Shown in pieces: positions 1 through 35,079 of a stretch of DNA of 35,079 nt. A model generated the notes under the pieces. It was not told the origin of the DNA and did not search any database. It worked only from the letters and a program-made list of their open reading frames with translations. Source of the stretch: Polyangiaceae bacterium (GTDB lineage: Bacteria > Myxococcota_A > Polyangia > Polyangiales > Polyangiaceae). The DNA is taken from positions 1-35,079 of the forward strand of contig JADLAB010000597.1 of NCBI GenBank assembly GCA_020848455.1. The letters run 5' to 3'. Positions within the stretch are counted from its first letter, which is position 1. Each line of letters opens with the position of its first letter. The translations under genes and the position numbers were made by a program.

Positions 1-125
1 AGGCAGTTGTTCGAGTCGCGCAGCCAGCCGCACAGGTTCTCGATCGGCAGCTCCGCGGAGCACGAAGAGGCCGCGACCGCGGCCGGGGTGCAGAGGGCAA
101 GGATGGCGAGCAGGCGTCGAACCAT
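1..125 (-). CDS. Exported protein of unknown function, N-terminal fragment (runs off left edge)
   Basis: Only the first 41 codons are in the window; the frame is still open at the left edge. The ATG at 123-125 gives MVRRLLAILAL, a basic n-region and hydrophobic core, followed by AAVAASSC. The Cys at residue 22 could be lipidated, or signal peptidase I could cut near the AVAA/SSCSA segment. Cysteines at 22, 32 and 41 in the short visible mature part suggest a disulfide-bonded periplasmic or surface domain. A TAGACT hexamer lies 6 nt before the ATG and no Shine-Dalgarno is visible. Function not recognised; the signal-peptide reading is fairly sure. Confidence 0.6.
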   Translation of the reverse strand, partial: MVRRLLAILALCTPAAVAASSCSAELPIENLCGWLRDSNNC

Positions 126-131
126 GGGTCG

Positions 132-137
132 AGTCTA
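132..137 (-). promoter_or_regulatory. Candidate -10 hexamer TAGACT, 6 nt before the start codon
   Basis: TAGACT reads on the minus strand at 137-132, followed by 6 nt (CGACCC) and the ATG at 125. The expected transcription start would fall at or next to the A of the ATG, that is a leaderless mRNA. No clear -35 is seen. It is listed because several other starts in the window have the same arrangement. Confidence 0.3.
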
Positions 138-189
138 CGTCGCAACGCGTCCGGAGGACGAAGTTTTTGGGTCGCCCGCGAGACCTCCA

Positions 190-303
190 GGCTCTCCAGG
201 CTCGAGGCTCCAGGCTCTCCAGGCTCGAGGCTCGAGGCTCCCGGCTCCGGGCTCCCGGCTCCGGGCTCCAGGCTCCGTGCTCCAGGCTCCAGGCTCCGGG
301 CTT
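190..303. repeat. Heptanucleotide tandem array, unit GGCTCCN
   Basis: About 15 consecutive units can be parsed: GGCTCCA, GGCTCGA, GGCTCCC and GGCTCCG, with two 9-nt variants (GGCTCTCCA) near the left end and one TGCTCCA. Alternating CCC/CCG units at 236-263 suggest duplication of a 14-nt block. The array lies in the 350-bp gap between two minus-strand genes. The rest of that gap holds a second heptamer array (420-450) and an alternating purine-pyrimidine stretch around 345-385 (runs of GCGCGC and GTGCG). No gene is supported in the gap. Confidence 0.85.
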
Positions 304-419
304 GCCAATAGCCCGAAGCCACCGGGCAGGCTTCGGTCCGAGCGCGCAAGCGCGCGCGCGTGCGCCTGCACGCGCCGACGTGCGTGCACTCCGCATGGGA
401 GCCGCGCTCCGGCTTCTGG

Positions 420-450
420 GCCTGAAGCCTGGAGCCCGAGGCCTGAGGCC
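420..450. repeat. Short heptamer array, unit GCCTGAA
   Basis: Four units plus a partial one: GCCTGAA, GCCTGGA, GCCCGAG, GCCTGAG, GCC. The same unit recurs about 20.6 kb away in the tssM-tagF gap (21064-21168, and inverted at 20831-20858), so it is a dispersed family. It sits just downstream of the 477-1055 lipoprotein gene. Confidence 0.7.
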
Positions 451-476
451 ACGTCACGCTGGAGCCGAGTGTCCTT

Positions 477-1055
477 CTAGAGCTCGGCGTAGGGGCCGGC
501 CACCACGGACACGTCGTCGAGCGCCGAGTAGTTGAACACGCCCCAGCACACGAGCTTGTACTTCACGGCGAAGGCGACGGCCTCGCCGAGGCCGGCCTTC
601 GGGGCCAGGACTGCCAGGTTGCCGCGGCGCAGGCCCCACCAGCCGGGCCCGTGCTCGAGCAGCGAGCGGTGCAGCTCCTGGGCGGCCTCCTCGGGCGTGT
701 CGAGCACGGCCACGCGCAGCCGCACCATCTCGCCGTCGACGCCGGGGAAGTCGTACCAGTAGAGGTTGCCGCGCGCCTTGACCGGCTCGCGCCCCTCGTT
801 CTGCGAGGTGAGGAAGCGCCCGAAGTCGAGCTGCGTGAGCTTGTTGAGGACGGGCTTCGTGTCGACCTGCCCACAGATGCTCTCGCGGAACTTGAAGCCC
901 CCGAGCGAGATCGACGGATCGGGCTGATTCTCGGGCGTCTCGAGGCTCTTCCGGACCTCGGACGTGTTGTAGTCGGGGTAGTGCGACTCGGAGCCGAGCC
1001 CGTAACAGGCGCACAAGGCGAACGAGGCGGCGAGCAGCAGGGGCGATGCTTTCAT
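477..1055 (-). CDS. Lipoprotein of unknown function (192 aa)
   Basis: The ATG at 1055 begins MKASPLLLAASFALCAC, a typical lipoprotein signal. The lipobox is best read as LCAC with the lipidated Cys at residue 17; FALC is an alternative. The mature part is a compact domain of about 175 residues containing LYWYDFPGVDGEMVRLRV and a Trp/Gly-rich stretch (GPGWWGLRRGN), with two further Cys. I do not recognise the family. It diverges from the lipoprotein gene at 1180 across about 124 bp. Its position next to the tssG end of the T6SS block is suggestive only. The stop is TAG at 477-479. Confidence 0.75.
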   Translation of the reverse strand: MKASPLLLAASFALCACYGLGSESHYPDYNTSEVRKSLETPENQPDPSISLGGFKFRESICGQVDTKPVLNKLTQLDFGRFLTSQNEGREPVKARGNLYWYDFPGVDGEMVRLRVAVLDTPEEAAQELHRSLLEHGPGWWGLRRGNLAVLAPKAGLGEAVAFAVKYKLVCWGVFNYSALDDVSVVAGPYAEL

Positions 1056-1144
1056 GGCGAGCAGCTCGGAACGGGGTGAGGGCCGGAGGTCGGGGGCTAC
1101 TATCCGTCGGCCGTGGCGCCGCTGGCTAACTTTTTGCGATCCTT

Positions 1145-1173
1145 TTGGTCAATTCCCCAGTCTGGCTTACAGT
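1145..1173 (+). promoter_or_regulatory. Candidate sigma-70 type promoter TTGGTC-N17-TACAGT
   Basis: TTGGTC (1145-1150), a 17-nt spacer and TACAGT (1168-1173) sit in an AT-rich island in otherwise very GC-rich DNA. The GTG start at 1180 is 6 nt after the -10, so the transcript would be leaderless. No Shine-Dalgarno competes with this reading. Confidence 0.4.
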
Positions 1174-1179
1174 TGGGGC

Positions 1180-1809
1180 GTGAGGACGATCGAGCTCGGC
1201 CTGTTCTTGGTGGCGCTCGCCGGCGCGGCGGGCTGCGGTGGCACCCCCACCGCGCCCTCGGAGGACGAGACCTTCTATCTGCACCAGCGCGGCGTCATCG
1301 ACAAGCGCGTCAGCTGGGAGAGCTACTTCCCGCCCCTCGACCGCGATGCGAGCACGCTCCTGCCGCGGCGCGTGGGCGTCGCGCTCTTCGGCGGGACGGT
1401 GCGCATGTCGCGGCCCATCGACTGGTACCTGCGCACGGCCGACAACACCCCGTCGGGCCGCCTCATCTCGTACCAGTCGCCGCGGCAGTTCCTGTTCTCG
1501 ATCTACGAGCGCACCGACCCGGAGGGCGACCCCTGGAGCGAGGTGCTCAAGCGCTACGAAGAGCAGGTCCAGAAGGACGGCGCGCAGATCGTGGCGGGCC
1601 GCATCCCCATCGCGACCTCGAACGCGCAGGGCCGCAGCTACTACATCAAGACGCCGGTGGCCTCGCGTCCCGACTACGAGAACTACTCGCACGAGATCCT
1701 GGTGCGCTCGAACCGCCGCGTGCTGCTCGTGCAGATCGTCCACCCGAAGGACATCGATGCCTCGGTGGACGAGATGAACGACGCCGTGCGCAGCCTGCTC
1801 GTCTACTGA
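1180..1809 (+). CDS. Lipoprotein of unknown function next to tssG (209 aa)
   Basis: I place the start at GTG 1180 because it gives a clean lipoprotein signal (VRTIELGLFLVALAGAAGC, lipidated Cys at residue 19). The frame is open upstream to 1054, but that extension overlaps the divergent gene and lacks signal character. The mature protein has no cysteines. Its C-terminal half (residues about 100-209) alternates short strands and ends in a helix, DEMNDAVRSLL, after a strand RRVLLVQIV. This layout recalls Mog1/PsbP/DcrB-like proteins, a comparison I hold only weakly. The stop is 25 bp from the convergent tssG stop, so association with the T6SS is plausible but unproven. Confidence 0.7.
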   Translation: MRTIELGLFLVALAGAAGCGGTPTAPSEDETFYLHQRGVIDKRVSWESYFPPLDRDASTLLPRRVGVALFGGTVRMSRPIDWYLRTADNTPSGRLISYQSPRQFLFSIYERTDPEGDPWSEVLKRYEEQVQKDGAQIVAGRIPIATSNAQGRSYYIKTPVASRPDYENYSHEILVRSNRRVLLVQIVHPKDIDASVDEMNDAVRSLLVY

Positions 1810-1834
1810 GCGCGCGGCGCGCCCGGCAGCGCGC

Positions 1835-2887
1835 CTACAGGGGCGGCGGCTCGCCGCGATCGTCGTCGTCGTCGTCGCTCGGCGGCTTCGGCTCGTCGAG
1901 CGGCACGGTGATGGAGAAGTTCTTCTCGCTCGAGCCCCCCAGCCACGCCGTGCGCGACAGCGTGGCGGAGCGCGGCGAGCCGAGCTGGAAGCGCGGCGCG
2001 GCGGCCAGATCGACCTCGAGCTTCAGCATCACGTCGTGGATGCCGGGGGTGAACGTGTCGACCACGGCGCGCAGGAGCGGGCGCCGGTAGCCGCCGGGCA
2101 GGAACGACAGGTAGTCGTCGTAGTTCAGCGGGCCGAGCTTGATCTGGAAGCGGCCGCTGCCGTCGAACACGTAGCGCCCGATGGTCAGGCTCTCGCCGAG
2201 CTGGTGGTTGGCGACGCCGAGCTTGTTGCGCAGCGGCTTCTCGATGAGCGTCCAGGCGCCCACGAACTGGTCGATGTGCACGCCGATCTCGCCGAACAGC
2301 TCCTCGAGCACCACGTTGAGCCCGCGCGCCGACAGCGATTTGCTGGCCAGGAGCGGCGCGAAGCGCAGGTACATGAAGGGGTCGAGCGCCGTCGAGCGCC
2401 CCGCGATGCGGTCGAGGCCCACGGCGCAGAACATGCGCTTCGTGAAGGCGTCCTCGCCCTTCTGCCGGTAGCCCACGCTCAGGCGGTACTTCGACCAGAT
2501 GCGGTAGCAGAGCGAGTAGAGCCGGTGGTGGAGCACGTCGAGGAACTCGCGCACCGGCTGCGGCCCGCCCTGGTAGACGCTGAGCGCGATCTCCTCGACG
2601 AAGTGCGTGGGCAGAGGCGAGACCGAGCCGACGAGGCCGAGGAAGGCCGCGGTGATCTGCGCGCGCTCGATGCCGTCGGGGCCGCGCTGGTACACGAGCT
2701 CCGACACGTCGCTCGACGCGAAGGCGAGCGACTGGTCGGCGCGCACCCGGATGCGCTCGTCGGTCGCGTGGTGCTCGGCGTAACCCAGGCGCGGTGCGCT
2801 CGGGAACAACCGCTCGAGCATGTACACGAGCCGGTAGTACGAGAAGTGCCGTGCCCTCAGCTCGTAGGCCGAGAGCACGCCCCTCAT
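1835..2887 (-). CDS. tssG: TssG, T6SS baseplate subunit
   Basis: TssG (ImpH/VasB) forms with TssF and TssE the wedge of the T6SS baseplate in the cytoplasm, on which the sheath polymerises. The protein is 350 aa, normal for the family. Recognisable blocks are the N-terminal VYMLERLFP-type segment, the central FLDVLHHRLYSLCYRIW helix and the C-terminal YDDYLSFLPGG. The ATG at 2887 overlaps the tssF stop as ATGA, indicating translational coupling. The longer frame upstream is only a shadow of tssF. The last residues include six consecutive Asp encoded by a GTC-type trinucleotide run at about 1859-1876, then a proline-rich end; this acidic tail is unusual. The gene converges on the lipoprotein gene ending at 1809. 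Confidence 0.95.
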   Translation of the reverse strand: MRGVLSAYELRARHFSYYRLVYMLERLFPSAPRLGYAEHHATDERIRVRADQSLAFASSDVSELVYQRGPDGIERAQITAAFLGLVGSVSPLPTHFVEEIALSVYQGGPQPVREFLDVLHHRLYSLCYRIWSKYRLSVGYRQKGEDAFTKRMFCAVGLDRIAGRSTALDPFMYLRFAPLLASKSLSARGLNVVLEELFGEIGVHIDQFVGAWTLIEKPLRNKLGVANHQLGESLTIGRYVFDGSGRFQIKLGPLNYDDYLSFLPGGYRRPLLRAVVDTFTPGIHDVMLKLEVDLAAAPRFQLGSPRSATLSRTAWLGGSSEKNFSITVPLDEPKPPSDDDDDDRGEPPPL

Positions 2888-4653
2888 ATGAGCGTCAAGT
2901 TGCCGCTCTTCGGCTCCCATGTGTAGACGACCTTGGTGTTGGTGCCACGCGCGGTGAGCTGCGTGAAGCTGTTGAGCGACACGTAGGAAGCGAACATCTC
3001 GCTGAGGATGCTGGCGAAGAGGTACATCTCGCCCTCGCCCGCGAACCCGTTCTCGTCGAGCTCCACGTCGCAGGCGATCCCGCGGATCGGCGCGCCGCGG
3101 AACAGCCGGTCGGTGGGGCGCACCTTGACGCTCTTGATGGCGGCGATGCGCAGCTGGTTGGCGCGCGCTGCCTGGCGGTCGTAGAGCGCCTGGAAGTTGT
3201 AGACCTCGACGGTGGAGCGCAGCACCTCGAGCTCCGCGATCGAGCGGTAGCTCATGGCCATGTGCGCGAGCACGCGCCACTGCAGCTCGCGGCCGATCGG
3301 CGGCGGCAGGGGCTGGGTCACGCCCACGATGTTCTTGAAGCTCGCGACCGCGGGCGAGGTCGCCGTCGCCACATGGATGTCGCCCGTCTTCAGGTTGCCG
3401 GTGAGCGTGCGGTTCGTGCACGTCGCCTCGATGCTGATGACGTCGAACTCGGGAATGGTGCCGGCGTCCTGCGGTGTCCCGAACGACAGGTACACGTCGA
3501 CGCCCTCGCCGATGGTCGCCGGGCGAATGTGCGCCTGGTGAAAGACCGCGCGCGAGGCCGCCTCGGCGTTGAGCTCGTGCTGGAAGCTGAAGAAGTTGGG
3601 GATGTCGACCCGCTGGCTCGTGCGCCGCGCGATGCCCGTCACCCGGTCGACCGAGTAGATCTCGTACGCGTCGGGCGTGCCGCCGGCCGGTCGCGCCAGG
3701 TACTCGTGCTTGGTGAGGTCGGGCTTGATGGGGTCGGTGCTGTGCGCGAACAGGTTCACGACCGGCGCGCAGAAGAGCCGGAAGTTGTCCTTCTGCACGC
3801 GCGTGCCGGTGGGCAGGCCGTCGCGGAACTGCAAGAGGATCGCGAAGCGGTCGGTGAGCCGGTCGGTCGGCAGCTTCTCGAGGCCGCTGACGTCGAAGAA
3901 GGCGAACTTCTGCGGCAGCGTGAAGTACTCCTGCAGCAGGCGGAAGCCGGGGTAGACCGTCTTCGGGTAGGGGATGAGCGACTCCTGCTCGTCGAAGCCC
4001 GCGAGCTTGACGGCGCGGGGCGGGAGCGAGAGCACGATGGTGTCGTTGCCGGCCGAGTCGACGGCTGCGAACGACAAGGTCTCGACGTGCGCCCCCACCC
4101 ACAGGCGCAGATCGTCCTGCAGGCGCCGCTCGCCGTGGATGTAGAAGCGGATGTTCTGCAGGTTGAGCGCCGCGAACGCGGCCCCGCCCGTGACGCGCAT
4201 CTCGATGCGCAGGGTCTGGGCGAGCTGCGCGCCGGTGTCGACGCGCACGTTCTCGACCGCGAGCGGCATGAGCTCCACGTCCTGCGTGGTGCGGAACCGA
4301 CAGCTGGTCTGGTCGACGACCACCGACCCCACCTCGGCGCCGCGGCCGACGAGCACCTTCTCGCGCACCACGTTGGGCAGCGGCGAGAACTCGACGATCG
4401 AGGTCGCGGGGATCTGGCGCACGAAGTGCGGAAACAAGAGGGCGGCCACCGAGTGGATGACCTCGGGCACCTCGTCGTCGATCTTCTGGCGCAGCTTGCC
4501 CGTGAGGAAGGCCACGCCCTCGAGCAGGCGCTCCACGTCGGGGTCGCCGCCCACCTCGGCCAGCATCGGGGCGATGGCGGGGTACGCCGCAGCGAACTCG
4601 CGGCCGAGCTCGCGCAGGTAGGTGAGCTCGTCCTGGTAGTACTTGTTGAACAT
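2884..4653 (-). CDS. tssF: TssF, T6SS baseplate subunit
   Basis: TssF (ImpG/VasA) is the largest baseplate wedge protein and binds TssG and TssE. The 589-aa product starts MFNKYYQDELTYLRELG, the hallmark N-terminus of the family, followed by the conserved block LLEGVAFLTGKLRQKIDDE and PHFVRQIPA. Length is typical. The stop overlaps the tssG ATG by 4 nt. Upstream, 149 bp separate it from tssE, enough for its own promoter; TAGGGT at 4680-4675 (minus strand) lies 21 nt before the ATG and could be a -10, but no -35 is evident. Confidence 0.96.
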   Translation of the reverse strand: MFNKYYQDELTYLRELGREFAAAYPAIAPMLAEVGGDPDVERLLEGVAFLTGKLRQKIDDEVPEVIHSVAALLFPHFVRQIPATSIVEFSPLPNVVREKVLVGRGAEVGSVVVDQTSCRFRTTQDVELMPLAVENVRVDTGAQLAQTLRIEMRVTGGAAFAALNLQNIRFYIHGERRLQDDLRLWVGAHVETLSFAAVDSAGNDTIVLSLPPRAVKLAGFDEQESLIPYPKTVYPGFRLLQEYFTLPQKFAFFDVSGLEKLPTDRLTDRFAILLQFRDGLPTGTRVQKDNFRLFCAPVVNLFAHSTDPIKPDLTKHEYLARPAGGTPDAYEIYSVDRVTGIARRTSQRVDIPNFFSFQHELNAEAASRAVFHQAHIRPATIGEGVDVYLSFGTPQDAGTIPEFDVISIEATCTNRTLTGNLKTGDIHVATATSPAVASFKNIVGVTQPLPPPIGRELQWRVLAHMAMSYRSIAELEVLRSTVEVYNFQALYDRQAARANQLRIAAIKSVKVRPTDRLFRGAPIRGIACDVELDENGFAGEGEMYLFASILSEMFASYVSLNSFTQLTARGTNTKVVYTWEPKSGNLTLI

Positions 4654-4775
4654 GGAACGGCCGCCGCGCCGCCGACCCTAGCACGGCTCTTTCGTAAGGG
4701 GCGCGCCTTCTGCGCCGTTTTCGCGCGCTCCGCGGGCACGACGCGGCGCGCCGAAGCGCGCGCGGGGCCCGCCGC

Positions 4776-4793
4776 CTCGCGCTCGAGCGCGAG
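4776..4793. other. Perfect 18-bp palindrome downstream of tssE
   Basis: CTCGCGCTCGAGCGCGAG is its own reverse complement. It begins 10 bp after the tssE stop in the tssE-tssF gap. With no loop and no T-run it is a poor intrinsic terminator; it could be an operator or an mRNA-end hairpin. In DNA this GC-rich, such palindromes can also occur by chance. Confidence 0.4.
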
Positions 4794-4802
4794 CTTGGCG
4801 GC

Positions 4803-5222
4803 TCAGCTGATCTTCACGTTCGAGCTCTCGTCGACGCTCGTCGTGAAGCGCACCGGGCGCCGCGTGCCGTCCGGGTACTGGAGCTGGGCCGTGATCTCGA
4901 AGAAGGCGTTCAGGTCGCCGGCCGTGCCGGTCTGCACGGCGCGCACCTGGACGTTCTTGAGGCGAGGCTCGTACTTCGTGACGGTGTTCTTGATGGCGCG
5001 CTGCATCACGCCGAGCGCGTCGGGGAAGTCCTGCAAGAGCTCCGAGAGCTCGACGATGCCGTAGTCGGGGCAGGTGAGGGAGCTGCCCTGCCGCGTGTTG
5101 AGCATGAGGCTCAGGTGTTCCATCACCACGCCCTCGAGATCTTCGCCGCGGTACACGCTGCGACCGGCCGAGGTGGGGTCTGCCGCGCGGCGGATGCGCC
5201 GCAGGAGGGAAGCGCCCGACAT
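4803..5222 (-). CDS. tssE: TssE, gp25-like T6SS baseplate subunit
   Basis: TssE is the homologue of phage T4 gp25, the baseplate wedge protein that nucleates sheath assembly. The product (139 aa) has the N-terminal MSGASLLRRIRR peptide, the LNTRQGSSL and CPDYGI segments typical of gp25-like proteins, and a C-terminal beta domain. The frame is open to 5261, with in-frame ATGs at 5261 and 5240. I choose 5222 because family members begin at this point and a candidate -10 (TAGGCT, 5236-5231) lies between 5240 and 5222, 8 nt before the ATG. It is the first gene of the tssE-F-G group and diverges from the lipoprotein gene at 5319. Confidence 0.93.
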   Translation of the reverse strand: MSGASLLRRIRRAADPTSAGRSVYRGEDLEGVVMEHLSLMLNTRQGSSLTCPDYGIVELSELLQDFPDALGVMQRAIKNTVTKYEPRLKNVQVRAVQTGTAGDLNAFFEITAQLQYPDGTRRPVRFTTSVDESSNVKIS

Positions 5223-5230
5223 GGCCGTCG

Positions 5231-5236
5231 AGCCTA
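5231..5236 (-). promoter_or_regulatory. Candidate -10 hexamer TAGGCT before tssE
   Basis: GCTAGGCT reads on the minus strand; the hexamer ends 8 nt before the tssE ATG at 5222. The same GCTAGGCT octamer precedes tagH (hexamer 8591-8586, 11 nt before its ATG). No convincing -35 is seen. Confidence 0.3.
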
Positions 5237-5306
5237 GCATCCATCGCCCGGCCACGCGCACCCGCCGTGGAGGATCCCGGAATTTCTCGCGCGCCCCAGG
5301 GCGTGG

Positions 5307-5312
5307 TAGCTT
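5307..5312 (+). promoter_or_regulatory. Candidate -10 hexamer TAGCTT, 6 nt before a GTG start
   Basis: TAGCTT is followed by CTACGC and the GTG at 5319. It sits inside a small inverted repeat (GTAG-CTT-CTAC, 5306-5316). No Shine-Dalgarno is present before this start. The -35 region is not convincing. Confidence 0.3.
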
Positions 5313-5318
5313 CTACGC

Positions 5319-6242
5319 GTGAAGACCGTCTTCTTCTTCGCTGCCCTCGCGGTGACCGCCGTCGGCTGCGCCAGCGCCGAGCTTCCGCGGCCCGAGACCG
5401 CCACCCGTCAGGTGGTGCCGATCCCGGTGTGCACCAAGGGGCTCGCGCCGCCCAAGCGCGCCGCCGGCGGCAAGGCGGTCATGCGCTCGCTCGAGCCCGA
5501 GGAGTGGCTCGAGATCCTGGTGCCGAGCTACGAGGAGAAGCGCGCCTTCGACGGTCGCGAGCTCGACTGCACCGGCCACTACGTGTTTGCCAACGACGCC
5601 CTGCGCTGGGGCATTCCGGTCCGCGGCTCCTTCACCGAGGAAGGCAAGCCCCTCACGATCGAGCCCGACGTCGAGGTCGACGTGCACGCCGGGCCCGAGG
5701 GCATGCGCGTGCTGTGGATGCGCAGCCTGCGCTTCGAGAATGGCGACATCGGTGGGCCGCTCGCGCTCGTGCGCGCGATCGACGACCGCGCCGAGATCTA
5801 CGGTGTCGGCAGCTTCCGCGGTCCTGACACCACCAAGTTCGAGATGGCGCGTGTCGGCAGCGAGGCCGTGGTGGTGAGCCAGGAGAAGCGCTGCCCCGAC
5901 CAGTACAACTGTCGCAAGGTCGCCAATTTCTACCTCGCGCGGCGCGGTCGGCTGGTGCAGGCCGCGACGGCCGACGTCGACCGCATCGCCCGCATCCCCT
6001 GCGTCGCCGAGCGCGGCCTGTACTGCGAGTACAAGCTGCGCACGGACGTCACCTACGAGCCCGACGGCATTCACCTGCTCGAGCAGGTGCGCGTGAAGGT
6101 CGTCCCGACCGAGGCCAAGGGCGATCGCGACGGCGACCGCATGCTGCGCACGGCCGAGTTCACGCGCGTGCTCAAGGTGGAGCGCGACTCGCTCTTCTCG
6201 AGCAACGAGTCGCTCTGGGAGCGCATCGTCGGCCAGGAGTAG
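5319..6242 (+). CDS. Lipoprotein of unknown function within the T6SS locus (307 aa)
   Basis: The GTG at 5319 gives MKTVFFFAALAVTAVGC, a textbook lipoprotein signal with the lipobox AVGC (lipidated Cys17). The mature chain is about 290 residues with no transmembrane segment and several Cys (for example CPDQYNC, and the IPC and GLYC positions) that could form disulfides. It includes an LDCTGHYVFAND block and charged C-terminal helices. I recognise no family or active-site motif. It lies between tssE and the PAP2-like gene, transcribed away from tssE, so it may be a locus-specific envelope component. Its end converges on the PAP2-like gene across a large inverted repeat. Confidence 0.78.
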   Translation: MKTVFFFAALAVTAVGCASAELPRPETATRQVVPIPVCTKGLAPPKRAAGGKAVMRSLEPEEWLEILVPSYEEKRAFDGRELDCTGHYVFANDALRWGIPVRGSFTEEGKPLTIEPDVEVDVHAGPEGMRVLWMRSLRFENGDIGGPLALVRAIDDRAEIYGVGSFRGPDTTKFEMARVGSEAVVVSQEKRCPDQYNCRKVANFYLARRGRLVQAATADVDRIARIPCVAERGLYCEYKLRTDVTYEPDGIHLLEQVRVKVVPTEAKGDRDGDRMLRTAEFTRVLKVERDSLFSSNESLWERIVGQE

Positions 6243-6280
6243 CGGGCTCGTCGGTCCTCCGGGTGCGTGGAGCGCACGCA

Positions 6281-6372
6281 CCGCGGAGGCACCGAGGCAC
6301 GGAGAGCTGCACGGAGCCGGCAAGGTTCACCGGCTCCTCCGTGCCACGCTCCGTGGCTCGGTGACTCCGTGG
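6281..6372. repeat. Large imperfect inverted repeat built from 8-nt units, between convergent genes
   Basis: The left arm at 6281-6304 (units GGAGGCAC, CGAGGCAC, GGAG) pairs with the right arm at 6349-6372 (CTCCGTGG, CTCGGTGA, CTCCGTGG); the 20-nt cores match at 18 of 20 positions. A nested inner stem pairs GCACGG-AGCCGG (6309-6320) with CCGGCT-CCGTGC (6330-6344), with a 3-nt bulge. It occupies the 231-bp gap between two converging genes and could act as a bidirectional transcript end. Repeats of CACGGAGG type are common in intergenic DNA of environmental bacteria. There is no T-run. Confidence 0.8.
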
Positions 6373-6473
6373 TTCGCTTCGCTCGGCCCTGCCGATGCTC
6401 GAAGGCCGCGCTCCGAGGCGGCCCTTCCGGGCGACCCTGGACGCGGCCTTCGCGCGTCAGCCGACGCGGACGC

Positions 6474-7175
6474 TCACCAGCAGAAGAGCGTGTCGCCGTA
6501 GCCGCAGTTCGGCTCCTGCAGGAACGAGTAGGCGAGGCCGAGCACGCCGCCGAGGAGCATGCCCGGCACGACGCCGCCGATGATCTGCTCCGGGCTCTCG
6601 TGGGCGACGCCCGAGCCGTCGAGCCCCCGGCCGACCGAGGTCATGATCGCCGCCGCGAACGGCACGGCCACGTTGCCCACGAAGGCGCCGCCGTGGAACT
6701 CGCCGTTCGAGTACTTGAGGGTGTCGACGAGGAAGATCCCGAGGCCGCCGCCGAAGGCACCCCAGCTCGCGAACGACTGGGTCGAGAGCATGCCGAAGCT
6801 CTCGCATCCCGAGCCGGGGAGCTGCGCCGTCGTCATGTCGACCGTGCAGTCGGGGCGCGGCGCCTTGATGGCATTGCGGAGCGGCCCGTCGGCGAGGAGC
6901 GTGAGCCCCACCATCGACATGACCGGCGCGAGCGACGAGATGTGCCAGCGCGCCTTCCAGCCGACGGTCGCGTCCGGGCTCGCGTAGTAGATGCGGGGCA
7001 TCAGCGTCACCGAGGCGACGCCCACGCCCATCATCAGATTGGAGACAAGACCCCAGTTCGTGTCGCGCTCGACGAACGGGAGCGTGGTCTGCTGGGCGTG
7101 CGCTTCACCGGGCCAGAGCAGCGTAGCTCCGACGATCACACCCACTCCTGCTGCAATTGTTGCCCTGGTCCGCAT
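6474..7175 (-). CDS. Exported PAP2-like membrane protein, catalytic motifs degenerate
   Basis: The ATG at 7175 is preceded by a strong Shine-Dalgarno (GGGAGGT, 7192-7186); an upstream GTG at 7187 overlaps that site, so I reject it. The 233-aa product starts with a signal peptide ending AHAQ (residues 1-27), then several hydrophobic segments. IKAPRPDC resembles motif 1 of the type 2 phosphatidic acid phosphatase superfamily (K...RP). AHESPEQIIGG followed by a Gly-rich helix resembles motif 3 (H...D..AG). The motif 2 position (PSGH) reads LSTQSFAS, so the usual catalytic His is missing. PAP2 enzymes dephosphorylate lipid phosphates such as undecaprenyl diphosphate; this one may be inactive or changed. 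It lies 97 bp downstream of tagH on the same strand, probably co-transcribed. Confidence 0.6.
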   Translation of the reverse strand: MRTRATIAAGVGVIVGATLLWPGEAHAQQTTLPFVERDTNWGLVSNLMMGVGVASVTLMPRIYYASPDATVGWKARWHISSLAPVMSMVGLTLLADGPLRNAIKAPRPDCTVDMTTAQLPGSGCESFGMLSTQSFASWGAFGGGLGIFLVDTLKYSNGEFHGGAFVGNVAVPFAAAIMTSVGRGLDGSGVAHESPEQIIGGVVPGMLLGGVLGLAYSFLQEPNCGYGDTLFCW

Positions 7176-7272
7176 GCCTAGCGCCACCTCCCTGGTGTCG
7201 CGAAGAATTTGTCCCGCAGCTCGGCGCGCTGCGCGCTACGTGTCCGGTTCCTCGAGGTCGCCGAGCTCGCTT

Positions 7273-8574
7273 CTACCGCCGGGTCTGCTGGTTTGCGGAG
7301 GTGGCGTAGCGGGCGACGCCGCCGAGGCCCGCCTGCTCGCCCGAGGGCTGAAGCCCCTCGCCCGCGCTCGCAGCATAGGCCCGTGAGAACTGCGGGCCAA
7401 AAATGATCAGGAACGTCTCCTTGTCCTCGCCTGAATAGTCCCCGTGGCGCACTTCGTAAAGCTTCCACAGAGCCTCGTACTTGCTGGAGAACAGGCCGCC
7501 CTTCTTGCCCCGCTGCTCGTACTCCTGCTCGATCTGGCGCGGCGAGAGCTTCTGGAGCAGCTGCTTGACCCCTTCCATCACGCCGTTCATGAGCGCGACC
7601 TGGTGGGTCATCACCTCGACGAAGGTCTCTTGCAGGTGCTGCGGCGTCTGATGGTCCGCCGCCGGGCCGAACAGCGCGATCCCGAGCTCGCGGTGGTCCT
7701 TGGCCGCGGCCACGCGGTTGCCCTGCTCCTCGCGCTCGCGCCGCAGCACCTCGGTCTCGAAGGCCTGGTGGCCGTCGCGCAGCGAGACGAAGCAGCGCAG
7801 GAACACTTCCATCGCGTCGCGCAGGTTGCGCGCGAAGGCGAAGAGCTTCGGTACGTCGTCGGGCGGGGGCGTGTCCGGGGCGAAGGTGCGCGCCAGCTCG
7901 TGCACCGCGGCGAGCGCCGCGAGCGGCGCCGAGAGCTCGCCGTGGTCGTACACGGGCACGCCGTAGTACTGGCTGACCTTCTGGAAGTCCGCCTCTTGGC
8001 CGAGGGCTGGCTGCTCGAGCAGCAGGCGCCGCAGGTAGTTGCGCCGCACCTCGGGCGACAGGCGGGTGAGGTGCTCGTAGACGAGCCGGTACACGTTGGT
8101 CCACGCGGAGCGGTACGCCTCGGCGTAGGGCGCGAGCTGGCGCACGAACGGGTCTTCCTGGCCCGGCTGCGCCGGCGTCATGCGCGCCTTCTGCAGCTCG
8201 CTGCCGAGCGGCGTGCCGAGGTCGAGCACCGAGCCCTTGCGCCCGTCGCCCGCGCTCGCCTTCACGTCCTTGACGGCGAGCCGGATGACGATCGGGCCGA
8301 TGTTGATCTCGGGCGCCGCGGTCACGTCGACGAGCTGGTCGCGCACCAGGCGCTGCCCGCGGCAGAGCGTGCCGTTCGTCGAGCCCAGGTCCTTGATCAG
8401 GATCGCGTTGTCGCGCAGCTCGACCGAAGCGTGGAACTGCGAGATGTACGGCCGATCGACGTGCAGATCGTTCAGCTGGTTGCGCCCGATGCGGACCGGA
8501 AAACGCTCGTACTGCGCGTCGAAGCTCTGGCTGGTCTGCGTGTCGAGCACCTGGGCTGTGAGCGCGACCGACAT
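7273..8574 (-). CDS. tagH: TagH-type FHA-domain T6SS protein
   Basis: T6SS FHA proteins bind phosphothreonine and, in systems with a PpkA-type kinase, trigger post-translational activation. The 433-aa product has an N-terminal FHA domain (residues about 20-95) with the canonical residues G30-R31, S45...H48 and the STNGT motif with N67. A long helical T6SS-specific C-terminal domain follows (for example the SPRQIEQEYEQ and SSKYEALWKLYE segments). The ATG at 8574 is chosen because it starts directly before the FHA fold; the open frame upstream is arginine/proline-rich and unrelated. No kinase or phosphatase partner gene is in the window. It diverges from the transglycosylase gene across 256 bp. 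Confidence 0.93.
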   Translation of the reverse strand: MSVALTAQVLDTQTSQSFDAQYERFPVRIGRNQLNDLHVDRPYISQFHASVELRDNAILIKDLGSTNGTLCRGQRLVRDQLVDVTAAPEINIGPIVIRLAVKDVKASAGDGRKGSVLDLGTPLGSELQKARMTPAQPGQEDPFVRQLAPYAEAYRSAWTNVYRLVYEHLTRLSPEVRRNYLRRLLLEQPALGQEADFQKVSQYYGVPVYDHGELSAPLAALAAVHELARTFAPDTPPPDDVPKLFAFARNLRDAMEVFLRCFVSLRDGHQAFETEVLRREREEQGNRVAAAKDHRELGIALFGPAADHQTPQHLQETFVEVMTHQVALMNGVMEGVKQLLQKLSPRQIEQEYEQRGKKGGLFSSKYEALWKLYEVRHGDYSGEDKETFLIIFGPQFSRAYAASAGEGLQPSGEQAGLGGVARYATSANQQTRR

Positions 8575-8585
8575 GGGCGAGTTGC

Positions 8586-8591
8586 AGCCTA
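8586..8591 (-). promoter_or_regulatory. Candidate -10 hexamer TAGGCT before tagH
   Basis: GCTAGGCT on the minus strand is identical to the octamer before tssE; here 11 nt separate the hexamer from the ATG at 8574. A shared element would fit co-regulation of the two minus-strand T6SS groups. The evidence is only this identity and position. Confidence 0.28.
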
Positions 8592-8830
8592 GCAGAGGTG
8601 AACGGCCCTTCGCGAGCCCCCGCGGGCAGATTCCGTTGGGTGGTGCCCTCCGGCTCCCTCGCCGCTCGGCGGAGCCCCGAGACCTTCGCCCCCTTTGCCC
8701 CCGAACGGGGAAAGCCGAGCCCGAGATCGCTCCGGCCGTCGCGCGGGGCGCGCGCTCCACTTCGGTTTCTTCGTTCTTCGGTCGCGCACTTTGTTGGCCA
8801 GCTGTCCTACATGGTGCGAGGTTCGCCGAC

Positions 8831-10579
8831 ATGGTGTGGCTGCACAGGATCCCTCCGATGATCTCGGCTCTCGCGTTCGGCTACGGCGTCGGCATGGCCG
8901 CGCCCGAGGACGCCCTCGACAAGATGCGCCACGCGGTCGGCGGCGCCGAGACGGCGCCCGCCCACGCGAGTGCACGCGGGCACGAGCGGCGCGCCCCGGG
9001 CGCGCAGTCGCGGCGGCTGCCGTCCGACGGCTTCGAGACGGGGCTCTCCGGCGGCTCCGCGGCCCTCGGTCGGTGGCGCGACGAGCCCGACCGGCTCGCC
9101 GCGCTGCGACGCCGCGCCGCGAGCGGCCACGCGGCGAGCGGTGCCGCGCGCGACGACGCGGCGGGCGCCACCTCCTTCGAGGCGGATCTCGGCGACGGCG
9201 GCGACACCTTCCGCGACACCGACCGGCTCGACGACACGACGCAGGAGGCGCTGTCGCGGCTGCACCTGCCCGATCTGCGCGTTCCCATCACCCGCAAGGC
9301 TTTGGCCTACGTCCGCTTCCTCACGCGCAGCGAGCGGGGACGCGACATGTTCGAGACCTGGCTCAAGCGCAGCGGGCGCTTCCAGGACGTCATCCAGCAG
9401 CAGCTGCGCGAGTGGGCGCTGCCCGAGGACCTCATGTGGGTGGCGATGATCGAGAGCGGCTTCGACCCGCGCGCCAAGAGCCCGGCCGGGGCGGTGGGCC
9501 TGTGGCAGTTCATGCGGTCGACCGGCGAGGTGTACGATCTGCTCGTCAACAAGTACGTCGACGAGCGCAAGAACCCGGTCAAGGCCACGCGCGCGGCCGC
9601 CCACCACCTGCGCGATCTCTACCAGCGCTTCGGCTCGTGGGATCTGGCGCTCGCGGCCTACAACATGGGCTACGAGCAGCTGCTCGCCGCCATCGACCGT
9701 GCCGGCACCACCGACTTCTGGGAGCTGGCGCGCCAGCGCGTGCTGCCCTCCGAGACCTCGGCCTACGTGCCGAAGATCGTGGCCGCGGCGCTCGTCGCCA
9801 ACAACCTCGAGCGCTACGGCTTCGACGACGTGCGCGTGCTCAAGCCCTGGAGCGCGTCCGAGATGGGCGTGCCGCCGGGCACCTCGCTCCGGATGATCGC
9901 GCGCGCCGCCGACATCGGCCAGGACGAGCTGCGCAAGCTGAACCCGCACCTGCTCGGCAGCGTCGTGCCGCCGGGCGAGGGCAGCTACCAGATCTTCCTG
10001 CCGAACGACTCGCTCCCGCGCGTCCAGGCCGCGCTGCCGGCGATGCTCACCGACAAGCACGCCTACCGCGACGCCGCGGCGCTCGACCCGGTCGACGTCC
10101 TCGACGCCGCGAGCCGCCGCCGCGCCTGGGACGAGGACGAGAGCCTGCTCGCCCAGCTGCCCAAGCCCAAGCGCCGGAGCCTGCGCGCCGTGCTGCAGGA
10201 CCGGGACGATCCGCTCGGGGCCGAGTCGCTCGGCGGACAAGAGGCCGAGGAGCGGCTGGCCGACGAGCTCGACCCGGTGCGGCGCGGGCGCGAGACGGTC
10301 ATGTACCGCGTGGGCCCCGGCGACACGCTGATCGGCGTCGCCAAGCAGTTCGCGGTCGATCCGGACGACGTCGCGCGCGACAACGGTCTAGCCCCGGGCG
10401 CCGAGCTCAAGGAAGGCGCGCTCGTCAAGGTCAGCGTCAAGAAGGAGGTGCTCGCGCGCTTCCGCACCCGGCGCGGCGAGGCGCCCGCTGTGAGCGCCCC
10501 GCGCGCCGACGACGGCGACGCGCTCGCGCCCACGAAGCCAGGCAAGACCGCCCGCCGCAAGGGGCACGACAAGTCGTGA
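8831..10579 (+). CDS. MltD-like lytic murein transglycosylase with LysM domain
   Basis: Lytic transglycosylases cleave the MurNAc-GlcNAc bond of peptidoglycan, forming 1,6-anhydroMurNAc. The 582-aa product has a short hydrophobic N-terminus (signal or anchor), a poorly conserved Ala/Arg-rich region to about residue 150, and an SLT domain. The SLT motif LMWVAMIESGF carries the catalytic Glu208, followed by GAVGLWQFM and the AAYNMGYE motif. A degenerate LysM-like segment lies at about 346-396 and a better LysM (YRVGPGDTL) at 491-536; the C-terminus is basic. ATG 8831 has GCGAGG upstream; ATG 8858 (AGGA upstream) is an alternative. It is the first plus-strand gene before tssH, 253 bp away. A role in opening the cell wall for T6SS assembly is inferred from position. 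Confidence 0.88.
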   Translation: MVWLHRIPPMISALAFGYGVGMAAPEDALDKMRHAVGGAETAPAHASARGHERRAPGAQSRRLPSDGFETGLSGGSAALGRWRDEPDRLAALRRRAASGHAASGAARDDAAGATSFEADLGDGGDTFRDTDRLDDTTQEALSRLHLPDLRVPITRKALAYVRFLTRSERGRDMFETWLKRSGRFQDVIQQQLREWALPEDLMWVAMIESGFDPRAKSPAGAVGLWQFMRSTGEVYDLLVNKYVDERKNPVKATRAAAHHLRDLYQRFGSWDLALAAYNMGYEQLLAAIDRAGTTDFWELARQRVLPSETSAYVPKIVAAALVANNLERYGFDDVRVLKPWSASEMGVPPGTSLRMIARAADIGQDELRKLNPHLLGSVVPPGEGSYQIFLPNDSLPRVQAALPAMLTDKHAYRDAAALDPVDVLDAASRRRAWDEDESLLAQLPKPKRRSLRAVLQDRDDPLGAESLGGQEAEERLADELDPVRRGRETVMYRVGPGDTLIGVAKQFAVDPDDVARDNGLAPGAELKEGALVKVSVKKEVLARFRTRRGEAPAVSAPRADDGDALAPTKPGKTARRKGHDKS

Positions 10580-10696
10580 GCGAGCACGCCCCGCGTCCCG
10601 GTGGCCCGGCGCCGCGGGCCCCTCGCCGCTGACAACAATTTGCAACAAGAGGATCCCATTTGAGCCCGGTCCAGGTTAGGTTGCACGCCTGCCAGC

Positions 10697-10712
10697 TGGC
10701 ATCGAACCTGCG
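10697..10712 (+). promoter_or_regulatory. Candidate sigma-54 promoter upstream of tssH
   Basis: TGGCATCGAACCTGCG has the invariant GG (10698-10699) and GC (10710-10711) separated by exactly 10 nt, with TGGCA at -24 and TGC at -12 matching the consensus TGGCAC-N5-TTGC. The tssH ATG is 120 bp downstream. An AT-rich patch (about 10630-10662, containing ACAACAATTTGCAACAA) lies just upstream and could hold activator sites. Some T6SS loci are known to be sigma-54 dependent. The -12 half (CTGCG) is imperfect, and no activator gene is in the window. Confidence 0.35.
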
Positions 10713-10832
10713 GCCGCAGTCTGATCTGGGGCCCTCCGCGGCGGGAGCTGCGCGGGGGCAAGGCGTCGTCTTTCGGGAGGCGCGGCCGAGGGGAGAGGCA
10801 CGGCCGGCGTCTTCTGGGAGGACAGATAGCCG

Positions 10833-13505
10833 ATGATGCTCGTCGAACCGAAATCGATCATCAAGCGCCTCACGCGCGTGTGCACGAGCGCGCTCGAGTC
10901 CGCGGTGGTGCAGTGCGTGAACATGCGCCACTACGAGGTGACGGTGGAGCATCTGCTCGCCGCGCTACTCGACAACCCGGATTCGGACGTGGCGTTCCTC
11001 GCCATGCACTACGACCTGAACCCGGAGCGCTTGAAGACGACGCTGCAGCGCTCGCTGCAGGATCTGCGCTCCGGCAACGCGGGCAAGCCGACCTTCTCGC
11101 CCACGATGCTCGAGTGGTTCCAGGACGCTTGGGTCATCGGCTCGGTCGACTACGCCTACGGCAAGGTGCGCAGCGGCGTGCTGTTCCTGCGCTTCGTGCA
11201 GCAGCCGACCAAGTACTCGATGAGCGGCATCGGCATGCAGCTCGAGGGCGTGCCGAAGGACGAGCTGCGCCAGAAGCTGCCCGAGATCGTCGCCGGCTCG
11301 AAGGAAGACAGCGAGGCGGGCTCGCTCACGGTCGGCGGCGCGCCCGGTCTCGGCGGCGCCGGCGGCGTGCCTGCCGGCATGGCGAGCGCCGGCGCGGACA
11401 CGGCGCTCGGCAAGTTCTGCGTCGACTTCACCGGCAAGGCGCGCGCGGGCGAGATCGATCCCATCTTCGGGCGCGAGCGCGAGATCCGCCAGATGATCGA
11501 CATCCTGGCGCGGCGTCGCAAGAACAACCCCATCGTCATCGGCGAGGCGGGAGTCGGCAAGACGGCCCTCGTCGAGGGCCTCGCGCTGCTCATCGCGCAG
11601 GGCCAGGTCCCGCCGCTGCTCCAGGGCGTCGAGATCCTGGGCCTCGACCTCGGCCTGCTGCAGGCCGGCGCGGGCGTGAAGGGCGAGTTCGAGAACCGCA
11701 TCAAGCAGGTCATCGCCGAGGTGAAGGCCTCGCCGAAGCCCATCATCATGTTCATCGACGAGGCGCACCAGCTCATCGCCGCGGGCGGGGGCGGGGGCGA
11801 CGCCGCGAACCTCTTGAAGCCGGCCCTGGCGCGCGGCGAGCTGCGCACGATCGCGGCCACGACCTACAGCGAGTACAAGAAGCACATCGAGAAGGACGCC
11901 GCGCTCGAGCGCCGCTTCCAGCCGGTGCGCGTCGACGAGCCGAGCGAGCAGGTGGCCGTCACGATGCTGCGCGGCCTGCGCCCGAAGTTCGAGGCCGCGC
12001 ACAACGTCATCATCCAGGATCAGGCGGTCATCGCCACGGTGCGCCTCTCGGCGCGCTACCTCTCCGGGCGCCAGCTCCCGGACAAGGCGGTCGATCTGCT
12101 CGACACCTGCGCGGCGCGCGTCAAGGTCGCGCTCCAGCAGAAGCCCGCGGCGGTCGAGGACGCCGAGGTCAAGATGGCCAACCTCGGGCGCGAGATCGAG
12201 GCCCTCTCGAAGGACCGCGCGGCCGGCATCCACGTCGACGAGGTCCACTTCGGCGAGCTGCAGACGGCGCTCGAGGAGACCAAGGGGCAGCACCAGACCC
12301 TCAAGGAAGAGTACGAGAAGGAGCTCGCCGGCACCCAGAAGGTCATCGACGCCCGCAAGCGCATGGCCGACGCCAAGACCGACGCCGAGAAGGACGCCAT
12401 CCGCAAGGAGGTCTCCGCGGCCATCGACGAGCTCGTGGCGAGCCAGGGCGACACGCCGCTCATCCGTCCCGACGTCGACGAGGCGATGGTGGCCAACGTC
12501 GTGAGCGCGTGGACCGGCGTGCCGGTCGGCAAGATGGTCGCCGACGACGTCGCGGCCCTGCTCGGCATGGAGAAGCTCCTGACCGAGCGCATCAAGGGTC
12601 AGGACTACGCCATCCACCACATCGCCAAGGAGCTTCGCAGCGCGCGCGCCGGGCTGAAGCCGCCCGAGCAGCCGCTCGGCGTGTTCATCCTCGTCGGCCC
12701 GTCGGGCGTCGGCAAGACGGAGACCGCGCTCGGCCTCGCCGATCTCCTGTTCGGCGGCGAGCGCATGATGGTCACCATCAACATGAGCGAGTTCCAGGAG
12801 AAGCACACGGTCTCCCGGCTCATCGGCTCGCCGCCCGGCTACGTCGGCTACGGCGAGGGCGGCATGCTCACCGAGGCGGTGCGCCACCGGCCGTACACCG
12901 TGGTTCTGCTCGACGAGTGCGAGAAGGCCGACCCCGACGTCATGAACCTGTTCTACCAGGTCTTCGACAAGGGCATGTTGAGCGACGGCGAAGGGCGCGA
13001 GGTCGACTTCAAGAACACCGTCGTCATCATGACGAGCAACCTCGCCACCGACAAGATCACCAACATGACGGTGGCCGCCTGGGAAGAGGGCGAAGAGGTG
13101 AACATGCCGGAGCTGATGGCCGCCATCAAGCCGACGCTCGTGGCGCACTTCAAGCCCGCCCTCTTGGCGCGCATGACGATGCTGCCGTTCTTGCCGATCT
13201 CGCCCACGGCGCTCGGGGCGATCACGCGCCTCAAGCTCGACAAGCTCATCAAGCGCATCAAGGCGACCCAGAAGGTCGAAGCGAAGTACACCGACAAGGT
13301 CGTCAACCTCATCGCGAGCCGCTGCACCGAGGTCGACACCGGCGCGCGCAACATCGATCACATCCTGCGGGCCACGCTCATTCCCCAGCTGTCGAGCACC
13401 GTGCTCGAGCAGATGGCCACGGGCGAGGTCCCCAAGTTCTTGACCATCGACGTCGACGAGCACAACGAGTTCAAGGCGACCTTCTCGAACGAGGCTGTCA
13501 GCTGA
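10833..13505 (+). CDS. tssH: TssH (ClpV), sheath-recycling AAA+ ATPase
   Basis: ClpV disassembles the contracted TssB-TssC sheath by ATP-driven threading. The 890-aa product has an N-terminal Clp-N domain (about 1-160), a Gly/Ala-rich linker, a first AAA+ module with Walker A GEAGVGKT (237-244) and Walker B IIMFIDEAH, a coiled-coil middle domain, and a second module with Walker A GPSGVGKT (622-629) and Walker B VVLLDECEKA, then a ClpB-type C-terminal domain. Length is typical of the family. A GGGAGG Shine-Dalgarno (10816-10821) precedes tandem ATG codons at 10833 and 10836. It leads the structural T6SS genes, with tssJ 42 bp downstream. Confidence 0.97.
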   Translation: MMLVEPKSIIKRLTRVCTSALESAVVQCVNMRHYEVTVEHLLAALLDNPDSDVAFLAMHYDLNPERLKTTLQRSLQDLRSGNAGKPTFSPTMLEWFQDAWVIGSVDYAYGKVRSGVLFLRFVQQPTKYSMSGIGMQLEGVPKDELRQKLPEIVAGSKEDSEAGSLTVGGAPGLGGAGGVPAGMASAGADTALGKFCVDFTGKARAGEIDPIFGREREIRQMIDILARRRKNNPIVIGEAGVGKTALVEGLALLIAQGQVPPLLQGVEILGLDLGLLQAGAGVKGEFENRIKQVIAEVKASPKPIIMFIDEAHQLIAAGGGGGDAANLLKPALARGELRTIAATTYSEYKKHIEKDAALERRFQPVRVDEPSEQVAVTMLRGLRPKFEAAHNVIIQDQAVIATVRLSARYLSGRQLPDKAVDLLDTCAARVKVALQQKPAAVEDAEVKMANLGREIEALSKDRAAGIHVDEVHFGELQTALEETKGQHQTLKEEYEKELAGTQKVIDARKRMADAKTDAEKDAIRKEVSAAIDELVASQGDTPLIRPDVDEAMVANVVSAWTGVPVGKMVADDVAALLGMEKLLTERIKGQDYAIHHIAKELRSARAGLKPPEQPLGVFILVGPSGVGKTETALGLADLLFGGERMMVTINMSEFQEKHTVSRLIGSPPGYVGYGEGGMLTEAVRHRPYTVVLLDECEKADPDVMNLFYQVFDKGMLSDGEGREVDFKNTVVIMTSNLATDKITNMTVAAWEEGEEVNMPELMAAIKPTLVAHFKPALLARMTMLPFLPISPTALGAITRLKLDKLIKRIKATQKVEAKYTDKVVNLIASRCTEVDTGARNIDHILRATLIPQLSSTVLEQMATGEVPKFLTIDVDEHNEFKATFSNEAVS

Positions 13506-13547
13506 CAGACGGCGTGGAGCAAGGCTCCGCGGCGGCAAGAGGTAATC

Positions 13548-14294
13548 ATGAAGGCAACGGGCTTCTCGGGTAATTCCCAGTCGGCGGCGCACCGGCACGA
13601 GCGGTGCGCACCGACCGGGCAGTGGTTTGTGGGCGCAGCGCTCGTCGGGAGCTTCGCGCTCGCGGGCGGGCTCCTCGGGTGCTCGGCACCCGTACCAGCC
13701 GAGAAGCCCGAGCCGTGTGACGTGCAGGTCGTCACCTTGAACCTCTACTCGGCCGACAACATCAACCCCAACGAGTCGGACAAGCCCCGGCCCGTCGTGG
13801 TGCGGCTCTACCAGCTGGCGACCGACATGAAGATGTTGAACGCCAAGTACGACGACATCTACTTCGAAGACGAGAAGGTCCTCGGCAAGGATCTGCTCAA
13901 GAAGGACGAGGTCGAGGTCTACCCGAACGATCTGGTCGAGGTGAAGTTCGAGCGGCTCAAGGACGCGAGCGTGCTCTGCGGCGCCGCGATGTTCCGCGGG
14001 CCGAAGGGCCACAGCTGGAAGACCTACTACACGTTCCCACCCATGCCGAACTCGAAGTGCGGCAAGAAGAAGGAGGAGGGGGCCGACGGCGGCGCCGACC
14101 CCAAGACCGAGCCGCAGGCCGAGCCGCGCACCGCCTTCTTCCTCGAGAGCTCCAAGATCGACAACGGCACCCAGTTCGACGAGTCGATGTTCCCCGGCTC
14201 GCTGTCGGTCCGGAAAGTCGCCCTGTCGAAGCGCTCCGCCGACAGCGACAGCTACAACGCCCCCACGCAGGGCGCCACGCCCGCCAAGCCGTGA
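13548..14294 (+). CDS. tssJ: TssJ, T6SS outer-membrane lipoprotein
   Basis: TssJ (SciN/VasD) anchors the TssL-TssM complex to the outer membrane. The 248-aa product has a hydrophobic segment ending LAGGLLGC with the lipidated Cys at residue 45, then the family core with LNLYSADNINPN and PVVVRLYQL, a transthyretin-like beta sandwich. About 25 residues precede the hydrophobic core, long for a lipoprotein signal; a GTG within QWFVG could be the real start, but AGAGGT upstream of ATG 13548 supports the longer form. The C-terminal tail beyond about residue 165 is Lys/Glu/Ala-rich and extends past the usual family length. Confidence 0.9.
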   Translation: MKATGFSGNSQSAAHRHERCAPTGQWFVGAALVGSFALAGGLLGCSAPVPAEKPEPCDVQVVTLNLYSADNINPNESDKPRPVVVRLYQLATDMKMLNAKYDDIYFEDEKVLGKDLLKKDEVEVYPNDLVEVKFERLKDASVLCGAAMFRGPKGHSWKTYYTFPPMPNSKCGKKKEEGADGGADPKTEPQAEPRTAFFLESSKIDNGTQFDESMFPGSLSVRKVALSKRSADSDSYNAPTQGATPAKP

Positions 14295-14364
14295 GCCGAG
14301 CGGTGGGCGAGGTCTGAGCGCGTGGGGTCCGGCGGCCGGTGCGCGGTGCCCGTCCCGCATCTTG

Positions 14365-14390
14365 GCGCAGCGCGGCATGTCGCGCTGCGC
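14365..14390 (+). other. Strong hairpin between tssJ and tssK
   Basis: GCGCAGCGCG (14365-14374) and CGCGCTGCGC (14381-14390) form a perfect 10-bp stem with the 6-nt loop GCATGT. It sits in the 182-bp gap between tssJ and tssK. No T-run follows, so it is unlikely to be an efficient intrinsic terminator. It could stabilise or process the operon mRNA, or lower expression of distal genes. Confidence 0.55.
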
Positions 14391-14476
14391 TCGGTAGGCG
14401 GGGTGCCGCCACGTTACTGCGGGCCGTCAAAGCCCTCTCAGCCGCGAGCCGTTTCTGGTAGGACACACGTGGCCCA

Positions 14477-15844
14477 ATGATCCACCCGCGCAAGCCGATC
14501 TGGACCGAGGGGTTGTTCATGACTCCTCAGCACCTGCAGCAGTGCGACAGCTACCACGAGACGCTGTTGCACACGCGCGTGCACGCCCTGGTCAACTACG
14601 ATTGGGGCATCGCCGACGTGCAGTTCGACGAGCGCGCGCTCGGCGCGGGGCAGCTCAAGCTCGTGAAGCTCCATGGGATCTTCCCCGACGGCACGCCGTT
14701 CCTCGTGGGGGCCCAGGGCGAGGACGAGGTCGAGCCGCGCCCGATCGAGGGCTCCTTCCCGGCGGCGCTCGACGCGCTCGACGTGTTCCTGGCCGTGCCG
14801 AACCTGCGCGACGCCGCAGCCAACACGGCGCTCGACCCGAGCCGTGCCGGCCCGGCCATGCGCTTCGTGGCCCAGCAGGTCACCGTGCCGGACGTCAACA
14901 CGGGCCGCAACGAGCAGTCGATCAACTGGGCGCGCGCCAACATGCGCCTGCTCTTCGGCACCGAGCCGCGCGACGCCTTCCACACCATCCGCGTGGCGCA
15001 GCTCGTGCGCGACAAGACGGGCGGCGTCACGCTGAAGCCGAGCTTCGTGCCGAGCGTGCTGCACGTCGGCGCCTCGAAGTTCCTGCAGACGCAGCTGCGC
15101 CGGCTGCTCAACGCCATGGTGGGCAAGCAGAAGTCGCTCGCCGAGGGGCGGCGCATGCGCTCGGCGGCGGCCGTCGACTTCCAGGCCTCGGACACGGCCA
15201 AGTTCTGGATGCTGCACACCGTCAACTCCTTCATCCCGATGGTGTCGCACCTCACCGACAGCGGCGGCGCCCACCCCGAAGAGCTCTACAAGCTCGTCGG
15301 CTCGCTCATCGGCGAGCTCTGCACCTTCGCGCCCGACGGCGACCCGACCGACATCCCGAAGTTCAACTACCTCGAGCTCGGCGACGTCTTCGAGCCGATG
15401 TTCGAGCGCGCGATCGCGCTCCTGCAGGGCGTCGGCGCCGAGCAGTACATCATCGTGCCCCTCGAGAAGCGCGAGGACGGCATGTACCTCGGCAAGTTCG
15501 AGGACCCGACGATCCCGCGGAAACACGAGTTTTTCCTCGAGTGCAAGGGCTCGGACGAGGCCACGCTGCGCGAGCGCCTGCCGAAGCTGCTGAAGATGGC
15601 GAGCTGGACCCAGATTGGCTACATCCTGAACGCAGCCATCCCCGGCGTGCAGTCCGCGGTCGAGTACCGGCCCCCCGGCGCCATCCCCGTCAAGCCCGGC
15701 CTCGTGTACCTCCGGGTCGATCAAGCTGTCGATTATTGGAACGACGTCCTCAACTCTGGCACGATCGCCATCTACCAGCCGATCGATCCCCAGAAGGTCG
15801 ACATCCGGCTGATCGGGGTGAAGACCAGTGCAGGGCAGAGATGA
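14477..15844 (+). CDS. tssK: TssK, T6SS baseplate-to-membrane-complex connector
   Basis: TssK (ImpJ/VasE) is the trimeric adaptor linking the TssE-F-G wedges to TssL and TssM at the inner membrane. The 455-aa protein begins MIHPRKPIWTEGLFMTPQHLQQ, the hallmark start of the family, and continues with the shoulder and neck-head regions; NKHEFFLECKG-like and YILNAAIPGV segments lie near the C-terminus. Length is typical. TAGGAC lies 12 nt before the ATG and might serve as a -10 or a weak ribosome site. The TGA overlaps an ATG at 15841 that opens only a 35-codon Arg-rich frame, which I do not call. Confidence 0.96.
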   Translation: MIHPRKPIWTEGLFMTPQHLQQCDSYHETLLHTRVHALVNYDWGIADVQFDERALGAGQLKLVKLHGIFPDGTPFLVGAQGEDEVEPRPIEGSFPAALDALDVFLAVPNLRDAAANTALDPSRAGPAMRFVAQQVTVPDVNTGRNEQSINWARANMRLLFGTEPRDAFHTIRVAQLVRDKTGGVTLKPSFVPSVLHVGASKFLQTQLRRLLNAMVGKQKSLAEGRRMRSAAAVDFQASDTAKFWMLHTVNSFIPMVSHLTDSGGAHPEELYKLVGSLIGELCTFAPDGDPTDIPKFNYLELGDVFEPMFERAIALLQGVGAEQYIIVPLEKREDGMYLGKFEDPTIPRKHEFFLECKGSDEATLRERLPKLLKMASWTQIGYILNAAIPGVQSAVEYRPPGAIPVKPGLVYLRVDQAVDYWNDVLNSGTIAIYQPIDPQKVDIRLIGVKTSAGQR

Positions 15845-16150
15845 ACGACCGAGGCCGAGCCGGCCGCCCAGCGCGGCCGCTGCGGCACCCCGCGCGGATC
15901 GAGCACCGCCCGAGGGCGCGGGAGTGCGGCACGCGTGCGGGGCGCTGACGGCCGCGCGGCGCCGCGTCGTCGGCCCGGCCGTCTTTCGCCTCGCGGGCGC
16001 GCCGCGCCCGGTGCCGCAGCCCGGCGACGAATCCGACGGAGTCACGGGGGCGCGCCGAGCCGTGTCCCCGTCTCCGTGGTCCTTTCCCCTGCCTCCTCGG
16101 CCCGAGCCAACGCCGGCCCACCGGGCGCCTGCCGATTCTAGGGACAAGTC
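15845..16150. other. 306-bp gap between tssK and tssL, no supported gene
   Basis: The gap is extremely GC-rich with no repeats of the heptamer type. Two frames run through it. One starts at ATG 15841, overlapping the tssK stop, and ends at 15948. The other starts at GTG 15828 and ends in an ATGA overlap with tssL at 16154. Both encode Arg/Pro/Ala-rich sequence of the kind any frame gives in such DNA. TCTAGGGAC just before tssL may serve as its ribosome site. Confidence 0.5.
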
Positions 16151-16837
16151 ATGAGCAACCTGTCGCAGACCATGTACTGGGTGTGTTCGGATGTGCTGTC
16201 GCTCATCCTGCAGCTCAGGAACTCGCAGGACCTGCCGGCGCCCGACATTCTCCAGCGGCGCGTGCTCGGCCTGTTCGAGACCATGATGCAGAACGGCCGC
16301 GAGGCCCGCATCCCCGAGCAGGACATGATCGACGTGAAGTACGCTCTGGCGGCCTTCGCGGACGAGATCATCTACCAGTCGAGCTGGCCGGGCCGCACGC
16401 AGTGGCTCACCAACCCGCTGCAGCTGCAGTTCTTCCAGGAGAACACGGCGGGCGACGGCTTCTTCGACCGGCTCGACGCCCTGCACAACCAGCGCGGGCG
16501 GGTGCACGTCACGCAGATCTACTTCCTGTGCCTGGCGCTCGGCTTCGAGGGGCGCTTTCGCCTGCGCAACCGCGAGCAGCTCGGCGCCGTCGTGGACGGC
16601 GTGGGCAACTTCGTGGGCATGTCGGTGGGCGGCGGCGAGCAGATCGCGCCGAACGCCGAGCGCAAGGACGGTGGGGGCGGGACGGTGCGGCGCGAGCTGC
16701 CCTTCCTGGCCGTCGCACTCGGTTTCTTTGTCCTGGCCCTGCTAGTTGTGATCATCTTGCGCCTGGTGATCGGCAGTGCTGCCGACGACACCGCGGACTC
16801 GATCAAGAAGCTCACGGACACCGGCCAGACGCCATGA
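16151..16837 (+). CDS. tssL: TssL, T6SS inner-membrane protein (DotU family)
   Basis: TssL (IcmH/DotU) forms the inner-membrane complex with TssM and recruits TssK. The 228-aa product has the cytoplasmic helical domain with YALAAFADEIIYQSSWPG, the core family motif, and FFDRLDAL. A Gly-rich hinge (KDGGGG) and a single C-terminal transmembrane segment (about 183-205) leave a short periplasmic tail of about 20 residues. No OmpA-like peptidoglycan-binding domain is fused, so wall anchoring must come from another protein. The stop overlaps the ATG of a possible small frame at 16834. Confidence 0.95.
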   Translation: MSNLSQTMYWVCSDVLSLILQLRNSQDLPAPDILQRRVLGLFETMMQNGREARIPEQDMIDVKYALAAFADEIIYQSSWPGRTQWLTNPLQLQFFQENTAGDGFFDRLDALHNQRGRVHVTQIYFLCLALGFEGRFRLRNREQLGAVVDGVGNFVGMSVGGGEQIAPNAERKDGGGGTVRRELPFLAVALGFFVLALLVVIILRLVIGSAADDTADSIKKLTDTGQTP

Positions 16838-16995
16838 CGCAGCGACAACGCCACACGACCGGTCGCCGGAGCGAGCCCCGGGCACCAAGTCGACCGCCGC
16901 GCGCGGGCGACGCGGCAGGCGGCCCGGTTCGACCGAGGCCGCGGGCCGAGGCAGAATACGCACGGGCGCGCCGTGAAGCGGGTAGGGAGATCTAG
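16834..16995 (+). CDS. Possible small basic ORF (53 aa) filling the tssL-tssM gap
   Basis: The ATG overlaps the tssL stop as ATGA, and the TAG stop at 16993-16995 is 2 nt before the tssM ATG, so the frame exactly fills the gap. The product (MTQRQRHTTGRRSEP...) is strongly basic and rich in Arg, Pro and Ala, with no recognisable domain. Such composition also arises from chance frames in this genome, so the positional fit is the only real argument. A coupling leader for tssM is another possible role. Confidence 0.25.
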   Translation: MTQRQRHTTGRRSEPRAPSRPPRAGDAAGGPVRPRPRAEAEYARARREAGREI

Positions 16996-16997
16996 CC

Positions 16998-19900
16998 ATG
17001 TGGCTGTGGATCCTGGGCATCCTTCTCATCTTGCTGTCGTGGGCGGCGTGGTTCTTCCTGCGCGCGCCGGAGGCTGCCGAGGGGCAGCCACCGTCACCGG
17101 ATCTCATCCCCATGTGGGTGCCGATCGTGGTGACCGCGGTCATCCTCGGCCTGCTCATCCTCTGGGTGGTGTGGCGGCGGGTGCGGGCCGCGCGCGCCGC
17201 GCGGGCGCTCGAGAAGGCCATCGCGCAGCAGGCGCAGGAGCAGGTGCTCGCGACCAAGCCCGAGAACCGCGCCGAGGTCATCGAGCTGCAGCGCCAGATG
17301 CTCGAGGGCATCAAGGCCCTCAAGGCCTCGCGCCTCGGTGACGGCAAGGGCGGCAACGCCCTCTACGCGCTGCCCTGGTACGCGATCGTCGGTCCCCCCG
17401 GCGCCGGCAAGACCACGGCTCTGCGCCACTCCGGCCTGTCCTTCCCGTTCCTCGACCAGACCGGCGGCGGCGGCGTGCGCGGCGTCGGTGGCACGCGCAA
17501 CTGCGACTGGTGGTTCACGAACGACGCCATCCTGCTCGACACGGCGGGTCGCTACACGACCGAGTCCGACGACCGCGACGAGTGGTTCGCGTTCCTCAAC
17601 ATGCTGCGGACCTACCGCAAGCACAAGCCGCTGAACGGCATCGTCGTCGCCGTGAGCGCTGCCGATCTCATCGACGCTTCCGACGAGGAAGTGCAGCAGG
17701 TCGCCGGCCGGGTGCGCGACCGCATCGACGAGATGATGGCCGAGCTCAAGATGGTCTTGCCGGTGTACGTGATGTTCACCAAGTGCGACCTCATCGCCGG
17801 CTTCGTCGAGTTCTTCGAGGACATGAAGCGCAGCGAGCGCGGCCAGCCCTGGGGCGCCACGCTCGCGCTCGCGTCGGACAAGAGCCAGCCCGGCAAGATC
17901 TTCGAGCGCGAGTTCGACGTGATGGTCGAGAAGCTCCACGAGCGCAGCGTGCGCCGCCTCGCCATGGGCCGCGGCAGCCGCCGCGAGCGCGAGAAGGTCT
18001 ACCAGTTTCCGCTCGAGTTCGCGGCCGTGAAGCAGAACCTCGCGGACTTCATGGCGGCGGCCTTCCGCCCCGCGCCGCCGCCGACCGGCAAGAAGGCCGT
18101 GCGCATCCCGGACCCCATCCTGCGCGGCTTCTACTTCACGAGCGGCACCCAGGAGGGCAAGCCCCTCGACCGCGTGGTCGGCGCCATGGGCCGCGCCTTC
18201 GGCCTGCGCCCCGCCGACAAGGACGAGCCGAAGCCCACCGAGGGCAAGAGCTACTTCCTGAAGGACGTCTTCACCAACATCATCTTCGCCGACAAGGACG
18301 TCGCCGGCCGCACCGAGGACGAGATCCGGCGCGTGCGGTGGCAGCGTGTGCTCGTGGCGGCGGGCGCGGTGGCCTTCGCGCTGCTCCTGTGCCTGCCGGC
18401 GTTGTTCTCGTACTTCAACAACCGCGCGCTCGTGAACGAGACACGGCAGATCGCGGACGACGCGGCGAACATCGACTGGAAGGGCGCCGGGCCCTCGGCC
18501 CAGAAGGTGGCGCAGCTCGACGCCCTGCGCGACCAGGTCAAGAAGCTCGACCAGATGGATGACTCGACCCCGGTCGGGTACCGCTGGGGCATGTTCCAGG
18601 GCGAGAAGCTGTTCCAGGCCGCGCTCGGCCAGTACGTCTCGGCGCTGCGCCAGGGCTTCCTGCTCAACGTGAAGCAGAAGCTCGAGGACCGCCTCGACCG
18701 CCAGGATCTCGGCAAGGAGACCTACTACGACGACTTCAACCGGCTGAAGGCGTACCTGTTGCTCGGCGACGGCACCGGCCTCAAGCTCCCGGGCGAGGTC
18801 TACGTGCGCCGCGGCGAGAACGAGGACTTCATGAAGGAGTCCCTCGCCAAGGCCTGGGCCGAGTTCCTGCAGCCGGGCGGGTCCACGAACGCCGAGCTGC
18901 TCGGGCGCCTGCAGCCGCACGTCGACTACTACGTCGATCTCATGAAGCGGCCCGAGCTCGGCAGCGACGAGCGCGGCTGGCTCAAGGGCGAGGTGCTGAA
19001 CCAGGGCATCGTCGACCGCGCGCGGCGCCTCCTGTCGCAGGTGTCGATGAAGGATCGCTACTACGACCTCTTCGTCGACCAGATCAACCGCATGCGGGAC
19101 GACAAGGACAACTTCCTCTTCCCGCCGGTGACGCTCGAGAGCGTGTTTGCCGACCGGCCGGGCGTGGTGCTCTCCAAGACCTCGCGCCTCGGCGTCATCG
19201 GCTCCATCGAGGAGGACTCGGGCCACGCCTTCCAGAAGGTGCCGGGCGCCTTCACGTACGAGGGCTACCGCACGATGATCGGCATCCTGAAGGGCGGTGT
19301 CGACGTCATCAAGCGCGAGCAGTGGGTGGTGCCGCTCTCCAAGGACGAGGAGGGCGCCGACTCCAAGATCAAGGAGACCCTCGCGCAGATCCGCGAGGAC
19401 TACGAGAAGCAGTACGTCACCGAGTGGCAGCGCTTCCTGCAGGATATCTACGTGGTGCGGCCCGAGACGAACGAGGACGCGATCCGCGTGTATCGCGCGC
19501 TCGCGACCAAGGAGTGGCCGTACCAGCGCATCGTGCGCGCGGTGAAGGAGAACACCCAGTTCGTCACCGAGCAGAAGAAGAAGGAAGAGGAGAAGAAGAA
19601 GGGCCAGAGCTTCTTCGACCAGGCGCGCGAGAAGCTGCGCCGCAAGCTCATCAGCGTCACGAAGGGCATCGACCCCGAGAAGTTCTTCGACGACGCCGAG
19701 GAAAAGACGCGCCCCAACCCGATTCCGAAGACCTTCGAGAGCCTGGCGAACTTCGGGCTGCCCGAGGCGCCGAAGGAAGGCGACCCGCCGCCCGACAGCC
19801 AGCTGTCCGGCTACGTGGCGCAGATCTCGGCGCTCGCCGGCGAGATGCAGATCATGGTCGACTCGCCGCCCAGCGCCGACACCAAGAAGGCGCGCGAGAT

Positions 19901-20780
19901 GTTCGAGATCGCGGTCAAGGACGCCGAGAAGCGCGTGCTCGCGATCCAGAACAAGGAGCAGCAGGACGTGTTCCGGCGGCTGCTCTTCGATCCCTTGTAC
20001 TTCACGCACAAGGCCGTGGTGCGCGGCGCCGGTCAGGCGGCCAGCGGGCTCTGGGAGGTCACGGTGTGGCCGGAGTACCGCGACAAGATCCGCAACCGCT
20101 ACCCCTTCAACGCGCTCGCCAAGCGCGACGCCTCCTTCGAGGACGCCAAGAAGTTCTTCGCGCCGAAGGAGGGCACCTTGTGGGGCTTCTACGAGGAGCA
20201 CCTCAAGGACATGCACACGAAGAACAAGCACAAGTTCGTGCCGTCCACGGGCCTGCAGCCGAAGGCCGCCAAGCGCTTCACGCCCTTCAGCCCGAACCTC
20301 TACCACTGCCTCGAGCGCGCCGACGAGATCACCGAGGCCTTGTGGGCGGGCGGCACCGAGCCGAAGCTGCGCTTCGAGGTCAACGTGCGCAACGTGAGCC
20401 CGATCGTCATGGAGGTCGCCTTCGCGGTCGGTGGCGAGAAGAAGAGCTACCGGAACGAGAAGGAGTTCTGGAAGACCTTCGAGTGGCCGGGGCCGAAGCC
20501 CAAGGCGGGGGCGGTGCTCAGCATCCGCGGCGCCGGCGGCCTCGACGAGGAGATCAAGCGCGAGGGGGAGTGGGGCCTGTTCCGGCTGTTCGAGGCCGCC
20601 ACGGTCACCGCCGTGCCCGAGGACGACCAGATGTTCACGGTCTCGTGGCAGACGGTGGGGCCGCCGGTGACGGTGACCATCCAGGTCAAGCCCGAGCGCG
20701 CCGAGCACCCGTTCCCGCTCAGCTTCTTCCGCGACACGAACTGCCCGCCCAGCATCGGCGACCGCCTCGGCGGTCCCTGA
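16998..20780 (+). CDS. tssM: TssM (IcmF family), T6SS inner-membrane complex ATP/GTPase-like protein
   Basis: TssM spans the inner membrane and periplasm and docks on TssJ, forming the channel through the envelope. The 1260-aa product has two N-terminal transmembrane helices (about 1-22 and 38-60), then a cytoplasmic NTPase-like domain with Walker A GPPGAGKT (132-139), LLDTAGR (D181) and FTKCDL (T261-K262-C263-D264). A third transmembrane helix lies at about 450-468 (VLVAAGAVAFALLLCLPALF), followed by a large periplasmic region. An intact Walker A is not universal in the family, so nucleotide binding is plausible here. A Lys/Glu-rich helical stretch lies near residues 855-870. GGGAG precedes the ATG. 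The next gene, tagF, is 458 bp away. Confidence 0.96.
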   Translation: MWLWILGILLILLSWAAWFFLRAPEAAEGQPPSPDLIPMWVPIVVTAVILGLLILWVVWRRVRAARAARALEKAIAQQAQEQVLATKPENRAEVIELQRQMLEGIKALKASRLGDGKGGNALYALPWYAIVGPPGAGKTTALRHSGLSFPFLDQTGGGGVRGVGGTRNCDWWFTNDAILLDTAGRYTTESDDRDEWFAFLNMLRTYRKHKPLNGIVVAVSAADLIDASDEEVQQVAGRVRDRIDEMMAELKMVLPVYVMFTKCDLIAGFVEFFEDMKRSERGQPWGATLALASDKSQPGKIFEREFDVMVEKLHERSVRRLAMGRGSRREREKVYQFPLEFAAVKQNLADFMAAAFRPAPPPTGKKAVRIPDPILRGFYFTSGTQEGKPLDRVVGAMGRAFGLRPADKDEPKPTEGKSYFLKDVFTNIIFADKDVAGRTEDEIRRVRWQRVLVAAGAVAFALLLCLPALFSYFNNRALVNETRQIADDAANIDWKGAGPSAQKVAQLDALRDQVKKLDQMDDSTPVGYRWGMFQGEKLFQAALGQYVSALRQGFLLNVKQKLEDRLDRQDLGKETYYDDFNRLKAYLLLGDGTGLKLPGEVYVRRGENEDFMKESLAKAWAEFLQPGGSTNAELLGRLQPHVDYYVDLMKRPELGSDERGWLKGEVLNQGIVDRARRLLSQVSMKDRYYDLFVDQINRMRDDKDNFLFPPVTLESVFADRPGVVLSKTSRLGVIGSIEEDSGHAFQKVPGAFTYEGYRTMIGILKGGVDVIKREQWVVPLSKDEEGADSKIKETLAQIREDYEKQYVTEWQRFLQDIYVVRPETNEDAIRVYRALATKEWPYQRIVRAVKENTQFVTEQKKKEEEKKKGQSFFDQAREKLRRKLISVTKGIDPEKFFDDAEEKTRPNPIPKTFESLANFGLPEAPKEGDPPPDSQLSGYVAQISALAGEMQIMVDSPPSADTKKAREMFEIAVKDAEKRVLAIQNKEQQDVFRRLLFDPLYFTHKAVVRGAGQAASGLWEVTVWPEYRDKIRNRYPFNALAKRDASFEDAKKFFAPKEGTLWGFYEEHLKDMHTKNKHKFVPSTGLQPKAAKRFTPFSPNLYHCLERADEITEALWAGGTEPKLRFEVNVRNVSPIVMEVAFAVGGEKKSYRNEKEFWKTFEWPGPKPKAGAVLSIRGAGGLDEEIKREGEWGLFRLFEAATVTAVPEDDQMFTVSWQTVGPPVTVTIQVKPERAEHPFPLSFFRDTNCPPSIGDRLGGP

Positions 20781-20830
20781 GAGGCGGGTCTGACGCCCTT
20801 CCGGGCGAAAGTCTCGCGGCTACAGGGATC

Positions 20831-20858
20831 AGGCTTCAGACTTCAGGCACGAGACTCG
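20831..20858. repeat. Heptamer array, inverted orientation of the GCCTGAA family
   Basis: Units AGGCTTC, AGACTTC, AGGCACG, AGACTCG. The 18-mer at 20831-20848 pairs with 21128-21145 at 16 of 18 positions, so this is the left arm of an inverted repeat spanning about 315 bp. Confidence 0.7.
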
Positions 20859-20884
20859 AGGGAGCGGATCAGGGAGCCCGAGCT

Positions 20885-20925
20885 TGTGTCCGTGTCCGTG
20901 TCCGTCCGTCCGTGCCGCCGGACGG
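20885..20925. repeat. GTCCGT/CCGT microsatellite with terminal hairpin
   Basis: GTGTCC-type hexamers shift to CCGT tetramers, then CCGTCCG (20906-20912) pairs perfectly with CGGACGG (20919-20925) around the loop TGCCGC. Slippage-prone DNA; possible transcript end for tssM, though no T-run follows. Confidence 0.6.
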
Positions 20926-21063
20926 TCGGCTCGGGCGGGCAGAAGGGCGCCGGGTAGCGAGCCGACGTGAGGTGCGGCCTGCGGCGGACCGATGGGCGCC
21001 GAAGCCGGCCGTAGCCCGTGGTGCGTCGGCCTGAACCGGGCAGGCGTGGCAGCGTGTCCTGAC

Positions 21064-21168
21064 GCCTGAAGCCGGTAGCCTCCGAGCCCGCGGTCACGGC
21101 GACCGCGGCTTCGAGGGGCAAGCGTCTCCTGAAGCCTGAAGCCGGTAGCCTGCAGCCCGCAGCCCCGC
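21064..21168. repeat. Two direct heptamer arrays of the GCCTGAA family
   Basis: GCCTGAAGCCGGTAGCCT occurs twice exactly (21064-21081 and 21134-21151), 70 bp apart. The second copy sits in a longer run: TCCTGAA, GCCTGAA, GCCGGTA, GCCTGCA, GCCCGCA. It shares its unit with the array at 420-450. Confidence 0.8.
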
Positions 21169-21238
21169 GCGCAGACGATCGGGCGCGAGTGAGCCCGCGC
21201 TTAACGCCCCGCCGCCGCTCGTGTATGCATCCAGGCGG

Positions 21239-22207
21239 ATGTTCTGGCGGAACAAGAAGAGGGAGCCACCGGTCGTCGCCTGCTACGGCAAGCTCCCGGC
21301 CACGGGCGATTTCATTCGCTACAACGCCTCCTTCCCGGTCCTGTCGCAGTTCGACCGCTGGATGCAGGGCTCGCTCAGCCTGGCGCGCGACACGCTCGGC
21401 GCCGCGTTCGACGGCGCGTACCGGCCGTCGGTGGGGCTCTTCATCTACCGGGGCGAGGACGAGCGCGGCGAGCCGCCGTCGCGCGGGCTCGTCGGCGTCT
21501 GGGCGGCGAGCGGCGACAGCGCCGGGCGCCAGTACCCGATGGTCGCCTGCGCGGCCTACGACTACGCCGAGCTCGTGGCGACGGGAGCGGCGCTGCCCAT
21601 CGCGATGTGGCCGTTCCTGACGGCCGCCTACGAGCTCTGCACCCAGGGGCGCGGGCTCGGCGTGGACGAGTTCCTGGGGCGCGCCGCGCGCCTGCAGCCG
21701 CCCTCGCTCGAGGTCCCCGAGGCCGCGAGCGCCGGCTACCGCCAGTGGCTCGAGCGCCAGCCGATGAAGGGTCTCTGGGAGACCAGCTTCGGCTCGGTCG
21801 AGTGGCGCTACTGGGTGATGCACCTCGTGGCCGCCTCGGTCGAGGTCTTCCAGGGGCAGGAGCGGCCCAACACGAACCTCGGCATCCGCTTCCCGCTCGG
21901 GGCCGGCGACGCCTACGCCGCCGCGGTGTGGATGGACATCACGACGCGCCTGGCGCGCTGGCGCGGCACGCTGCTCAACGCCTTCTGGGCGCCGCAGCGC
22001 AGCCTGGTGCTGCACATGGGCCCGCCGCACGTGGGCACCTTCCGCGAGCTCATCGCGCCGAGCGGCGACACCGAGTACATCACCGACCTCTGCCAGGCGC
22101 CGACCGTCGACGAGCACACGGCGCGCAGCCGCCTCGGACCGCGGCTCGGGGCGCTCGTGGACGGGACGGACGCGACGCTCGCGACCTTTCTCCAGGCGCT
22201 CGGCTGA
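21239..22207 (+). CDS. tagF: TagF (ImpM family), T6SS accessory regulator
   Basis: TagF proteins restrain T6SS assembly after translation in some bacteria, opposing the threonine-phosphorylation pathway that acts on the FHA protein. The 322-aa product starts MFWRNKKREPP and carries the family signature CYGKLPATGDFIRYN near the N-terminus, then FDRWMQ and the GRQYPMV region. A C-terminal part of about 170 residues exceeds the minimal ImpM domain. A GTG at 21221 would add six residues; I prefer ATG 21239, which matches the usual length before GKLP, although its AGG is close. No PppA domain is fused. It precedes tssA by 105 bp of GCGC-rich DNA. Confidence 0.92.
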   Translation: MFWRNKKREPPVVACYGKLPATGDFIRYNASFPVLSQFDRWMQGSLSLARDTLGAAFDGAYRPSVGLFIYRGEDERGEPPSRGLVGVWAASGDSAGRQYPMVACAAYDYAELVATGAALPIAMWPFLTAAYELCTQGRGLGVDEFLGRAARLQPPSLEVPEAASAGYRQWLERQPMKGLWETSFGSVEWRYWVMHLVAASVEVFQGQERPNTNLGIRFPLGAGDAYAAAVWMDITTRLARWRGTLLNAFWAPQRSLVLHMGPPHVGTFRELIAPSGDTEYITDLCQAPTVDEHTARSRLGPRLGALVDGTDATLATFLQALG

Positions 22208-22312
22208 GCGGCGCGGTGCGCGCGGTGCGCGCGGCGCGCCGAAGGGCGGCGCGCGCGGCAGGCAGGGGACTCGGTCGAGCGGTCGCGATCACACACGGGA
22301 GCGAGTGCGCAC

Positions 22313-23971
22313 ATGGGTGTCGAAGAAGTACTGGCAGAGGCGAAGGCACGGATCGAGGAGCTGTGCGCTCCGATCAACGGCGGGGTCGGCGAGGACGTCT
22401 CGTACAACGAGAAGTTCGAGGCGATGAAGACCGAGACCGAGAAGCTGTCGTCGCTGACGGGCGAGACGGTCAACTGGTCGAACGTCGAGACGTTCGCGGT
22501 CGAGCTCTTGAGCGAGAAGACCAAGGACTTCCGCGTCGCCTGCTACTTCGCGGCCGCCAAGGGCCGCACCGGCAAGGTGAGCGATCTGCTCGACGGCCTG
22601 ATGGTGCTCGACGAGCTGCAGAAGGCGTTCTGGGACACGATGCACCCGCCGGCGAAGCGCATGCGCGCGCGCGCGGGCATCTTCCAGTGGTTCATCGAGA
22701 CCACGGGCCCGACGGCGATGGAGCTGAAGGTGTCGGTGCGCGACTACGACACCGTCCAGGCGCTCGACCAGGTGTCGCGCGACCTCGACACCGCGCTGCG
22801 CGAGAAGATGGGCGAAGCGTACCCGGGCCTCGGCAAGCTGCGCGAGGCGACGCGCCACCTCGTCGGGACCTGCCCGAAGCCGGCCCCGCCCGCGCCGCCG
22901 CCCGAGGCGGCACCCGCGGGGGGCGAGGCGCAGGTCTACACGCCCGAGGAGCCGCAGGTCTACATCCCGGAGCCCGAGCCGGGCATGATGTACGGCGGCG
23001 GAGGCGGCGACGTCGTCAACGTGGGGATGGTCGCCGACGCCGACCAGGCGCTCGAGGCCCTCGGCAAGGCGCGCACGCTCGTCACGCACATCGCGAGCCT
23101 GCTGCGCCAGGCGAGGCCCGAGAACCCGGCCGCCTACCGCTTGCTGCGCGCCGCCCTGTGGATCGAGCTCCAGGACCCGCCCGCCGTCGTCGACGGCAAC
23201 ACGATGCTCCCGCCGCCCAACTGGGAGTACGTGGCGCGCTTCGAGGCGCTCGTCGCTGCCGAGGACTGGCTCACGCTCATCCACGAGGCCGAGGCCGCCG
23301 CGATCGAGTGCCCGATGTGGCTCGATCCGCACCGCTACACCGCGCTGGCGATGGACCGGGCCGGCTTCCAGTTCAACAAGGCGAAGAAGGCCCTCGTCTA
23401 CGAGATGGCGGTGCTGATCGCCCGCTTCCCCACGCTGGCGAACCTCACCTTCAACACGGGCGAGCCCTACGCGAGCCCGCAGACGAAGATGTGGCTCGAG
23501 AGCGAGGTCTCGGCCGTGCTCTCGGCTGGTGGCGGCAAGGGCGGCGGCGTGTCGAGCTCGCTCGAGGAGCCGCTCGGGCAGGCCAAGAGCCTCGTCGTGC
23601 AAGGCAAGCTCGGCGAGGCGGTCGACCTCTTGGGGCGCGCCGTCGCCACGGCTCCGACGCCGGCCGAGCGCTTCCGGGGCAAGCTCGCCCTGGCGCAGCT
23701 GTGTCTGCGGGCCGGCAAGCTCGACGTGGCGCGCGCGCAGCTCGAGGGCCTGCACAAGCAGATCGAGGCTCACCACCTCACGGCCTGGGAGCCCGGCCTG
23801 TGTGGTGAGGTGTACGCAGCCCTGTACGCCGCGCACCAGGGTCTGAACGCGGCCGGCGCCGCCACGCCGGAGGCCTGGGCGGCGCAGCAGGCGGCCTTCG
23901 AGCGGCTGTGCCAGCTCGATCCGGCGGCGGCCCTGAAGCTCGCCGGCGAGGCCCCGCCGCCGGCGGCCTGA
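22313..23971 (+). CDS. tssA: TssA, T6SS sheath cap/assembly protein
   Basis: TssA proteins prime tube-sheath polymerisation at the baseplate or sheath end. The 552-aa product has the N-terminal ImpA domain (about 1-190) with the hallmark DVSYNEKFEAMKTE and a PPAKRMRARAGIFQW segment. A Pro/Glu and Gly-rich linker (about 190-235, including GGGGGD) follows, then a long C-terminal VasJ-like helical region with ENPAAYRLLRAALW and FNTGEPYASPQTKMWL. This layout is that of TssA classes with a VasJ C-terminus. GGGAG lies 11 nt before the ATG. tssB follows after 157 bp. Confidence 0.94.
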   Translation: MGVEEVLAEAKARIEELCAPINGGVGEDVSYNEKFEAMKTETEKLSSLTGETVNWSNVETFAVELLSEKTKDFRVACYFAAAKGRTGKVSDLLDGLMVLDELQKAFWDTMHPPAKRMRARAGIFQWFIETTGPTAMELKVSVRDYDTVQALDQVSRDLDTALREKMGEAYPGLGKLREATRHLVGTCPKPAPPAPPPEAAPAGGEAQVYTPEEPQVYIPEPEPGMMYGGGGGDVVNVGMVADADQALEALGKARTLVTHIASLLRQARPENPAAYRLLRAALWIELQDPPAVVDGNTMLPPPNWEYVARFEALVAAEDWLTLIHEAEAAAIECPMWLDPHRYTALAMDRAGFQFNKAKKALVYEMAVLIARFPTLANLTFNTGEPYASPQTKMWLESEVSAVLSAGGGKGGGVSSSLEEPLGQAKSLVVQGKLGEAVDLLGRAVATAPTPAERFRGKLALAQLCLRAGKLDVARAQLEGLHKQIEAHHLTAWEPGLCGEVYAALYAAHQGLNAAGAATPEAWAAQQAAFERLCQLDPAAALKLAGEAPPPAA

Positions 23972-24128
23972 GCCGTGACACGCGGGGCGGGGCAGAAAAA
24001 CTCGTGCAGAGAGCGCGGTAGATTGGCTATGCTCCGTGTCCCTTTGCGGCTGGCGTGCTGCGCGCTGCTGGCCGGACGGAGCGAAACCCGGTCCAGCGGA
24101 CCAAGCGAACGACAAGGAGCCAGGAACG

Positions 24129-24623
24129 ATGGGTAAGGAAGGATCAGTCGCTCCCAAGGAGCGCGTGAACATCGTCTACAAGCCAGCCACCGGCGACGCA
24201 CAGGAGGAGGTCGAGCTTCCCCTCAAGATGCTGTTCATGGGCGATTTCACCCAGCGTGCGGACCCTCGGCCCCTCGAGGAGCGCAAGCCGATCAACATCG
24301 ACAAGGACAACTTCAACAAGGTCATGGGCGAGCAGAAGCTCAGCCTTGGCTTCTCCGTCGCCGACAAGCTGAGCGAGGAGGAGGGCAACGAGCTCAACGT
24401 GAATCTGCGCTTCCGCCGTCTCAGCGACATGGAGCCGGAAGCCATCGCGCAGCAGGTGCCCGAGCTGAAGAAGCTGCTCGATCTGCGGGCCGCGCTCTCG
24501 GCCCTGAAGGGCCCGCTCGGCAACGAGAAGGCGTTCCGCAACAAGATCCAGAGCATTCTGAGCGACCCCGGCCAGCGCAACCGGATCATCAACGAGCTCG
24601 GCCTGAGGAAGGAAGGGGAGTGA
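24129..24623 (+). CDS. tssB: TssB, T6SS sheath small subunit
   Basis: TssB (VipA) pairs with TssC to build the contractile sheath. The 164-aa product begins MGKEGSVAPKERVNIVYKPATGD, the usual family start, followed by ELPLKMLFMGDF and the conserved DKDNFNKVMGEQKLSL. Length is standard. The ATG at 24129 has AAGGAG about 9 nt upstream (24114-24119); the frame upstream to 24036 is not part of the gene. tssC starts 3 nt after the stop, so the two are co-translated. The 157-bp gap before it contains TAGATT and TATGCT hexamers around 24019-24033 that might be promoter elements. Confidence 0.97.
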   Translation: MGKEGSVAPKERVNIVYKPATGDAQEEVELPLKMLFMGDFTQRADPRPLEERKPINIDKDNFNKVMGEQKLSLGFSVADKLSEEEGNELNVNLRFRRLSDMEPEAIAQQVPELKKLLDLRAALSALKGPLGNEKAFRNKIQSILSDPGQRNRIINELGLRKEGE

Positions 24624-24626
24624 GCC

Positions 24627-26108
24627 ATGTCCAACACGCAGTCTGAAGGCCAAGCTGGGTCACAGACCCTCGAGAGCACGTCGCTACTCGACGAGATCCT
24701 CTCGGAAACGAAGCTCACGCCCGGTGACGAGGGCTACCAGATCGCCAAGGCCGGTGTGCAGGCGTTCATCGCCGAGCTCATCCAGCCGAAGCGCGAAGGC
24801 GAGCGCATCGACAAGGCGCTGGTCGACGCGATGATCGCGGAGATCGACGCGAAGCTGTCGCGTCAGATCGACGAGATCCTCCACAACCCGACCTTCCAGA
24901 AGCTCGAGAGCGTCTGGCGCGGCCTCAAGTTCGTCATCGATCGCACGAACTTCCGCGAGAACATCAAGGTCGAGCTGCTCAACGTCTCGAAGGAAGATCT
25001 GCTCACGGACTTCGAGGACTCCCCCGAGATCCCGAAGAGCGGCCTCTACAAGATCGCGTACTCGGCGGAGTACGGCCAGTTCGGCGGTCGCCCCTACGGT
25101 CTCATCGTCGCCAACTACGACTTCGGGCCGGGCCCGCAGGACATGACCCTGCTCGCCAACTGCGGTGCGGTCGCCTGCATGGCGCACGCGCCGTTCATCG
25201 CGGCGGCGGGGCCGCAGTTCTTCGGGCTCGACGACTACCTCAACCTGCCGAACCTGAAGGACCTGAAGGCGATCTTCGAGGGCCCGCAGTACACGAAGTG
25301 GCAGAGCTTCCGCGAGAGCGAGGACTCGCGCTACGTCGGCCTCTGCATGCCGCGCTTCCTCTTGCGCCTGCCGTACGGCTCCAACACCGTGCCGGTCAAG
25401 GCGTTCAACTACGAGGAGCAACTGGTCGGCGAGCACCACAAGTACCTGTGGGGCAGCGCGGCCATGGCGTTCGCCACGCGCGTGGCCGACAGCTTCGCCA
25501 AGTACCGCTGGTGCCCGAACATCATCGGGCCCCAGGCCGGCGGCACGGTCGAGGACCTGCCCCTGCACCAGTACGAGGCGATGGGCGAGATCCAGACCAA
25601 GATCCCGACCGAGATCATGCTGACGGAGCGGCGCGAGTACGAGCTGTCGGAAGAGGGCTTCATCGGCCTCACCTTCCGCAAGGACTCGGACAACGCCTGC
25701 TTCTTCTCGGCCAACAGCTGCCAGAAGGCGAAGTACTTCGGGCAGAGCGAGGAAGGCCGCGAGGCGGAGCTCAACTTCCGTCTCGGCACGCAGCTGCCTT
25801 ACCTCTTCATCATCTGCCGGCTGGCGCACTACATCAAGGTGCTGCAGCGCGAGCAGATCGGCAGCTGGAAGGAGAAGAGCGACCTCGAGAGCGAGCTCAA
25901 CAAGTGGATCAGCCAGTACGTGGCCGACCAGGACGTCGTCTCGCCCGCGATCAAGAGCCGTCGCCCGCTCCGCAAGGCCGCCATCACGGTCCAGGACGTG
26001 CCGGGCAACGCCGGCTGGTACAAGGTCGACATGAAGGTGCGCCCGCACTTCAAGTACATGGGCGCCTTCTTCACGCTCGGCCTCGTCGGCAAGCTCGACA
26101 AGCAGTGA
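24627..26108 (+). CDS. tssC: TssC, T6SS sheath large subunit
   Basis: TssC (VipB) is the large sheath protein and carries the ClpV-recognition helix near its N-terminus; STSLLDEILSETKL (residues 17-30) fits that element. The 493-aa product shows the family blocks NPTFQKLESVWRGLKFV, IVANYDFG, GPQFFGLDDY, RFLLRLPYG and NIIGPQAGGTVEDLP. Length is typical. GGGGAGTGA precedes the ATG. The gene ends the T6SS operon; two GNRA-loop hairpins and a T-rich stretch follow the stop. Confidence 0.98.
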   Translation: MSNTQSEGQAGSQTLESTSLLDEILSETKLTPGDEGYQIAKAGVQAFIAELIQPKREGERIDKALVDAMIAEIDAKLSRQIDEILHNPTFQKLESVWRGLKFVIDRTNFRENIKVELLNVSKEDLLTDFEDSPEIPKSGLYKIAYSAEYGQFGGRPYGLIVANYDFGPGPQDMTLLANCGAVACMAHAPFIAAAGPQFFGLDDYLNLPNLKDLKAIFEGPQYTKWQSFRESEDSRYVGLCMPRFLLRLPYGSNTVPVKAFNYEEQLVGEHHKYLWGSAAMAFATRVADSFAKYRWCPNIIGPQAGGTVEDLPLHQYEAMGEIQTKIPTEIMLTERREYELSEEGFIGLTFRKDSDNACFFSANSCQKAKYFGQSEEGREAELNFRLGTQLPYLFIICRLAHYIKVLQREQIGSWKEKSDLESELNKWISQYVADQDVVSPAIKSRRPLRKAAITVQDVPGNAGWYKVDMKVRPHFKYMGAFFTLGLVGKLDKQ

Positions 26109-26124
26109 GCGAGCCATGAGCTAG

Positions 26125-26194
26125 CGGCGGGGCGACCCGCCGAGGCTCTCACCCGGCCGGCGCAGCGCAAGCTGTCGCCGGCCGCGGTGTTTTG
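26125..26194 (+). terminator. Intrinsic terminator after tssC, with two GNRA-loop hairpins
   Basis: First hairpin: CGGCGGG-GCGA-CCCGCCG (26125-26142). Second: CGGCCGGCG (26154-26162) plus CAGC (26163-26166), loop GCAA, GCTG (26171-26174), one bulged T and CGCCGGCCG (26176-26184), a 13-bp stem. TGTTTTG follows at 26188-26194. Stem strength, tetraloop and T-rich tail make this a good rho-independent terminator for the operon. Confidence 0.75.
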
Positions 26195-26196
26195 TG

Positions 26197-26303
26197 GTGG
26201 TCAGTCGTCAGGCGTCAGTTGTCAGGCAGACGAGAGGGCCCTGCCCCGGCACGCTCCTGCTCGGAGCGGCCCACAGGGCCGGCGGACTGACGACTGACGA
26301 CTG
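26197..26303. repeat. Heptamer arrays (GTYGTCA) in inverted arrangement between convergent genes
   Basis: Left arm units GTGGTCA, GTCGTCA, GGCGTCA, GTTGTCA (26197-26224); right arm TGACGAC, TGACGAC and flanks (26285-26303). The arms match at 17 of 19 positions (26202-26220 with 26285-26303), with about 64 nt between them. The region separates tssC from the convergent fused sheath gene. The unit is of the same family as that in the 31420-31542 repeat. Confidence 0.8.
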
Positions 26304-26321
26304 CGCGGCGCTGCGCCGCGC
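26303..26321 (-). terminator. Hairpin at the end of the tssBC-fusion gene
   Basis: GCGCGGCG-CTG-CGCCGCGC, a perfect 8-bp stem with a 3-nt loop, touches the TAG stop (26321-26323, minus strand). No T-run follows on the minus strand, so termination is uncertain. Confidence 0.4.
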
Positions 26322-28342
26322 TAACCGCCGAGCGGGACGTCGAGCGACAGCTCCTCGAGGGCGACGCCGAGGAAGCGGCGCGGGCGCACGTGGACGCCGA
26401 CGACCGGCGCCGTCCCCTCGCCGTGCACCTGGATCGAGACCTCGGGGCCGGAGGGAGGTGCGACCTCGAACAGCTCCGTGAGCGCGGCCTCCATCACCTG
26501 CTTCACCTCGCCGGGGTCGCTCTCGGGCGGGATCTTGCCGGCGAGGGCGAACAGGAACTGCGCCAGGCGCGCGACGAAGAGCTGGTCGTTGAGGCCGATG
26601 CGCGGCAGCCGCACCTCGGGCTCGGTCGAGGCGCCCTCGTAGGTGCGCTTGGGCGGCGTCACGTAGGCCGTGGGGGCCGAGAGCACGTGCGCCGTGTCCG
26701 TGTTCGGCAGGCAGGCGAGCACGAGCACCCCGAAGCGCCCGAGCGCGCTCTGCGACTCGACCGAGACGAGCGCCTCGGTCGGGATGGCGACCTTCTCGTT
26801 GCCCTCGTAGGCGAGCACGATCTCGCGGACGGGCAGGTCGTCGAGTGCGCCGCCCGTGCGCGCGCCGACGATGCGGCAGGGCCAGCTCGTCTTCTTGAAG
26901 CTCTGCACCACGAGCGCCGCGACGGCCCAGCTCGCGTTGAGCCACACGTAGGCCGAGGCGTCGTTCGGCGCCTCCTCGATGACCAGCTGGCGCATGCGCG
27001 AGGACTGCTTGTCGAAGGGCGCGCGGCCGAGGAAGCGGTTCGCCGCGAGACACACCCAGCGCGCGGGCAGCTTCTCGACGACGGCGCGGTACGGGGCGCG
27101 CTCCTTGGCTTCGTAGAGGGACGCCTTGTTGTCCAGCCGCTCGACGCCCTCCCAGTCCTCGAGGCCGAAGATGCGGGGCGCGGCGTTGAGCACGACCGGC
27201 ATCGTGTGGGCCTCGGCGCACGCGGCGATCTCGCGCAGCCGGCCGAGCGAGGCGGCGCTGTCGTCGATGGCGAGGTCGACGACGGCGAAGGACACGGGCG
27301 GCTCGCTCGCGGCGTTGGCGCGCACGCCGCGCTCGAGCGCCGCGACCGTCTCGTCGGGACGCGCGCACAAGAGCTCGAGGCGCACGCCCTGCTGCCCGCC
27401 GATCGTGCGGGCGCAGAGGAACTGCAGCCCGCGCCACGCCTCCTCGAGGCGCCGCACCTCGGGGTGCTGGAGGATCGCGCCGAGCTGCAGGCCGATGGCC
27501 TTCTCGATGCGGCGGATGCCCTCGTCGGGTCGCGCCCCCGGGGCGCTCGTCTTGCCGGCGCGCGCGATGGCGGCGATGAAGGCGTCGAAGCGGCCCTTCT
27601 GGGCCTTGGGGGCCGCGACCGGGGCAGGGGCCTCGACCGGGCCGCCGGCCACGCTCGTGGCGTCGGCCGGGGTGCCGGTGTCGACCATGTCGAGCAGGCG
27701 CGAGACGTCCACCTCCTGGGCCGCGGGCGCGGGCGCGGGTGCGGGCGCGGGCGCGCCAGCGGGGCGCGCGAGCTCGACCCCGCCGAGCACGTGGCGCACG
27801 AAGGGCGCGCCGAGCCACAGGCGGTTGAGCTCGTTCGTGGCCTGCTCCACGCTCGTGGTGCCGTCGCGCAGGCGCTCGAGCACGAGCTTGCCGTCGACGA
27901 GCGAGCGCAAGAGCGGCACCTCGTCGCACAGGCCGTCGGGCCGGAAGCTCTTCATGCTGCCGGGCGCGAGCTCGATCTTCACCTTGCGTCCCTCGGCCAG
28001 CACGCTCTCGACCTCGATGGCGATGCGCGGGCGCAGGCGCTTGAACACCTCGTCGAACTCGGTGACGTCGATGCGCAGGGCCTGCGCGGGTGCGCTCGCG
28101 CCGGCGTTGTACTCGCCCCGCGGCAAGAGGTCGGCGACCACGAGCACGCGCAGCGGCATGAGCGGCCCGCGCTCGGCGCCGTCGTCGTCGCGCCGCGCGC
28201 TGACCGACACGCCCTTGTCCCCGGCCCTCTCGCTGCCCTTCTCGCCAGGTTTGCCGCTCGCCGCTTGCTGCGACCGGCTCCCCATGCCGAACGAGATACC
28301 CCCGAGATCGAAGCCCTTCTTGTCGTCGTCGCCCTGGCTCAC
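26321..28342 (-). CDS. Fused TssB-TssC-like sheath protein (673 aa)
   Basis: One open frame joins both sheath subunits. Residues about 1-60 are polar and disordered-looking. Residues 61-185 resemble TssB: MPLRVLVVADLLPRGEY matches the LPLKMLFMGDF block, and IDVTEFDEVFKRLRP matches IDKDNFNKVMGEQ. Residues 190-250 are a Pro/Ala linker containing SRLLDMVDT, similar to the LLDEIL helix of TssC. Residues 251-673 resemble TssC: HPEVRRLEEAWRGLQFL, PRIFGLEDW, NRFLGRAPF and RIVGARTGGALDDLP. The TssC-like half is shorter than canonical TssC. I choose GTG 28342, which has TATGCT 8 nt upstream; ATG 28285 (654 aa) is the alternative. It converges on tssC and diverges from hom. It may be a specialised sheath, cap or anchor element; its role is unknown. 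Confidence 0.88.
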   Translation of the reverse strand: MSQGDDDKKGFDLGGISFGMGSRSQQAASGKPGEKGSERAGDKGVSVSARRDDDGAERGPLMPLRVLVVADLLPRGEYNAGASAPAQALRIDVTEFDEVFKRLRPRIAIEVESVLAEGRKVKIELAPGSMKSFRPDGLCDEVPLLRSLVDGKLVLERLRDGTTSVEQATNELNRLWLGAPFVRHVLGGVELARPAGAPAPAPAPAPAAQEVDVSRLLDMVDTGTPADATSVAGGPVEAPAPVAAPKAQKGRFDAFIAAIARAGKTSAPGARPDEGIRRIEKAIGLQLGAILQHPEVRRLEEAWRGLQFLCARTIGGQQGVRLELLCARPDETVAALERGVRANAASEPPVSFAVVDLAIDDSAASLGRLREIAACAEAHTMPVVLNAAPRIFGLEDWEGVERLDNKASLYEAKERAPYRAVVEKLPARWVCLAANRFLGRAPFDKQSSRMRQLVIEEAPNDASAYVWLNASWAVAALVVQSFKKTSWPCRIVGARTGGALDDLPVREIVLAYEGNEKVAIPTEALVSVESQSALGRFGVLVLACLPNTDTAHVLSAPTAYVTPPKRTYEGASTEPEVRLPRIGLNDQLFVARLAQFLFALAGKIPPESDPGEVKQVMEAALTELFEVAPPSGPEVSIQVHGEGTAPVVGVHVRPRRFLGVALEELSLDVPLGG

Positions 28343-28350
28343 GGTACGGA

Positions 28351-28378
28351 AGCATAGGCGGCGCTCGGGCTGCCGCAA
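28351..28378 (-). promoter_or_regulatory. Candidate promoter TTGCGG-N16-TATGCT for the sheath-fusion gene
   Basis: On the minus strand TTGCGG (28378-28373), a 16-nt spacer and TATGCT (28356-28351) lie 8 nt before the GTG at 28342. This supports the GTG start and a leaderless or nearly leaderless mRNA. No Shine-Dalgarno is visible before this GTG. Confidence 0.42.
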
Positions 28379-28395
28379 AGCCCCGCGTGGCCCCG

Positions 28396-28409
28396 GCTCG
28401 GGCCCGAGC
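28396..28409. other. 14-bp palindrome between the divergent fusion and hom genes
   Basis: GCTCGGGCCCGAGC is a perfect palindrome in the 123-bp divergent intergenic region, just upstream of the candidate promoter of the fusion gene. It could be an operator, or chance in GC-rich DNA. Confidence 0.3.
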
Positions 28410-28465
28410 GCGCCCGGCCTCGCGCCCTTTCCCCTCGGACGCGGCCGTGACAGCCTCGCCGGCCC

Positions 28466-29788
28466 ATGGAGCAGGCTTCGCAGGAACGTGGTGAGGGGGC
28501 GCGTCGGGTGCGCATCGGGATGCTCGGCTGCGGCACGGTCGGGGCGGCCGTGCTGGGCCTCCTGGCCGAGCACCACGAGCGCCTCGACCGGCGCGTGGGC
28601 GCCACCCTCGAGGTCGCGAAGGTGGCGGTGCGCGACGCCGCCCGCGCGCGCCCGGTCGGCCCCGAGCTCCTCACCACCTCGGTCGACGAGGTGCTCGCGG
28701 ACCCGACCATCGACGTCGTGGTCGAGCTCATCGGCGGCGCGGCGGCGCTCGCGTGGGTCGAGCGCGCGCTCGAGGCGGGCAAGAGCGTCGTCACGGCCAA
28801 TAAACTCCTGCTCGCGCGCCACGGCGGCCGGCTCGTCGAGCTCGCCTCGCGACACGGCGTCGATCTCGCGTTCGAGGGCGCGGTCGGCGGCGGCATCCCC
28901 ATCGTGCGCACCCTGCGCGAGGCCTTCGCGAGCGACCACGTGACCTCGCTGACGGGCATCCTCAACGGCACGAGCAACTTCGTCCTGTCGAAGATGCTCG
29001 ACGACGGCGCGAGCTTCGAGGCGGCGCTCGCCGAGGCGCAGGCGCTCGGCTACGCCGAGGCCGACCCCACGCTCGACGTCGGCGGGCACGACGCCGCGCA
29101 GAAGCTCGAGGTGCTCGCGATGCTGGCCTTCGGCGCGCGTCCCGGCACCGGCTGCTCCCTCGTCGAGGGCATCACGGCGATCGAGCCCGTCGATCATCGC
29201 TTCGCGGCGCGCTTCGGCTACCGCATCAAGCACCTCGTCATCGGCCGCGACCACGGCGACGTCATCGAGCTGCGCGCGCACCCGACCCTCATCCCCGAGC
29301 GCAGCGTGCTCGCCAACGTGTCGGGTGTGCTCAACGCCGTGCTCCTCGAGGGGCGGGCGCTCGGACCGTGCCTCGTCTACGGCCGGGGCGCCGGCGGGGC
29401 GCCCACGGCGGTCAGCGTGGTGGCCGACCTCATCGACGTGTGTCGCTCGGTCGCCGCCGGCGTGCGGGGCCTCGGGACGCGCGGCATCGGTCTGCGCGAG
29501 CGCCGGGTGGCGGCGAGCGCGGCGAGCGAGTCGCGCTACTACGTGCGTTTCCGCGTCGCGGACCGGCCGGGCGTCATGGCGCGCCTGGCGGGGGCGCTCG
29601 GCAGCCACGAGGTGTCGATCGAGCAGATGGTGCAGGACGGCGAGCCCGTGCGGCCCGGCGCGGCCGCCACGGTGGTCATGCTCACCCATCGCGCGCGCGA
29701 GGCACAGGTGCAGGCGGCGCTCGCCGAGCTGCGGCCCGAGGGGTTTCTGATCGAGCCGCCGCGCGTGCTACGTATCGAGCAGGTATGA
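28466..29788 (+). CDS. hom: Homoserine dehydrogenase
   Basis: Catalyses the NAD(P)H-dependent reduction of aspartate semialdehyde to homoserine in the Thr/Met branch of the aspartate pathway. The 440-aa product has the nucleotide-binding GCGTVG motif (21-26), the TANKLLL segment, GGGIPIVRTL, LNGTSNFVLSKM and DPTLDVGGHDAAQKL with the catalytic Asp/Lys region. A C-terminal ACT domain (about 353-430, SRYYVRFRVADRPGVMARL) probably gives allosteric control by threonine. Length is that of the stand-alone bacterial enzyme; no aspartokinase is fused. The stop overlaps murI by ATGA. It is a housekeeping gene marking the right border of the T6SS island. Confidence 0.97.
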   Translation: MEQASQERGEGARRVRIGMLGCGTVGAAVLGLLAEHHERLDRRVGATLEVAKVAVRDAARARPVGPELLTTSVDEVLADPTIDVVVELIGGAAALAWVERALEAGKSVVTANKLLLARHGGRLVELASRHGVDLAFEGAVGGGIPIVRTLREAFASDHVTSLTGILNGTSNFVLSKMLDDGASFEAALAEAQALGYAEADPTLDVGGHDAAQKLEVLAMLAFGARPGTGCSLVEGITAIEPVDHRFAARFGYRIKHLVIGRDHGDVIELRAHPTLIPERSVLANVSGVLNAVLLEGRALGPCLVYGRGAGGAPTAVSVVADLIDVCRSVAAGVRGLGTRGIGLRERRVAASAASESRYYVRFRVADRPGVMARLAGALGSHEVSIEQMVQDGEPVRPGAAATVVMLTHRAREAQVQAALAELRPEGFLIEPPRVLRIEQV

Positions 29789-30663
29789 CGCGCGGCCCCA
29801 CGGAGCACGGTGCCAGGACGGCGCCGCTCGGTGTCTTCGACTCCGGGCTCGGCGGCCTCACGGTGGTGCGGGCGCTGCGGGCGCGGCTGCCGGCCGAGAG
29901 CATCGTCTACCTCGGCGACACGGCGCGCGTGCCCTACGGGTCGCGCTCGGCCGCCACCGTGCGCCGCTACGCCGTGGGCTGCGCCAGGCTGCTCGCGCGC
30001 CGCGGGGTGAAGGCCATCGTGGTCGCGTGCAACACCGTGAGCGCCGTGGCGCTCGAGACGCTGCGTGCCGAGCTCGATCTGCCGGTGAGCGGAGTCATCC
30101 TGCCGGGCGCCCGTGCGGCGGTGGCGGCCGCGCGCGGACGCAAGGTGTGCGTGCTCGGCACCGTCGGCACGGTGGCGTCGGGCGCGTACACGCGCGCCGT
30201 GGCCGCGCTGTCGAGCCGCACCGAGGTGATGGGCATCGCGACGCCGCTGCTCGTCGGCCTCGCCGAGGAGGGGTGGACCGAGGGCGAGGTGCCGCGCCTC
30301 GTCGTGCGCCGCTACCTCGAGCCGCTCGGACGCGACCGCGGGGCCGATGCGGCGCCGGGCGCGTCGGCTGCGAGCGCGCGCGTCGGCTGCGTCGTGCTCG
30401 GCTGCACGCATTTCCCGCTGTTCCGCTCGTTCATCGAGGAGGAGGCGGCGCGCGCGCTCGGCGAGCCGGTGCCGGTCGTCGACAGCGCGACGGCCGCCGC
30501 CGAGGACGTGGCGGACTTCCTCGCGTCCCGCGAGCTCGCGGCGCCGGGCACGGCGCCGGGCAAGCTCGAGCTATGCGTCACGGACGTGCCGGTCGCCTTC
30601 GAGAGAGTGGCGCGCAGCTTCCTCGGCGAGGCCGTGGCCACGGTCGAGCAGGTCGATCTCTAG
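29785..30663 (+). CDS. murI: Glutamate racemase
   Basis: Converts L-glutamate to D-glutamate for peptidoglycan. The 292-aa product has the FDSGLGGLTV signature (16-25), YLGDTARVPYG, and the two catalytic cysteines in ACNTVSA (C82) and GCTHFPL (C207). An Ala/Gly-rich insertion (about 186-199) precedes the second motif and is probably a surface loop. The ATG at 29785 overlaps the hom stop, indicating co-translation. The first 12 residues are a non-conserved extension. Confidence 0.97.
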   Translation: MTRGPTEHGARTAPLGVFDSGLGGLTVVRALRARLPAESIVYLGDTARVPYGSRSAATVRRYAVGCARLLARRGVKAIVVACNTVSAVALETLRAELDLPVSGVILPGARAAVAAARGRKVCVLGTVGTVASGAYTRAVAALSSRTEVMGIATPLLVGLAEEGWTEGEVPRLVVRRYLEPLGRDRGADAAPGASAASARVGCVVLGCTHFPLFRSFIEEEAARALGEPVPVVDSATAAAEDVADFLASRELAAPGTAPGKLELCVTDVPVAFERVARSFLGEAVATVEQVDL

Positions 30664-30713
30664 GCGTGGAGGCCGTCGCGTCCGGGCCGCGAGCTTGACG
30701 GCCGCGTGACCGG

Positions 30714-31418
30714 GTGCTTCGCTCGTCCCTAGTGGCGCATCGTGGTGGACTCGTGCTGGCAGCGGCGCTCGCCGGGGGCGGCGTCGGCTGCGAGATCGTC
30801 GTGTCCACGCAGCGCCCGCCCGCGCCGGTCGCGCAGCACCACGGCTTGCCCCCGGGCGCCGGCCCGAGCACCGCGCCGTCGGCGAGCACGCCGGCGCCGC
30901 TCGCCGTGCCCGCGCCGACCGGTACCCAGCTCCTCGCGCCGGTGCCGACGGCCACGGGGGCGCTGTTCGAGCCGCCGCCGCCGCCTTCGGGCCGCCCGGA
31001 GCTCCTGCCCGCCGGGTTGCCCCTCGGGCGTCCGCCAGCGTTCGCGCCCGAGGCGGCGGCCGGGTACTGGCTGTGGCAGGGCCCACGCGGCAGCTGGATG
31101 CTGCGGACCACGACCGGGGGCGAGAGCCATGCCTTCAGCGGCAGCGTCGCGGGCACGAGCGGCGCCATCGGCGACGTAGGCCCCACGAGCGCGGCGCTCG
31201 CCGAGCGCATCCGCAGGACCGACGCGGGCTGGGAGTTCTCGTTCCACACGGCGGGTCACGCCGATGGCTTCACCTTCTCGGTGCAGGGTGGCGGGTGCGT
31301 GCGTCTCGATCTGCGGCTCGATGGCGCGCCGGCCGTGCACCACGTGTTCGTCGGCTCGGCGCAGCTCCAGCCGAGGAGCGCGCACTTCATCGTGTGCCCG
31401 CGGGGTCAGGTGCCGTAG
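30714..31418 (+). CDS. Proline-rich lipoprotein of unknown function (234 aa)
   Basis: The GTG at 30714 gives MLRSSLVAHRGGLVLAAALAGGGVGC, a lipoprotein signal with the lipidated Cys26 (lipobox GVGC, slightly atypical). Residues about 35-115 are a Pro/Ala/Thr-rich stalk that may span the cell wall. Residues about 116-234 form a beta-rich domain (YWLWQGPRGSWMLRTTTGG, WEFSFHTAGHADGFTFSVQGGGC) with two Cys. I do not recognise the family. It follows murI by 50 bp on the same strand and may be co-transcribed. Its end faces the perfect inverted repeat at 31420. Confidence 0.72.
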   Translation: MLRSSLVAHRGGLVLAAALAGGGVGCEIVVSTQRPPAPVAQHHGLPPGAGPSTAPSASTPAPLAVPAPTGTQLLAPVPTATGALFEPPPPPSGRPELLPAGLPLGRPPAFAPEAAAGYWLWQGPRGSWMLRTTTGGESHAFSGSVAGTSGAIGDVGPTSAALAERIRRTDAGWEFSFHTAGHADGFTFSVQGGGCVRLDLRLDGAPAVHHVFVGSAQLQPRSAHFIVCPRGQVP

Positions 31419-31419
31419 G

Positions 31420-31542
31420 AGTTGTCAGTTATCAGTTGTCAGTTATCAGTCAGAAGGCAGAGGTTGGATTCGGCCGCTGGCCGCTCCGGGGCTGAGGACG
31501 ACTGACGACTGACTGATAACTGACAACTGATAACTGACAACT
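31420..31542. repeat. Perfect 34-bp inverted repeat made of GTTRTCA heptamers
   Basis: The left arm 31420-31453 is A followed by GTTGTCA, GTTATCA, GTTGTCA, GTTATCA, GTCAG. The right arm 31509-31542 is its exact reverse complement. A 55-nt unique spacer separates the arms, and a further TGACGAC unit lies at 31503-31509. It fills the 131-bp gap between a plus-strand lipoprotein gene and the convergent phosphohexomutase gene. As RNA either strand would fold into a very stable hairpin, so a bidirectional transcript boundary is likely. The arms are strikingly AT-rich for this genome. It starts 2 bp after the lipoprotein stop. Confidence 0.92.
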
Positions 31543-31549
31543 GACAGCC

Positions 31550-33307
31550 TCAGCCGAGGCCGAGCAGCGCCGTCATCGCGCCGTCGAGCGCCGCGATGCG
31601 CTCGGCGGCGCGCGCACGGCCGCTCGCGAGCGGCTCGTTGGGCGCGAGCGTTTCGCGCACGTCGAAGTAGATCTTCATCTTCGGCTCGGTGCCGCTCGGG
31701 CGGGCGATGACGCGATGCCCACCCGCGAGCTCGAAGACGAGCACGTCGCTCGGCGGGAGCTCGATCGGGCCCGGTGGCGCGCCCCGCTCGGTGCGCGTCC
31801 CCGCGAGCACGTCGACCGTGGCCTCTACCGGCGTGCCGGCGAGCGCGTCGGGCGGCGTCGCGCGGAGGCGCGCCATGAGCTCCTGCATCTGGCGCTTGCC
31901 GCCGCTGCCCGGAAACCCGAGCGAGCGTTGCGAGCTCGCGTAGAGGCCGTAGCGCCGCGCCAGCAGCTCGAGCTCGTCGAGCAGCGTGCGCGCGCGCGGC
32001 GTCTCGCCGGCGAGCTCGGCCGCGAGCGTGCAGATCGCGACCGCGGCGCTGATGCCGTCCTTGTCGCGCACCAGCGTGCCGACCGTGTAGCCGAGCGCCT
32101 CCTCGTAGCCGAACACGAAGCGCGCACCGGTCGCGGCCTCGACCGCGAGCGCGCGGTTCGCGATCCACTTGAATCCGGTCAGCGTCTCCTCGTAGCGGAC
32201 GCCGAGCGCCCGCGCGATGGCGCCGAGCATCGGCGACGAGACGAGCGAGGCGGCGACGAGCCGCGCGCCGGCGCTCGCGGCGTCGGCGCGCGTGAGCAGG
32301 TAGTGGCCGAGGAGAACGCCCACCTCGTTGCCGGTGAGCGTGACGTACTCGCCGGGGGCGGCGCGCACCGTGACGCTGAGCCGGTCGGCGTCGGGGTCGT
32401 TGGCGATGAGCAGCGCGGCGTCGCGCGCGCGGGCGAGCCCGAGGCCGAGATCGAGCGCGCCCTTCTCCTCCGGATTCGGAAAGCGCACCGTCGGGAAGCG
32501 CCCGTCGGGCTCGGCCTGCTCCGCGACGACGTCGAGCGCCGTGAAGCCCGCCTCGGCGAGCGCCCGGCGCGCGAGGTGGAGGCCGACGCCGTGGAGCGGT
32601 GTGTACGCGACGCGCAGCTTGCCCGCGTGGGGCGAGGGCGTGCCGAGGGCGCGCACCCCGTCGAGGTAGCGCCGGTCGAGCGCGTCGCCGAGGCTCGTGA
32701 GCAAGCCCGCCGCGCGCGCAGCGTCGAGGCCCATCACCGGGATCGCGCTCGCGCCGGGCGCACGGGCGATGGCCGCGGCGATCTCGGTGTCCATGGGCGG
32801 GATGATCTGCGCCCCGTTGCCCGCGTAGACCTTGTAGCCGTTGTACTCGGGTGGGTTGTGGCTCGCGGTCACCATGATGCCGGCCGCGGCGCCCGAGTCG
32901 CGCACGGCGAAGGCGAGCAGCGGGGTCGGGCACAGCTTCTCGGAGAGGAACACCGGCAAGCCGGCCGCGCACAGCACCCCCGCCGCGTCGTCGGCCAGCT
33001 CGCGCGACAGGCGGCGACCGTCGTAGCCGATCGCCACCGACGGCATGGCCGGCCCGTGCGCCTGCGCCTTGAGGTAGCTCGCGAGGCCCGCGGTCGTGCG
33101 GCGCACCACCGCGCGATTCATGTAGCTCTCGCCCGCGCCGAGGATGCCGCGCAGGCCGGCCGTCCCGAACTCGAGCGGACCGGCGAAGCGCTCCCCGAGC
33201 TCCGGCGAGCGCGCGCGCACCAGCGCTTCGAGCTCGGCGCGCGTATCGGGGTCGGGGTCTTCGGCGAGCCAGCTCTCGGCTCGGCGCACGAGCTCTTCGG
33301 ACGACAT
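31550..33307 (-). CDS. Phosphohexomutase (phosphoglucomutase/phosphomannomutase family)
   Basis: Interconverts hexose 1- and 6-phosphates; the exact sugar cannot be read from sequence. The 585-aa product belongs to the larger PGM2-like branch of the alpha-D-phosphohexomutases. It has FGTAGLRG at the N-terminus, the phosphoserine loop TASHNPPEYNGYK (S149), the metal loop DPDADR (304-309), the sugar-specificity loop GYEEALG (400-406) and the phosphate-binding RPSGTEPK (536-543). All catalytic elements are intact. A very good Shine-Dalgarno, GGAGGT (33319-33314), is 6 nt from the ATG, and TAGGAT about 40 nt upstream may be the -10. It diverges from the sterol methyltransferase gene. Confidence 0.95.
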   Translation of the reverse strand: MSSEELVRRAESWLAEDPDPDTRAELEALVRARSPELGERFAGPLEFGTAGLRGILGAGESYMNRAVVRRTTAGLASYLKAQAHGPAMPSVAIGYDGRRLSRELADDAAGVLCAAGLPVFLSEKLCPTPLLAFAVRDSGAAAGIMVTASHNPPEYNGYKVYAGNGAQIIPPMDTEIAAAIARAPGASAIPVMGLDAARAAGLLTSLGDALDRRYLDGVRALGTPSPHAGKLRVAYTPLHGVGLHLARRALAEAGFTALDVVAEQAEPDGRFPTVRFPNPEEKGALDLGLGLARARDAALLIANDPDADRLSVTVRAAPGEYVTLTGNEVGVLLGHYLLTRADAASAGARLVAASLVSSPMLGAIARALGVRYEETLTGFKWIANRALAVEAATGARFVFGYEEALGYTVGTLVRDKDGISAAVAICTLAAELAGETPRARTLLDELELLARRYGLYASSQRSLGFPGSGGKRQMQELMARLRATPPDALAGTPVEATVDVLAGTRTERGAPPGPIELPPSDVLVFELAGGHRVIARPSGTEPKMKIYFDVRETLAPNEPLASGRARAAERIAALDGAMTALLGLG

Positions 33308-33435
33308 GCGGGCACCTCCGCCGCGGGTCGGGCGCCGCGGCGCGCCATCCTAGAACAGCGGCCGCGATTGTGGCGCACCGAGCGCGCCCGGGCGGCGCCG
33401 AGACGCGCGCGCGTGCGCTTCCGCACTCCGTAGAT

Positions 33436-33504
33436 GTGCGAATTCGCACGCATTTTTGTCGAAGATGCGCCGGCCTTCGAGGCGCATGCGTGGTAGCACC
33501 ACGC
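33436..33504. promoter_or_regulatory. Three stacked inverted repeats before the sterol methyltransferase start
   Basis: First, a perfect 14-bp palindrome GTGCGAATTCGCAC (33436-33449), followed by GCATTTTT. Second, ATGCGCC (33465-33471) pairing with GGCGCAT (33481-33487). Third, GCGTGGT-AGC-ACCACGC (33488-33504), which ends 1 nt before the ATG at 33506. The first looks like a dimeric-regulator operator. The third occupies the place of the ribosome site, and no Shine-Dalgarno is present. Repressor binding and RNA-structure control are both possible. Confidence 0.5.
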
Positions 33505-33505
33505 C

Positions 33506-34552
33506 ATGAGCGATCCCGAGCGCACCGGTTTGTTCCAGCCCGCGGTCCCGGCCGACGAGGTCCGCGCGCGCGTGGCCGGCTACGCCGCGCTTCACGACTC
33601 GGCGTCCGCCACGGAGCGCAAGGCGCAGGCGACCGCGGCTGCGCGCACCTACTACGATCTCGCGACGAGCTTCTACGAGACCGGCTGGGGGCAGTCCTTC
33701 CACTTCGCGCCGCTCGCCCCGGACGAGGCTCTCGGCGCGGCCATCGTGCGCCACCAGCACTACCTGGCGCTCCGCATGGGGCTCGCCGCGGGCATGCGGG
33801 TGCTCGACGTCGGCTGCGGCGTCGGCGGCCCGATGCGGGGCATCGCGCGCCTCACGGGCGCCGAGGTCGTCGGCCTCAACGTGAACGACTACCAGATCGC
33901 GCGCGGCAAGCTGCACAACGCGGCCGCGGGCCTCGACGCGCAGTGCAGCTTCGTGGCGGGCGACTTCACGGCGATGCCGCTCGAGGACGCGAGCTTCGAC
34001 GCCGCCTACACGATCGAGGCGGCGTGCCACGCGGCCGACCGCCGCGACGTCTTTCGCGAGGTGCACCGGGTGCTCCGGCCGGGTGCCGTGTTCGCGGGCT
34101 ACGAGTGGTGTCTGACCGACCGCTACCGGGCCGGGCACCCGCTGCACGTCGACGTGCGCCGCGGCATCGAGAAGGGCAACAGCCTGCCGGAGCTCGTCGG
34201 CCAGGAGGAGGTCCTCCGCTCGCTCGCGGACTCGGGCTTCGAGGTGCTCGCGTCCGAGGACCGCGCGGAGCACGCGCTGGGCGCCGGGAGCCCCTGGTAC
34301 TCGCCGCTCGCGTCGCTCGCGTCGTGGCGCGGCCTCATGGCCTCGCGCCTCGGGACCCTGCTCACCGGCGTCTTCGTGCGGGCGCTCGAGCTCGCGCGCC
34401 TGAGCCCCCGGGGCACGACCGAGGTGCACGAGGTGCTCCGCCTGGCGCAGAGCTCGCTCGTCGCGGGCGGCCAGCTCGGGATCTTCACCCCGATGTTTTT
34501 CTTCCTCGCGCGAAAGCCGGTCGCGAAGGGCGCCGCGCCCGCGCGGGCGTGA
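33506..34552 (+). CDS. Sterol 24-C-methyltransferase-like enzyme
   Basis: A SAM-dependent methyltransferase aligning along nearly its whole length with eukaryotic ERG6/SMT enzymes, which methylate the sterol side chain at C-24. In the 348-aa product I see YYDLATSFYETGWG and SFHF (49-67), SAM motif I LDVGCGVGGP (100-109), GLNVNDYQIARGK, GDFTAMP, YTIEAACHA (168-176), YEWCLTD (199-205), the C-terminal FTPMFFFLARKP, and the intervening PWYSPL segment. These are the SMT signature regions, not just the generic methyltransferase fold. No transmembrane helix is needed. No sterol cyclase or squalene epoxidase gene is in the window, so the substrate is inferred from homology. The start is preceded by three inverted repeats. 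Confidence 0.9.
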   Translation: MSDPERTGLFQPAVPADEVRARVAGYAALHDSASATERKAQATAAARTYYDLATSFYETGWGQSFHFAPLAPDEALGAAIVRHQHYLALRMGLAAGMRVLDVGCGVGGPMRGIARLTGAEVVGLNVNDYQIARGKLHNAAAGLDAQCSFVAGDFTAMPLEDASFDAAYTIEAACHAADRRDVFREVHRVLRPGAVFAGYEWCLTDRYRAGHPLHVDVRRGIEKGNSLPELVGQEEVLRSLADSGFEVLASEDRAEHALGAGSPWYSPLASLASWRGLMASRLGTLLTGVFVRALELARLSPRGTTEVHEVLRLAQSSLVAGGQLGIFTPMFFFLARKPVAKGAAPARA

Positions 34553-34574
34553 GGTCGAGGGGCGGCGAGGCCCC

Positions 34575-34603
34575 TTGCCGTGCGACGCGCGCGTCCCTAG
34601 CGT
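34575..34603 (+). promoter_or_regulatory. Candidate sigma-70 type promoter TTGCCG-N17-TAGCGT
   Basis: TTGCCG (34575-34580), an exact 17-nt spacer and TAGCGT (34598-34603) lie 8 nt before the tandem ATG at 34612. The predicted transcript would be leaderless or nearly so. Confidence 0.42.
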
Positions 34604-34611
34604 ACCTCGCG

Positions 34612-35079
34612 ATGATGGTCGCGCGGCGCCGGCGGCTCGTCGCGCGCGCGTGCGTCGCGTGCGCGCTCGCGGCGGCGGCCTGCGAGGACGGCAGCCGGTC
34701 TGCGCCGGGCACGCGCCCGACCCCGGCCGACGCCACCGCGATGTCGCCGGCGAGCCACGGACGGAGCGGGTCGGCGACGCAGGCGACCCCCGGACCGAGC
34801 GTGCCCGCGACGTCGGCGACCGCCGCCGACGGCGGCCCGCTCGCCCGCGCGTCGGCCGCCTGCCGCCACGCCTGCGAGCGGGAGCGGCTCTGCGACCTCG
34901 CGGGGGCCGAGGTCGGGGCCGAGGTCGCGCGCCTCGTGCGCGAGAGCCACCGGCTCTGCCACGAGCAGTGCGAGCTCGAGGCGGAGATGCCGCCGGAGGA
35001 GCTCGCCGGCGTCACCGAGCGCCGCGAGGCTTGCCTCGCGCGCTCGTGCCCCGAGCTCGAGCCCTGCCTCGCCGCGCTC
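34612..35079 (+). CDS. Cysteine-rich lipoprotein, N-terminal part (runs off right edge)
   Basis: The frame from the tandem ATG at 34612 is open to the window end (156 codons). It starts MMVARRRRLVARACVACALAAAAC: an Arg-rich n-region, a hydrophobic core and a lipobox AAAC with the lipidated Cys at residue 24. A Ser/Thr/Pro/Ala-rich linker (about 25-85) follows, then a Cys-rich helical region with CRHAC, LCDL, LCHEQC, ACLARSC and EPC spacings. Paired cysteines of this sort recur in myxobacterial surface lipoproteins (my general impression, not checked). Function unknown; the C-terminus is missing. Confidence 0.65.
   Translation, partial: MMVARRRRLVARACVACALAAAACEDGSRSAPGTRPTPADATAMSPASHGRSGSATQATPGPSVPATSATAADGGPLARASAACRHACERERLCDLAGAEVGAEVARLVRESHRLCHEQCELEAEMPPEELAGVTERREACLARSCPELEPCLAAL

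What the first reader, a model, noticed from the sequence alone, without database searches (positions are those of the whole stretch)
26321..28342. Natural TssB-TssC fusion beside canonical tssB and tssC
A 673-aa single chain carries a TssB-like segment (about 61-185), a Pro/Ala linker and a TssC-like segment (about 251-673). Blocks such as RIVGARTGGALDDLP and PRIFGLEDW match TssC motifs NIIGPQAGGTVEDLP and GPQFFGLDDY. The same locus already has intact tssB and tssC, so this is not a split or merge artefact but an extra, diverged sheath protomer on the opposite strand. A covalently linked protomer would be suited to a special ring: baseplate-proximal starter, distal cap, or an anchoring or non-contracting layer. 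I do not recall a described natural T6SS component of this form.
Basis: partly seen in the sequence, partly recalled or inferred. Interest (0 to 1): 0.88.

Follow-up and report, generated by a model that had tools for sequence, protein, structure and literature searches.

The report
Single-chain TssB-TssC sheath-like T6SS protein
Next to its normal type VI secretion sheath genes this bacterium carries an extra gene that joins both sheath proteins into one fast-evolving chain; relatives of that gene recur in type VI clusters of many Myxococcota and some Proteobacteria, some having lost the arms that weave sheath subunits together, so it is probably an undescribed accessory part that caps or controls the sheath rather than an ordinary brick of it.

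Summary
Confirmed: window:26321-28342(-) encodes a real 673-aa TssB-TssC fusion beside intact tssB and tssC. It is not a one-off. Single-ORF relatives lie in T6SS clusters across several Myxococcota classes (35 of 63 sampled genomes with sheath-profile hits, canonical TssC always present too) and on plasmids of Rhodobacterales and a betaproteobacterium, where NCBI labels them 'contractile sheath large subunit'. All fusions fall on one side of one branch from every sampled TssC (99/96 support), co-vary with their genome's canonical TssC (Mantel r 0.89) and diverge about 4.4 times faster.

Special-ring placement is not established. TssB/TssC cores and a ClpV-like LLDxI helix in the linker recur; the handshake parts do not: one clade lacks TssC's C-terminal domain, several lack the TssB N-terminal arm, and two residues needed for sheath assembly and contraction in V. 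cholerae are replaced in most fusions, including this one. I favour a low-copy, non-contractile 'pseudo-protomer' docking on the sheath end or assembly platform and engaging ClpV. Rivals: a true starter/cap ring, or a ClpV adaptor off the sheath. The AlphaFold model failed (pLDDT 34). No paper on such a protein was found in the open-access library. New variant of a known kind.

The parts
26321..28342 (-). tssB-tssC fusion gene, 673 aa (whole)
   Evidence: orthologues
28277..28303 (-). N-terminal motif GGISFGMGS, aligned with the TssB N-terminal arm strand (RVNIVYKP of canonical TssB); tentative
   Evidence: alignments A1/A2; forced global hhalign
28169..28276 (-). about 36-residue low-complexity stretch between the N-terminal motif and the TssB core; roughly 10-22 residues in most aligned f1/f8 relatives, 40 in G025
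27818..28195 (-). TssB/VipA-like domain (residues 50-175)
   Evidence: PF05591 E 2.8e-15
27533..27772 (-). Pro/Ala linker (about residues 191-270)
27674..27706 (-). VSRLLDMVDTG in the linker, aligned with the ClpV-binding LLDEI helix of TssC
   Evidence: hhalign; motif test; ClpV motif in PMC4239648
26666..27523 (-). TssC/VipB N-terminal domain (residues 274-559)
   Evidence: PF05943 E 5e-46
26324..26665 (-). C-terminal region in the place of TssC domain 1 (handshake); collinear but not recognised by PF18945 or hhalign
24129..24623 (+). canonical tssB
   Evidence: PF05591 E 2.5e-56, TIGR03358 182.7 bits
24627..26108 (+). canonical tssC, with LLDEIL ClpV motif and PF18945 domain
   Evidence: TIGR03355 699 bits
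22313..23971 (+). tssA
10833..13505 (+). clpV (tssH)
   Evidence: TIGR03345 1136 bits
7273..8832 (-). FHA-domain T6SS protein (TagH/Fha type); its homologue heads an operon that ends in the fused gene in several relatives (annotated start is the first ATG of the frame)
   Evidence: PF00498, PF20232
6474..7187 (-). conserved membrane protein of unknown function; lies between the FHA gene and the fused gene in relatives
5319..6242 (+). conserved putative lipoprotein of unknown function; next to the fused gene in relatives (f3, f6, f8)

Best explanation
The gene belongs to an ancient paralogous lineage of the T6SS sheath in which the TssB-TssC heterodimer is tied into one chain (shown by sequence, domains and tree). 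I infer that it works as a low-copy, non-contractile pseudo-protomer: its TssB/TssC core imitates a sheath subunit and docks on an exposed sheath end or on the assembly platform (TssA, baseplate or FHA side), but it is not woven into the lattice and does not undergo the contraction rearrangement. It would thereby set where or when the sheath starts or stops, and its LLDxI helix would let ClpV remove it. Shown: fusion, family, co-inheritance with T6SS, recurrent loss of lattice arms, replacement of residues equivalent to VipB K223/D333, motif enrichment. Inferred: docking site, low copy number, capping or gating role, actual ClpV binding.
For: Both domains in one ORF. Found in 35 of 63 Myxococcota genomes with sheath-profile hits, always with canonical TssC. 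One deep lineage: 98/96 support with five proteobacterial TssC, 99/96 with proteobacterial fusions and Rhizobium TssC2 added. Co-variation with the cognate TssC, Mantel r 0.89, 0 of 2000 permutations; dN/dS 0.16-0.23 between close pairs. Arms dispensable: all seven aligned clade-E proteins stop before TssC domain 1, and in three of their loci the neighbouring gene leaves no room for it; f3, f6, f16, f43 and f59 members begin just before the second TssB strand. K223-equivalent basic in 31/35 canonical against 4/35 fused; D333-equivalent acidic in 31/35 against 9/35; in V. cholerae K223A blocks assembly and D333A blocks contraction (PMC5797969). ClpV-like helix in the linker: 16 of 35 fusions at p<0.05 and 8 at p<0.01 against shuffles, and profile alignments place it on the TssC motif. 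Neighbourhood: same-strand operon with the FHA gene, directly after tssA, or divergent from tssA.
Against: The window clade keeps a C-terminal region of the right length with conserved residues (VRPRRFLG..LEE), as expected if it still exchanges strands. No structure supports any docking mode. The ClpV-like motif is not significant in every member (p 0.036 in the window; p>0.05 in more than half). The shuffle test does not correct for relatedness, and neither do the residue counts.
Confidence: 0.42

Rival explanations
1. It is a lattice-integrated special ring, most likely the baseplate-proximal starter layer: covalent linkage fixes stoichiometry, the C-terminal strands connect to TssE below and to canonical TssBC above.
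For: The window clade keeps an N-terminal motif and a conserved C-terminal region in the handshake position. Each protomer sends its TssB N-strand and TssC C-strand to the ring nearer the baseplate, and TssE is thought to accept those of the first ring (PMC5813253). PVC/AFP injection systems use several sheath proteins, unlike AlgoCIS with one (PMC8894135). Operon with the FHA gene in relatives.
Against: Clade E lacks domain 1, several families lack the TssB arm, the C-terminal region is not recognisable as domain 1, and K223/D333 equivalents are changed.
Confidence: 0.25
2. It is a soluble ClpV adaptor or decoy that mimics a released sheath protomer and tunes sheath disassembly, without being part of the sheath (as TagJ bridges ClpV and TssB in P. 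aeruginosa H1).
For: ClpV-like helix recurs in a flexible linker, including in clade E, which lacks the arms. Proteobacterial relatives carry further LDDLL elements, 11 by a strict pattern in Qingshengfaniella.
Against: Retaining a whole TssB+TssC core is more than an adaptor needs; the motif is weak in many members; ClpV binding is untested.
Confidence: 0.2
3. It builds a second, independent sheath made only of single-chain subunits, as in phage and eCIS sheaths.
For: All parts of a TssBC protomer are present in one chain in the window clade.
Against: Only one set of the other T6SS genes lies at the locus, only two PF05943 hits exist in the genome, and many members lack the handshake parts.
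Confidence: 0.05
4. Decaying duplicate without function.
For: Faster divergence than TssC.
Against: dN/dS 0.16-0.23 between close pairs, long-term retention across classes and phyla, co-variation with TssC.
Confidence: 0.02

Closest known systems
TssB/VipA and TssC/VipB sheath proteins
   Same: Both folds in order, TssC-type LLDxI helix at the junction, T6SS locus
   Different: One chain; below the equivalog cut-offs; domain 1 unrecognisable or absent; key assembly/contraction residues changed; separate clade beside intact tssB/tssC
TssC40 / second TssC of Agrobacterium and Rhizobium imp loci
   Same: An additional TssC-family protein in one T6SS; in A. tumefaciens the two TssC are not redundant and TssB/TssC41 still accumulate without TssC40 (PMC3702570)
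   Different: The Rhizobium protein has no TssB part, keeps PF18945 and falls with canonical TssC, not with the fusions; Atu4340 itself was not examined here
Multiple sheath proteins of eCIS (Afp2-4, Pvc2-4)
   Same: Single-chain sheath proteins, several paralogues in one machine
   Different: Those are extracellular contractile injection systems without TssB/TssC; no direct kinship tested
TagJ/HsiE1
   Same: Accessory T6SS protein linking ClpV to the sheath
   Different: Different fold; no TssBC core
'Type VI secretion system contractile sheath large subunit' proteins such as UWS82030.1 (Phaeobacter) and WP_301260645.1 (Eleftheria)
   Same: Same fused lineage
   Different: Annotated as TssC without note of the TssB part; clade E type, with acidic tails

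Membership tests
TssB (contractile sheath small subunit) | PF05591 above gathering score | tested here: met
   56.9 bits against 24
TssB (contractile sheath small subunit) | TIGR03358 equivalog cut-off | tested here: not met
   53.5 against 97.25 bits
TssB (contractile sheath small subunit) | N-terminal arm strand with linker of fixed length | tested here: inconclusive
   Motif present, but about 36 residues lie before the core in the window; absent in f3, f6, f16, f43, f59 members
TssC (contractile sheath large subunit) | PF05943 above gathering score | tested here: met
   157.6 bits against 27
TssC (contractile sheath large subunit) | TIGR03355 equivalog cut-off | tested here: not met
   156.5 against 271.5 bits
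TssC (contractile sheath large subunit) | PF18945 C-terminal (gpW/gp25-like, handshake) domain | tested here: not met
   No Pfam hit up to E 1; hhalign E 0.02 over 14 columns; absent altogether in clade E
TssC (contractile sheath large subunit) | Groups with TssC in phylogeny | tested here: not met
   Fusions on the other side of one branch, 99/96
Contractile sheath lattice subunit | K223/D333-type residues for assembly and contraction | tested here: not met
   P and V in the window fusion
Contractile sheath lattice subunit | Polymerises with TssB/TssC around Hcp | not testable with these tools
   needs biochemistry or cryo-EM
ClpV substrate | LLDEI-type helix accessible for ClpV | tested here: inconclusive
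   Sequence match in the linker, p 0.036 in the window, 16 of 35 in the family; binding untested
TssC40 / Rhizobium second TssC | Stand-alone TssC with PF18945, inside the TssC clade | tested here: not met

The most novel reading that the evidence does not exclude
A widespread, undescribed class of T6SS component: single-chain sheath pseudo-protomers that predate the sampled diversity of TssC, have repeatedly shed the lattice-weaving arms, and act as a molecular cap or gate that decides sheath initiation, termination or ClpV access.
Probability: 0.35. Interest if true: 0.85.

Novelty: new variant of a known kind. Interest (0 to 1): 0.66.

Why it matters
How T6SS sheaths start, stop and stay capped is unsettled; the distal-end density of the V. 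cholerae sheath could not be assigned between TssA and sheath subunits (PMC5813253). A natural TssB-TssC chain that keeps the protomer core while losing the weaving arms is a ready-made probe of that question, and it occurs in marine Rhodobacterales (Phaeobacter, Leisingera). It also means that some genes named 'contractile sheath large subunit' are not sheath large subunits, which affects T6SS typing by TssC.

Tried and rejected
Merge or frameshift artefact: rejected (intact tssB/tssC beside it; single-ORF orthologues in many genomes). TssF-TssG fusion at 1835-4684: rejected, an open-frame artefact; tssF and tssG are separate overlapping genes. Gene loss in G375 (seemed truncated): rejected, an intact diverged fusion directly follows the FHA gene, though only its TssC part reaches Pfam. 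Rhizobium second TssC as the same family: rejected. Structure: AlphaFold2 with the four sequences allowed gave pLDDT 34, so no fold search was run. IMG/VR: no relative. Plasmids with the window protein as query: canonical tssB/tssC pairs in the rows listed; the clade-E query was needed to see the proteobacterial fusions. Literature: searches for TssBC fusion, TssC-like and Myxococcota T6SS terms found no description; subscription journals and preprints are not covered.

Full report
OBSERVATION. The minus-strand ORF 26321-28342 (GTG start, 673 aa) is real. Pfam gives VipA/TssB at residues 50-175 (E 2.8e-15) and VipB/TssC at 274-559 (E 5e-46); NCBIfam's TssB and TssC equivalog models match the same stretches but below their cut-offs. 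Solved TssB and TssC chains match the same parts. Canonical tssB and tssC stand beside it, convergent, and score far above those cut-offs. The genome has only these two VipB-family genes. The window holds one T6SS locus: tssG, tssF, tssE, FHA, transglycosylase, clpV, tssJ, tssK, tssL, tssM, tagF, tssA, tssB, tssC; four hcp genes lie elsewhere.

FAMILY. Full-length single-ORF orthologues (31-58% identity; 97% within the genus) occur in genomes of the same family and order. Searches of 379 Myxococcota genomes and 46 chosen ones, with neighbourhoods and Pfam scans, show diverged fusions in further families and in other classes of the phylum. My count from these lists is 35 of the 63 genomes with a strong hit; each also has canonical TssC hits (G329 checked). 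This is a lower bound, since genomes are incomplete and diverged copies can be missed. In diverged members the TssB half is weak (E 0.15 to 1e-12) or, in L139 and G375, below Pfam detection.

BEYOND THE PHYLUM. A clade-E query finds single-ORF fusions on plasmids of Leisingera, Phaeobacter, Ruegeria, Parasedimentitalea, Qingshengfaniella and Eleftheria, inside T6SS clusters, labelled 'contractile sheath large subunit'. Pfam finds both domains in the three read (VipA just below cut-off in Phaeobacter).

TREE. On the TssC part, 31 fusions and 34 canonical TssC are split by one branch (95/91). With five proteobacterial TssC the fusions stay together (98/96); with proteobacterial fusions and Rhizobium second TssC added, all fusions are still separated from all TssC (99/96). 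Long branches are present and the root is unknown, so 'one origin' is favoured rather than proved. Across 22 genomes the fused and canonical distances correlate (r 0.89, 0 of 2000 permutations), the fused distances being about 4.4 times larger. Close pairs show dN/dS 0.16-0.23; the more distant window-G025 pair gives 0.62.

ANATOMY. In known sheaths each protomer sends a TssB N-terminal strand and a TssC C-terminal strand to the ring nearer the baseplate, and TssE is thought to accept those of the first ring (PMC5813253, PMC5807055). Lengthening the VipA N-terminal linker by two or more residues blocks contraction (PMC5797969). In the fusions: (a) the N-terminal arm motif is kept in the window clade, with about 36 residues before the core here and 40 in G025 against roughly 10-22 in most relatives, and absent in f3, f6, f16, f43 and f59 members; (b) the C-terminal domain is present but unrecognisable in the window clade and missing in clade E, where all seven aligned proteins end at the same place and three have a neighbour that leaves no room; (c) the linker carries an LLDxI helix that profile alignment places on the TssC ClpV motif, enriched over shuffles (16 of 35 at p<0.05); VipB's LLDEIM is the ClpV docking site (PMC4239648); (d) VipB K223 and D333 equivalents are basic/acidic in 31 of 35 canonical TssC but in only 4 and 9 of 35 fusions; the window fusion has P and V. 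The VipB numbering was transferred through the PDB chains, assuming that chain 3j9g_B ends at VipB residue 492; the letters K and D fall in place under that assumption. Counts are per sequence, not per event.

NEIGHBOURHOOD. In relatives the fused gene often follows the FHA gene on the same strand, directly (G375) or after the orf6474 or orf5319 homologue (L042, L045, L047, L048, L052, L053, L089, L092). In f16 it follows tssB-tssC-tssA (L091, L094); in L134 it is divergent from tssA. In the window's own family it usually lies convergent with tssC next to a homoserine dehydrogenase gene.

INTERPRETATION. What is conserved is the heterodimer core plus linker; what varies is the equipment for weaving and contraction. 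That fits a docking, non-contractile pseudo-protomer better than an ordinary lattice subunit, at least outside the window clade; within it a starter or cap ring remains open.

NOVELTY. The open-access library yielded no description of a TssB-TssC fusion protein of the T6SS. The folds are known, so I call it a new variant of a known kind.

Noticed in passing
26200-26211 (+), 26287-26298 (-), 31502-31513 (-): Dodecamer GTCAGTCGTCAG, often in 7-bp tandem steps; 58 exact copies in the genome against 0 for the reversed control. A dispersed repeat; here a facing pair lies between the convergent tssC and fused genes.
   Followed up: partly
5319-6242 (+), 6474-7187 (-), 477-1055 (-), 1054-1809 (+): Four proteins without Pfam function (a putative lipoprotein, a membrane protein, two unknowns) conserved in T6SS loci of relatives.
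   Followed up: partly
8180-10579 (+): Transglycosylase SLT plus LysM protein inside the T6SS locus, kept in relatives.
   Followed up: no
L156:2459-5650: Qingshengfaniella fusion of 1063 aa with 11 LDDLL-type elements, most in a long acidic N-terminal region; Phaeobacter, Eleftheria and this protein share the C-terminal end DMDAELxALLxxL.
   Followed up: partly
L142, L143, L145: T6SS loci with two tssK genes flanking a TssC (in a 453-751 aa frame), forming a separate TssC clade.
   Followed up: no
L144:8685-11622: tssC matches split over two ORFs about 1.3 kb apart in G301, similarly in G354; an insertion of unknown kind.
   Followed up: no
L139:9287-12016: Fused relative in a 910-aa frame with some 384 further residues before the match; part may be untranslated open frame.
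   Followed up: no
L053:8386-10242: This fusion ends in GLSGGSVGFDASLG, resembling the N-terminal GG..FG motif of the window clade.
   Followed up: no
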